A DNA stretch of 64,000 bases from Butyriboletus loyo (Eukaryota; Basidiomycota; Agaricomycetes; Boletales; Boletaceae). The position numbers were made by a program, and so were the translations under genes. How positions within the stretch are numbered: position 1 is the first letter of the stretch; every line of letters begins with the position of its first letter. The notes under the pieces were generated by a model. That model was not told the origin of the DNA. It ran no database searches and worked only from the letters and a program-made list of their open reading frames with translations. This document shows, in pieces, positions 1 through 64,000 of this stretch. The stretch is taken from NCBI GenBank assembly GCA_038093515.1, contig JBBPSI010000046.1, positions 1 to 64,000 of the forward strand, in the 5' to 3' direction.

Positions 1-2
1 CC

Positions 3-3000
3 GATGAAGAACAAGACCAAATCCGTAATTTTGTGGAAAAAGAATTAAAGAAGGGTTACATCAGACCGTCGAAATCACCACAGATGGCCCCTGTGTTCTT
101 TATTCCCAAGAAAACAGGAGAAAAGTGATTGGTCATGGACTATCGATATTTAAATGATGGAACCATTAAAAATGGTTACCCGTTACCCCTTATCCCGCAG
201 TTGATCAATACACTTAAAGGCGCCGATATCTTTACTGCACTGGATCTCCGATGGGGATTTAATAACATCCATATTAAAGAAGGAGATGAGTGGAAAGCCG
301 CATTTGTAACGCCAATTGGAGCTTATGAACCCACCGTTATGTACTTTGGGCTTACCAACTCCCCGCCTACCTTCCAAAATATGATGAACAATATTTTCAA
401 CGACATGTATGCTTGCGTCATTATTTATATCGACGACGTTATGATATTCACAAAAGGGAAAACAAGGGCAGAGCATGAGGAAAAAGTAAAAGAAGTACTC
501 CAACGCCTTCGGGAAAATGATCTATATGTAAAACCAGAAAAATGTGTATTCTCTGCGGACAAGGTGGACTTTTTAGGTATGACTGTTTCCAGGAACGGTG
601 TTGAGATGCAGTCGAAGAAGACAGATGCCATCCGAGACTGGCCAACGCCCTCGCGTCTGAAGCAGGTTCAAGCGTTCCTAGGACTATGTAACTATTATCG
701 AAGATTCATCGAGGGCTTTTCAGAGATTGCCCGACCCCTTAATAATTTAACGAAAAAGGATACTCCTTTCAAATGGGGTAACGATGAACAAAAGGTGTTT
801 GACACGCTGAAAAAGAAGTTTCACACAGCGCCCCTATTAGCCTACCCAGATCGAAACAAGGAGATGCGGGTAGAAACGGACGCTTCGGATATAGCAGTGG
901 GCGCCGTCCTTTCTGTAAAAGGAATGGATGACCTTTGGCGACCCTGTGCATTTCTTTCCCATTCTTTCGATGCTGCGGAACGGAATTATCCGATTTACGA
1001 TAAAGAACTGCTGGCAGTAATACACGCCTTAGAAGAATGGTGACACTATTTAATCGGCAGAGAAGGGTTCGAGATCTGGACAGATCACAAGAACCTCGAG
1101 TACTGGAAGAAGCCGCAAACGCTTTCGGGGAGACAAGCACGATGGCACGCGCTTCTTCAAGAATTCAATTATTTATTCGTTTACAAACCAGGCTCAACCA
1201 ATGGCAGAGCAGATGCGCTATCGCGTCGAGCAGACCACGGTGAAGCTGTTACGGATCATAATACCAATATTACGGTACTCCCACCGAACCTTTTTCTTAA
1301 TAAAGTTTCTCTTTCTTCTTCCTTTTATGATACCTTACAAAAAGAATCCGAATCGATGCTGCGGAACGGAATTATCCGATTTACGATAAAGAACTGCTGG
1401 CAGTAATACACGCCTTGGAAGAATGGCGACATTATTTAATCGGCAGAGAAGGGTTTGAGATCTGGACAGATCATAAGAACCTTGAGTACTGGAAGAAGCC
1501 GCAAATGCTCTCGGGAAGACAAGCACGATGGCATGCGCTTCTCCAGGAATTCAATTATTTATTCATTTACAAACCAGGCTCAACCAATGGCAGAGCAGAT
1601 GCGTTATCGCGTCGAGCAGACCACGGTGAAGCCGTTACGGACCATAATACCAATATTATGGTACTTCCACCGAACCTTTTCCTTAATAAAGTTTCCCTTT
1701 CTTCTTCCTTTTACGATACATTACAAAAAGAATCCGAAAAACAAAAACAAAAAGAAATACCTGGATTTTATTACGATACAGAACAATCTGTATTTATTAA
1801 CGAAAAGAAAAAAGTCTTCATACCTAAGGCACTTAGAATACAGTTACTTAATATCTGCCACGATTCGCCGATAGCCGGACACTCGGGTCAGGCCCAAACG
1901 GCTCATCTTCTCACACGGCATTTCACATGGCCTGGTGTTACAAAGGACATTAAACAATATGTAGACAGCTGTCAAGTGTGCGCCCTCACAAAGGGTAAGC
2001 AAAAAGCACCAGCAGGAAAACTGTTACCACTTCCCACAGCTAGTCATCCATGGGAAGATATTTCTGTTGATTTTGTTACCGGACTTCCTTCTTCGAACAG
2101 CTTCGATGCCATTTGTATGATAGTGGATCGCTTCTCCAAAGAAGTTGTTTACGTCCCTTGTAAGACAACTACCTCTTCTAAGGAGTTAGCAGTTATTTTT
2201 AGAGACAATGTTTGGTGCGTTCACGGACTCCCTTGTACTATAGTTTCAGATCGTGGACCCCAATTTGTATCAGACTTTACCACGGAGCTTTGCAAGCTCC
2301 TCGGCATTTCCCAGAAGATCTCTATGGCATACCATCCGCAATCTGATGGCCAAACCAAACGGATAAACTGAGAAATGGAACAATATTTATGTACCTATGT
2401 GGCTAAAAAACAAGAAACTTGGGCCAATTGGATCAAAATCGCCCAGTTCAACCATAATAATTCTCTTACTACCGCTACGGGTACAATTCCATTCTCTATC
2501 ACACGTAATTATTATCCTAGAGTCGGATTCGAAAAGTCTTCCAACACGCTAGCTGGAGATTTCGCACGCAATGCCGGGAAAGCACATGCTGAGGTTAAAG
2601 AAGCATTGGAGGAAGCTTGCAAGTGCATGGTATCGCAGGCCGATAATACTCACACAGCGTTGGATTGGTCCTTATCGGATCAAGGCACTCAAACCAAACA
2701 CTGTCGAACTTCAGCTGCCGAGCAGCATGCGGATTCATCCCGTAGTCAACATTTCTTGGGTTAAACCCTACTGAGAAACCCTTCCAGGACAGCCCGTCCT
2801 CCGTCCGGACCCCGTCAATGTCATGGACGAAGGATACTCGGAATTCGAGGTTGATTACATAGTCGCATCACGGATGAAGCGCAGGAAGTTGGAATATTTA
2901 GTGCACTGGAGGGGCTATGACGAAACGGATCGCACGTGGGAACCAGTATCCAATCTGGGAAATTTGCAGGACGTAATCGCGGATTATCACCATGCCCACC

Positions 3001-3119
3001 CTTCCACCCCTCAACCCCTTCGTGGCCTATCACTTTTTGAATTTTCTTCTCTGTTTAAAGAGTACGGTCCTGAGCACGGAACTCCCTATCAAGGAACTCG
3101 CTTGGAATACGAGTCCTAG
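3..3119 (+). pseudogene. Chromovirus pol: RT, RNase H, integrase, chromodomain (broken)
   Basis: RT spans about 3-760 and keeps the YIDD catalytic motif (about 427-438). RNase H follows with TDAS near 877. A stop (TGA 126-128) interrupts RT; TGA 1041-1043 ends the first RNase H copy; the duplication then shifts frame. The second copy restarts near 1353 and runs through the integrase HHCC finger (about 1857-1990) and the core: first Asp near 2070, second in SDRGPQ near 2250. The third catalytic residue, normally Glu in QTER, is Lys here (about 2356). TGA at 2369-2371 follows. Compared with the related copy at 45957, about 85 bases are missing near 2650, shifting frame in the integrase C-terminus. 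The chromodomain (about 2823-3119) is still open and ends with TAG just before the polypurine tract. Confidence 0.92.
967..1738 (+). repeat. 386-bp direct tandem duplication inside RNase H/integrase
   Basis: Bases 967-1352 are repeated at 1353-1738 with a small number of differences. The unit starts in RNase H and ends just before the integrase finger. Because 386 is not a multiple of 3, the second copy is in another frame, which ends the original polyprotein. The first copy has TGG TGA where the second has TGG CGA, so one stop is directly visible as a CGA to TGA change. Confidence 0.93.
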
Positions 3120-3130
3120 GGGGGGGGAGG

Positions 3131-3628
3131 TGTTATAATCATATCTCTTATTACTATCTTTTGCATTTGGACTTCGTCATATTTCTCTTTCAAAGGTCAC
3201 GTGACTTAGTGCACGTGATCGAGGGATTATACATGTGACCACAGGCTGACTAAGCATACGACGTCACAATCCAGAACTGGCCCAGACTCTATGACGTCAA
3301 GCCTCATGTATTTAATCTCCGTTTACTTCTCTTCTTTTTGATCACCATCGACTTCTATTTCCTATCATCATCGACTTGTGACTCCATTCGTATATACATG
3401 TATAGTAACTAGTCTCACGCACTGCTTGGTCTGTGCGCATTCCCTTGTAATATAAAAGGGCTTGTGGTTGCGGCTAGGATTCCCTAGCTTTAACCACTTG
3501 TCTTATTTGCTGGCAACAGTTGAGAGATTAAGGCCTGAGCTATCCTCATTACACCTCGCCAGTACTTGTGTAGCACTGTGACAGTTGCGGAACCCCGTGT
3601 GACTTGATAACATCGTTGTCTCGTAACA
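3131..3628 (+). repeat. 3' LTR of chromovirus (498 bp)
   Basis: It begins TGTTATAATC directly after a G-rich polypurine tract (3120-3130) and ends TCGTAACA, with TG...CA ends. A TATA-like box (aatataaaag) lies near 3449-3458 after the CTGTGCGCAT segment common to this LTR family. The minus-strand solo LTR at 52401-52898 is the same length and about 94 percent identical by eye. Confidence 0.95.
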
Positions 3629-5739
3629 CATAGTCAACACCTTGCTTCAGAATGCATACTTAATCACCTACAAACTATGGAAATGGCAGTTGTTGAGATG
3701 GACATTTTCATTCATATGCCACTTACTTTCTTTATATTAATGGATATGAAAGTATTAGTTTTGTATCTTCCAGGTATAATCAGACCACTTACTTCCTATC
3801 ATATTACATGAAAACAAACATCAGTCTATTAGCCAGACTCTTTCTTAGTGCATTTCAGATTACTTACTCCCTAATGATACCAAAATAGCAATAGACATGA
3901 ACAAATCCATTATTAATGTGCTGATTTGCATGTGTTCCTGTGTGACTTACTCGCTTTGAAATCAAATCTTTGATAAACAGGAACACATATTTTTTGCATT
4001 AGATTACTCACCAGCTATTAATGGAAGAGTAATAGAATAGGTTAACTCAATTTTGTTTTGTTTTGATATACCACTTACACCCTGTTAGTATCATAAAGCA
4101 TGTGAGCCTATCACAACTTCAATGCATAATGTATCACATACTCTCTTGATGGACAGAATTAAACAATCAATCAGTAAGCTCTTTTTTTATTCCATGTAAT
4201 GTTAATTACCTAGCCATCCATCATTCAAGCATAAGAATATTTTCATCCCAATCATTTTGAATGACTCAAATTCTCACCTTTGTGTGTGGAAACCAACTTG
4301 CCAATGCCCCACCCAGATTGAGATTTTGCTTTTGAGCATTCCTGGACTCAGCATAAGGTACCAAGACACTTGATGGTATCAATATACTATGCTTTACACC
4401 CAAAAATGTTTCACTCACTGTCTGACTGCATACTCAATGCAAAGCAGGATATTCTTTTCCTGTGCTGTAACCAACAGCATCTGCAGTGATGCATCATTCA
4501 ATGCAGCTGCAGTCTCTCTCAGCAATGTGTGACATCCTGTGTCAGATGTATCCATGTCTGGAAATATAATTGATACAAGAGAATAGAGATGAGAGCATAT
4601 ATATACAAAATTTCCAGCTTCACATATGCATGTGGGGGGAATATCATCTTGCTCAGATCCTTCCATATATTTCTCTTGGCAAAGATTTCTTCAGCATGCT
4701 CCCTCTGCTTCAGGAGTTGATCTTCTAGAGGCTGATCTAGGTATTTAGGCTGAAATGCCTGTATCACAAGTGCATCCCATTTGGTAAATAGCACAATAAC
4801 TGGCACTAATATCCAAACCAATCAGCTCAGACAGCATTATCATGAAAAATTATCACCTTTTCTGGTGTCACATTCACAGAAGAACCTCTCTTCTGCAACA
4901 GTGATAGCACGATGATGTTGATCCATTGGAATGCAGTACCTGCTTGTATCAAAGTCATCAGGACCTAGTAAAATAGTGCCCATTTACCAGATGGCATGAA
5001 TCCGCCTTTCGAGGAAAGTTGTGCTGGCACGCTCCGTGATGAAGTCCTTCGTCTTGTCGAACTCATCCTCACGACCAGCCTCAAAACCAGCAGAGTCATG
5101 GAAGACAAATTTCCCGTTGCTTTTGAAAACCATCTCATAATTGACATCATGGAGTCCACGCTATGAAACACAAGACAGCTTGCAAAAGCACTGCAAATGA
5201 CATGGATGTAGCCACGACACTCACTTCCCTGGATCCCTGGATCGCAAAGTCAACCTGATCATACGTCAACAGCATTAGCATCCAGTATATCTCAGCTTTA
5301 TCAACCCTACCTTTTCCCCTTGATGGTGGATCTCCGGATCTTCCGTCGCGTTGCATATACTCTGAAGGATGGTCGTCTTGCCGGCATTCGCCCTGCCAAT
5401 GATGAGAATTCTAAATCGTCCAAATTTCTCCATGAGATCCGGGTCAACATGTTGCATGAATGTCTGCATGTCGGCAGCACTCGAGTTATTGGGGTGTGGC
5501 TCGACAGAGGTGGGATCTGTGACCTGTTCCTTGGGCGCATCTGAATCTTTGTGCTGTGTCTCAAGGGCCGGGGAATCGGCGCATTTGGCTTGGGTTAGGA
5601 GAATGTTTGAATCGCTGGGGACTGCGTTGGGTTGCATGTTGAGTGCATCCGAATGCTGGGAACTTGAAGGCGCCTGAGACCAATCTCTACTGGCAATGCC
5701 GGATCGGAGGCGTTGCAATCGTTGTTTTAAAGCCTTCAT
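3629..5739 (-). pseudogene. P-loop GTPase, copy A (interrupted by chromovirus)
   Basis: Start ATG at 5739. Exons by comparison with A': 5739-5311, 5254-5225, 5160-4988, 4939-4857, 4805-4611, 4557-4419, 4341-4278. Single-codon exons follow at 4142-4144, 4079-4081, 4012-4014, 3951-3953, 3868-3870, 3793-3795, 3727-3729 and 3672-3674, then the retrotransposon. The first seven exons have the same lengths as in A'. G-domain motifs are intact: Walker A GRANAGKT in exon 1, DSAG in exon 3, TKWD in exon 5. The donor after exon 5 reads TTTTGT where A' has GTTTGT, so that junction is probably lost. With the insertion and the lost donor this copy is unlikely to make the full protein. The family is common in Agaricomycetes; its cellular role is not known to me. 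Confidence 0.85.
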
Positions 5740-6757
5740 TTCAGGAGTGCCTAAGAAAGATGAGAGATGAATGAAGCACGACTGGAGAGCTTGGGAGGTG
5801 GGTGCGAACGATGGACAACGTGCTGTTGACAGGAAATACCACGCACTACCTAATCAGGCAAAGATGACCCCTTTTGCACATAAGGGTTAACTGTTGGGAC
5901 TGGACGGGCTGGCCAGCCTGGATCAGTCAACTTGACAGAGAGGAAACTCACTTTGTAGTGCGGAAGTGTCGTAGAATTACTCCCTTCAAGAGGAGCGGAT
6001 GATATTGATGTATACATACCTTTGGGGGTGCGTCTCGGACTGCAAAGGGCGCAAAAGGCAAAGGCGAGTGGAAAGCGGTGAGCGTTGGCATGAAACGTGC
6101 GCCGCATCGCGTTCTTCTTTTCTGTATTACTATCTTAGTTGAGCGCACTGGCTGAGCCACTGTTCAGTGAGAAAACTGAACATGTAAATTACATGCCACA
6201 CTCCTCAGAACAGCGGCCCTCCGAAGACCCTGTCTGAATGGCCCAAAGATGCTCGTGCATATACAGTGGGGTTAGTGCAAGAAGGTCAATTTAGATCATC
6301 CCTGGGGTTGGGACACCGTACTAACGTGCCAAACGATCGCGTCGCCGCCACTTGTCCCTCGCGGATGGCTTCCATGTTGTTTCCTTATGTGTAGTAACGA
6401 CAGTGTACGAAAGTTTACTGTTGCACTACTACCAATCCTACTAGCCATTGTCATCCCGAACGACAGCACTCAGCCTTGATCTTACCTACTAAACTGGCAC
6501 ATGAAGGCCTCGGAAGCGCAATGACAAAGACTTCCCTTGCCAGTGGGGGGACGCTCGGTTGCAAGATTTGAAGAAACTTTTAACTATAGTTCAAGCCCGG
6601 GTAACTTCCTATTACATCCATCTCGAACGCCAAGTTCGTCCAATACTTTCGAATCTGACCAGGCGAGTAACTCTACTCCGCCATCAATATCATTCCATCA
6701 TGATAGTCCTAAAAGCCTCTCTCTTTCCTTGGAACGCGACTCGGAAGAATCAGAGCA
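5740..6757. other. Shared upstream region between GTPase A and GH5
   Basis: About 1 kb separates two divergent genes. It is duplicated in the other arm (about 24710-25792). A short open stretch on the minus strand (about 5948-6160) has a counterpart at 25412-25669 and could be an upstream exon or leader, but it has no recognisable domain. I see no other gene. Confidence 0.6.
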
Positions 6758-8696
6758 ATGTCGTCCTCGACGTTCATCGAAAACTTTGTCACCCTCCTTC
6801 GAGCTTTGAACCTGGTCGAGGGATCATACAAACCTTTTCCAAGCGGCCCACTGACAAGCCATAGCACTACAAATCCAATCGAAATTTCCGGCTTCCATGG
6901 CTCCGGCTTCCTGAGTCCTCTAGTCGAGACGACGTTCAATACTTCCGGCACTGGTTTGGACTACAATGCAACGGCATTTCACCCTGCTATGGGTGGCGAA
7001 ATTGGTACAGACACACAATGCTCGGTGGTGCTGTACGACTCCCCACCGCTCACCAACCAAACATTCTGGTCACATGAGTCCACCACAGCAGCTATATACC
7101 GTTATCGAAGGCAACAATCCGTTAACCTAGGCTCATGGTAAATATGGGAAAGCCACCTTCCCGCTCTTTCACATGAGTTTTTCCACTCGACAGGTTCGTA
7201 CAAGAAAATTGGATGTTCCCTTCCCTTTTCACGCGCGCATCAGGACCACGAAGTGCAGAAATAGACATTGCCTCAGGTTGGGGATCCGTTGAAAATGCTC
7301 GCGCTGTACTCGAACGACACTGGAATACGTTCATCAACCAATCGGATTTTGACTACCTCGCAAACATTGGCATCAGCACCGTCCGCCTCCCGATCGGATA
7401 CTGGACGCTCGGACCAACCTTCCTCACGGGCACCCCTTTCGAGCCGTATGCGAGCGTTTACACGAACTCCTTCCTTCGAGTTGTCCGGGCGATCAACATG
7501 GCTGCGCAATCTGGCATCGGTGTGTTAGTGGACCTTCACGGCGCGGTCGGAAGTCAGAACGGGCAACCACACTCTGGTGTATCCGATGGTCAGACGAGGC
7601 TGTTCAACTATTCTGCATACACGGACAAAATCATGGAGGTTCTGATGTTCATGGCGGCCCAGCTTCAAAACGTAACCAACGTTGTCGGCATCGAAGTGCT
7701 GAATGAGCCGAACGATGTACCTGAGCTCTCAGATTTCTGTAAGCATGTGCATGATTCGCGCGCGGTCTGGGACCACTCAGCCTCCGTAACAGACATGAAC
7801 GCGATCACGGCGATCACGGCTATCAGACAAAGGTCCATCCCGGAAGCACCCAATCTTCCGCTCTACATTCATGATGGCTTCAACCTCCAGAAGTAAAGTA
7901 TCTACCTCTCCGCGCGCTCAGATTTCGATGTTGAGGACCACCACTCCTATTTTCTTTTCACGCCTGCGGACGAGTCCGAACCAGCATACCAGCATACCAG
8001 TGATGTCTAAGGATCGATTTCCAGCAATCTTGGGGCGACGGACTCGAGAGACCGCGAAAATCCGGTGATTAACGAATGGTCATGCGCGCCAACTGCTCAG
8101 AGTCTGTCACCCCAGGGTGATCCAGATGAAGCTAGAAAGTAATTCTGTACTGCTCACATGGGCGTTTATAGGAATACGGGTGCTGGGTGGTCGTTTTGGT
8201 GTGCGTCGTACCGTCCCCGCCCCTCTCGTCAACCCTAATCGATTTGACTAGCTTGTAACAAGGAGGGCTGTGGTACAGATCGGGGCTGGTGCTTCAGAGC
8301 CGCCGTCGGGAAGGGCCTCCCAGATACCTTTTTCTTGCATGGAAAACCGCATCCCACCGATCCTGTTGAGCTTCAGCATGTCTGCACTGCAGTGGCCAGC
8401 ATGATCGTACCCTCCCAGTCTGACATTCTCAAAAGGCTCAAGAGTTTCCCCATGCCAGCTCAAGCAAGTAATGGTACCACTCCATGGAACATGACAACCG
8501 TGAACAGTCGTCGGTTCAGGGATACTCGGACGGCTATCAGACTGCCAAGATCTTTATGCAGCACGGGTGGTCGAGACTCGGGTTTGCGGAGCAATACATT
8601 CAAGATAGTCTGAGTGCGATGGGTGGGTTTATTCCTCGAGGGACTGAGGATTGCTATCGCAACGGATTCAAGGTGGGACTAGCGGATGGGGAGGGT
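6758..8696 (+). pseudogene. GH5 exo-beta-1,3-glucanase-like gene, broken
   Basis: The reading frame from ATG 6758 leads into the conserved VNLGSW block at the end of exon 1. An intron (about 7139-7193) is followed by the GH5 core. The acid/base Glu is in VLNEPND (about 7700-7720) and the nucleophile Glu is in NEWSC (about 8073). Three in-frame stops lie after FNLQK, after TSDV and after EARK (about 7894-8140). A frameshift or unresolved intron near 8220 precedes the C-terminal blocks GYSDGYQTAK and GLADGE. The 3' end runs into WD40 sequence at about 8697 with no visible stop of its own. Family role: secreted or wall-bound glucan hydrolase. The first codons lie in inverted repeat arm A and are also found, truncated, at 24709 on the minus strand. 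Confidence 0.85.
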
Positions 8697-10500
8697 GTCA
8701 TCGTTGCTGTTCTGGTGATCAACTCATCACCACCAAGGTTGAGGTGGATTCCCAAAATCTCGCAGTCACTCCCCTTGTATGGTCAAACCATGGACAGCAA
8801 ATCTTTGCCACAACTCACAACAAGACGATCCAGGCATTTGAGGATTCCACTGGGTCGCTACTAGCTGAATCGCAGTCGCACACTGACAGTAACTCCAGCC
8901 TCCGGCAATGTATTGCTCAAGCTGCCAATTGGAAGTTCATCGCTTCCGTCTTAACACATTCCATCTTGTTCTGGGACACTTCAACACTTGCTCGGATCAG
9001 CCCAGACATTGAGGACACTGGAACATTATACTCAATTGCTCTCTCTGCGGACTGTGGCTATGTTGCCACTGGAAGTGGTTATGGGAAAATCATGATTCGC
9101 AATCTCAGCGAAATCCTTCCAGGCTCATATGGCGTTTTCCATCATGATGTAAGAATTTCTGCATTTACGAGGAGCTTGTTGCCCTGTTAAAAGAAATTTC
9201 ACTGACTCCTGCATTCCCACACAAGGAACAACCCACAACAACAAATCCACACCAGTCGGAGAACCACGAAGCCGTCGACGATGATCCACTGGAGGTAAGA
9301 CCTTGGCTGTTTTCTTTTCGACGTTGGTGTTCATGACGCCACCAGACCGAGGTACCGACGAGTGTACCTGCACCCGTATTTGATAATGATGAGGCCTGTA
9401 CTCATTTTACTGGACTCTTACTTTCGTATTGACGTCGCTACAGCCACCATCGCCGGTGTCCAGGCTCCTGAAGTGCCTGATCCAGATGAACATCGTGATA
9501 CTGCCGCGTCATCCGGTGGTATTCCGATCGTTAAAAGGTGGCTGCAGACGGTGCGCAAGAAGGGTGACAAACACCAGAGTTCCCATCAGCCAGGTCACCT
9601 TTCCAGAGATCCCGGTCGGGCTGCGAATCCGCACCCTCGTTCCAATTCACCAGGAATAGGGAATACTGCGAGCCAGAGACCTTCGTGGATGGTCGCAGGT
9701 CAACGTGTGCGAGTCAGTGTTCTCTTCTTTTGTAGACAGCGGTGCACGGTGTGTCTGATGAACCATCTCAGCGAGCGGTCGCAAAACCCGTAGTAAAGGT
9801 TCGTTGATTGTTTTTATCTGGTGCTGTCACTCATCCTGCGTCACAGCCTACGACAAAGACCAAAACTACTAGTAAAAGCCATTCGAACAAGGCCGCCTCC
9901 AGCAGCAGACGAGGTCAGTCTGATGCGAAGAAAGTAGACTCTGTATGCATTTGTCATGACGATAGATTACGTCGTGAACAGTTCACTTTTTGATTAGGGA
10001 CAACCAGCGACCAAGGCGTCTGAGTCCTCGGGCACACCACCGGGAGTTCGTGTCACGGTGCGCATTCACTCTTTCGATTTCGATTGCTAGACTTACGGAG
10101 GAATGCAGCAGCAAGAAGCAGGCGACGCTACTGATTCCGAAGTCGGCCATTCGAACCAGGACGCCTCCGGTAGCAGACAAGGTCATCCAGATCGAAACAA
10201 CACTGGCGCTGTGTGTCTTTTTGGTGACGGTAGATCACAATATGATAGCTCACTTTTGATTAGGAAGAAAACAATCCATCTCAACCATCAACTGGGAGGG
10301 TCTACGCAACTGTGTGTGTACATTTCCTTGGCCTATTCTGTTTGGCTCACAGCGGATCACATCAGCGAGAACCAGGTGGCGGTACTATTTCGGTCACATT
10401 CAGGTTACGGTTACCGGCATGGATTTGGTGTTTTAGCACGGCTACTACCGATGATGGGGCGCATGGACCAGGTGATTCGGGTGTAGATACCAGGGGTGAT
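8697..10500 (+). pseudogene. WD40-repeat protein, copy 1 (5' truncated)
   Basis: The sequence begins within the fourth blade, at the codons for DQLIT shared with copy 2 at about 13540. It continues through the last three WD40 blades to a donor at 9149. Tail exons follow from 9236. The start and first half of the propeller are missing; instead the reading frame is joined to the GH5 3' end. The tail (9440-10500) is almost identical to copy 2. Without a promoter of its own it is probably not functional, unless it is made as a GH5-WD40 read-through product. Confidence 0.85.
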
Positions 10501-12978
10501 TCGTGAGCTTCAGATATTTGCAATACAGTTCTTGTTCGTCGGGTTGTTCATGTAAATCACAGCGTTCATGACTTTCACTAGTGACGCTCGTCAGTGGCTG
10601 CTCCATTCTCACGACCCGCTGCCTCGCTACTTTCTTCCAGTCTCATATATACTTGACTGAAGGTAAGCTACAACTCTGCAGGCCGACGAACCTATAAATG
10701 ACATTTTTGGCTTGTACACCATCTAATACCGACTCGTCTTGGATTCCCCCATGCGCATCTCTTCAGGCTCATGTCACACCGAGACCCTGACGAACCTAAA
10801 GTCGAAACGACACAGTACGCGCCAACGTTCACGAATCATTACCCGTTTGTTTCTTCGAGCCCTCTCGTCACCTCACCTCGTATCCTCGTGTCTGTTCCCA
10901 GCATCCCTCGTTTCTAGCTTCTCTGTGCCACGTGGTCGCACAGGAAATAAAAGGAACCCCCAGTTCGTCGCGATCATCGACGGGCAGATACAAAAACGGG
11001 CTGAATCTCAACCGATGGAAGACCGTTGTTGTCTGCTTTAGCGTGTGTCCACTATCAAACTGGTCAGCCTCGTCCTTTTTTTTTTTTCGCTCGTATGAGC
11101 GTTAAACGTGAGTACCAACGCCTTGAACCCCGAAGCTGCTGGATAAAAACGACCGCCTGTATTGATCAGGAATATTCGTCCGATCTGCTAGTTCCTGGCT
11201 GTTTGTGATACGCAGCTGGATTTTATTCTTGACCAGTCGTGGACGATCATCGATCATCGATCATCCCCCGTAAGCAGTGGCCTTCCTATTCAATGCCCAC
11301 GAATACCGAGTACTTCCTTGTCGTCGGCGAGTATGAGCATGGCAACCAGAGTCCTGTGTTCAAGCATGGATCCAATCCATCTACGGCGGATTCGCACACA
11401 GAACGCGCCGCTCAACATCACCTTTGCCAACTCTGTTACGGTTTGGGATGGTGCACTGGATCCCAATGTGGGCTAACAACCGTTTGGCGCACGAACATGT
11501 ACTCATGCATCATTGGTAACAGAACCTCAACGGTGGAGTCTCATGATGACACAGAGTGGGATCTTGGGGTGACTGACCCTTTATCAGTGCGGGTCCGAGC
11601 ATTAGGATTAATTGTATTCGATCATGTGAGGCATCCCTTGCAAGAAACCCGTCGTATAGTGCCTCATTCCGTCGGAGAAGTCCTGGACCCAAGTCGTGTA
11701 GCCTGATTGACGGTGACCTTTTCTCTTCCTTTCCTCGCTATAGACATTCCCGACAGCTACAGATAAACATTCCCTCTGTCATTCGCGAAGCTACGCGCCT
11801 CATCATCGGTGTCGGGGGTAGTAATATATTGTGACGATTTGGTCAATCAAGACGCTAGTACATCATAGCGTGCAAATGTACTCTGAGGGTATAGGAGGCA
11901 AGGAAATGGAAATGTCGAAGCACTCAACGATTTCGTCAACAGTGGGCCATTCGACAAACAGAAACTAGCTGACAAGTTAAAATTGTTGAACTGACAGATA
12001 CCAACTTCATCACCACGCATTCAGTAGTGAGATGTAGAGACAATCCGGGATCTGGTCGTCGTCCCGGGCTTTTGTCCCGTTCCACTTTTATTCGTCATTC
12101 TTCCGGCATGACGAGCAGCGGCGGGTTGAACCGCCAGAGGTGCCCTTTGAGCCCTGACTCGGAAGTAACTGAGAAGCCTGAAGTTGTGGCGCACAATGCA
12201 TGCCTAGAGGACGGGGACCGGTAGGCTTAACCTGCGTTGGCATTTGGGGACACGACGTCGTGTTTCACTGCGGGAGGAACGCAGCTTTAGTTCGGGTGCT
12301 CCGACGCGGGCTTGGGGCGGAGGCTCCTACCTAGAAAAACGACATGTCGCGGACGTGTGGTTGTCATCCACTGCCATATACATAGATGGCGGTATCTGTG
12401 TGCGACATCGGATCAGATATCAGCCTCCCTCGTTCTGTATCGGTTTCAGTGAGAGCAATGACGCCTTGCATTGCGCTCGCCCCATCATTTGGTGTATGTT
12501 CCGGGGCGCTGGCCTTGATGGCAGCGGTAGGATGCGGATTCGGAGTGTTGAACGTTCAAGCGGCTGAGGGGTTAACGTCGCGGTTCAGAGAGTGACCTGA
12601 GAGTGAAGCTGGGCTATACTTGACGGATACAAGATCAACATCCGGTGCACCAATACATGTCCACGAGTGTGCCATCGAGGTAGTCATACAACTTAAAGTC
12701 AGCCGAGGAGATACGACGATAGCAAGTTCCCAGTAAGACCACGTTCAATGGCACTAACATCCGCTGATTACCTGGTTAATGGTCGTCCCAAAGACGAACG
12801 AGGTCAGCTAGCTGGGAGGCGAGTGAGAATAAGCGCCAACGACACGAGGCACCTGCGCGTCTGAGAAGGGAGAAACGTGCCTATGGGGTCCAACTCTCTC
12901 CAGAATCCATACCACCGCTCGACTCAACACTTTGCTTATTGACACTACGAAACCTACGGACGTGCGCCATTGGAGAGG
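10500..12978. other. Spacer of tandem unit 1, no assigned gene
   Basis: This 2.4-kb stretch recurs at about 15340-17780. It holds short open stretches, for example from ATG 10774 (about 49 codons) and 11239-11706. These are conserved between the two copies simply because the units are near-identical. I recognise no domain. Small GATCATC repeats lie near 11245. Confidence 0.6.
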
Positions 12979-15326
12979 ATGTCGTCAGAGCAGAACAGTA
13001 CGTGTCAGTTCTCGGGAGTGGTTATAGAATGCTGACAATGCAGTAAGACCATACGATAGTACTTGACACCGGTCGCTCTGCTTCAGTGTGGGCAATCGCT
13101 TTCCACCCCGACGGAACACATTTATTAAGCGGGAGTCACGATGGGATTCGACGATGGCAAATTGCAGACGGCCAAGAGGTGGGGAAACAACTAGGAATGG
13201 ACCTGAACGCCATTTCTGTGTCGAGGGATGGCAAGCGAATAGTCTGTGGAACTACGGAAGGGGCAAGCATATGGGATGCCAAAATCCAGGAAAGAACGAT
13301 CGAGGTGGAGGACACGAAGGACGTGGTTTCTGTGGACATCTCGCCCGATGCTACCAGGTTTGCCACTGGGATTGGACTTGGCAACAATACAGCAACCATT
13401 TGGAACATCGTCACTGGCGAGAGGTTGGTTGGCCCACTCCGACATGACAGTAGTGTCATAGGAATTAAATTCTCCCCGGATGGTGAACACATTGCCACTG
13501 CCTGCAGGACTTCCATCTGTATCTTTGACAGTCGCAGCGGTGACCAACTCATCACCATCAAGGTCGAAATGGATTCCCGAAATCTCGCAATCACTCCCCT
13601 TGTGTGGTCAAACCATGGACAGCAAATCTTTGCCGCAACTCGCAACAAGACAATCCAGGCTTTCGATGTGTCTACTGGGTCCCTACTAGCTGAATCACAG
13701 TCACACACTGACAGTAACTCGAGCCTCCGACAGTGCATCGCTCAAGCTGCCAATGGGAAGTTCCTCGCTTCCATCTTATCACATTCCATCTCGTTCTGGG
13801 ACACTTCAACACTTGCTCGGATCAGCCCAGACACCAAGCACACCGAAACGTTATATTCAATTGCTCTCTCCGCAGATTGTGACTATGTTGCCACTGGAAG
13901 AGAAGATGGGAAAGTCATGATTCACAATCTCAGTGAAATCCTTCCAGGCTCATATGGCATTTTCCATCATGATGTAAGTATTTCTGCATTTAGTTGAGGA
14001 GCTTGTCGTCCTGTTACCGAGGAAATCGCACTGACTCCTGTGTTCCCACACAAGGACTCGGAACAACCCACAACTGTGACAAATCTGCACAAGTCCGAGA
14101 ACCATGAAGGCGTTCAAGACGATGATCCACTGGAGGTAAGACTTTGATTGTTTCCTTTTCGACGTTGGTATTCATGATGCCACCAGACTGAGGTGCCGAC
14201 GAGCGCACCTGCACCCGTATTTGATTATGATGAGGCCTGTACTGATTTTACTGGACTCTTACTTTTGTATTGACGTCGCTGCAGCCACCATCGCCGGTGT
14301 CTCAGGCTCCTGAGGTGCCTGATCCAGATGAACATCGTGATACTGCCGCGTCATCCGGTGGTATTCCGATCGTTAAAAGGTGGCTGCAGACGGTGCGCAA
14401 GAAGGGTGACAAACACCAGAGTTCCCATCAGCCAGGTCACCTTTCCAGAGATCCCGGTCGGGCTGCGAATCCGCACCCTCGTTCCAATTCACCAGGAATA
14501 GGGAATACTGCGAGCCAGAGACCTTCGTGGATGGTCGCAGGTCAACGTGTGCGAGTCAGTGTTCTCTTCTTTTGTAGACAGCGGTGCACGGTGTGTCTGA
14601 TGAACCATCTCAGCGAGCGGTCGCAAAACCCGTAGTAAAGGTTCGTTGATTGTTTTTATCTGGTGCTGTCACTCATCCTGCGTCACAGCCTACGACAAAG
14701 ACCAAAACTACTAGAAAGAGTAAGTCGAACAAGGCTGCCTCCAGCAGCAGGCAAGGTCAGTCGGATGCGAAGAAAGTAGACTCTGTATGCATTTGTCGTG
14801 ACGATAGATTACGTCGTGAACAGCTCACTTTTTCATTAGGGACAACCAGCGACCGAGGCGTCTGAGTCCTCGGGCACACCACAGGGAGTCCATGTCATGG
14901 TGCGCATTCACTCTTTCGATTTTGATTGCTAGACTTACGGAGGAATGCAGCAGCAAGAAGCAGGCGACGCTACTGATTCCGAAGTCGGCCATTCGAACCA
15001 GGACGCCTCCGGTAGCAGACAAGGTCATCCAGATCGAAACAACACTGGCGCTGTGTGTCTTTTTGGTGACGGTAGATCACAATATGATAGCTCACTTTTG
15101 ATTAGGAAGAACACAATCCATCTCAGCCACCAGCTGGGAGGGTCTACGCAACTGTGCGTGTACACTTCCTTGGCTTATTCTGTTTGGCTCACAGCGGATC
15201 ACATCAGCGAGAACCAGGTGGCGGTACCGTTTCGGTCACATTCAGGTTACGGTTACCGGCATGGATTTGGTGTTTTAGCACGGCTACTACCGATGATGGG
15301 GCGCATGGACCAGGTGATTCGAGTGT
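12979..15326 (+). CDS. WD40-repeat protein, copy 2
   Basis: Start ATG 12979; exon 1 is 12979-12997. A 50-nt intron ends at 13047 and exon 2 runs 13048-13973 in phase, giving about 315 residues with seven WD-type blades. Blade ends include RRWQ, ASIWD, ATIWN, ISFWD and MIHNL. Exon 3 is 14055-14135 and exon 4 is 14187-14234, whose donor is GC (GAG then GCCTGT). Exon 5 starts at 14285. The tail is rich in Pro, Ser, Lys and Gln and probably spliced further to about 15326; those joins are uncertain. The propeller is a protein-binding scaffold by family; the partner is unknown. Codon 1 was chosen because exon 1 plus exon 2 joins in frame and the exon 1 sequence is conserved in copy 3. Confidence 0.85.
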
Positions 15327-15339
15327 AGATACCAGGGGT

Positions 15340-17780
15340 GATTCGTGAGCTTTGGATATTTGCCATACAGTTCTTGTTCGTCGGGTTGTTTATGTAAATC
15401 ACAGCGTTCATGACTTTCACTAGTGACGCTCGTCAGTGGCTGCTCCATTCTCACGACCCGCTGCCTCACTACTTTCCTCCAGTCTCGTAGATACTTGACT
15501 GAAGGTAAGCTACAACTCTGTAGGCCGATGAACCTATAAATGTCATTTTTGGCTTGTGCACCATCTAATACTGACTCCTCTTGGCTTCTCCCCATGCGCA
15601 TCTCTTCGGGCTCATGTCACACCGAGACCCTGGCGAACCTAAAGTCGAAACGACACAGTACGCGCCAACGTTCACGAATCATTACCCGTTTGTTTCTTCG
15701 AGCCCTCTCGTCACCTCACCTCGTATCCTCGTGTCTGTTCCCAGCATCTCTCATTTCTAGCTTATCTGTACCACGTGGTCGCACAGGAAATAAAAGGAAC
15801 CCCCAGTTCGTCGCGATCATCGATGGCTTGTGCACCCTGTGTTCCAGCTCCCGCCGACCAGCATACTCGCTCATCAACTATCAAACTGGTCAGCCTCGTC
15901 CTTTTTTTTTTCACTCGTATTAGCGTTAAACGCAAGTACCAACGCCTTGAACCCCAAAACTGCTGGATAAAAACGACCACCTGTATTGATTAGGAATATT
16001 CGTCCGATCTGCTAGTTCCTGGCTGTTTGTGATACGCAGCTGGATTTTATTCTTGACCAGTCGTGGACGATCAACGATCAACGATCATCCCCCGCAAGCA
16101 GTGGCCTTCCTATTCAATGCCCACGAATACCGAGTACTTCCTTGTCGTCGGCGAGTATGAGCATGGCAGCCAGAGTCCTGTGTTCAAGCATGGATCCAAT
16201 CCATCTACGGCGGATTCGCACACAGAACGCGCCGCTCAACATCACCTTTGCCAACTCTGTTACGGTTTGGGATGGTGCACTGGATTCCAATGTGTGCTAT
16301 CAACCGTTTGGCGCACGAACATGTACTCATGCATCATTGGTAACAGAACCTCAACGGTGGAGTCTCATGATGACACAGAGTGGGATCTTGGGGTGACTGA
16401 CCCTTTATCAGTGCGGGTCCGAGCATTAGGATTAATTGTATTCGATCATGTGAGGCATCCCTTGCAAGAAACCCGTCGTATAGTGCCTCATTCCGTCGGA
16501 GAAGTCCTGGACCCAAGTCGTGTAGCCTGATTGACGGTGACCTTTTCTCTTCCTTTCCTCGCTATAGACATTCCCGACAGCTACAGATAAACATTCCCTC
16601 TGTCATTCGCGAAGCTACGCGCCTCATCATCGGTGTCGGGGGTAGTAATATATTGTGACGATTTAGTCAATGAAGACGCTAGTACATCATAGCGTGCAAA
16701 TGTACTCTGAGGGTATAGGAGGCAAGGAAATGGAAATGTCGAAGCACTCAACGATCTCATCAGCAGTGAGCCGTTCGACAGACAGCAACTAGCTGACAAG
16801 TTAAAAAGATACCAACTTCATCACCACGCATTTAGTAGTGAGATGTGGAGGCAATCCGGGATCTGGTCGTCGTCGCGCGCTTTTGTCCCATTCCACTTTT
16901 ATTCGTCATTCTTCCGGCATGACGAGCAACGGCGGGTTGAACCGCCAGAGGTGCATTTTGAGCCCTGACTCGGAAGTAACTGAGAAGCCTGAATTTGGGG
17001 CGCACAATGCATGCCTAGAGGACGGGGACCGGTAGGCGTAACCTGCGTTGGCCTTTGGGGACACGACGTCGTGTTTCACTGCGGGAGGAACGCAGCTTTA
17101 GTTCGGGTGCTCCGACGCGGGCTTGGGGCGGAGGCTCCTACCTAGAAAAACGACATGTCGCGGACGTGTGGTTGTCATCCACTGCCATATACATAGATGG
17201 CGGTATCTGTGTGCGACATCGGATCAGATATCAGCCTCCCTCGTTCTGTATCGGTTTCAGTGAGAGCGATGACGCCTTGCATTGCGCTCGCCCCATCATT
17301 TGGTGTATGTTCCGGGGCGCTGGCCTTGATGGCAGCGGTAGGATGCGGATTCGGAGTGTCGAACGTTCAAGCGGCTGAGGGGTTAACGTCGCGGTTCAGA
17401 GAGTGACCTGAGAGTGAAGCTGGGCTATACTTGACGGATACAAGATCAACATCCGGTGCACCAATACATGTCCACGAGTGTGCCATCGAGGTAGTCATAC
17501 AACTTAAAGTCAGCCGAGGAGATACGACGACAGCAAGTTCCCAGTACGACCACGTTCAATGGCACTAACATCCGCTGATTACCTGGTTAATGGTCGCCCC
17601 AAAGACGAACGAGGTGGCCTAACTGGGAGACGAACAAGAATAAGCGCCAATGACACGAGGCACGTCTGAGAAGGAAACGTGCCTGTGCAGTCCAACTCTC
17701 TCCAGAGTCCATACCACCGCTCGACTCAACATTTTGCTTCTTGACACTGCAAAACCCACGGACGTGTGCCATTGGAGAGG
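15340..17780. other. Spacer of tandem unit 2, no assigned gene
   Basis: It repeats 10500-12978 with few differences, mostly small deletions and substitutions. The open stretches here (15540-15923, 16063-16530, 17055-17378) are matched in unit 1 but carry no family signature that I know. It includes the upstream region of copy 3, so promoter elements for the WD40 genes are expected in the last few hundred bases. Confidence 0.6.
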
Positions 17781-19830
17781 ATGTCGTCAGAGCAGAATAG
17801 TACGTGTCAGTTCTCGGGAGTGATTATAGAATGCTGATAATGCAGTAAGAACATACGATAGTACTTGACACCGGTCGCTCTGATTCAGTGTGGGCAATCG
17901 CTTTCCACCCCGACGGAACACATTTATTAAGCGGGAGTCACGATGGGATTCGACGATGGCAAATTGCAGACGGCCAAGAGGTGGGGAAACAACTAGGAAT
18001 GGACCTGAACGCCATTTCTGTGTCGAGGGATGGCAAGCGAATAGTCTGTGGAACTACGGAAGGGGCAAGCATATGGGATGCCAAAATCCAGGAAAGAACG
18101 ATCGAGGTGGAGGACACGAAGTACGTGGCTTCTGTAGACGTTTCGCCCGACGCTACCAGGTTTGCTACTGGGACTGGACTTCGCGACAATACAGCGACCA
18201 TCTGGGACATTATCACTGGCGAGAAATTGGTTGGGCCACTCCAACTTGACAATGACGTCATAGGAATTCAATTCTCCCCGGGTGGTGAACGCGTTGCCTC
18301 TGCCTGCAGGACTTCCATTTGTATCTTTGACAGTCGTAATGGTGATCTACTCGTCACCATCGAGGTCGAAATGCATCCTAACAATTTCGCAATCACTCCC
18401 CTTGTGTGGTCTAACCATGGACAGCAAATCTTTGCCGCAACCTGCGACAAGACAATCCGGGCTTTCGATGTGTCTACTGGGTCCCTACTAGCTGAATCAC
18501 AGTCGCACACTGACAGTAACTTGAGCCTCCGACAGTGCATCGCTCAAGCTGCCAATGGGAAGTTCCTCGCTTCCGTCTTAGCGCATTCCATCTCGTTCTG
18601 GGACACTTCAACACTTGCTCGGATCAGCCCAGACATCGATGACACTGGAACGTTATATTCAATTGCTCTCTCCGCAGATTGTGGTTATATTTCCACTGGA
18701 AGAGAAGATGGGAAAATCATGATTCACAATCTCAGTGATATCCTTCCAGGCTCATATGGCCCTTTCCATGTAAGTATTTCTGCATTTACAATGTTGAGGA
18801 ACTTGTCGTTCTGTGACTGAGGAAATCGCTGATTCCTACATTCCCACACAAGGAACAACCCACAGCCACAAATCTGTACCAGTCGGATAACCACGAAGCC
18901 GGTGACGATGATCCACTGGAGGTAAGACTTTGACTGTTTCTTTTTCGATGTTGGTATTCACGACGGCACTAGGCCGAGGTACCGACCAGTGCACCTGCAC
19001 CCGTATTTGACTATGATGAGGTCTGTACTGATTTTACTGGACTCTTACTTTTGTATTGACGCCACTGGAGCCACCATCGCCGACGTCCCAGGCTCCTGAA
19101 ATGCGTGATCCAGACGATCATCGCGATGGTGCTACGTCATCTGGCGGTATTCCAACGGTTAAAAGGTGGCTGCAGACGGTGCGGAAGAGGGGTGACAAAC
19201 GCCAGAGTTCCCATCAGCCAGATCACCTTTCCAGAGATCCCGGTCGGGTTGCGAATCCACAAACTCGTTCCAATTCACTGGCAAGAGGGCATACTGCGAA
19301 CCAGGGACCTTCGTGGATGGTCGCAGGTCAACGTGTGCGGGTCAGTGTTCTCTTCATTTGTAGATAGTGGTGGGCGGTATGTCTGACCAACCATCTCAGC
19401 GAGCGGTCGCAAAACCCGTAGCAAAGGTTCGTTGATTGTCTAGCTTGCTTTTTGGTGCTGTCGCTTATCCTGCGTCACAGCGTACGGCGAAAACTACTAG
19501 AACGAATCATTCGAACAAGGCCGCCTCCAGTAGCAGGCAAGGTCATTCAGACGTGAAGAAAGTAGACTCTGTATGCGTTTGTCGTGACGATAGATACGTC
19601 GTGACAGCTCACTTTTTTATTAGGGACAACCAGCGAACGAGGCGTCTCAGCCCGTGGTCACGCCAACGGGGGTCCATGTCATGGTGCGCATTCACTCTTT
19701 CCGTTTCGATTGCTAGACTTACGGTGGAATACAGCAGGAAGAAGCAGGCGACGCTACCGTTTGGATTGGATGCAAGTTCAGCTTACCCGCATGGATGTTA
19801 TGCTACAGCCCGATCAACGAAGATGAGATG
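17781..19830 (+). CDS. WD40-repeat protein, copy 3
   Basis: Start ATG 17781; exon 1 is 17781-17799, intron 17800-17849, exon 2 17850-18769 (in phase, seven blades). From the start to about 18120 the coding sequence is almost identical to copy 2. Beyond that it drops to roughly 85 percent, with many replacements in the blades. The exon 4 donor here is canonical GT (GAG then GTCTGT). The tail lacks a segment present in copies 1 and 2: after the codons near 19760 it jumps to sequence matching copy 2 at about 15225. The gene may be functional with a shorter C-terminus; its end is not fixed. Confidence 0.78.
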
Positions 19831-20459
19831 CATTGATCCATGCATGCCGCCCGTTGGTTTGAGTTCGAACAACGATGTAATGTGCCGTTCTTCGAGTTCA
19901 TGTCATCTCAACAACGTTATATGAATTTTGATACCCGCTGTTGGTGACTGAACTTCTTGAGATATGCACACAGCGGTTACATTCTTGACTGGGCACAGAG
20001 GTGCCATGGTGAGTTGCCAACTTGATACCCCGCTCTCTCTCGAACCTGGTGAGCTTGCGGGGCTTTGGCGGAAGCCAAGGGCACTTGAGTCGCGCGGGGT
20101 GCGGCTTAATCGCCTGACTGGTATTGTCGTTCAATGGGAAGCAAAGCATATCCGGTTCACTGCTCATGAAACAGAGCAACTCAGCAAGTCAACTGCGTAC
20201 CACATTGCTGCCTTATGTAACGATTGGCAGGTGGGTTACAAATGTGACCTGCAATATAACTAGCGGTAGTTTGCGCTGATCCATGTTGACTCTTCCGAAG
20301 CTTGTTTCGGAGTTCGCTGTCATTTTGGTCGCCTACGCCCACTCGACACGAGTCCTCTATGCCCACACCCACATCTCCAAATCTAAAGATACTATATGTC
20401 CAGAAGGAAGGACGCCCTTCCTAGACAACATCCCCATCGATGCCACAGATCGCGAAATC
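19831..20459. other. No gene seen
   Basis: About 630 bases between the WD40 array and the RBR pseudogene. Only short open frames on both strands, without motifs or splice structure that I can defend. Confidence 0.5.
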
Positions 20460-21115
20460 TCACTTTTTTGAGCGTTGCACTATTATTTTACACGTCGGAC
20501 AGGTTTCTCAGCCTTTTTCCTTGATAAGCGAGCGAACTGCGCGACCCATATTATCATCACAGCTTTCTCTAGGGTGTGCGCGGCTTTTGCATCCCGAAAA
20601 GACGTTCGTGCGATTGGGCGATCTACTAATGAAGGTCGAACACGTCTCTTTGGGACAGTAGACGCGGAAGGCGGGAGGCGTCGCTACCTCTGCGCACTTG
20701 AAAGAAAAGGTTGTACGGAGGGGACCAGGCAGGCCCGGGAAGCTGAGAAAGGGGTCCATTGGAACTTACTGTTGGCAGCATTTCAAGGGAAGAAGCCCTT
20801 CGTTGTTATCGGCGGCTTCGGCCATCGTGATCACGCACCGGTGGCAGATGAAATGGCCGCAGGGCCCGTCGAGACAGGTGATGCATTCAAAAGCGTCACG
20901 GCAGATCACACATTCCACGGTAACAGGGTGGTGAGCCGCCCAGTGAATGTCATACTTGGACGCGACTCCCTGCCGCTTTTTCGGCCGAGTGCGATGCACG
21001 GTGTTGTTTTAATCCGGAGTCCTGCTTTGGGCTGAGGCCGCTCGGTTGCCATATCGTCAGTGGTGGAATGGATTCGCAACGCTGCAACGCAAAAGCGCTG
21101 CTTGGTGGTCATCTC
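20460..21115 (-). pseudogene. RBR (RING-IBR-RING) E3 ubiquitin ligase fragment
   Basis: Read on the minus strand, a RING1-like stretch with CVIC, PCGHFICHRC and a final CC lies at about 20930-20775. After an intron (20769-20697) an IBR-like stretch contains YCPKETCSTF and CKSRAHP. A stop (TGA, about 20506) stands where family members have Trp in KGW. Beyond it, in the same frame, TCPTCK and VQRS are recognisable as the start of RING2, followed by another stop at 20462-20460. The splice phase at the intron does not close cleanly. RBR ligases transfer ubiquitin through a Cys in RING2, which is not present here, so this is a decayed gene. Confidence 0.75.
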
Positions 21116-21555
21116 GTTCGTCTGCTTCCAAAAGTGCTAGATGCTGGAGGAAATACGATCGGGCCTCTAATTCACGGTTTTGTTTTTGTTTTATGATGAG
21201 CGCCCGCTAGGACGCCTGTGGGAGGGACGACGGTACTTACCGTTGTTGGTGGCGTCGCTTGAGTACCTGGTTAGCGGTGCGCGGTCTCGACAAACGACCA
21301 TCCATCATCACACGTCCTCCGACACGCCGTTTTCAATCTGTTTGGTGTCCGCCTCATTTCTCCCTCGTGTTTGCGACTTTTCATATCACAGTGAGCATCC
21401 ATGCAATGTTGAGATTCGTGAGGCGATTCAGAGAACCAAAAATTAAATTAAAAAATTTCAAGTAACCTCACATCCGTTTACAGTCCATAATCTTAACCCA
21501 AGTTATACGTCAGTCCATTCTGTCCTGCCATGATTCGTTCCAAAAAGAGCGCGAG
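21116..21555. other. Spacer with no gene seen
   Basis: About 440 bases between the RBR pseudogene and the 3' end of the sedolisin gene. The stretch near 21445-21530 is AT-rich and could hold 3' processing signals for either gene. Confidence 0.5.
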
Positions 21556-23994
21556 TCAAGCACCCACTCCCAACGCCAAGTCCAACAATTTCTCAAAGTT
21601 GGGCGTACCGAGACCGGTCACTGGATGGAGGTCATGTCAATCGACTTTCAAACTCGATAACCCGTTTCCACATATTGATTTGGAGGTTATCCGCTCCGGC
21701 ATCCACTGAGAAAGCAGCGACGCGCCAAGGTGGAATGAAACAAAAACAATGGACGTACCGGGATCCCAACCGACAGTTGCATTGAAGCCCTCCGTGCCAC
21801 ACCCAGGGTTGTTGCCCATCGTGATGTCGTTCAATCCACCGTACCCCGTCTCGTATAGCCACGGGTTCAAGAAGCCCAACGCAGGCTTGCCAACACTCAT
21901 CCGCGCATCGTTGAGCATGGTGACGAAGGAGGCAAAGGTAGGACAGGCACAGGACGTCCCGAAGACATGGAGGGTTTTGCCTTGGTAGACGACGAGAAAG
22001 TTTAACGCTTGCGCAGCGACGTCGGGGATACCCTGTGCAGGAGGTATGAATGGGCAGAGTCTAGGCTACATCCGTCATTTGGGATGAATGGGTGCTTACA
22101 CGACCGTTGCTAGAACATCGTTCGTTAGCTTTGATCGTGCAAACAAGTGAGAAAAACCTCACGGGCTGTACAGACCCTTATAAGTTCCGGGAGCGAGTGT
22201 CTTCAAGTACTTGCGTACTGCCACATCCTGGTATTCGGGTCGAGAGAACTGGTGACAGAATTGATCAGCATGACGGTAGAAAATGGTTATCAAGATCAAC
22301 ACACATAGTTGCTGAACCCTCCCCCAGAGAACAAGGCCGCACTTTCAGGAATGTAATTGGTACCTCCGACGGATGTCACGCTGCGTGCATTTGAAACCAA
22401 TAAGAGTATGCTACAACCTCGTTGTGGAACACTCACTATGGGCAAGCGGCGGGGAACTGGGGGAGGAATACAGTCCTGCTGGTTCCAGTGTTGGTGAAGC
22501 AATTTTGAGTCGCTAGGTCTGCATCCCCATCTCCGACACCGCCGTCACCGGACCCGAACAAGAGGGAGACGCCGCGGACGCCAAGGGACGCAAAACCAGA
22601 ACAGACACGGACGGCATAGCTGCGTGGGACTGCCTGTGGTCAGAGTACGCCAGCCAAGGAACTCGACGAAGGTACCTGTCTGCTCGCTGTCGCCATAACT
22701 GGTCGAGATCGTCTGAGGGAGGTGTTCTTGAGATAACACATAGTCCAACCACTGTGATCAACGACGATAAAACTCAGGCGAAATGCTGTAGTGGATAAGA
22801 GACGGAACAAACGTTAGCATATGGTTCGTTAGAATCTGTCTGAGTGACTGCGTCAGGAATGTAAGGAGGTGAACCGCCAGTCGAGTAGAAAGTTGCGGGA
22901 GTCGGGTACGTCAGTCCATAAGCAAACTGAGTATCCAAGTTAGCTTCAATGCCAGCGGCTGCGTAAGTCTGGTTGTTCAAGCCACCTGGAGCATATTGTC
23001 AGCGAGCTGGTTGTTGTCCAAGTATAAGATATTTCTACCATTAATGGACACAAAAGTATAGTTGGACCCATATGCTGCAGGGTTATCCAGCTGAAAGAAT
23101 TGTTGCAAATCCTGGTTGTTGGCGTACTCTTTGGCGTAAGCGGTGATCGCGATCTTGTTGCCGTTTGTGGCAGAGGTGTTGTATCCGACAGCGTTGTAAA
23201 GTTGTCTGAGACAGGTGATAGTAATCTATGGAACCAAGTCGTTGGATGGGTCCAGATACCACATCGTACTGTCATACCGTGCTGTTGCAGCTGGCATCGA
23301 CTGGGTTTCCGGCCGGCCCGGTAAGCGTGCCGGTGGACGGACTTGACAAGCCAGCCGACGCCATGGTTGACCAATGCAGAGTACTCCTGAACGGCCTGAG
23401 GCGAGTGAACATTGTTGTAGGTTGGATCAGCTCAATGTGTCGGTGCAAGTTCTCTGGAAGACTGTAGCTGGTCGTTCTCACGACACTTTCGCCGCTGTCC
23501 GAGTGAATGTAGATGTCATATCTCTGGATTCCTCCGTGTGGGTATTAAGATAGGAAGAAAATCATAAAGCTCACCGTGTCCAGCATTTCCTCCGCAAGGG
23601 AAACTGGGACGCGAATGGTAACCCAGTCTTGCGCCGATGAACGATAAAGATGTTCTTCCTCGATGCCATGTGAAGACAACCATTCGCCGACTACATCGAG
23701 CGTCTCGGGATGGGGTGCCATCAGTGCCTCCGTCTCTTCCTTCGATAAGTAGGCGCCATAGCGCTCGTGCTTGGGATTGCTAACTTCCCAAAGGTGCTTC
23801 TCAAGGATGTGGAAATGCGGCTGAGGAAGTGCAATCTTGAGCTCCAGTAAATGGTCCGAAGGTGCAGGGCCGTGTCTGACCCAGCCACGAGGAGGTTCTT
23901 CAATGCTCTCCTTGATCTTGTGTGGGATGTCCTTATAGTGACCTGCCCTGACGAGGGCGGCCGCGAACGGAAAGGCAAGGAGTGATAGTCGCAT
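21556..23994 (-). CDS. Sedolisin / tripeptidyl peptidase (S53), secreted
   Basis: The model has 11 exons: 23994-23575, 23523-23278, 23225-23039, 22985-22813, 22751-22676, 22629-22437, 22380-22305, 22248-22163, 22109-22100, 22032-21759 and 21620-21556. All phases close, giving 601 residues. Residues 1-17 look like a signal peptide. The pro-kumamolisin activation domain follows (to about residue 190). The catalytic domain shows the [13 protein letters not shown] block with conserved acidic residues, [10 protein letters not shown] for the oxyanion region, and VFGTSCACP with the nucleophile Ser. The C-terminal [13 protein letters not shown] is the usual family end. Exon 9 is only 10 nt and is needed to complete SPNGRG. 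Family role: acid peptidase removing tripeptides from N-termini, secreted for nutrition. The gene appears intact. Confidence 0.92.
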
Positions 23995-24674
23995 CGTTAG
24001 CCCGGGGTCGAGTGGACGGAAGGGTAAGCCCGAGGGCACGCGTGATGATGTGGAGTTGGGCGAACAGCATGGTCGTTGAAATATACATCCAAATCCGGGT
24101 CAGCCGAGTTCGAACTTTGGCTGCTCTATATACTTGAGGGATTTGAACTTTGTACTATAGTTTGGAACAGATAGAGAACACCTGGTGCTCGTGCGCATCA
24201 GGTCTCTTTTATCGACTCTCACTGTCAAGGGCTGCGCAGAAGAGTCACATCCAGAAGTTCCTGCTGATAGGCCAAGCCCCCACCGCAGCAGAATATGGAT
24301 AAAAACAACACACCGCCATTGATTGCATCACGTTTCTTTTCATAGGCCTACGATTGCCACGATCGTCCCGTTATTCGCTGTAGTCGCAACGTCTCTCAGT
24401 ATGAGCACTACAAGTCTGCATCCGACGTCTTTCAGCAGTAAGAGCACCCTGCAATTCAAACTCGTCGTGTTGATCAGTCCTAGGGACAGTTCTGAGTTTG
24501 AATCTGAGAAGCTCGTGCCGAATATAATGGATTTCGCTTGCACCAGTCTCCACAGTTTGTATGATACAACCATACGTTTTCTTCTCAGGGAACTTGCGTC
24601 CCATTCTTATTCTTAACTCAAAGATTGCAAGTTGTTCGTTCTTTCTTTCTTTCCGATCCCTCACCTGACTCTGG
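23995..24674. promoter_or_regulatory. Upstream region of sedolisin gene
   Basis: About 680 bases upstream of the minus-strand start at 23994, ending at the inverted repeat arm. Short AT-rich TATA-like stretches are present near 24125. No coding exon is recognised. The open frame at 24323-24616 has no family features. Confidence 0.4.
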
Positions 24675-24709
24675 GTGACAAAGCTTTCGGTGAACGTTGA
24701 CGACGACAT

Positions 24710-25792
24710 TACTCTGACTCTTCCAAGTCGCGTTCAAAGTTTTTCCAAGGAAAGAGAGGTTTTTAGGACCATCATGATGAATTGATATTGATGCCAGTGG
24801 AGTAGAGTTACTCGCCTAGTCAGATTCGAAAGTAGACCGAGTTATTGGACGAACCTGGTGGGACAATATCGTATTCGTGGTCGCGGTGAGAGAAGCTGGA
24901 ATCTGTTCGAGATGGGTGTAACAGGATGTTTCCCAGTTACACGGGCTTGGACTGTAGTTAAATAAAGGTTTCTTCAAATCTTGCAACCGAGCGTCCCCCA
25001 CCGGCAAGGGAAGCCTTTGTCGTTGCGCTTCCGAGTCCTTCATGTGCCAGCTTAGTAGGTTAGATCAAGGCTGAGCGCTGTCATTCGGGATGACAATGGA
25101 TAGTAGGATTGGTAGTAGTGCAACAGTAAACTTTCGTACACTGTTGTTACTACATACAAGGAGACAATATGGAAGCCACCCGCGAGGGACAAGTAGCGGC
25201 GGCACGATCGTTTGGCATGTCAGTATGGTGTCCCAACCCCAGGGATGATCTAAATTGACCTTCTTGCACTAACCCCACTGACTGTATATGCACGATGCAT
25301 CTTCGGGCGATTCAGACAGGGTCTTCAGAGGGCCGCTGTTCTGAGGAGTGTGGCATCATTGTAAGTTACTGACCATGCTCATTGCTCAGTACTCAGTCTT
25401 CTCACTGAACGGTGGCTGAGCCAGTGCGCTCAACTGAGATAGTAATACAGAAAAGAAGAGCGCGATATACCAGACGCACATTTCATCCCAACACTCACCG
25501 CTTCCCACTTGCCTTTGCCTTTTGTACCCTTGGCAGTCTGGGACGCACCTCGCAAGGTATGTATATATCCTCCGCTGGGCCTCTTGAAGGGAGTAATTAT
25601 AAGACTCTTCCGCACTACAAAGTGAGTTTCCTCTCTTTGACCGGTCCAGCCCTGTTAACCCTTATGTGAAAAAGGTGCCGATTAAGTGCGCGGCATTTCC
25701 CGCCAGCAGCACCTCATTCCACGGTGTCCATCATTCGTATCCACCACCAACCAAGTTACATTCGTCTCTCAGCGATCTTGGCCACTCCCGCG
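24710..25792. promoter_or_regulatory. Upstream region of GTPase A'
   Basis: This is the counterpart of 5740-6757. It is expected to contain the promoter and 5' leader of the GTPase. The open frame 25412-25669 is shared in part with the other arm, so an upstream exon is possible. I cannot place a transcription start. Confidence 0.5.
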
Positions 25793-28700
25793 ATGAAGGC
25801 CTTAAAACAACGAGTTCGACACCTCCGATCCGGCACCGCCAGTAAAGATTCGTCTCCGGCGCCTTCAAGTTCCCAGCATTCCCATGCACCCAACATGCAA
25901 CCCAACGCAGTCCCCAGCGATTCAGACATTCTCCTGACCCAAGCCAAAGGCGCCGATGCGCTGGCCCTTGAGACACAGCACAAAGATTCAGATGCGCCCA
26001 AGGAACAGGTCACAGATCCCACCTCTCTCGAGCCGCACCCCGATAACTCGAGTGCTGCCGACATGCGGACGTTCATGCAACATGTTGACCCGGATCTCAT
26101 GGAGAAATTTGGACGATTCAGAATCCTCATCATCGGCAGGGCGAATGCCGGCAAGACGACCATCCTTCAGAGCATATGCAACGGGACGGAAGATCCGGAG
26201 ATCCACCATCAAGGGGAAAAGGTAGGGTTGATAAAGCTGAGATATACCGGATGCTAATGCTGTGGACATGTGATCAGGTTGACTTTGCGATCCAGGGATC
26301 CAGGGAGGTGAGTGTCATGGCTATGTCCATGTCATTTGCAGTGCTTTTGCAAGCCGTCTCGTGTTTCACAGCGTGGACTCCATGATATCAATTATGAGAT
26401 GGTTTTCAAAAGCAACGGGAAATTTGTCTTCCATGACTCTGCTGGTTTTGAGGCTGGTCGTGAGGATGAGTTCGAGAAGACAAAGAACTTCATCACGGAG
26501 CGTGCCAGTATAACTTTCCTCGAAAAGCGGATTCATGCCATCTGGTGAGTGGGCATCATTTTACTAGGTCCTGATGACTCTAATACAAGCAGGTACTGCA
26601 TTCCAATGGATCAACATCATCGTGCTATCACTGTTGCAGAAGAGAGGTTCTTCTGTGAATGTGACACCAGAAAAGGTGATAATGTTTCATGATAATGCTG
26701 TCTGAGCTGATTGGTTTGGGTATTAGTGCCAGTGATTGTGCTATTTACCAAATGGGATGCACTTATCATACAGGCATTTCAGCCTAACTATCTAAATCAG
26801 CCTCTAGAAGATCAACTTGTGAAGCAGAGGGAGCATGCTGAAGAAATATTTGCCAAGAGAAATATATGGAAGGATCTGAGCAATATGGTATTCCCCCCAC
26901 AGGCATATGTGAAGCTGGAGAGTTTGTATATATATGCTCTCATCTCTATTCTCTTGTATTAATCATATTCCCAGACATGGATACATCTGACACAGGATGT
27001 CACACATTGCTGAGAGTGACTGCAGCTGCATTGAATGATGCATCACTGCAGATGCTGTTGGTTACAGCACAGGAAAAGAATATCCTGCTCTGCATTGAGT
27101 ATGCAGTTAGACAGTAAGTGAACCATGTTCTGGGTGTAAAGCATAGTATATTGATACCATAAAGTATCTTGGTACCTTATTCTGAGTCCAGGACTGCTCA
27201 AAAGCAAGATCTCAATCTGGATGAGGCATTGGCAAGTTGGTTTCCACACACAAAGGTAAGAATTTGAGTCATTCACAAATTATTGGGATGAAAATATTCT
27301 TATGCTTGAATGATATTGATGGATGGCTAGGTAATTAACATTACATGAAATCAAAAAAGAGCTTACTGATTGATTGTTTAATTCTGTCCATGAAGAGAGT
27401 ATGTGATACATTATGCATTGAAGTTGTGATATGCTCACATACTTTATGTTAGGGTGTAAGTGATATATCAAAACAAAAACATTCATTTAACCTATTCTAT
27501 CACTCTTGCATTAATAGCTGGTGAGTAATCTAATGCAGACTTGAAAATATGAGTTCTTGTTTATCAAGGATTTGATTTCAAAGCGAGTAAGTCACACAGG
27601 AATACATGTAAATCAGCCCATTAATGAATTTGTTCATGTCTATTGCTATTTTGGTATCATTAGAGAGTAAGTGATCTGAAATGCACTAAGAAAGAGTCTG
27701 GCTAATAGATTAATGTTTGTTTGCATATAATATGATAGGAAGTAAGTGGTCTGATTATACCTGAAAGACACAAAACTAATACTTTCATATCCATTAATCT
27801 AAAGAAAGTAAGTGGCATATGGATGAAAAATATAACTTTATTGATGACTTTGTGTCCATCTCAACAACTACCATTTCCATGTTAGTTTGTAGGTGATCAA
27901 GTATGCATTCTGAAGCAAGGTGTTGACTATGGGCCTATGTGCTGTACATTCCTTTCATAGCTGGTAAGTGTTCTCTCTGAATATAAAATCCAAGCACTCC
28001 TGATGAATTCACCCTGTGCTGCTGTTCAATTGAAAGATTGTAAGCACTCTGATGTGGAATTAAAATGAGAGATAGCTGATGATAAACATCCTTTGTATTG
28101 CACTCTCATTCATAGCAAGTAAGTGATCTACAGTGAATACATCTGAAGTGAGAATTCTGTTGACACACATGCTTCCTCTACTCCCCTATCCATAGGATGT
28201 AAGTGGTCTTGCATGGATTTAATGTAAGAATGCTACTGATGAGCATCCTGTTATGGATTGGTATTTTTCCTCTGTTTTTCCTGCTGCTCTCCCAATGATA
28301 GGATGTAGGTGGACTAATGCTGATTGAAAGGAGAATGTGTTTATGAACATCTCTTCTGGTACTCTCCCATTGATAGTTTGTAAGTGGTCTGATGTGAATT
28401 TGAAATGAAATTGGTGCTGATGAACATCCCTTGTGCTGCTCTCCAATTGATAGTTGGTGTGTGGCCAGATGTGGATTTGAAATGAGAATGGTGTTAATGA
28501 ACATTGCTCCTGTTGCTCTTCCATTGACAGGCTGTAAGTGGCTGGATGTGAATTGGAATGAGAATGGTGCTGATGACCATTCCTCCTATTTCCCCCCATT
28601 GACAGGCTGTAAGTGGCTGTATGTGAATTGGAATGAGAATGGTGCTGATGACCATTCCTCCTATTTCCCCCCATTGATAGCATGTAAGTGGCTGGATGTG

Positions 28701-30956
28701 AATTGGAATGAGAATGGTGCTGATGACTATTCTTCCTACATATTTCCCCCATTGATAGCATGTAAGTGGCTGGATGTGAATTGGAATAAGAATGGTGCTG
28801 ATGACTATTCTTCCTACATATTTCCCCTGTTGATAGCGTGTAAGTGGCTGGATGTGAATTGGAATGAGAATGGTGCTGATAGACATTCTTCCTATTTTCC
28901 CCCATTGACAGGTTGTAAGTGGCTGGATGTGAATTGGAATGAGAATGGTGCTAATGACCATTCTTCCTATTTCCCCCCATTGACAGGCTGTAAGTGGCTG
29001 TATGTGAATTGGAATGAGAATGGTGCTGATGACCATTCCTCCTATTTTCCCCCATTTATAGCGTGTAAGTGGCTATATGTGAATTGGAATGAGAATGGTG
29101 CTGATGACCATTCCTCCCATTGACAGGCTGTAAGTGGCTGGATGTGAATTGGAATGAGAATGGTGCTGATGACCATTCCTCCTATTTTCTCCCATTGATA
29201 GCGTGTAAGTGGTTGGATGTGAATTGGAATGAGAATGGTGCTGATGACTATTCTTCCTACATATTTCCCCCCATTGATAGCATGTAAGTGGCTGGATGTG
29301 AATTGGAATGAGAATGGTGCTGATGACCATTCCTCCTATTTCTCCCCATTGATAGGCTGTAAGTGGCTGGATGTGAATTGGAATGAGAATGGTGCTGATG
29401 ACCATTTCCATTTCTCTTATTTCCCCCCATTGATAGGCTGTAAGTGGCTAGATGTGAATTGGAATGAGAATGGTGCTGATGATCATTCCTCCTATTTTCC
29501 CCCATTGATAGCATGTAAGTGCCTGAATGTGAATTTGGAGATGGTACTGAAGACCATTCTCCCATTTCTCTCCCATTAATAGGCAGTAAGTCATGTAATG
29601 TGAATTTAAAATGTAGAGTTACTCATGAGCATCCCTCCTGCTCCTCTCCCTTGATAGCAAGTAAGTGATCTAATATTGAGTTGAAAGAAGAATGCTGTTA
29701 ATGAGCTTTCCTTGTGCTCCTCCACTGATAGGAAGTAAGTGGTCCGATGTGGATCTAAAATGAAAACCCTACTAAGAAGTATCCTCCCTGCTGCTCTTTC
29801 TTTCACAGGATGTATGTTGTCTCATATGGACTCTAGGCCAGATGCTGCTGCTGATCTCTCTGATGGTTGACTTGTCTGCTTCTATTGCTATTTGGATATT
29901 AGTTTGTAAGCATCTTTGTATGCATGTGAAAATGTTGATTGCTGATTGGTTCCTTTTCATGCTTTCTCATTGACAGGAAGTGAGTGATCTGACCTGACAT
30001 TGGAGAATGAATGATTTATCTGCCTACTTTAATCTTCCTTCCAGAGGGTAAATTACATCATATGTTGTTCCAATGTGTATTACTAATATATGCCTGCCTG
30101 CCTCTCATGTTTTCTTCAAAATAGAATGTAAGTGATCTCATTCACAATTGAAATCTGCATTCTGCTCATGAAACCTCTGTTTATGTTGAAATTTTAATAT
30201 AACCCTATTATTTCACAACTTCTGGTATGCTTAGCTGGTAAGTATTATCTTGCTACTATAATAGTTATGCAGCTATGAATTGATTATCATTCCTATAGGA
30301 TGTAAGCTTATGTTCCCATGCAATATTATTTGTGTTATTTACTTTTATGCTTTATTCACATTTAGGAGGTAGGACATCTATGTGATTGTTTAAATATTGT
30401 ACTCATAATTTGACCAGAGTGTCAGTTTTTAACTTGAAGGTCTTTATATTGCAATTGACATCAAGCAGATTGTCACCAACCCTCAGTCCTCCCTGGTAAA
30501 TCATTTATCATTTGATCATACTAGGTATTTGCTACAACAATTCATTTCAGAGTTCTCTTCAACCAACCAAGGCAAAGACCATAGTGGCATGTATAATCAT
30601 GAAAAAATATATTTACTGTATCAACTCTTTATGTATTTCAGATCAAAAAGAGAACCAACACTGAGAGAAGGGTTCTGCAACATGGCATTCGTAAGTTAAT
30701 TCATTTTGAATTTTCATAACTTTGATATCTTTCCATAGGCCTTATACTAGTTCTTCAATATTCCTTCACTCTGGTCCAAAATAAATCCAAAAATCCCTTT
30801 GCCTTAGCAGAAAAAAGGTATAAAAGATCTGGGGTATCTGCTCAGATATCAAAGAAACTGGATGAGATCTTATCCAAACATTTTACCACCAAATCTAGAG
30901 ATGAAAAAGTGGACCTTGTTATGGACATCATAAAGCAGCACCCTTTGTGTAGGTAG
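25793..30956 (+). CDS. P-loop GTPase A' with about 50 exons, 40 of them one codon long
   Basis: Start ATG 25793. Exons 25793-26221, 26278-26307, 26372-26544, 26593-26675, 26727-26921, 26975-27113 and 27192-27255 encode the G domain (371 codons, phase closes). Motifs are Walker A GRANAGKT (G1), DSAG (G3), TKWD (G4), ending in WFPHTK. Forty single-codon exons follow from 27396 to 30368. The last exons are 30466-30495, 30551-30583, 30642-30690 and 30739-30956 (stop TAG 30954-30956). The final exon begins with a hydrophobic stretch (LILVLQYSFTLV) that could anchor the protein in a membrane, then a Lys-rich tail. The total is about 520 residues and every phase closes. The exon at 30466 is the least certain join. 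No stop occurs in the model. Role unknown; by family a GTP-binding protein. Confidence 0.82.
27256..27395 (+). other. Double-length intron at the start of the codon-exon array
   Basis: This 140-nt intron (GTAAGA to AAG) is about twice the usual length. An internal CTAG followed at once by GTAATT (27327-27336) looks like an acceptor and donor with nothing between. Copy A has the same arrangement. It may be two introns whose codon exon was lost. Confidence 0.45.
27396..30368 (+). repeat. Array of 40 single-codon exons and their introns
   Basis: Single codons start at 27396, 27453, 27518, 27584, 27664, 27739, 27805, 27886, 27961, 28037, 28116, 28196, 28302, 28377, 28454, 28531, 28606, 28681, 28759, 28837, 28912, 28987, 29062, 29127, 29202, 29281, 29356, 29437, 29512, 29583, 29658, 29732, 29809, 29903, 29977, 30045, 30125, 30235, 30299 and 30366. 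Each is preceded by AG and followed by GT, usually GTAAGT. Introns are 54-107 nt, many not a multiple of 3. Most contain a CTGAT-like branch site and a pyrimidine-rich 3' part. Residues encoded: 7 Arg, 7 Ala, 4 each of His, Asp, Glu and Leu, 3 Phe, 2 Gln, one each of Gly, Lys, Ile, Val, Asn. None is a stop. Confidence 0.8.
28531..29585 (+). repeat. Young tandem expansion of a 75-bp intron-plus-codon unit
   Basis: Fourteen units follow one another, most 75 bp (others 65, 71, 78, 79 and 81). Each starts GTAAGTGGCTGG or close, has GTGCTGATGA in the middle and ends in a C/T-rich run plus TTGACAG or TTGATAG. The codon after each is GCT, CAT, CGT or GTT. Units are roughly 90-97 percent alike, far closer than the flanking units, so this part spread recently. 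Long open frames on both strands here are a by-product of the 75-bp period. Confidence 0.93.
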
Positions 30957-31986
30957 TGAAGTGACAGAACTTTCTACCTACTAACTTGTCTTACAGCATA
31001 GGCCAATGCATAGCTAAAATGTTATGACTTGCCAGATGACTTATCCTATTCTTTCTTTCTCTTTTCCTGCAATCTGTTTACTTTCCCCACATTTGTACTG
31101 GTAGTCTGGCCTGACCCAGAATCCTCCCCCTCCTTCTGTTTTTCCACAAAGTTCAACCTTTGTACATACCTTCCAAAACATTCATCAAAGTTCTTTAACA
31201 TTCTGTCACATATTTTCCTCCACAATCACAGTATTGAGAACTGGAATAATGTTATGTGCCAGTTGATGTTGCCAGATTGTGCTGAGTCTTTCACTCAACT
31301 GAAAATTGCATACAGTGAGGTGGCCTGGAGAAACACTGTTTTTTGATCACCTTTTGTTGACCATGTTTGGTAGATCAAAAAGGATGTTCTCTCAAAGATG
31401 GGCATAGGATAATTTGTGTGACAAATGAAGCTACCAGTATCCTGTGGAGCTCATGTATTGCAACTGCAGTACCAATCAATGGAAGAACATAAGCATTGAG
31501 ATCATGATGCTTCATTCACATGACTGCACAACTATATGCAACTGAAGAAGCAAACTCTCACCACCACTGTAAATGCATGCACTGCCTGTCCCTGGCACCA
31601 CAGTTCAAACTGGAAGTGGCATTCAAATGCATGAACAACCTGGACATTCCTCCATAGCAAAAGACAACCCATAGAAGATGTGCAACCAAGACAATAGGGG
31701 CACTATTCCAGATCCGAATTCATCCCTGTACCACTTTAACAGTCCCGACAAATTCGGCTCAACATTCGAGTGTTCAACACTTGATGGATGAGATGTATCG
31801 GTCCTGATGTGACCAAAAACCCTCGAGAACAATGAATAACAGAGAAAAAAACATACGACGACCAGTGAGCAAACGTGTCCTACATGTACTGCAAAGAAAA
31901 AGAAAGGCTCTGCAGTCCATGTTACCGCGAGCCCCGTCATTGTGCACGCTCCATGTTCCACCTCAAGACCTCCCTCACGCTTCTGA
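30957..31986. other. No gene seen
   Basis: About 1 kb downstream of GTPase A'. AT-rich, with a T/C-rich stretch near 31050-31160. The open frame 31029-31346 has low-complexity content and no domain. It probably contains the 3' UTRs of both flanking genes. Confidence 0.5.
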
Positions 31987-34150
31987 TCAACTCCGCACGC
32001 TCGTCCCGACATGTTGGTAAAACAACAAATATGCACACCGATCGTCCCGCTCCGGTGTCCCAAACACGTCCTCGGGTCCCACATCCGATACGAGCTCGTC
32101 GTCTATACGTATCCATCCTTCGCGCGGCTTCACCATCGGTCCCGTACCCACCATATCATCAACATTAGGATGCAGCACGTCGAGGGTGTAGTGTCCGCCC
32201 AAGGCAGAGAGACCATGGTGGTACAGTACTATGCGTAGTAAAGGGTCAGTATCGCGGTACAGAGGCCGGAGATGTGCTTACCACCAAAGAGCTTATACCG
32301 CGTCCCGTGGAGTTTCTTCCCCGGAGCCATTACCTCTACACACAAGAAAAATGTTACAATCATGCAGACTGGACGTCAGGAATAAATTCCCTACCGCTGG
32401 GAACGTCCAACTCGGATGAAAACGACACTTACTTGCCGACTTTAGCTACGCCGCCTGCACTCGCATCGTATAAGAACCGTTTCAGATGGAGGATAAGAAT
32501 CGGAGGGAGTGCGTCGATGTGCACTGTCTGTGTCGCGTCCAGAGTTGCACCAGGCTTAGTGACCGAAGTAACTTGCACGGGTTGCGGTGAGGAAATGTAT
32601 TCGAGGGCATCTTTGATCGTGTGAATCTGTTCGCGCTACAGAAAACAGGTTAGCCGATGTAACAGCAGCGCTACAAAAGTAAGGAAACAAACCTGAATGT
32701 CTAATCGCGGCGAACGTCAGTCTTCGACCAGAACCGAGTCTTTTTGTTGAGGCACGCGTGGCGTCGAGCGGAATTTCCCGCCAAACATGCGAGTGATCGG
32801 TGATTCGGTGGACTTGGCCTGTCACATGGTTATTTTCATTTCCGTAAGCAACTAATCTGCCTCGTTGCGAGCGACCTACCATGCGTGCGACAGCCATTCG
32901 GTTGCGTTTGGCGACCTCGAGCCACGGTCCGCTCTCCTGGGTCGCATGGCCATTTTGTGACCCAAGATGCGATTCCGTTTTGGAAGCAAGCGAGGGGGAG
33001 ATGGAAAGGAACTCCTCTTCCAACGTGTCCAAGGTAGAAGCCCAAAAATTCCTCCGCATCTTCTTGGTGACCGCCCTGAAAGAGATCGAGTCAAAGGACA
33101 TAAGCATGGATGATACTGACTTACTCGCATGTGATCGAATCGTTTCTTTTCTTTGAGTGCATCGTAAACGCAGGTAGGGATAAAGGAGTTTATCGGATTG
33201 TCTTCCTTGTCACCGTAGCCGCTGTTTGTACGATCGACAGCTTTCCCTTGCCATGTCTAATCGCAGCGAACGCCAGTCTTCGACCAGAACCGAGTCTTTC
33301 TGGTGAAGCACGCGTAGAATGTCCCGCCAAACATGCGAGTAATCGGTGACTCGGTTGACTTGGTCTGTCAAATGGTTATTTTCATGTCCGAAAGCAACTA
33401 ATCTACCTCGTTGCGAGCGACCTGGATGTAAGGAGAGACAGCAACTCAGTTTCCTTGCTTGGGGAGACGGGTGACATGGTGGATCATGCGGAAAGAGCAA
33501 ATGCAGGGATGGAGAAACCAACGACGCAAGAGGTCGGAAGGGAATTGGATTTTGAAGAGGATGCGGTATCTTGCCGGAGGAGGGATACATACCCATGATG
33601 GTTTTAAAGCAGCTGGGTTGGCTGGGGCCGGGGTGGCAGGAGGTACCGTGCTAGGCGGCTCGACTGATTGTTTCGTAGCGACGGGACTAATTCTGGAGCG
33701 ATGTCTGGTTGAGGCGGGACAACGCGATCCGGTTGTGGAGACTCATCTGACTTGGTTTTTGCGGGAGGGTCAGCGGCAGAAAAAAATGTATTCGTAGAGA
33801 CGGGGGAAGCGGGGACGGAAGTATCTGGTGCGGTGGATGTTGCAAGGGTCGTTTCGATGTCGGCCGAGGAGGGGCATCTATGTGATCGGGCGCGGTCGGG
33901 GAGGACCTCAGTGGGAGGCGAGGAGGGAGGAGAAGAGGGGACCACAAGTGCTTTCCGGATGATGTCATCTGGAGGACGGGCACGGGGGGAGATGATGATA
34001 CCAGGCGCGGTGGAGTGTGACGCCCCCGCCATCGTCTTCGGAGACCACATGCTCGACGACGCAGGGGAAGACGGGGGAGAAAGGGAGAAAGGGAGAAAGG
34101 GCGGAGGGGACGGAGGGGACGGAGGGAGCAGAGACAGAGGCGATGGGAGC
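31987..34150 (-). pseudogene. USP-type ubiquitin hydrolase (USP10/Ubp3-like), decayed
   Basis: On the minus strand, pieces of a USP are in order: a Ser/Pro-rich N-terminal part (about 34100-33600), YDALKEKKRFDHM (about 33150), GHQEDAEEFLGFYL (about 33080), LDTLEEEFLSI, SPITRMFGGKF with KDSV (32860-32710), REQIHTIKDALEY (about 32630), LPPILILHLKRFLYD (about 32500), YHHGLSALGGHYTLDVLHPN (about 32200) and RIDDELVSDV to the end. A one-base insertion separates GFYL from LDTLEEE. A stop (TGA) replaces Trp in VEDW near 32720. The catalytic Cys box is not found. A second, damaged copy of the 32703-32877 exon sits at 33249-33420. Intact relatives remove ubiquitin; this copy cannot. Confidence 0.82.
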
Positions 34151-36020
34151 GGGAGCGGGAGACGGGGATGAGCGTGGGTTTCGCCCTCGGTGTCGTACTT
34201 CACCGGACCAGGGGGTTCGGGTATCGTCTGGCTGAGGCGTGGCATGAAAGTAAGTCCCATATCTACATCGCTGTCGCCCCCTATTCCACTTTCTCTCCCC
34301 TACTCGCCTTGTTGTCGAAAGCATCACCCCATCCCTCTGGTAGTTCATCGTCGTCTCCGCCAAGGAGGAGCATGCAGAGCATATCTCTCTTGGCCTTCTT
34401 AGATCTCTTACCTTCCTTCTTCGTTTTACGCCCCCCAGTTTTCGTCGACTCTCCCCAGAGTCCCCCTCATCTTCGGAGCCACCCTCGGAAGACGAGGAAG
34501 AAGCAACGTATGCACGAAAGTCCGCCCCCCCGATCTCTTCCCTCGTCAGCGGGCAACGTAAGGTATGGCTTCGTTCCGGGTCGTCGAAGTCCCACGTGAG
34601 TTTACTTTCGAGTGGCGAAGGGCCTAGCATCGAGTTAGTGTTTGTGGAAAGCAGTAACATTACGGGTACGCACGTCGGTGACAAATTCGACCGCCTTGTA
34701 AGGCGCGTTTGAAGGCTGGGCAGCTTCATCTCTAAATACCGTGCAACTCGATTTAGCGACTGGATTGACTCGGAAAGTGCGTAGCAACTACCGTGGCTCA
34801 TCGTCGAATGTCATGTCGTCCGGGACAAAACTGAGGTCGAACGCATTCACAGATCTTTCTAGCTCGGGTTCCTTCGAGCTCGTCATATTTGTGAGCAGCA
34901 GCCTCTACCGTGTCGCATTCGACGATAGCATAGTAGTAGCTGTTCTTAACGTTCGTTAACCAGCGAGCAAGGGGCCAATAGATGGAAGACACATGGATGA
35001 GACGTACCGCAAGCGCTCCAGTTGATACTTTCTCAAAGTATCCTCATCATAATCTGCTTCGATGCCTGTCTGAATGATTGTCTTCTCGTCGATCTCCTCA
35101 TCCTCCACGTTGTTGTTCTTCTTCATGAAGAGTTCTTTAGGCGGTCCTTCTTTCTCCTCCTTGGCCATCCGCTTTTTTCCAAATTCACTTGGGTAAACAC
35201 GGACACTTAGTAGTTTTCCACTGACCACATTCACGCCACCTTTGATCGCCGAAGTTGTATTTTCCTCGGTATGTGAGGTGGATGCAGATGCAAGAGGTGC
35301 AGTGGGAGATACGAGCGACGAAGAGATCTTGTAAAAGTGGACAGCACGAACGTAGTCCCAGTCGAGGTTGACCACCGCCAGTCTCCTCGTTTGCTGGATG
35401 TCTGCACCTCCTTCCCGGTCCGGAAAGTTCTTGACATACTCGGCAACCTATGCGTCAAGGATAGTAATCGTGTTTTCGTCGAGATCGAGATCGAGATCTT
35501 CCTCGTCCTCTCCCAACTTCTTGGGCTCAGCGCCGAGGAAGACGAAGCCATCTTCGTCGCTGTCGCTCCCGTCCGCTGAGGGAACGCGGGGTGGTAGATC
35601 TCTGCCTGCCTCTTCCTCGTCTGACGACTCCATGAGCGCGGCACCGCGCGCGTAATCGATAACGGTCGGCACAACAGGTGGATCCTCCCCGCCATCCTCC
35701 GCCTCAAGCCTATAAAACCGCCGCAAATCATCCTTTTCCTGCGTCTCCGACACAGTTCGACTATATGTATCGACTCTTGCTGTCATTTGTGGGGCATGCA
35801 GTGTGGGTGGTGTTGAACCGCCAACGAGTCGTCGATGGGGAACCACTATACGGCGTGCACGCACCAGGAATTTGCTTCGCACTCTTCTTCTTTTTACGCT
35901 TTTTCTCGTCTCCCAAGAGATGTTTGAAGCGATCGTCTATGATGATCTTGAAATGGTGTTTTTTTGGGGCGGCGGAACCGAGGGTCGGTTTGGAGACTGG
36001 CAAAGCGAGCGCCTGATATG
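34150..36020 (-). pseudogene. ESF1-like pre-rRNA processing factor, decayed
   Basis: Recognisable ESF1 blocks on the minus strand: LQTDPRFRRPKK then HFKIIIDDRFKHLLGDEKKRKKKK (about 35980-35880), VDTYSRTVSETQEKDDL (about 35770), YARGAALMESSDEEE, VNLDWDYVRAVHFYK (about 35370), LLSVRVYPSEFGKKRM, YDEDTLRKYQLERLRY, LTWDFDDPERS (about 34600), EIGGADFRAYVASS and DVDMGLTFMPRLS (about 34240). Frame changes occur in an A run near 35955, near 35400, and near 34280. The C-terminal part of ESF1 is missing; the sequence runs into the USP-like pseudogene. Family role: nucleolar factor for 18S rRNA maturation. An essential intact copy is expected elsewhere. Confidence 0.8.
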
Positions 36021-36991
36021 ATATCGACAGTGCTATCTGTGAATAAATGAGGAGTGCCGTACAACCCAAGCTCAGCATCCTACCTCTCCTCTAGTAGATA
36101 CTATACATACACTCAGTATTCTACCATACGTCTCCCGAAAATCGAGATATTAGAAACCTAGATTGAATACGTTGAGCCTCAACAATATACTGTAGGTGTA
36201 GCACTCACTGTACGTGTTGCCAGCTTCCTTCCTATTCCTCCAGCCTTGCACAATCCAATGCCTCCCAGTTCAAATCTGCCTCAGTCAGCAAAGTTGTCAA
36301 TTGCATAACTCCTACCCTGGGGGACCAAGCTTTGGCTTCTGTACTTCCATCACTGCTCACTCTGCTCACTCCTTATGCTTTCTGCTGTCACACTTATTGT
36401 AAAAAACAACCAAATGGGGCAGTGTGCACATAATGTAGTCACATTGTCACATAGCACACAGCCACCCTGGGTTGACAATATCACTTGGTAGACAGGCACC
36501 CTGTGGCAGGCCCATGGGTGCATTAGGAATACTTTGACAACAGGGCCTGCCTGAGCTAAAAATGACAGTGTTGACAAGTGGGCCTGCAGGGTAGGGAGAT
36601 GTAGGATACAGGTTGCATGCAGGCAGGCCCACCCATGGGTCAATGGAGGACCTATGCTATAGATTTTCAGAATTGGTAAAGTCTGAGCAGGCACACTGAG
36701 GGCAATGAAGGATGCAAGGGTGAACATATCAGTGGAAAGACTCACTGATATCACAAGAGTGAGAGTATTGCAAATAGGTGTACTTGAAGAATATAAGGAG
36801 CAAGGCTCAACTTAGAGATATCACAGTAGTGATGATAAAACTGAAAGATCTAAAGAAAAGCAACAAGCCATAAGGGCTGTCTTATATACAGTACATGAGT
36901 GTTTGTTCTTGTGTTCTGTATAGTACCTATATAAGGTTAGGTATGAACCATATGATGATATGTTAGAGATAAGAGATAAGACTAAGCATAT
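36021..36991. other. No gene seen
   Basis: About 970 bases, AT-rich toward the right. A minus-strand open frame (36350-36754) has no domain. A 23-base stretch near 36427-36450 nearly repeats sequence at 38017-38040 in the copia fragment, so part of this may be transposon debris. Confidence 0.5.
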
Positions 36992-37625
36992 TGTTACGAT
37001 TCATTCTTTTCTTTTCTTTTCTACTTAAGTGTATCTCACGATAACTTATCCTTTAGCCGACGCAACTCGGAATATTCTTCTTTCGCTTCTTAGATAGCAA
37101 GATCCAACCCTCAATCTATCACTTCCCTTTAAGGTACTCCTATGGAATATTCCATAACCTTCTATCATACGACTTCCCTTCACCCAATGGCAATTCTCCT
37201 CCATATCGTATGATAGCCCTCTTTCCTCTTTTATCCTTGGTCTGTGCGTGTTCCCCTATATTATAAATACAATGAGATCTAGCTATGTTGTACTCTAAGC
37301 TAGATCTACTTGGAATCATCATTGATATCCTCGTCCTCTCATCTCGAGTAGTGAGTTGTCTTTCTTCAACTCGAACACCGGATAAATCCTTTGTCTCGAA
37401 GGTTAGACTTGAACGTCTAGAAGACTTCTTGAGTCCCAGAACTATATCCAAGTCTACGCTTGTACTTACCCAGTCCAAGCGTAACACATATTGTCCAATA
37501 GCATAATAAGAGCTATATGTAATGAGACAAGTGAGACAGAGTCTAGACAATGATGTCATATAGACCAGTCTGGAAACATAGTGGCTGTAAGTGAAATACA
37601 GAAATAGAACACTAACATTTCAACA
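36992..37625 (-). repeat. 3' LTR of copia element L (634 bp)
   Basis: On the minus strand it reads TGTTGAAATG to AATCGTAACA. It directly follows a purine-rich tract (AAAGTGAGGAGGAG) downstream of copia coding sequence. A TATA-like ATTATAAATACAAT box and an AAGAAAAG-rich end are present. It does not resemble the leader of the other copia element (47079-51984), so the two are different families. Confidence 0.8.
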
Positions 37626-38042
37626 CTCCTCCTCACTTTAGCATTACTTCTTTATGGAAGAGAAGGGTAAAAGAGAAAGCATGAACCGAACTTCTTCAAA
37701 CCTCTGCCATGTCAGATTCTTCATAAAGATATCTGCAGCTTGTTATTGAGTAGGAGTATAGAAGAGAGTAATATCCTTATCCTTGACACATTCCTGAATA
37801 TAATGAAACAGAATTGCAATGTGTTTTCTGCATCCTTCAACAGCAGGATTAGAAGCCAGAAATATAGCTTCTTGATTATCAACTAGAAGGGGTAAAGGAC
37901 CAAGTCTGTATCCCAACTTGAAGAATAAGGAGTGCACCCAAGAGAGCTGTTTAGCAGTCTCAGTCATGCCCATATATTCTGCTTCAGTAGAAAGTGAGCA
38001 ATCTTGTATTGTTGTCCACATAATGTAGTCGCATTGTCATGT
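37626..38042 (-). pseudogene. Ty1/copia RNase H fragment (element L)
   Basis: The minus-strand frame 38021-37743 contains the copia RNase H blocks STEAEYMGMTETAKQLSW, LLVDNQEAIFLASNP and KHIAI, then TPTQ with a stop where family members continue to ADIFTK. ADIFMKNLTWQRFE is readable after the stop. The rest of the element is cut off at 38043 by a gypsy LTR. Confidence 0.85.
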
Positions 38043-38469
38043 TGTTACGCTGAGTGCTAACAATCAGAACAGCGAGGAGGCACTCTGGAGTGGCCTCGAG
38101 ACTCAGGAGACGATTCCGGGTGAAGTCTCAGACTATGTCTTAGTGCGCACACTAAGAGTCTGGAAATGAACTAATTGCTAGCAGATTGCTGCATAGAACT
38201 AGATAATGTACAGGGCATAAAGACAGAGTCTTTATACTACTGAGGTCTGCGCACAGACCATGCTCCCTAATCGAGTCGCGAGAGTGAAAGTACAAATGAG
38301 GAAAAGATACTCTAGAACGTTCCAGAGTGTGAAAGAAAACGCGTCCGTGCACGGGAAGTGGTGACTAAGCTGGAACAGTTGTTACCGTTCAAGTGGAACT
38401 AGCAAAAGGCTAGGTGAATGTAACAGTCCCAACGGTAATGGAGAGAAAAAGTAGACCACTACCATAACA
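38043..38469 (-). repeat. Gypsy-2 3' LTR, subtype A
   Basis: TGTTACGCTG to ACCATAACA, 427 bp. Its outer 300 bp are closest to the solo LTR at 49584-50010 (for example the CTCCCTAATCG, GATACTCTAG and CTGGAGA-like segments) rather than to the other LTR of the same element. Confidence 0.92.
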
Positions 38470-38520
38470 TTACCCCCTTCCCATGGTGGAGACTCCGACT
38501 CCACAACTTGAATGCTCCCT

Positions 38521-39759
38521 TCACTGAGACTCCCCCTCATTGACGTCGTAGTCATAAGCGTCATTGGCATTGAAATCTGCCCAGACGTCATCCCGGAATG
38601 TGCAGTTTGCGACGATATGGCCAATGGCACCACAGAGGCCGCATACATGCTCTGGACAAAACTCCTGTATATGACCAGGGGCGATCTGGTGACAGAAGGG
38701 GCAGGTGTAATTGGGGCACTCCCTATGGAAGTGACCGACGGTCCCGCACTCAAAGCAGAGCTGCGGGCGGACGAGGCGAGGTCGAGCAGTGCCTGGGCTG
38801 GGACCAGGAGATCGGTCGTCGACGACGATAGGGGAATCACGAGTGCCCTGACCGGGGAGGTAGGGAGGTGGGGGTCCATACGAAGAGTCGTTAGAGCCAC
38901 CAGCTGCGGCGGCAGGGGAGGTGACACGAGGGATGAGCTGGATGGCGGGGGTGCCACATCGAGTGGACGGTTGGGGGGTGACGGAGCGAAAGGCCCTGTT
39001 GGCGATCCTTCTTCCTGCAGCGGTGAGGGTGACCGATCCCGGGACAGATCCAACCTGGAGAAGCGTCTGGCGAGGTTGGCGACGCACAGTTCGAGGCGGT
39101 AGAGGGGAGTGTCGACGAGCGACCTGGGGCTCATCGACGTCTGTCCGAAAGGACTCCAGGGACTCCCCTGTGGTCTCACACGAGGAGTCGGCTACCAAAG
39201 TGGTTGCAGGTGAATCTCTTGCGGGTGGCGCTGGAATAGGTAATGGCGGAGGAGATCCTTCCGCAGCAGGACGAGGAGGAGGATTGGGGCTGCGAGCGGT
39301 GGGGCGAAGAAATCCAATCCTGTCATTGGACTGAAAGTAAAACTCTCTCTCCCTAGGAGCGAGAGCAACGAGGATAGGGCGAAGGACAGGGGCAAGGATG
39401 CCTGGGAGAAGTTGATCCATGACATACCCGAACCCTTCAGCATGAAGGATATCCAGGGTGTACCCCCTAGCCTCCATCAATGAGGTCTCCAGGGCGGTGG
39501 CGTATACCGGTGGTTGGTTGTCGGGGCATAGGCGGGTGTGGACAGTGCGGGCTAGGGCATATGATCAGTAGAGGGAGGCGAGGGTGCAGAGGACGTAATC
39601 TCCAGTGAAATCCATACGTTGCTCTAAGGCATACGTAGCGACGGGGTTTTCTAAAACGGCAGCGTAGAGGACGTGGCAAGAGGAGACGGGGAGGCGAGAG
39701 GAACGAACAGGAGGTTGAGCCGGAAGCGGGGCATTGTTTTCTGTGGGAGGAATAGCCAT
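38521..39759 (-). CDS. Accessory ORF of gypsy element 2 with three zinc knuckles
   Basis: It starts at ATG 39759, about 10 bases after the pol stop (TAA), so it could be reached by reinitiation. One in-frame TGA lies at 39567-39565; the frame then stays open to 38521, about 412 codons in all. The N-terminal part resembles nothing I know. The middle is rich in Pro, Ser and Arg. The C-terminus has a CCHC knuckle CFECGTVGHFHREC, a variant CPFCHQIAPGHIQEFC, and CGLCGAIGHIVANC, then an acidic tail. Zinc knuckles bind single-stranded nucleic acid, so a gag-like RNA-binding helper is possible. The canonical gag is encoded separately at 44123-45308. Confidence 0.75.
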
Positions 39760-39768
39760 CTTGATTGT

Positions 39769-40541
39769 TTACTGAGAAGATGGGGAGGGAAAGTCCTTCG
39801 GGTGGCGCAGCTTATAAGCCTTGAGCAAGGCCTGCGCATGGACCAGGTTCCCAGGTGTTCTCCGCTGTGGAATACCCTTTCCAGGACACAAGGAATTGAC
39901 GGCGTCCCTTCGAGCCGCGATGGGACAGGATCCGATCGATCTCGTACTCTTCATCTCCGTCTATTTCTTCCGGAGGAGGGTTTGTGAAATTCGGACCATG
40001 TTCCGCAGTTTCACGATAGGGAGTCAGGAGGGACGCGTGGAAGACGTCATGGATCTTCCAGGTCGGCGGCAATCGGAGTCTGTACGCCACAGGGGAGACA
40101 ACCTGTGCGATCTCGAACGGTCCTTCCCGTCTTGGGGCGAGCTTCTTGGACGGGTACCTGAGTCGAAGGTTGCGCCCTTCGAGCCAAACCTTATCTCCTG
40201 TCTTCCACGGGCGGAACTTTGACGAGATCCGTTCCTTCATCAATCGGCGTGCTTTTTCGTGGGCTTCTAAAGCTTCCGTTCGGGCTCCCGTGAGTTCCGA
40301 GAGTCTGGACTCGAGGGCGGGGAGGAACGTCTTTCCGATTGGAGGATAAGACCTCGGCTCATACCCGACCATCAGGGAGAACGGGGTTACGTTGGTCGAG
40401 GAGTGGGTCATGGAGTTGTGGGAGAATTCGGCCATGGGGAGTAACTCGGCCCATCGTTCCGGATGGCCATCGCAGAAGATCCGGAGGTATGTTTCCAGTT
40501 CTTGGTTGACCTGTTCCGTTTCTCCATCGGTCTGTGGGTGG
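39769..40541 (-). CDS. Gypsy-2 integrase C-terminus and chromodomain
   Basis: This is the continuation of pol beyond the inserted LTR. It starts with TDGETEQVNQE, holding the third catalytic Glu of the integrase, then MAEFSHNS, WKTGDKVWLEGRNL, VFHASLL and a chromodomain (about 39990-39850) ending in WEPG. Near the end a small deletion shifts the frame: the expected end NLVHAQALLKAYK is in the next frame and stops at about 39769. Confidence 0.88.
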
Positions 40542-41359
40542 TGTTACAGTTTTACCCCTAAGCGTACCCCGCCACTCGTTTTCCCACGCTCACGCGTCCC
40601 CGCCGCCCCCGCCGCCTCGCGATGCCGCCCATCGCCCGCTCCTTAGTCGCCTAGTGGACGTTATCCACTTCCCCGGTCGCTCCTGCGAGTCTCTGTGCCG
40701 TTGCACCGAGATAGCCCCTGTCTTCTCGCCCCGTCGGGCCGGACCTTCAGCTGAGCTGTCGCGTCCCTTTTTCTTTGACCAATGACATTTCTTACATCAC
40801 GTGACTAGCACGTGACTAGATTACGACGCGTCAGTACCTTCGCGTCGAGACCCGTATCCAAGGGCTCCGCCGTTCGCGCACCCTTCGCCCTGTGGGGCTC
40901 ACCTCATGGACATCGTCACTTCGCCTTCAGCTCTTCCTATTCGCTGACGATGTCGCCATCTTGCTCGGAGCATAGCTCCCTCGTTACCGGCACTTTGCCG
41001 CTTCTTTCTTTCGCCGCTATGACTCGGACGGACTCATAGCCCTTTGCCCTCGCTGCCACGCACAGCTCGGTCTGTGCACGATACCTAGCAGTATATATAC
41101 TCGTACTTAGAGTAGTACGATTTCTCTAGCTAATTCTACGCATCTATCAAGTGCCTAGCAATCTAGCTTATACCCCATCTGCCGATAGAGCCGATAAGCC
41201 TCAGCTCGATCTCGTCTGGTCGCCACCATACGACATCTCGCCGACACTTGCTCTGCAGAAGCCCGATAGCGTCGTCTACGCGAGTCGGCCATCTTCCCGA
41301 TTAGGCTCGAGCCCCTATTCAAGTGCTCGCTGCTAGTTGTTTCGCACTCCAGCGTAACA
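40542..41359 (+). repeat. Solo LTR (818 bp) inserted in gypsy-2 integrase
   Basis: TGTTACAG to GCGTAACA, flanked by perfect 5-bp duplications GGTGG (40537-40541 and 41360-41364). Removing it rejoins the integrase between YHP and TDGE. A TATA-like ATATATAC l near 41093 follows the CTGTGCACGAT segment, giving plus orientation. It belongs to a different family from the 427-bp and 500-bp LTRs. Confidence 0.95.
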
Positions 41360-44141
41360 GGTGGTACGCGGAGGAGAGGGCGAGGTTGTAGTCCAGGAGC
41401 CTTGCGAGTTCTCTAGCGAAGGCGGATGCGAATTGGGGACCTCGGTCGGAGATGCAGCGGGAGTGGAGGCCGAAGCGGAGGAAAACAGTTTTGAAAAATA
41501 ATTTGGCAACTCCTGCCGCGTCGATGTCTTTGTTGCAAGGGGAATAAATTACCCCCTTCGTAAGCCCATGGTCTACCACGACCATGACTGAATCATAACC
41601 CAGAGAAGGAGGGAGACCGGTGATGAGGTCGACCGAGACCTGTTCAAAGGGACGAGAGGCCACGCTGGCCAGAGGGGTGAGAGGGGGCACGGTGGGGTGA
41701 GTATTAACCTTATGCGCCTGACAGACGGCGCAGCCAGAAACGAAGCGGCGGACCAGATTAGCCATGCCTGGCCACCAATAATCCCGTTGCACCAGGTTCT
41801 GGGTGCGGAAGATGCCACCGTGACCTCCAGCGGGGCTTTCGTGCAGGGATCGGATGAGGTCGACTCGTGCAGCCTCGGGGATATAGCGTTTCTTGCGGAA
41901 ATACAACTCTTTTCCGTCGAAGTCCCAATCCCCAGCATTCATTTTGGGGAAGAGGGGGGAGTCTTCGTAAAGAGCCTGCATGCATCGCTTGATCATAGGG
42001 TCGCTGGGGGTGGAGGCGGCGATCTTTTCCGCGAGTGCGACATCGATTTTCCTGGCGAACAGGTTTTCGGGGAGAAGGGTGACCTCCTGGTTGTCGGCGG
42101 AGGTGTCAACATCGTCTCGTCGGGACAGGGCGTCTGCGGGGCCCATCTGAGTTCCAGGGATGTGGTGGAAGTGCAGGTCAAAATCCTGCAGGAACATGAG
42201 CCAACGTGCTTGTCGGCGAGACAACTTGTTCGGTTGGCGAAAGTACGTGAGATTCTTATGGTCGGTGAGAATCTCGACCTGGTGACCAGTACCTCGCAGG
42301 TAGTGTCGCCATTCTTCCAATGCGTGAATGACCGCGAGCAACTCGCGATCATAGATATCATAATTGCGCTCAGCTGGCGAGAGCGTCTTTGAGAGGTAGG
42401 CGCAAGGATGCAAGTCGCCATTGACATCCTTCTGCATGAGCACTGCTCCAGTAGCAGTGAGGGAAGCGTCCGTCATGACAGCAAACGGCTTCGTGACGTC
42501 GGGCATGGAGAGAACGGGTTGGCGAAGGAACGACTGTTTGATTGCTTGGAACGCTTGTTCGCAAGCCGGGGTCCATGCCCATGGGGAGTTCTTCTTGGTC
42601 AGATCGTGGAGGGGTTTTGCGATGTGGGAGAAGTCTTGGATGAACCTGCGATAAAAATTGCAAAACCCGATGAAGGACCTGACTGCCTTCACTGAGGTCG
42701 GGGGGTTCCATTCGCGAATGGCTTTTAACTTGGTAGGGTCCATCTTGACCTGCCCTTCTCGGACCATCATTCCGAGGTACTCCACTTCTTCAGCATCGAA
42801 CGAGCATTTCTCCAGCTTGAGGAACAACTTGTGTTCACGAAGACGTTCCAGGACACGGATCGTTCGTGCTTCGTGTTCGGCAGGGGTGGCGGAATGGATC
42901 AAGAGATCGTCCATGTAGATGATCAGCCAACCTTCTGCCATGAGATCGCCGAAGATATGGTCCATCAGCGCCTGGAACGTGGCTGGGGAATTGCAAAGTC
43001 CGAAGAACATCACGGTGGGCTCGAACAGCCCTTGAGGAGTGATGAAGGCCGCCTTCCAGCGGTCGTTCGGTTTGATGAGGACATTGTTATATCCCCAGCG
43101 GATGTCCATCTTGGTGAAGATTTTTGATCCCTTGAGGCGATCGACGAGGTCGGAGATGAGAGGGAGAGGGTAGGCGTTTTTGACGGTATGCGAGTTCAGG
43201 TACCTGTAGTCCTGACAGGGGCGTAGCGAGCCATCCTTCTTGGATACAAAGAAGAAGGGGGCTGCCTGAGGAGACTTGGAGGGAGTGATCTTTCCCGACT
43301 TGAGATGTTCCTCGACGAAAGCTTTGCAGGCTTCCGATTCTTTCGGGTTCAAAGGGTAGACCTTGGCGACTTTCGGAACAAAGTCTTTGTCGAGGTCAAT
43401 AGCGTGGTCGAAAGATCGGGACGGGGGTAGTTCCTCAGTGTTCTTCTTGTCAAAAACGTCCGCAAAGGCGGCGAACGGGGTAGGGAGAACTGCTTTCTCC
43501 TTGACGGCTTGAGCGGCGATCTCAGTCGCGATGGTTGCTTTTCGAATAGGGTAAGCTTCCCTTGCTGAAGCGTCTACTCGCTTCTTCCAGAGCTTGGCGA
43601 TCTTGGAGTCTGGGTCCAAGTCAAGGTACCGTACCAGGTACCGTTGAGCGATTGCCCGAGGGGAGTCGTGTCGGGGCTTCTTGATTTGATCTGGGAGATC
43701 GATATGGCCAGTGGCCCAATCTATTACCGGGTTTGCTTCTCGTAACCACGGTAGTCCCAGGATCATGTTTTCTTTTCCTATGTTGAGGACTAGGAAGCTC
43801 CGTTCCTCCTCGGTTTCTCCAATCCTGATGGAGATGGTGACCTTGTGTCGGATGACTCCTCCTTGGTTGTTTGACCCGTCCACGTTCTGGGCACTTAGTG
43901 GCTTGGGTAGCCGTTCCATCGGCAGTTTCTTTCGCTTCACTAGATCGCGATCTATGAAGCATCCGCTTGCGCCGCTGTCCACCAGGGCGAATGTGTCGAC
44001 GATTTGACCCCCTTCATGCGCGAATAATGACACAGGAACTCGAATTGATTGCGCATTGGGGTTTGACAAAACTACAGGGGCGATTACATGGAGAGGCGAA
44101 GACGTCGAAACTTCCCTCTCTTTTAAAAATCCTTTGGCCAT
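41360..44141 (-). CDS. Gypsy-2 pol: protease, RT, RNase H, integrase (open, cut by solo LTR)
   Basis: The open frame starts at 44141 and covers protease (LVDSGASGCFID), RT with YMDD (about 42915), RNase H with TDAS, the HHCC finger of integrase and the first two catalytic Asp residues (VDLITG and SDRGPQ). No stop is seen before the solo LTR at 41359, so the element was young when the LTR entered it. It yields cDNA synthesis and integration enzymes by family. Confidence 0.95.
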
Positions 44142-45308
44142 TCTTCGGCCACCTTGGTTGCTGCGACGGGCAGCTTTTCTTCATCTTCGTTGAAGCACGC
44201 CTTGAGGACATTCAAGACGTCTTCTTGCTGGGTGCCTCGACCTTTCAACTCGGACAGGTAGTCGACGAGTGGGGAGGGCTTGGGTTCTGGTTGTGTGACG
44301 ACGGCGGCGCGTGTGCGCTGAGGGTTGCGAGGGGGGCGAGGAGGCGGTCCTCGGGAGTTCTGCCCATTGCGAGGGGGGCGAGGATGGTTGGTCGAACGAC
44401 AGCCGACTTGGTGGCAAATGAAACACTTGTTCTGTTTCATGTACTCCGCACGTTGTACTGGAGTAAGTCGGACGGCGTCGACGTCCATCGCGTTGGGGTC
44501 CCTTCTGCTGGACGAGGGCTTGGTGGGGAGGAGAAGGTGGGAATGTAGCGCTTCCCTGCGCGGAGGTCGTCGATGCGCTTGTGTTGCGCGTGGAAGGCGG
44601 ATGTCTTTTCGGCCCATCCGGCAAGCGTGGTAGGGGGTTTCTCGCAAGAGAGGACTGACTCGGCGAGGCGGGGGTCAAGACCGCGGATGAACCACTCGAT
44701 GAGAGCCTTTTCATCGATGATCCCGGACTTGGCAGCGAGGAGCTGGAATTCTGTGACGTAGGTGTCGTAGCCGTCCTTGCGGTTGGCTTTGTTCTGGGTG
44801 AGGTTCCCCAGATCTATACGGGCACTTTCTCCTACGTCGAAGGGATGGAAGACTCGGTGGAAGTCTTCACAGACCGTGGAGAACTCTCTTTGTCGCGCTG
44901 TGGGATGTCCATCTAGAAGGAGGCTCATCCATCCTTCGGAGAACGTCTTGCCTTTCCCTTCGCTCATCTTCATGAGGAGGGCGTTGATTTTTGACTCATC
45001 GTCGGGGAATGCCGTCTGGTTGGCGGCGAAGTAGGTGCGCATGGCGAGGCATCTTCATTGAGACCGGAGAAGTCCTTGGGGACGATATTCTTTTTGTCAG
45101 ACATATCGTTGTCGTTGTCTTCGTCGTCAGAGGGATCTGCGGGTGGGTAATACGGTGGAGAGGGAGAGCGGGAAACGTGGGGGGAGACGTGGGGGGTTCT
45201 GTCGAGCCAATCGCTGTGATAACCGTCGTCGCTGGGTGCCGGTTCGTCTTCCTGCCCTAGACCCTGGTCCTCGGGTTGATAAGAGGGTTCGGGGTCCGAC
45301 TGGGGCAA
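44123..45308 (-). pseudogene. Gypsy-2 gag (frameshifted)
   Basis: Three overlapping frames give one gag: an acidic N-terminus (45308 to about 45040), a Retrotrans_gag capsid-like core (45042-44560, with WMSLLLDGHP and WFIRGLDPRL), then a Pro/Arg-rich part with one zinc knuckle CFICHQVGC...NHP (about 44440). Two single-base shifts, near 45040 and 44550, break the frame. The 3' end overlaps the pol start by a few bases. Confidence 0.85.
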
Positions 45309-45507
45309 AGGGGAAAACTGGGGTTGAGGGTCTGGCGGGGCGGGAGAGTGTGGCGGCGATGGGTTGTCGACGACGATGGGTTCCGGTTCGGGAGAGGGAA
45401 CACGGAAAGAACGACCGACGCGTCTGGGACGTTGGATGGAAATGTTGGGCGAGGGGAGGGCGGCTTTACTGCTGAAGAGCAGAAGCGAGGTGAAGATCTA
45501 GTTCTTT

Positions 45508-45934
45508 TGTTACGCTGGGCGCTAACAACTAGAACAGCGAGGAGGCACTCTGGAGTGGCCTCGAGACTCGTGAAGCGTTTCTGAGCTGGGTCTCAGACTA
45601 TGTCTTAGTGCGCACACTAAGAGTCTGGAGTGAAACTAATTGCTAGCAGGTGACTGCGTAGAACTAGATACTGTACATGGTGTAAAGGCTGAGCCTTTAT
45701 ACTACTGAGGTCTGCGCACAGACCATGTTCCTAATCGGGGCGCGAGAAGGAATACTACAAATACAGAAGGAATATTCCAGAAGATTCCGGAGTATGAAAG
45801 AAAGCGCGTCCGTGCGCGAGAAATGATGACTAAGTAAGAACGGTTGTTACCGTTCAAGTGGAACTAGCAAAAGGCTAGGTGAATGTAACAGTCCCAACGG
45901 TAGAGGAGAGAAAAAGTAGAGTACTACCGTAACA
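45508..45934 (-). repeat. Gypsy-2 5' LTR, subtype B
   Basis: TGTTACGCTGG to ACTACCGTAACA, 427 bp. Its outer 300 bp match the solo LTR at 53010-53435 (shared TTTCTGAGCTGGGTCTCAG and GGAGTGAAACTAATTG) better than the LTR at the other end of the same element. Confidence 0.92.
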
Positions 45935-46570
45935 GTCACATGCCGAAGTCAAAGAAGTGTTAGAAGAAGCTAGAAAGCGCATGGTATCGCAGGCCGATAA
46001 TAGACGATCGGATGCGCCCGATTACAAAATTGGAGATAGAGTGTGGTTGTCTACGGAAAACTTGAAGTTACCGTATACTGCACGAAAACTCACACAGCGT
46101 TGGATTGGTCCATACAAGATCAAATCACTCAAACCCAATGCTGTGGAATTGCAGCTGCCGAGCAGCATGCGTATACATCCGGTGGTTAACATTTCACGTG
46201 TTAAACCTTATCAGGAAACCCTACCTGGGCAACCGGTTTTACGTCCTGACCCAGTCAACGTCACGGACGAAGGATACGTGGAATTTGAAGTGGATTACAT
46301 TGTCACTTCCCGGATGAAACGAAAGCAATTAGAGTATCTAGTGCATTGGAGAGGATACGACGAAACGGACCGCACATGGGAACCCGTATCAAATCTGGGT
46401 AATTCACAAGACGTCATTCGTGATTACCACCAGGCCCACCCATCCGCCCCTCGTCCTCTTCGAGGCCTATCTCTATTGGAATTCTCTTCCTTATTTAAGG
46501 AATTTGGTCCGGAACACGGAACCTCTTATTCAGGAACTCGTCTGGAATACGAGTCCTAGGGGGGGGGAAG
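45935..46570 (+). pseudogene. Chromovirus integrase C-terminus and chromodomain (5' truncated)
   Basis: The open frame 45957-46559 has KIGDRVWLSTENLKL, QRWIGPYKI, a chromodomain (about 46290-46420, YLVHWRGYDETDRTWEP) and the same C-terminus as the element at 2823-3119. Upstream sequence is replaced by the gypsy-2 LTR at 45934. A polypurine tract follows the TAG stop. This fragment is less decayed than the copy at the left edge and shows what that copy lost. Confidence 0.92.
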
Positions 46571-47078
46571 TGTTATAATCATAACATTTTATTCGTACAC
46601 TTTCACTTTGGACTTAGTCGTTTTCACTTTCAAAGGTCACGTGACATAGCGCACGTGATCGTGGGAACTTACATGTGATCTCTTGCTGACTAAGCATATG
46701 ATGTCATGGCCTAGACCAGGCCTAGACTCTATGACGTCACGACACATGTATTTAATCTCCGTTTACTTCTCTTCTTTATGATCCCCGCGCCTCGTGTGGT
46801 TAATCACCGTTGCGCTTCTCTTCTTTAGTCTATCCATGTATAGTAGTTCATCTCACGCACAGCATGGTCTGTGCGCATCTCTGTACAATATATAAAGGCT
46901 CGTGGTTAGACTAGGATTCCCTAGTTTTAACCACTTGTCTATTCGCTGGCAACAGTTGAGGATTAAGTTGAGACTCCAGTTTACATCTGCCAGGTACTTG
47001 TGTATACCTGCAACTGTTGTGGACCGCTTGTGGCGTTGTATTCATACTGGCATTCGACCGTGCATTGCTATCGTTACA
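46571..47078 (+). repeat. 3' LTR of the truncated chromovirus (508 bp)
   Basis: TGTTATAATC to TCGTTACA. It is closely related to the solo LTR at 51083-51592. It abuts copia coding sequence at 47079, so the chromovirus had inserted in copia element R. Confidence 0.93.
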
Positions 47079-47094
47079 TGTGCCAGCGAGATAT

Positions 47095-48287
47095 CTGAGT
47101 ATATGCTTTGTAGTGGCCCAATGACCCATATTTGGGTTTGCCGTATATGCCACGAGTCGGGAGACTGCATATGCCAAATCGGGACATGTGGCAACCACTG
47201 CATACATTAGCGATCCGATAAGTGACACATATGCAGTACTCGTGCCAGAATTTGGTTCCGAATCTGATTCTAGTTTTACGTTCGGATCCATGGGCATGCC
47301 AACTGTATTGGCTTTATCCATCTTTTCTTTTTGTAGGATAGAATTAATATATTGTGTTTGTGAAATTTTGAGTGTTTTCTTCTCTCTATTGCAATTAATT
47401 TCTATTCCTACGATTTTAGATGGTTCGCCCATGTTGGTTATCTTGAATAGGCTTTGGAGTTACTTTTTCAATTGTGTCATTATGCCAGACATATTAGTAA
47501 ATAGTAATAGATTGTCAACCCATATGGTGATGATTTCAATATTACCATCTTTTTGTCTGATATAGATGCATGGATCAGATTGTAGTTGGTGGAATCCTTT
47601 TTGTTGGAGTTGTTTATTCAACTCTTCATTCCATTCTCATCCTGACTGCTTCAATCCATATAATGTTTTTATTAATCAGCATAGCCGATGGGTGCCATCA
47701 TCATAACCTTTGGGTTGCCTCATATAGATAACCTCTTTTAGGGTACCGTTTAGATAAGCACCTTTTACATCCATTTGCTGGATTTCCCAATCACATTTGA
47801 CTGCTTGAGTGAGAATTGCTCAGATCGTTTCGAGTTGGACTACAGGTGAAAAGGTTTCATTGTAATCCATACCCAGTCTTTGGGTAAATCCTTTAGCTAT
47901 GAGGCACACTTTGTATTTTAATAACTCTCCATTTTTGCTGAGCTTTTTGACAAATACCCATTTATTTGCTATGGGAATTCTGTTGTCGGGAGGATCAGTT
48001 AAATCCCAAGTTCCCATTTCTTTCAATTGGTTTAGCTTGGTTTGGACAGCCTTTTCCCATTCAGGCCACTCGGGTGATTCCTTAGCCTCTCTAAGGGTCT
48101 TAGGATCATCTCCAAGATTGGTTTTGGCAAATGCCATATAAGCTGCATTAGCCAATGACATGTCATTATCTTCATCATTGGGGATATCTTCCAAATCAGG
48201 AAGTGGATCATTTAGCTTATTATAGTCATGTACCATTTTCGGCCTTGTACTTTGCCTTGTAGGCTCAGTATCTCGTTTTCTTTTCAA
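47095..48287 (-). pseudogene. Copia R reverse transcriptase, broken
   Basis: From 48287 the frame reads through ANKWVFVKKL, CLIAKGFTQ, ETFSPVV, then a TGA, QMDVKGAYLNG, TLYGLKQSG, IGSLMYA and RYLAGT at the chromovirus junction. The stops lie at about 47820, 47680 and 47640; each is TGA where the family has Arg. The catalytic YVDD is WVDN (about 47505), with the second Asp changed. Confidence 0.9.
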
Positions 48288-48297
48288 AGTATGTTTG

Positions 48298-49200
48298 TCA
48301 GTAGTAATATTTGATGGCTTTTGGACCGTCTAGGTACCCCATAAAAATATATTGTTTACTTTTAGGATCTAGTTTTGAGGGATTAATCTCCTTGGTAAAG
48401 ATCCATATGGGTGAACCTAATTCCTGTAGGTGAGATATATCTGGCTTCTTATTTGTCCACATTCCCTCAGGTGTTGAGTCTGTTAGGGCTCGAGTATATG
48501 ACCTATTTCTTAGATATGCAGCATGTGTTACTATATCAGGCCATAGATTTTTAGGTATGCTATGAGTGATAATCATTGCATGCGATAATTCGAGTAGCGT
48601 GCAATTAAATCGCTTGGCTATACCATTTTGGGAAGGTGAGTAAGGAGCGGTTAACTCCACCTGTATGCCATGTTCACGGCACCATGTCAATAAGGTTTGA
48701 TTGACATATTCCATACCGTTATCGGCATGTATGTGCTGTGGCTTCATAGCCCATTTTGTTTCTATGTAGGCTAGATATTCCTGTACTCTACTAGTCGTCT
48801 TGTCTTTAGATTTCATAAATAATATTGTACACCATCTGGTGCAATCATCTATGAATGAGACATAATAGCAAGCTCCCTTTATACTCGTAACTTGGGCTGG
48901 TCCCCACACATCTGTGTGTGTGAGTTCGCCTGGCTTATTGGCTCGGTTAGAAGCCTCTTTAGGAAATGGAGCATGTGATTGCTTCGCCTGAATACATGCG
49001 TTGCAATCAAAATCATGTGATCGCTCGTCAACATTAAATCCATCAACGAGATTTTTATTAAATAAAATTTTCAGGCCTTCAAGGCTCATGTGTCCATATT
49101 TCCTATGCCAGATTTCCCAGTCCTCATTAGTTTGTGCTGTATTGGACATTTCGGGCATGATTATGTCTGCCTTAAGTAATACATCACGTGGACTTTGCAC
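48298..49200 (-). pseudogene. Copia R integrase
   Basis: GAG-pre-integrase finger (WHRKYGHMS and CNACIQAKQ) followed by the core: first Asp in HTDVWG (about 48910), second in HADNG (about 48735). The third position is NGIAKR (about 48610), with Lys replacing the catalytic Glu. Open over 300 codons otherwise. Confidence 0.92.
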
Positions 49201-49583
49201 CCTTCAGCAAATTCCTGGCCATCCTGATTTAGTAACTTTAATTTACCATTACCAGTTATGGCTTTGCCACCTGCGTCATCGAGGCATCCAATAGACAGTA
49301 CATTAGTTTTAATGGTAGGAGCATAGAGTACATCACTCAATGCAACTATGTATGATTTATCGCCAATATGAGTGCGTAATTTTAGATTTCCATGTCCCAA
49401 TGCTTGTGTGGACAAGGTACCGATTCCTTGGATTTCTTTATTTAGACTTACGAAATCAGTAATCACATCTCGGTTATTGGTGATATGTGTAGTGGTGCCA
49501 GTATCAGCTATCCACAGGTAAAGAGAAACTTGAGTCTCATTGCCCATAAGCACATCATTATCTGTAGCTACAAAGGCCATATC
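49161..49583 (-). pseudogene. Copia R protease region
   Basis: The frame 49580-49161 contains the aspartic-protease motif IADTGTTTHIT (about 49500) and the downstream VLYAPTIKTNVLSIG block, then overlaps the start of the integrase frame. Upstream it is interrupted by the solo LTR at 49584. Confidence 0.88.
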
Positions 49584-50010
49584 TGTTACGGTAGTGGTCT
49601 ACTTTTTCTCTCCATTACTGTTAGGACTATTACATTCACCTAGCCTTTTGCTAGTGCCACTTGAACGGTAACAACCGTTCGTACTTAGTCATCATTTCTC
49701 GCGCACGGACGCGTTTTCTTTCATACTCTGGAACATTCTAGAGTATCTCTTCCTTGTTTGTACTTTCGCTCTCGCGACCCGATTAGGGAGCATGGTCTGT
49801 GCGCAGACCTCAGTAGTATAAAGCTTCTGTCTTTACGCCTTGTAACGGTATCTAGTTCTACGCAGCTTTCTGCTAGCAATTAGTTCATTGCCAGACTCTT
49901 AGTGCGAGCACTAAGACATAGTCTGAGACTTCTCCAGAATCATCTCCAGAGTCTCGAGGCCACTCCAGAGTGCCTCCTCGCTGTTCTGATTGTTAGCGCC
50001 CAGCGTAACA
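49584..50010 (+). repeat. Gypsy-2 family solo LTR (subtype A) in copia R
   Basis: TGTTACGG to AGCGTAACA, 427 bp, flanked by perfect ATATC duplications (49579-49583 and 50011-50015). Removing it rejoins copia sequence. Confidence 0.95.
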
Positions 50011-50015
50011 ATATC

Positions 50016-51038
50016 AATTGATGCAATGTGCGCTTGATCAGTGCCACCATCCTTTTTCTTTCCTTTGTTTCACTTTCACTTGCTTTCGTCATATTTTGGG
50101 CCACCAGGTGCGAAGCAATCGGGTGTGTCATGACCAAACAAGTGACAATTACCACATTTGGGCTTGCCATGCCAGTGGCATTGATTTCCAGTATGGCCAC
50201 TTTTCACACATATGGTACATGTAGGCTTTTTGGCTGTGACTTTTCATTATTTACCACTGCATTCAGAGTAGTATACCTGTTCACTATTATCATCGAACTG
50301 TTTAGAACCTGAGCTGCTGACATGGCACTCATATTCATCCTTGATAAGCACGAGTAACTCTTGTAAGTTGACACGTGACTCTCCTGATTCCCTGATTCTG
50401 GTACATGCTCCCAAAAGGGTAGATACGTATCTGTCCCAGGATTTCAGTAGTGACGAAATGAGTATGTCATGGAACTCACTTTCAGCTACTAAAGACCCCA
50501 TCTGGTGAAGTCGAGCATGCTTACATCTGAGTTCGACAATATGATTTGGTATCTCTGAATCTTTTTCAGTGGTTTGCCTAAACATGGCCTGTTTTAGTGT
50601 GATAATGGATTGCTGACCCTTTACCTCATGAATAGTTTTGAGACTTTCCCACATCTCAGCCACCATGTTATTGTTGGTGAGATGGATCATTTGATTGTCT
50701 GCTACACTCATACATATGAGCATTTTTGCCTTTGCATCTTTTTGCATCCACTTGGATAGAGCATCAACATCAGTCTCACTTGGCTTCAGATCTTTGGTGA
50801 TTACATGACCAGTTATTTTATGAACATCAAAGAAATTAGTCATGCGAATTTTCCATGCCATCCAATTCTCTTCACCAAGCGGATCTATTTTGTATGATGA
50901 TAGCACTCCCAAAGTGTTAGATTGTCCCAAAATGAAAGGAGCGGGGGCAGGGTCTGTTGTCTCAATTACTTGTGAGCTCGGGCCAGCACTTACCAATGCT
51001 GGGCTATGGTAGCTTTCCCTGATATTTTCCTCCATCAT
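50016..51038 (-). pseudogene. Copia R gag with two zinc knuckles
   Basis: ATG 51038 opens a 263-codon frame with the copia gag blocks NWMAWKIRMTNFF, WESLKTIHEVKG and LISSLLKSWDRYV. A stop at 50247 is followed in frame by two CCHC knuckles (CTICVKSGHTGNQC and CGNCHLFGHDTPDC, about 50210-50130). Two further TGA codons lie near 50075. Confidence 0.88.
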
Positions 51039-51082
51039 GTGAAAGAGGATGGCTTGAAAGAATAGTGTAAATTTTTAGAATA

Positions 51083-51592
51083 TGTTGCGAAGGCAACGCG
51101 CAGTCGAATGCTAGCACGTAGTACCCAGCCACAAGCAGTCCACAACAGTCGCAGGTATACACAAGTACCTGGCAGATGTAAACTGGAGTCTCAACTTAAT
51201 CCTCAACTGTTGCCAGCGAATAGACAAGTGGTTAAAACTAGGGAATCCTAGTCTAACCACGAGCCCTTTTTATATTGTACAAGGATGCGCACAGACCATG
51301 CTGTGCGTGTGAAGATTTACTATACATGGGTAGACTAAAGAAGAGAAGCGCAACGGTGATTAATCACATGAGGCGCGGGGATCAAAAAGAAGAGAAGTAA
51401 ACGGAGATTAAATACATGTGTCGTGACGTCATAGAGTCTAGGCCTGGTCTAGGCCATGACATCATATGCTTAGTCAGCAAGAGATCACATGTAAGTTCTC
51501 ACGATCACGTGCACTATGTCACGTGACCTTTGAAAGTGAAATCGACTAAGTCCAGAGTGAAAGTGTACGAATAAAATGTTATGATTATAACA
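51083..51592 (-). repeat. Chromovirus solo LTR (510 bp) upstream of copia gag
   Basis: On the minus strand TGTTATAATC to TTCGCAACA, flanked by perfect GAATA duplications (51078-51082 and 51593-51597). It is close in sequence to the LTR at 46571-47078. Confidence 0.95.
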
Positions 51593-51984
51593 GAATATGT
51601 ATGTATTTGCTTACTTCAATTATAAGCGCCAAGTGGGGCTCATAACCTCTGGGAGATTACAAATGTATAGTAGTGTGCATACATGGATGCAACATGATGT
51701 GTGTTATATAAGCAGACAAATATAGTAGTGATGTCTCAAGGGCTGGATAGCATGAGATGATTGTGAACATGCTTAGATGAGAGTTTGGGGGCAATACACG
51801 TTATCATATTGAGAGTCCACTATCTAGTTTATATACTAGATCTACATATTTGATATGATTGGTCAGTCGGGTCTTTGGCCTGTCGGCTTGTTACCACATG
51901 ACCATATAGGCTTCAACAGTCTTTAGTGCCACTGCAGGCGATGTGGCACAAAGTGTGTGGTACTGAGCACAATGGCTGCCTCAC
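51593..51984 (-). repeat. Probable copia R leader and 5' LTR remnant
   Basis: It lies upstream of copia gag once the solo LTR is removed. On the minus strand GGTTATGAGCCC (about 51645) could be a primer-binding site and TTATATAA (about 51707) a TATA box. LTR ends could not be placed because the 3' LTR is missing. Confidence 0.4.
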
Positions 51985-52996
51985 TGTTATGACAGCAACA
52001 ACCAGCAATGCTAGGCTGAATACTATGTTTCACAGGCGGTAGACTCCAGTTGCAGTGCTACACCAAGCACTGGTGATGATAGAGATAGAGCTTAGAACCT
52101 TAATCCTCAACTGTTGCCAGCAAATAGACAAGTGGTTAAAGCTAGGGAATCCTAGCCCAAACCACAAGCCTTTTATATTACAAGGAAACGTGCACAGACC
52201 AAGCAGTGCATGAGACTAATTACTATACAAGTATATACAAGAAGAAGCACAGGATTGACAGAGATTAAATAGAAGTTGATGGTGATCAAAAAGAAGAGAA
52301 GCAAATGGATATTAAATACATGAGGTGTGACATCATAGAGTCTGGGCCAGTCTGGACCATGATGTCATATGCTTAGTCAGCCTTTGGTCACATGTATAAT
52401 TGTTACGAGACAACAATGTTATCAAGTCACACGGGGTTCTGCAACTGTCGCAGTGCTACACAAGTACCAGCGAGGTGTAATGAGGATAGCTCAGGCCTTA
52501 ATCTCTCAACTGTTGCCAGCAAATAAGACAAGTGGTTAAAGCTAGGGAATCCTAGCCGCAACCACGAGCCCTTTTTATATTACAAGGGAATGCGCACAGA
52601 CCATGCAGTGCATGTGACTAGTTACTATACAAGTATATACGAAGGGAATCACAGGTCAATGATGATGGGAAATAGAAGTCGATGGTGATCAAAAAGAAGA
52701 GAAGCAAACAGAGATTAAATACATGAGGCATGATGTCATAGAGTCTGGGCCAGTCTGGACCGTGACGTCATATGCTTAGTCAGCCTGTGGTCACATGTAT
52801 AATCCCACGATCACGTGCACTAAGTCACATGACCTTTGAAAGAGAAATATGACGAAGTCCAAATGCAAAAGATGGTTATAAGAGATACAATTATAACAAT
52901 AATCCCATGATCACATGCACTGAGTCACATGACCTTTGAAAGAAAAATGGTGAAGTCCAAATGCAAAAGTCTGTTATAAGAGATACAATTATAACA
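51985..52996 (-). repeat. Old chromovirus LTR split by a younger one
   Basis: The outer LTR (51985-52400 plus 52904-52996) reads on the minus strand TGTTATAATT to CATAACA and is diverged, with many CG to CA or TG changes. No clear target duplication of its own was found. It is interrupted by the LTR at 52401-52898. Confidence 0.85.
52401..52898 (-). repeat. Chromovirus solo LTR (498 bp) nested in an older LTR
   Basis: TGTTACGAG to ATTATAACA on the plus strand, flanked by perfect ATAAT duplications (52396-52400 and 52899-52903). It has the same length as the LTR at 3131-3628 and about 94 percent identity by eye. Confidence 0.95.
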
Positions 52997-53009
52997 GCAA
53001 CCTACTATC

Positions 53010-53435
53010 TGTTACGCTGGGCGCTAACAACTAGAACAGCGAGGAGGCACTCTGGAGTGGCCTCAAGACTCTTAAAGCGTTTCTGAGCTGGGTCTCAGAC
53101 TATGTCTTAGTGCGCACACTAAGAGTCTGGAGTGAAACTAATTGCTAGCAGGTTACTGCGTAGAACTAGATAAGGTACATGGTGGAAAGGCAGAGCCTTT
53201 ATACTACTGGGGTCTGCGCACAGACCGTGTTCCTAATCGGGACGCGAGAAGGAAAGTACAAGTACGGAAGGAACATTCCAGAAGGTTCCGGAGTGTGAGG
53301 GAAAGTGCATCCGTGCGCGGGAAATAGTGACTAAGCTAGAACGGTTGGTACCGTTCAAAAGGAACTAGCTGTAAGCTAGGCGAATGAAGTAGTCCAAGTG
53401 GTAGTGGATGGAAAAAGTATACCACTACCGTAACA
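53010..53435 (-). repeat. Gypsy-2 family solo LTR (subtype B)
   Basis: TGTTACGCTGG to ACTACCGTAACA, 426 bp, flanked by perfect CTATC duplications (53005-53009 and 53436-53440). Orientation is the same as gypsy element 2. Confidence 0.95.
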
Positions 53436-53988
53436 CTATCACTGGCAGTGCAATTCCATTTTCCATTGCTGTGGCCATATTGTCAACATCATTGGCCCAG
53501 GTTGTGTTTAGGTGTGCTGTGCATGAACCTGCCAGTGGTTCCATAGTAAGGTTTGTCTCCTCTCCGAAAACACAATGCATTCCAAGTCTAGGTGTTGCAC
53601 TAACAGGAATTAGATTGTGACCTTCTTGTGGGTCATTTTTGGCACTGGCACAAGTGTGGTTTCAGCCCTCTGCCATGCTCTCACAAGGGCCCTGAGGTTG
53701 CAGCAAATGAATTACCTGTGTATAGTGAGCCCTCAATATTGTGCACCATAACAAGTTTTTCTGCAATCTCACATTCTCTATATTCCCACTCAAGTTGTCA
53801 CCTATGCTGTCCTCAACCTGTGCCTTTTTCCAAGCATGACTCCCAAGATTACTGATCTGGCTTTCTGTTGCATGCCAACATTGTCCCATTGTCTTTTGGC
53901 CTCTGTTGCTGCTGAATAAACATGTTGTGTCTTCTGGGTGATGAAGTGGTCCATACTCCACCATCAGGACAGCTGGCAGTGATGCCAA
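53436..53988 (-). pseudogene. Unknown coding fragment cut by a solo LTR
   Basis: Read on the minus strand from 53988, the frame is open for about 180 codons except for one TGA at 53664-53662. Blocks such as MVEYGPLHHPEDTTCLF, GNIENVRLQKNLLWC and ANDVDNMATAMENG look like real protein. It stops at the solo LTR (53435). I do not recognise the family; the location among retrotransposons suggests a repeat-derived or captured gene. Confidence 0.5.
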
Positions 53989-54646
53989 GTGGCTTCTCTG
54001 TTAGTTTTTCATTGCACTAAGATTCATGTTAAGTGTTCTTTCCTCAAAATCAATTCATACTTGTCTTATTGTGAAGAAGTAGAACCTGAGAGTCACTACT
54101 AGCCCTATATACTGTTGATTGTTGGTCACCAATATTCGAACAAATGAGTCATCAAATCGATTTTGATTAAAGGCTCATTGTCATGCTCTTCCACGTGATG
54201 TTGGATGGAACTGCATGAGCCCTACCTTACACGTATTGCAGCGTGTCACCATGCGTGCGCCGTATGTTCTTGTTGCTTTGTTGTTCTTTGTTTGTCGTCA
54301 CACGTGACTCGTAGTTCACTTGCCGTGGGCATCCTCAGTCACTGTCATTCACAGACTGAGGTATGCATCCACCTTTAGTTCTTGCCATATGATGCTCACA
54401 GTTAATCTAGTCATTATGTCCTAGGTTATATCAGAAACACCCAAAATAAGTGTCGTCCGCTAACTTTATAGATGTGCTTTCATGTGGAAGTTATTTTCCC
54501 AGCAGTCGGGGACTTGGCGCATGCGCGCCGCTACGATCGGCTGTCATGGGCTCGACTCTGCGCATGGCAATGTTATTGACCACGCTTTCCTCTGTTTCCA
54601 ACCACCACCACCACCACCACCACCACCACCGCCACCCGCACAGTCA
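53989..54646. other. Spacer with a CAC microsatellite
   Basis: About 650 bases with no clear gene. Bases about 54601-54630 are a (CAC/ACC)n run that could code Pro or His repeats if the gene downstream starts further upstream (an open frame begins at 54482). Confidence 0.6.
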
Positions 54647-55335
54647 ATGACCATGAACAGAATTCAATTCAACGAGGTATGTACTCGAGGCGGTTCCCCA
54701 CCCCTGTTTGGAACCCGACTGTCCGACTTGGTGACATGCCTATTCACGTCGAGTTATGACAGGACGCATACCGTCTCCCGGAGGGGATGCAAAGAATTGC
54801 CTATGATGCGGATACCCAACGTTATACCTTCTGCGACCGCTCTGGCCAACTCTACCAGAGTGTACCTGGGGAAGAGTACGGTGTTCTCAAGCCCGTCGCG
54901 GCACCTCTCCCACGCAGCCGTAACGTCACTATCACAGGCACGTGCCATCTTCCCCACCGATGGGCCTCTGGGCGAGGTCATGATAAAACTCTCTGACCAC
55001 CGTTTTGCTTTCGTTTTCGCGATCTCACAGAGCTCCCTGATCCGGCGCTGAGACAGTGGTCCCAAAAGCCGGCCAAGACGTTTGACGATATCCTCCCGTC
55101 GAATTATATCACTACCGCACTACCGGGTATCGAACCACCCACGAGTGTTATCTCCTCAGGCAAGGGGCTGGTTCGGGCGTCGATTCCCAAGTTACAGCGT
55201 ATCGTCGAACTTGTCAGGCGGTGCACGACGATCAGAAGACCCGTGGGCGGTGTTTCGCGCGGTGATTCTCTCAGGGATGAGAAGAAGAAGCTATTGAAGG
55301 ACGATGCATGGGTGTCGTTCAAAAGGAGGACGTGA
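54647..55335 (+). CDS. Conserved hypothetical protein (182 aa)
   Basis: Exons 54647-54676, 54763-54976 and 55031-55335 join in phase to a TGA stop. The second exon carries AYRLPEGMQRIAYDADTQRY and GQLYQSVPGEEYG, a block I associate with uncharacterised Agaricomycete proteins. The third has KTFDDILPS and a basic C-terminus. The first ATG is a minimal choice; an upstream start through the Pro-rich repeat is possible. No catalytic motif or membrane segment is seen. Confidence 0.7.
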
Positions 55336-56092
55336 CCGATGGCCGAATCGTGTGCTGCAAGTCGGAGATGCGGCCGTCGAGGTGCAATTCACGCAAGTGA
55401 GCGAGTAAAGGGATTCATGCGACTCCGATATCCAGGGATATGTACTTTTGTTGTGTGAAACAGTAGTTATGTACGCATACCATCACAGTTACCATGTCAT
55501 ACATTTTTAATTCGTTGTCAGTCGGTGCGCATAGCATCATAAGCCATCCATTGCTAACCAGGCTATTGTCCACACCAACCTCTTCTAATTCTCGATATGT
55601 TCATAGTCGAACGTTAATCGATTAATCTTTCAGGGGCGTAGTGTCCAAGTTGATGGCCTTGAGAGGTCAGAGGGTCGATCGGTGAACACAGTCCCAGGGG
55701 AGCTGAAGCGAGAACGGAATAAGGAACAGGATGTCAGTGGGACGAAGAGACGATGACACTTGTGTGGGATATCCTGGCTACCTTGACATAACTTGGCAAC
55801 ACCATGAGAAGCTGACTGCGACATGGATCTCACTAGACTTGAAGATCATTCCAAACTTATGTGCACGTCTCTTGGGCTGTCGCGATACGTGCTCTGTCTT
55901 GTCAAAGGGCAATCCCAGACAAACAAGCTGAAAGCACGAAACAAAAAAAGTACATGACATGCCCACTGGCAAGACAAACCGCAAAAATAAAAGGCGAGTG
56001 AATCGAAGCGCTCGACATCGGTATCGTCAAAGTCCAGGACGCCAACAGGACAGGTAAAATGGCAAGACGTAGTCGTTGGCGCAACCAACACA
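55336..56092. other. Spacer, possible stray exon
   Basis: About 760 bases. An open stretch after CTTTCAG (about 55634-55757), Lys/Arg/Glu-rich and ending in TGA, could be a further exon of the upstream gene, but no joining donor is certain. Confidence 0.45.
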
Positions 56093-56973
56093 TCACCGCG
56101 CTTCCGAATCTGGTTTCGTATCTCCACCGCCCCGATTACGCGAATGTTTCAAACCGAGTCCAAAGAGTGTCATCCGTTTTTTGCGCGACGGACTCGGGAC
56201 CATAGATAGGGGGCGGAGAGGACCCTGGACGGGCGCGAGTTTCGGATCCAGTGCGATGGCTTCTGCGCGGTCCGTCGAAAGAAGCTTGACTTTGGCTGCA
56301 ACACGCTGGGAAAAGGGTTGCTGGGTCGGGGCCGGAGATGGGGATGGGATTGACGCTGGAGCTTTGGTTAGATCTTGCTCTTGGAGTTGTGTTTCACCCA
56401 GCCCTCCATTGGGGTGCATGGTGAAGGATGGCATCAATATTATGAGCGGGGTGGAAGAAGAGTCTGTTGGGCTACTCGCTGGGATATCCACGTGAGGGGA
56501 GTGCGATGGATCTGTGAGAGGTTTCCCCTCGTCAAGCACCTAAAAATTGGACGAAGCGATCAAGTTATCAATTGCTAAGAAGCGGAGGACACACATCGGG
56601 TGGCTCGCTCAGAGCTGGAGTGGACTTGTGGTTGTGGCCAAAGTTGAGCGTGAGGCGAGCACCGTCTAGGAACGTAGCAGCGACATGCTACTACCACGCT
56701 TGTCCACTGGACGCAAACGAAAGGGGACGTACTCATAAACTGGGACACGCCACGGTCGGGGGAGTCTGGAATGTCCGCCTCCGACTCACGCCTACGTGCC
56801 ATAACGATTCGGTAGAGGACGTAGGAGAGTGTATATGCAAGGCAGAGACCGAGGAAAATCAAGAGGGTCACGGGGATGAAGGGCTTGTGACTGGCGTTCG
56901 CGGGTGTAAGCGTCGAAGGGGCAGAAGACTGGATGGCCGGGGTGGGAACGACCTGAGTGACTTGAGGCGCCAT
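56093..56973 (-). CDS. Single-pass membrane protein, unknown function
   Basis: ATG 56973. Exons 56973-56749, 56687-56595 and 56539-56093 close in phase, giving 254 residues. A Ser/Thr/Pro-rich N-terminus precedes one hydrophobic helix (PVTLLIFLGLCLAYTLSYVLY) and a basic stop-transfer MARRRES. The rest is a Pro/Ser/Lys-rich tail. No enzyme motif. The first splice donor (GTGTCC) was chosen because it keeps the frame. Confidence 0.7.
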
Positions 56974-57514
56974 CGATGAGTTGGACGTCGAGTGGAAGAA
57001 AACGATAGAAAGCGACAGAGACCGAGACCGAGATAGAAGGAAGCAACACACCGACCAAATCTCGAGTTTAAGTAGGGACGAAGTTGAGAGGCTGACTGAC
57101 TCACCGGTGGATATGGGGCTGATCCGCTCGCGGCTGGCTGGCAAGTGGATGATATCGAACCGCCAGCCACTCTGCCAACTGAGGATTCAACATTCGAGTA
57201 GAACCAAGGAAGTAGTCATCACGAGAACGACTCCAAGTTGTATGTCTTGTTTGGGGAGACCGAAAGACGCTCTTAGAAGCGCAGATATATATAAAAAGTG
57301 AATAGTTATCGTTTGCGTTTCGCACTGCCTCAAGCTGGAGTCCTTCTCTCTCTGATGTCCATTGGGTTGCCACCCGACCTCAAATGATAGTAACCGTGTG
57401 GCAATGCGATCAAAACTTGATGATCATGATGCACCGCTTTCTTAGTAGTATGAACTCAAAAGGTTTAAGGGGGTGATCATCGAACCGCCCTCGTGCTGTT
57501 TCACTCACTCCATA
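56974..57514. promoter_or_regulatory. Divergent promoter region
   Basis: About 540 bases between the starts of the membrane-protein gene (minus) and the carotenoid oxygenase (plus). Shared regulation is possible but not shown. A TATA-like ATATATATAAAAAG stretch lies at about 57285. Confidence 0.5.
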
Positions 57515-59225
57515 ATGTCCAAACCGTTCAACAACTGGCCCAATGATGCTGGGGTGTGTTCTGTCCCTCCTGACATTCGACATCACTGACCGCATTATGC
57601 TGTAGTTTGACGTCGTTTACGAAGAGAGGGAGCCCGTTGAGTTGCAAGTCTCAGGGAACATCCCATCCTACGTCTCAGGTTCTCTGTACCGAACAGGTCC
57701 TGGGGGGTACCAAGTAAAGGCCGACAACGGCGAAACTTTCTCCATCGACCATTGGTTCGACGGCTTCTCGCAGAACCACCGTTTCCAGATCATCCAGTCT
57801 GACTCCTCCACACGTGTCATCTACAACTCTCGTCGCAGCATCGACCCACTCATCGAGAACATCCGCGAGACCGGCAAGTTTGGCGGTTTCAGCTTTGGCC
57901 AGAAACGTGACCCCTGCGCCAGCTTCTTCAAGAAGGTCATCAGCGTGTTCATTCCGGAAACGCCGCTACCTGAGAATCACATCAACGTTGGTGTCACACT
58001 CTCCGTGAATCCGCCTGGTCTGAAGGATGTTGACACGAGCGAGGGGAAGAAGAAAGGGGGCCATGTGTCCAACATCCAGTCTCTCTGGGTCAAGACAGAC
58101 ACCGCTCAGTTGCGCGAAATCGATCCTGAAACGCTCGAACCCATGGGTCTTGTCACACAATCTGTCCTCCATCCCGAACTCACTGGCGTCCTTTCTGCCG
58201 CTCACGCCAAGTCAGACCCGGTCACTGGAGACGTCCTCAACTACAACCTTTCTCTGGGAAGACAACAGATATACAAAATCTTCCGCGTGTCGGCCGCTAC
58301 GGGAAAGACAGATATCTTGGCAACCATCACGGATGCACCCGCCGCTTACTTGCACTCCTCGCTTATCACGGAGAATTACTTCATATTGTGTGTTTGGGGT
58401 GGTCAGTATTCGTGGGGAGGGGCAAAGATTTTGTGGGAGAAGAACATGCTTGACGCTATTGCACCATTCGATCCATCGGAGAAAGCCTTGTGGTACGTCA
58501 TCGACCGCAAACACGGTAAAGGTATCGTCGCCAAATACGAATGCGATCCATTCTTCTGTTTCCACACCATCAATGCCTGGGAGGAGCCTTTCCCTTCGGA
58601 CCCCTCCCAGATCGACATCATCGCCGACCTCTCGATCTACAAAAACCTCGACGTTCTAAAACGCTTCTATTACAACAGCCTGAAATCCACCTCTCCTGGG
58701 TCGCTGAACTATGTAGGCGAGCAGCGCGGGAGCTGTGACGTGTTCTTGCGACGCTGGCGGTTACCCGGCGTCAACACCACTATCGACGCTCCATCGGAGG
58801 GTCGTGAAGCCGTAACCGTGCACACCGCCGAGCATGACCACTCGTGCGACCTTCCCGTCATCAATCCCCGCCTCCTTACCAAGCCCTCGCGGTACATATA
58901 CGGTGTCTGCGACCGTGGCTTGAGCACGTTCTTTGATGGTATCGTCAAGTACGACACGGAGACGCACGCGCCGACGTATTGGTCCATGCAGGGACATAAT
59001 CCCGGCGAGCCGATATTCGTTCCCAACCCAGAGGGCACTGCCGAGGACGATGGTGTACTTTTGAGCGTCGTCCTTGATGGCTTTATAGAAAAGAGCTATT
59101 TATTGGTGTTGGATGCAAACAACATGAAGGAGGTGGGCAGAGCGAGTATGGAGTGTGCCGTTGGTTTTGGTTTCCATGGTGCCTATCACCCACAGGCTTT
59201 GGTGGGGCCTGGTACGGATATCTGA
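57515..59225 (+). CDS. Carotenoid oxygenase (RPE65/CCO family)
   Basis: Exon 1 57515-57553, a 52-nt intron, exon 2 57606-59225: 552 residues, in phase, no stop. The frame opens with MSKPFNNWPNDAG, the usual short start, then GNIPSYVSGSLYRTGPG. Four iron-ligand histidines are recognisable in AAHAKSDP, AYLHSSLITENY, CFHTINAWEE and GFHGAYHP. The family cleaves carotenoid polyene chains with non-haem Fe(II), in fungi giving retinal or shorter apocarotenoids. The substrate cannot be told from sequence. The 3' end has a decayed duplicate at about 61950-62200. Confidence 0.95.
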
Positions 59226-59524
59226 GTAAAATTGGTGGTGGAGTTTGGTGAAAGTGATGTATTAAATTATGATGTCGGTTCAGTAGTGCTCTTGTAAATT
59301 AGGAAAGGTATTTATGTTAATGTTAAGCAAACGGTCACAGTATCTGCTGGCTGCAAGGATAGTATTCGAAGGTCTCTATGTCCTTGTGACGTAAGAATTG
59401 CTCGTATCTAACGAACAGTTCAAAGCTTTGGGAATACAGCTGCTACGGTAAAGGCAACTGCGGATACCTCAGTTTGGGTAATAATGCACCGTGGAAAACA
59501 TGCACGCACCGGAAAGTAGATCCA
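59226..59524. other. Convergent 3' ends
   Basis: About 300 bases between the carotenoid oxygenase stop and the CHAT gene stop; presumably both 3' UTRs. No gene seen. Confidence 0.6.
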
Positions 59525-61420
59525 TTAGGCACCAAGATGGACATAGAGGATTTGTTGATCCACGGGGATGTTGCTCGAACGAATACTCCTCAACGTCCTG
59601 TTCAACGCCAGAGCTGCTCGAGTGTGATCGAGGTGACCAGACTCGTCTAATAAATTGTCGTAAAACCTGGATGTGATCTCGTTTGTGTGTGCATCATCGA
59701 CAGCCCACATCGTCCCAATGACCGAACGGAACCCGGCGAACTGCATGGCCGCAGCAAGATGAATGACTTCGTCGGGGCTCTCCTCATCCCCAACCGTCGT
59801 ATGACAAGCAGACAGATATGCAAATTTGGCATTCCTCAGGTCGTATCGCATGATGTATTCGATCTTCAACAGTCCGTCAACCAACGCAAAGCCGGACTCG
59901 AACGGACGCTTCCGATCGGGGATCCCGTGACAGGCAAAGTGAACAAAGTCGTTCTTGTTCAATTCTTGGTCGACCTTGGCGATGCTTGCGTCATGAGCTT
60001 GAACGCACGTTACCGTTGCGATAGATCCGACGTGTTGTGATATACTAGACAGCTCAGTTTCCACTGAGTGGAGTTCGCCCTGTCCCGGAGCATGTGCCTG
60101 CCCTACGACCAAAAAATGATGCCGTTCCATGGATGGGGCCGACCGGCGTTTCTGTCGGGCGCGAATGAGGGCTGTCAAGGTCGGTGTATAGGAAGAAATG
60201 TAAAGATCAGGGAAGTTCGGTCGGCCATTCCTATACAAGCCGGCGGCGTGCAATGGAAGAAGAGAGAACTCGGCGGTCGGGCACTACCAGATACGAGATT
60301 GATAGGGACAGGTCCGTCGGAGGATTTCAACAATTGGGGAAACGACTACGTCCCAGACTTCTCGTAGAAGCGTTACAATCTCCCTTGTCACATTCGTAAA
60401 TTCAGCGCGCGACGCCACAGAATGAAGTTCTGAGGATAATTCAGAGACACGAGCCTTTGTGATGTGGAGAGGGATGTGGAGGGGATCTTGGTCGCATAAA
60501 AGCACGAGTGCGTCGCAGCTGTATTGGCTGGCATTGACAATGACCACGGGTCCACTGGCAGCAGCGACCTTGAGATCGGAGAAGAGTGGAGGCTGAAGGA
60601 AACTAGAGAGACCAGGCAAGTTGCGAATATCAGTGATGATATCCTGCAATTGGACGTTGAGACACCACGCCCGATTGTGCTGAGAGTCAGTGTTGGGAGG
60701 GGCATCAAGCACACCACGAAGGGAAGAGGTGACCTGGGTGAACTTGTGCGCCAATTTCTTGCCTGTGTCACCGGATGCTACGACATCATCAAGAGGAGAG
60801 CGAAGGCGGGTTAACTGACTCCAGAAGACACCACGGCCTTGTTCAAGGAGCTCGACTGCATTGGTAGGATTGCCATAGCGAAGACAGGCTGAAAAAGCAT
60901 CGACCGGCAGAGATGTCATGACCTGTTTGAGAAATGCAAGATTCTGAGGAAGAGAAGGCAGAGTGGCTAGATGGTGAACACTGAGACGCAAAAATGTGTG
61001 GTAGGCTAAAACTGTGGTACTATGCTGGCACTCTTCGGCTCTCTTGATCCATTGTTTCGCACATTCGAGATCAGCGAAAGAAACTGTCTGAGAGACATCA
61101 GAAAGCTGGGAATATAGATTGAATGCTTCCTGGAGATCATTGATCTCGTGTGTAGCTGAGTATTTGAAACGGGACTGGAGGGAGGTTGCGAGGTTACCCA
61201 GTGATATGGCTCGATCAGGATGCCCCTGTGGGCAAAGTTCCAATGCATTGCGTTGGAGCACAAGTACCTCGTCGAGGTCAGCCACCTCTCCTGTTTGGTG
61301 AAAGCGGTCGCGGAGTAAACGAGAAAGTATACATAGTAATTTGGCTCGACTAGAATGCTCTTGGCAGTGGAGTTGTAATTTACTGCGGCAGAAAGTGATT
61401 TCCTTGTCGACTTCAGACAT
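59525..61420 (-). pseudogene. TPR-CHAT protein with one in-frame stop
   Basis: ATG 61420 opens a frame with TPR-like helices (for example RNALELCPQGHPDRAISLGN, about 61230). A helical middle is followed by the CHAT (caspase-like) domain. A TAG at 60286-60284 lies in the same frame as the CHAT core, where Trp is expected (RIW then CPTAEFSLLPLHAAG). After it the frame stays open to 59525. The His (FVHFACHG) and Cys (LSACHT) of the CHAT dyad are present at about 59935 and 59825. The N-terminal TPR part is shorter than in typical fungal relatives. Unless the stop is read through, the protein would lose its CHAT core. Confidence 0.88.
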
Positions 61421-61949
61421 TGGGGAAGAGCCAATTGTAGAAAGTACTAGCCCGATGTGAGCTAGATGACAAGAATAAGCTACATGTCGGCGGGGTGAAT
61501 GCGAATATGTTCAGCAACATACCTCAGCGGTCGTCACGTGTCACGATTGATCATAGAACGGTGAGGAAAAAAGTGGACTGTACGATGTGATTATGTAACC
61601 CGTATGCATGCGAGCCTCGAAGTTGAAAGTACTCAGCGACTACGGAAACGACTTTCTATCCGGATCTGAGAAATGTAGATCAGTTAGTGTAATAGTCTTT
61701 ACACACTTAAGGTATACTGATCCGGACTTTCGGATGTAGTACCTGTCGTTTCCTTAGCAAAAGGTTCGATAATTAGAGTACAATACCCCCAAAATGGCTT
61801 TAAAAATGGTTCGATGACTTTATATCAGATTGTAATCCGAATGCATGGCGGTTGTATTGGTAGCCCAACTCAGTTCTTCCTCAGAGGTTATACCCACGTC
61901 GTTTACTTGACTTAGTAAGGTCAGTAAGCGTAGAGGACGATGGCTTCAC
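61421..61949. other. Spacer with no gene seen
   Basis: About 530 bases upstream of the CHAT gene; low coding potential on both strands. Confidence 0.5.
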
Positions 61950-62200
61950 GGAGAAGACTATTTATTGGTGTTAGGTGCAAAGTGCTTGAAGGGGGCACTG
62001 CGAGCGAGCATGTAGTGTGTCGTTAGCTGGTCGTTGGTTTTGGTCTCCATAGTGTTGAAGCTGTGGCAGGGCAGTGGTACGGATAGCTGAGCAGGAATGG
62101 TGACGGAACCTTGGGATAATTATATTCATTCACTAGTGTTCTTGTAAATAAGGAGTCGTATTTTCTCAATGCCAAGCAACAGCCCAGTGTATCCGTTCAC
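61950..62200 (+). pseudogene. Relic of the carotenoid oxygenase 3' end
   Basis: The stretch GACTATTTATTGGTGTTAG and following bases align with 59094 onward, with substitutions and short indels. The match runs past the stop into the 3' UTR (CTCTTGTAAAT-like segment). Same orientation as the intact gene. The CHAT gene lies between the two copies. Confidence 0.75.
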
Positions 62201-62524
62201 GTCGTGATGAAAACCTTATGCTCTTTCCGATTGCCCAGCTGTGCCCTTTTAGATGTGTTTAGCGTTGGCAACTCACTCAGGAGAGGTCGAGCAAAAATTC
62301 TGGAATTGGATGAGATTAAGGGCATCGATGCTAGTACCGATGGCCAGCTTGGAGTGAATGATGATCGGTTGCTGTCTGGCGGAACGGAGAATTGGTAGAC
62401 AAGGGACCTCGAGGAGATCAGGGAGAGTGCTGCCGTTATCGTCTAGATGTTCCTGGACAGTCGCCCTGCGAGGAAGAAAATGTCAGACTCACTCTAGCGG
62501 CTAAACCTGTTGGCCTGGAAGAGG
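62201..62524. other. No gene seen
   Basis: About 320 bases, possibly the 3' UTR or further exons of the membrane-protein gene at 62525. Confidence 0.4.
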
Positions 62525-62992
62525 TTAGATCCTCACCACTGGAGCACAGCACTGCGCTTCGCAACGGGCCTGGAACCATGGTGCGCCAAGGATGAGGACG
62601 GTCTTGCCTTCGAGAGGGATCCTAAAGTGCATCGCCATGGGAGAGGAAAACATTTGACAGGGTGCTGCAGCCAGTAACACGCTCGCTGCGTGTAGCGCAC
62701 CCACTGCGGTTGGGTTATCCGTGTTGGATATAGTCGTCCTGGGCTTGAGACGGGAGAATCCCAACGAGCTAGCGGGAGCGGAGCGTTGCTTCTCTTGCGA
62801 AGTATTTTCCTTGTATTTCAAGGCTGCCATTACCCTGCGTTGGCGGAGGACGACACCGATGGCTAGAGCGGCCATCATGAATAAGAAGAGCGCAAGTACG
62901 ACCATGGCGGGAATAGAAGCTTGATGGGTGGGTGGCTTGGACGATGAAATCGACGTTGGCACTGCGGCGACCGTGCTCTGCGTTGGTGGCAT
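62525..62992 (-). CDS. Small single-pass membrane protein, unknown
   Basis: ATG 62992 gives a 155-residue frame: a Ser/Thr/Pro-rich N-terminus, a strong hydrophobic helix (MVVLALFLFMMAALAIGVVL), a basic stretch RQRRV and a Ser/Ala-rich tail. The layout is like the protein at 56093-56973, but the sequences do not clearly align. The 3' end may be spliced; I see no firm acceptor. Confidence 0.6.
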   Translation of the reverse strand: MPPTQSTVAAVPTSISSSKPPTHQASIPAMVVLALFLFMMAALAIGVVLRQRRVMAALKYKENTSQEKQRSAPASSLGFSRLKPRTTISNTDNPTAVGALHAASVLLAAAPCQMFSSPMAMHFRIPLEGKTVLILGAPWFQARCEAQCCAPVVRI

Positions 62993-63585
62993 AGCTGGGG
63001 ATCAAGGCGATTTGAATTGGGGTTACTAATAATATTCATAAGCTGCGGTCTGCGACTCGATCATCGGTGCTGTGAGGGGAGGCTGACGGGAACGACTGGT
63101 GGTATTCACACGCGATATTCGTAGTCTCGCATGTATGATCGTAAAATTGCGGACGGCTTTGAGTGAGGTTTGAGTATGAGGAGGACTAGTGCTATTTGGC
63201 GATCAACCTGATTATGGCAGGTGTAGTAATGGTAGAGGAAGCGTCGCGGGCTGTGCTCCGTCGCAACTGCGTGCCACTGTCAGTCGCAGCAGTGAGAACG
63301 ACACTACTGCGCACTCAAATGGACTTGGTAGGTTACGAGCGTCTTTGATGAATAAAAAAAACCAGCTGCGGCTCTTTTTTCCCTTGACCGTCCACCACCA
63401 ATTTTTGCCGTTGCTGTGCTACGCAGCAGAACACACGGCCAACGCCGAGATGTCTGTTTTCCCTTGTTTTGGACTGCGGGCACTGGCTGAACTGGGTTTG
63501 AAAAAGCTGAAATACTCCGACTGATCAGCATTCATCTCCCTCCATCTTTCGTCCCCTACTCAATCTACCTCACGAATAATCTCCA
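62993..63585. promoter_or_regulatory. Upstream region including actin promoter
   Basis: About 590 bases. The last 60 bases before the actin ATG are C/T-rich (CTCCCTCCATC, CCCCTACTCAATC), typical of the initiator zone of highly expressed fungal genes. No gene seen in the rest. Confidence 0.6.

Positions 63586-64000
<415 letters not shown>

Follow-up and report, generated by a model that had tools for sequence, protein, structure and literature searches.

Can a gene assemble part of its protein from exons of a single codon each? The question is raised by a GTPase gene (25793..30956, + strand) in the window, the stretch of 64,000 nucleotides of Butyriboletus loyo DNA analysed here, in which the exons for the G domain are separated from those for the C-terminal part by 40 AG-NNN-GT units in series (Table 1). 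All 40 units described by a first-pass annotation were recovered in place: the triplets measure 3 nt in 40/40 cases (first 27396-27398, last 30366-30368), the introns between them span 54-107 nt, and many intervals are, as it had noted, not multiples of 3 (lengths mod 3 of 0, 1 and 2 in 19, 7 and 13 introns). Its claim that the flanking codons join in frame without a stop also held, with 371 + 40 + 108 codons forming a single open frame. GTAAGT is the donor of 28/40 array introns, and within 27250-30480 [CT]AG-Nk-GTAAGT has 26 matches at k=3 and none at any other k from 0 to 12. A CTRAY branch-point-like motif is present in 23/40 array introns (shuffled mean, 7.0), TRF detected repeats of period 75 at 28366-29591, and the codons of microexons 16-29 are all NNT.

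Table 1. Features of the array-bearing GTPase gene and of its inverted paralog in the window.
Feature	Position	Strand	Basis or remark
Exon 1, N-terminal tail and presumed G1 motif	25793..26221	+	Open frame and join; Pfam PF01926
Exons 2-7, rest of G domain (DSAG, TKWD)	26278..27255	+	Ends ...ASWFPHTK, phase 0
Exons 2-4	26278-26307, 26372-26544, 26593-26675	+	
Exons 5-7	26727-26921, 26975-27113, 27192-27255	+	
Array 5' conserved flank, microexons 1-15 (R G L R R E K F L I Q D D F L)	27396..28456	+	
Hypervariable middle, microexons 16-29 (A A H H R V A R A R H A A H)	28531..29514	+	~75-bp repeats
Array 3' conserved flank, microexons 30-40 (A Q E D F E R N L D E)	29583..30368	+	
Probable 41st microexon AGT, donor GTCAGT	30418-30420	+	L018 counterpart; alignment
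C-terminal exons, span 30469..30956	30469-30495, 30551-30583, 30642-30690, 30739-30956 (stop)	+	Frame join
W2, inverted incomplete paralog: G domain and 8 microexons	3629..5773	-	BLASTN 91.9% to 25759-27931

The AGT triplet downstream of the 40 units probably belongs to the array as a 41st unit, because its counterpart in the diverged paralog L018, CAT, has the same GTCAGT donor and the same distance, 52 nt, from the preceding unit; this unit is visible in the alignment of the window gene with L009, L012, L016 and L019. The C-terminal part is homologous to that of the relatives P0006 and P0018, and the second C-terminal exon may instead end at a GC donor (30551-30571). In the 371-aa upstream part, Pfam matched MMR_HSR1 (PF01926) at residues 110-215 (24.6 bits against a cutoff of 21.9), and the scan of this part returned no match to NACHT, ANK or WD40; its GRANAGKTT sequence we take to be the G1 motif. 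The nearest proteins are PF01926-like and come from Boletales (Suillus, Rhizopogon, Boletus and Butyriboletus), and a PDB sequence search gave weak P-loop matches only (best E, 3.3e-4). Exons 2-7 are free of gaps and stops in 8 paralogous copies, with a dN/dS of 0.22 for codons 106-371; the G domain is under purifying selection.

Such arrays are carried by 11 further loci in the genome, several of them incomplete; L018 has 43 microexons and L016 has 42, against 40 in the window gene. The codon lists of the arrays were curated by hand, leaving out AAT/AGT triplets 28-36 nt downstream of another unit, weak-donor units late in an array and the 41st unit. Genome-wide, paired AG-NNN-GTAAGT units 55-85 nt apart numbered 253, against 18 for the reversed pattern, with 0 pairs (reversed, 1) at an AG-to-GTAAGT spacing of 4 and 6 (reversed, 2) at a spacing of 6; those listed among the 253 places sit on contigs C6, C8, C46, C75 and C111, all with family loci. 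Introner elements, by comparison, place near-identical introns in genes that are unrelated. No arrays were found at five more distant GTPase loci (L023-L027), at L021 (C107, contig end) or at L022 (C146). Among the longer arrays, frame-breaking units occur once each in L009 (a 2-nt exon), L011 and L012 (1-nt exons), and are absent from the curated arrays of the window gene, L016 and L018. Part of the family is in decay, because exon 7 is preceded by AT instead of AG in L011 and L014 and W2 has lost a donor. The homology of W2 ends at 3629, where sequence that looks retroelement-like by eye begins.

Comparison of paralogs allowed the splice sites of the array to be set against chance AG and GT dinucleotides. 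The core AG/GT of 26 flank microexons varied at 1/104 sites, whereas decoy AG/GT inside the same flank introns varied at 47/214 (Fisher p=2.8e-8); over all junction sites the count was 7/208, against 270/1711. In the 5' flank, aligned across 8 loci (L010 and L015, in which the anchor pattern was unmatched, being left out), 0/60 core sites varied, and in the 3' flank, aligned across 6 loci, 1/44 did, the sole change being GT to GC in L019. Protein sequences of relatives provide a second line of evidence. Boletales G-domain proteins share the family of the window gene, its WFPH motif and, where covered, its C-terminal part, and in the protein sequences of uninterrupted relatives WFPH is separated from the C-terminal part by a variable stretch; P0083 and P0179, compared by eye, are near-identical after this stretch and unlike inside it. 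K, Q, E, M and W are residues that NNT codons cannot give, and in 3/12 relatives the longest stretch free of them lies exactly at the variable segment (26, 33 and 22 residues), a length of 22 being reached in 2/180 G domains; in the remaining 9/12 the segment is not free of these residues or is hardly covered. Most public gene models of these proteins end at the array or read through it, and their names omit the hypervariable segment. The annotated protein P0043, back-translated by hand, seems to run through a ~91-nt repeat that would fit AG-TNT-GTGAGT. The Suillus models P0139, P0145 and P0178 look like read-through of ~72-nt repeats, perhaps with 6-nt exons. The 40 triplets are thus supported as used exons at the level of sequence, because their splice sites are conserved and decoys are not, because both halves of the protein join in frame, and because related uninterrupted proteins hold an extra variable segment together with the same C-terminal part.

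We consider it likely that the array is coding, its single-codon exons being spliced serially into a hypervariable, probably recognition-related segment. The pre-mRNA would be spliced by ordinary intron definition, one intron at a time: every removal would extend the growing exon by a single codon (NNN), with a strong GTAAGT donor then available for the following round. The GTPase so produced would have ~40 extra residues separating its G domain from its C-terminal part, and the middle of this segment would be hypervariable between paralogs. The middle units would have arisen by tandem duplication of an exon-plus-intron unit, with the introns kept alike and codon positions 1 and 2 changing much faster, probably under the kind of diversifying selection seen in fungal receptors for nonself recognition. 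The sequences show the array and its paralogs, the conserved splice sites, the hypervariable codons, the constraint on the G domain and the variable segment of relatives; actual splicing, its order, selection as the driver and the recognition role are inferred from them. The earlier proposal of a series of 3-nt exons is supported in part, and the unknown splicing mode offered with it is not required, because ordinary intron-defined stepwise splicing would suffice. Recursive splicing at zero-length exons also removes introns stepwise, with donors rebuilt. It was rejected for this array, as AG-GTAAGT at spacing 0 occurs 0 times in 27250-30480.

Serial inclusion of every unit is one mode of use; it is possible, if less probable, that the microexons are mostly included alternatively, so that one gene would yield many segment variants in its RNA, as reported for truffle NACHT-ANK genes, for which excerpts of PMC3689799, PMC4986451 and PMC10197012 provide a precedent. 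Any subset of the window gene's units, in or out, would keep the frame, because every one is 3 nt long and in phase 0, and the 1- and 2-nt units of L009, L011 and L012 would be harmless only if skipped. However, the near-consensus donors of the array fit steady inclusion.

The hypervariability of the mid-array codons beside introns that lack it seems to be the most striking feature of the family, and it was missed by the first-pass annotation. Among 133 units from 8 loci, restricted to those with a GTAAGT donor, nucleotide diversity (pi) at codon positions 1/2/3 was 0.645/0.720/0, against 0.054 in the introns, the third base being T in 133/133; TTG in L009 and AAG in L012 fall outside this donor filter. 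A separate diversity fit took 91 mid units only; the one exon that it scored as 'length 0' is an AAG triplet. Different codons beside identical introns were found in 261/307 unit pairs; such pairs are not mutually independent because the units are repeats. In L009, L011, L012 and L016 every intron column was less variable than codon positions 1 and 2, and in the window gene 5/72 intron columns reached the variability of codon position 1. The older array of L018 repeats the pattern (0.79/0.66/0.53 at the codon positions, 0.27 in introns).

The differences between codons could also be explained without selection, by mutation directed at the triplets or by codons that predate a recent copying of the introns. 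Codon difference almost reaches its maximum in units with identical introns and shows no increase as introns diverge, diversity in L012 is 0.69/0.78 against 0.017, and loci share codon strings no more than chance predicts (P=0.17 for k=4 and P=0.06 for k=3), all of which would suit such a mechanism; but gene conversion of introns together with strong diversifying selection could yield the same pattern, and we judge the mutational explanation unlikely. A bolder reading, to which we give slightly more credence while still doubting it, is a eukaryotic codon-cassette diversification in which interchangeable one-codon exons have their first two bases re-randomised (or only the introns are selectively copied) while introns stay alike. 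It would provide recognition-segment libraries per gene and, through frame-neutral skipping, per transcript, in a GTPase family expanded across Boletales; the T in third position would keep the variable zone free of stops.

The first-pass annotation had rested its case on the exact 3-nt spacing, which proved weaker than it had supposed. The constant spacing is largely inherited, because the units are homologous repeats of ~75 bp: intron length variation predicts ~1.0 exon indel in the window gene (0 seen) and 1.1 in L018, and the mid-arrays of 8 loci hold 3 frame-breaking units where 2.2 are expected by chance, so frame preservation in mid-arrays is not demonstrated and spacing was rejected as proof of coding. 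Absence of stops was rejected likewise for the window gene (P=0.39 by column shuffling), in line with the earlier caution that it is weak evidence; there are 0 stops in 310 codons of 7 arrays, and a stop-free array has P=0.022 in L018 and P=0.002 when the window gene, L017 and L018 are pooled, L017 and L018 being of common ancestry. Inherited spacing, the frequency of tandem repeats in introns and the broken units of some sister copies would fit an array that is a repetitive stretch within a single long intron (27256-30468), its triplets never entering the mRNA; but junction dinucleotides conserved far above decoys, hypervariability restricted to the first two exon bases and the segment held there by related proteins make this very improbable. 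Least credible of all is a family made up wholly of decaying repeat-borne pseudogenes, to which the interrupted W2 and several copies that are cut (some ends being contig ends) or have damaged splice sites might point, against the intact, constrained G domain, the conserved splice sites and the three arrays without a frame-breaking unit.

If the preferred reading of serially spliced coding microexons is true, a fungal spliceosome links exons of one codon each, about forty of them, one after another, and a GTPase family thereby builds a hypervariable segment residue by residue, the array perhaps being a means of making recognition proteins differ. The family would then be a candidate for nonself recognition in Boletales and a natural system in which to study microexon splicing and the origin of codon-level hypervariability within near-identical introns, and its public gene models would often be truncated or run through introns at the array.

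Known systems resemble this one in part. Fungal spliceosomes handle very small exons, as excerpts report for a microexon in Trichoderma Xlr2 (PMC11121469) and a one-nucleotide exon in Fusarium CYP621A (PMC12940212); unlike the units described here, these are isolated exons, with no array or hypervariability. Recursive splicing (see also PMC6224609) is similar in its stepwise removal, but here AG and GT lie 3 nt apart, not 0. Highly similar repeats whose hypervariable codons occupy set positions are also described: the WD repeats of HET-E, HET-D and HET-R of Podospora anserina, recognition genes under concerted evolution (PMC4986451, in excerpt); the excess diversity of the GTPase family is likewise confined to fixed codon positions of alike repeats, whereas the HET repeat unit is protein (WD40) and ours is an intron plus one codon. 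No account of such an array in any basidiomycete or in this GTPase family was found in the open-licence PMC literature. The first-pass annotation knew of no description of such an array at all; however, 'tens of codon-sized microexons' in truffle NACHT-ANK genes are attributed to Iotti et al. 2012 in the excerpts of PMC3689799, PMC4986451 and PMC10197012. Codon-sized exon arrays have thus already been reported, and here one lies in a different gene family and phylum, to which the truffle-type architecture would extend. According to these excerpts, the nank (NACHT-ANK) genes of Tuber melanosporum share tens of 3-nt exons, an expanded fungal family and a discussed role in diversification with the gene described here; unlike them, the present family consists of P-loop GTPases without a NACHT or ANK match in the upstream part, and its codons are themselves hypervariable with T in third position.

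The genome searched comprised 30.3 Mb in 420 contigs, one of which (C46) carries the window. The array GTPase gene of the window, here called W, is predicted to encode a joined protein of 519 residues, and its 371-residue upstream part matched Pfam MMR_HSR1 in a profile search (24.6 bits versus a cutoff of 21.9). A 41st unit (a 3-nt exon with its intron) is likely present at 30418, because this junction recurs at the corresponding place in the diverged paralog L018, where it flanks a different codon.

Features of the array gene, its inverted copy W2 and repeats in the window
Feature	Position	Strand	Remarks
Array GTPase gene (W)	25793-30956	+	single gene: ordinary exons, microexons, C-terminal exons
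Ordinary exons		+	n=7; 371 residues coded, GTPase domain included
Microexon array	27396-30368	+	n=40 exons, each exactly 3 nt; introns 54-107 nt
C-terminal exons	3' of array	+	n=4; second exon with two possible donors, GT at 30583 and GC at 30571
W2, incomplete inverted second GTPase copy	3629-5773	-	8 microexons; 91.9% to main copy
W2 5' flanking homology	5937-6541		86.4% to main copy
Tandem duplication, 386 bp	967-1738		94% matches; inside retroelement-like stretch
Stretches similar to element at 1-3660	between 42277 and 49336		sequence similarity
Tandem repeat, 98 bp	52799-52996		resembles element end near 3160-3240 (by eye)

In the array region, [CT]AG-Nk-GTAAGT occurred 26 times at k=3 and never at any other k up to 12; genome-wide, counts of the double-unit pattern were 253, 0 and 6 at spacings of 3, 4 and 6, the controls giving 18, 1 and 2, respectively. 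The first-pass annotation had taken this exact spacing as strong evidence for 40 one-codon exons, but the argument loses much of its force because the units are homologous repeats that inherited the 3-nt spacing, and because the exon indels seen were close to those expected from intron length differences (0 versus 1.0 in W, 0 versus 1.1 in L018 and 3 versus 2.2 in the mid-arrays, the hypervariable middle parts). Frame-breaking exons of the mid-arrays measure 2 nt in L009, 1 nt in L011 and 1 nt in L012 (near 5010-5030, 4330 and 2030 of the oriented loci, respectively), and provide natural tests for the skipping of such exons.

Use of the array junctions as splice sites is supported by comparison of the paralogs, because the core AG/GT was far less variable between loci than other AG/GT in the same introns. 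In alignments of flank units, the conserved array ends (eight loci on the 5' side and six on the 3' side), 1/104 core sites was variable (L019 has GC in place of GT), versus 47/214 of the other dinucleotides (p=2.8e-8); for junction sites altogether, the values were 7/208 versus 270/1711 (p=5.7e-8). The exon bases of the 26 flank microexons were not conserved (position 1 variable in 8, position 2 in 5 and position 3 in 0). For comparison, 2/24 core sites were variable in the gene's six ordinary introns, the deviating copies being W2, L011 and L014. The CTRAY motif was present in 23/40 introns of W (shuffled mean 7.0, maximum 17), 27/42 of L018 and 16/25 of L017, counts that come from related introns and are thus not independent.

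Short fungal introns are usually recognised as units. We propose that the array introns would be removed one after another, one codon being added per step; the steps are likely sequential because a 3-nt exon is not easily used by two spliceosomes at a time. Good donors (GTAAGT) would compensate for the unconstrained exon bases, and microexon skipping would leave the frame intact.

With the first 605 bases as query, 13 matches were obtained in the genome. The paralogs with arrays are W2, L009 (C149), L010 with L019 (C8), L011 (C111), L012 and L016 (C159), L013 (C152), L014 (C337), L015 (C351), L017 (C75) and L018 (C6); many of these arrays are interrupted by insertions or contig ends, and several sister copies are damaged. 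None of the five more distant GTPase loci searched for arrays had one. The G-domain exons of eight copies contain no stop and no gap, with a dN/dS of 0.37 overall and 0.22 over codons 106-371. W2 is broken off at 3629 by sequence that by eye is retroelement-like. L010 and L019, at about 65.5 and 73.4 kb of C8, seem to belong to a single array gene whose 5' and 3' portions lie some 8 kb apart.

The array codons are hypervariable. Among 133 mid units from eight loci, the pairwise difference was 0.645, 0.720 and 0 at codon positions 1, 2 and 3, and 0.054 in the 72-nt introns; the codon differed in 261 of the 307 unit pairs with identical introns, and the proportion of codon-differing pairs was nearly constant whatever the intron difference. 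At codon positions 1 and 2, column entropies were 1.54 and 1.82 bits, and no other column exceeded 1.11. The contrast was largest in L012 (codon 0.69/0.78 versus introns 0.017) and smallest in W (0.43/0.64 versus 0.058), where 5/72 intron columns reached the level of codon position 1. The contrast was also present in the older array of L018 (0.79/0.66/0.53 versus 0.27), where 0 intron columns matched positions 1 or 2. No codon strings were common to different loci beyond chance. The third base was T in all 133 mid units, and stops are therefore excluded there; seven arrays with 310 codons contained 0 stops and 0 codons ending in C. Either selection or a targeted process may drive the codon change.

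Among the best 120 of 1202 protein matches, the closest was from Butyriboletus roseoflavus (66%), followed by Imleria, Lanmaoa, Chiua, Boletus, Rhizopogon, Suillus and Pisolithus, all in the order Boletales, which points to a bolete as the species of the window. The C-terminal part of W is common to the uninterrupted proteins P0006, P0018 and others, which come from short contigs (source jgi) and are probably transcript-derived. Uninterrupted relatives have a variable stretch immediately C-terminal to WFPH, a motif just before the array; by eye, P0083 and P0179 are unlike inside it and nearly identical downstream. K, Q, E, M and W cannot be coded by NNT, and the longest run free of these residues falls exactly in the variable stretch in P0083 (26), P0179 (33) and P0125 (22), a run of 22 being reached by 2/180 G domains; such a run at this stretch was absent in the other 9 of the 12 proteins examined. 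The microexon-coded F-E-R-N-L-D of W resembles, by eye, F-K-N-L-T in P0018 and F-A-N-L-D in P0006. In the public models P0043 (Boletus edulis), P0139, P0145 and P0178 (Suillus), the tails after WFPH look like repeated-intron read-through, which suggests mis-annotated arrays in other Boletales.

Passages of PMC3689799, PMC4986451 and PMC10197012 credit Iotti et al. 2012 with codon-sized microexons, by the tens, in truffle NACHT-ANK genes. In our search of open-licence PMC papers, no array of this kind came up for a basidiomycete or for a GTPase. A recognition role for the array segment is suggested by the variation among paralogs, the expansion of the family and the similar features of fungal recognition genes; passages of PMC4986451 describe hypervariable codons in the WD repeats of HET-E relatives.
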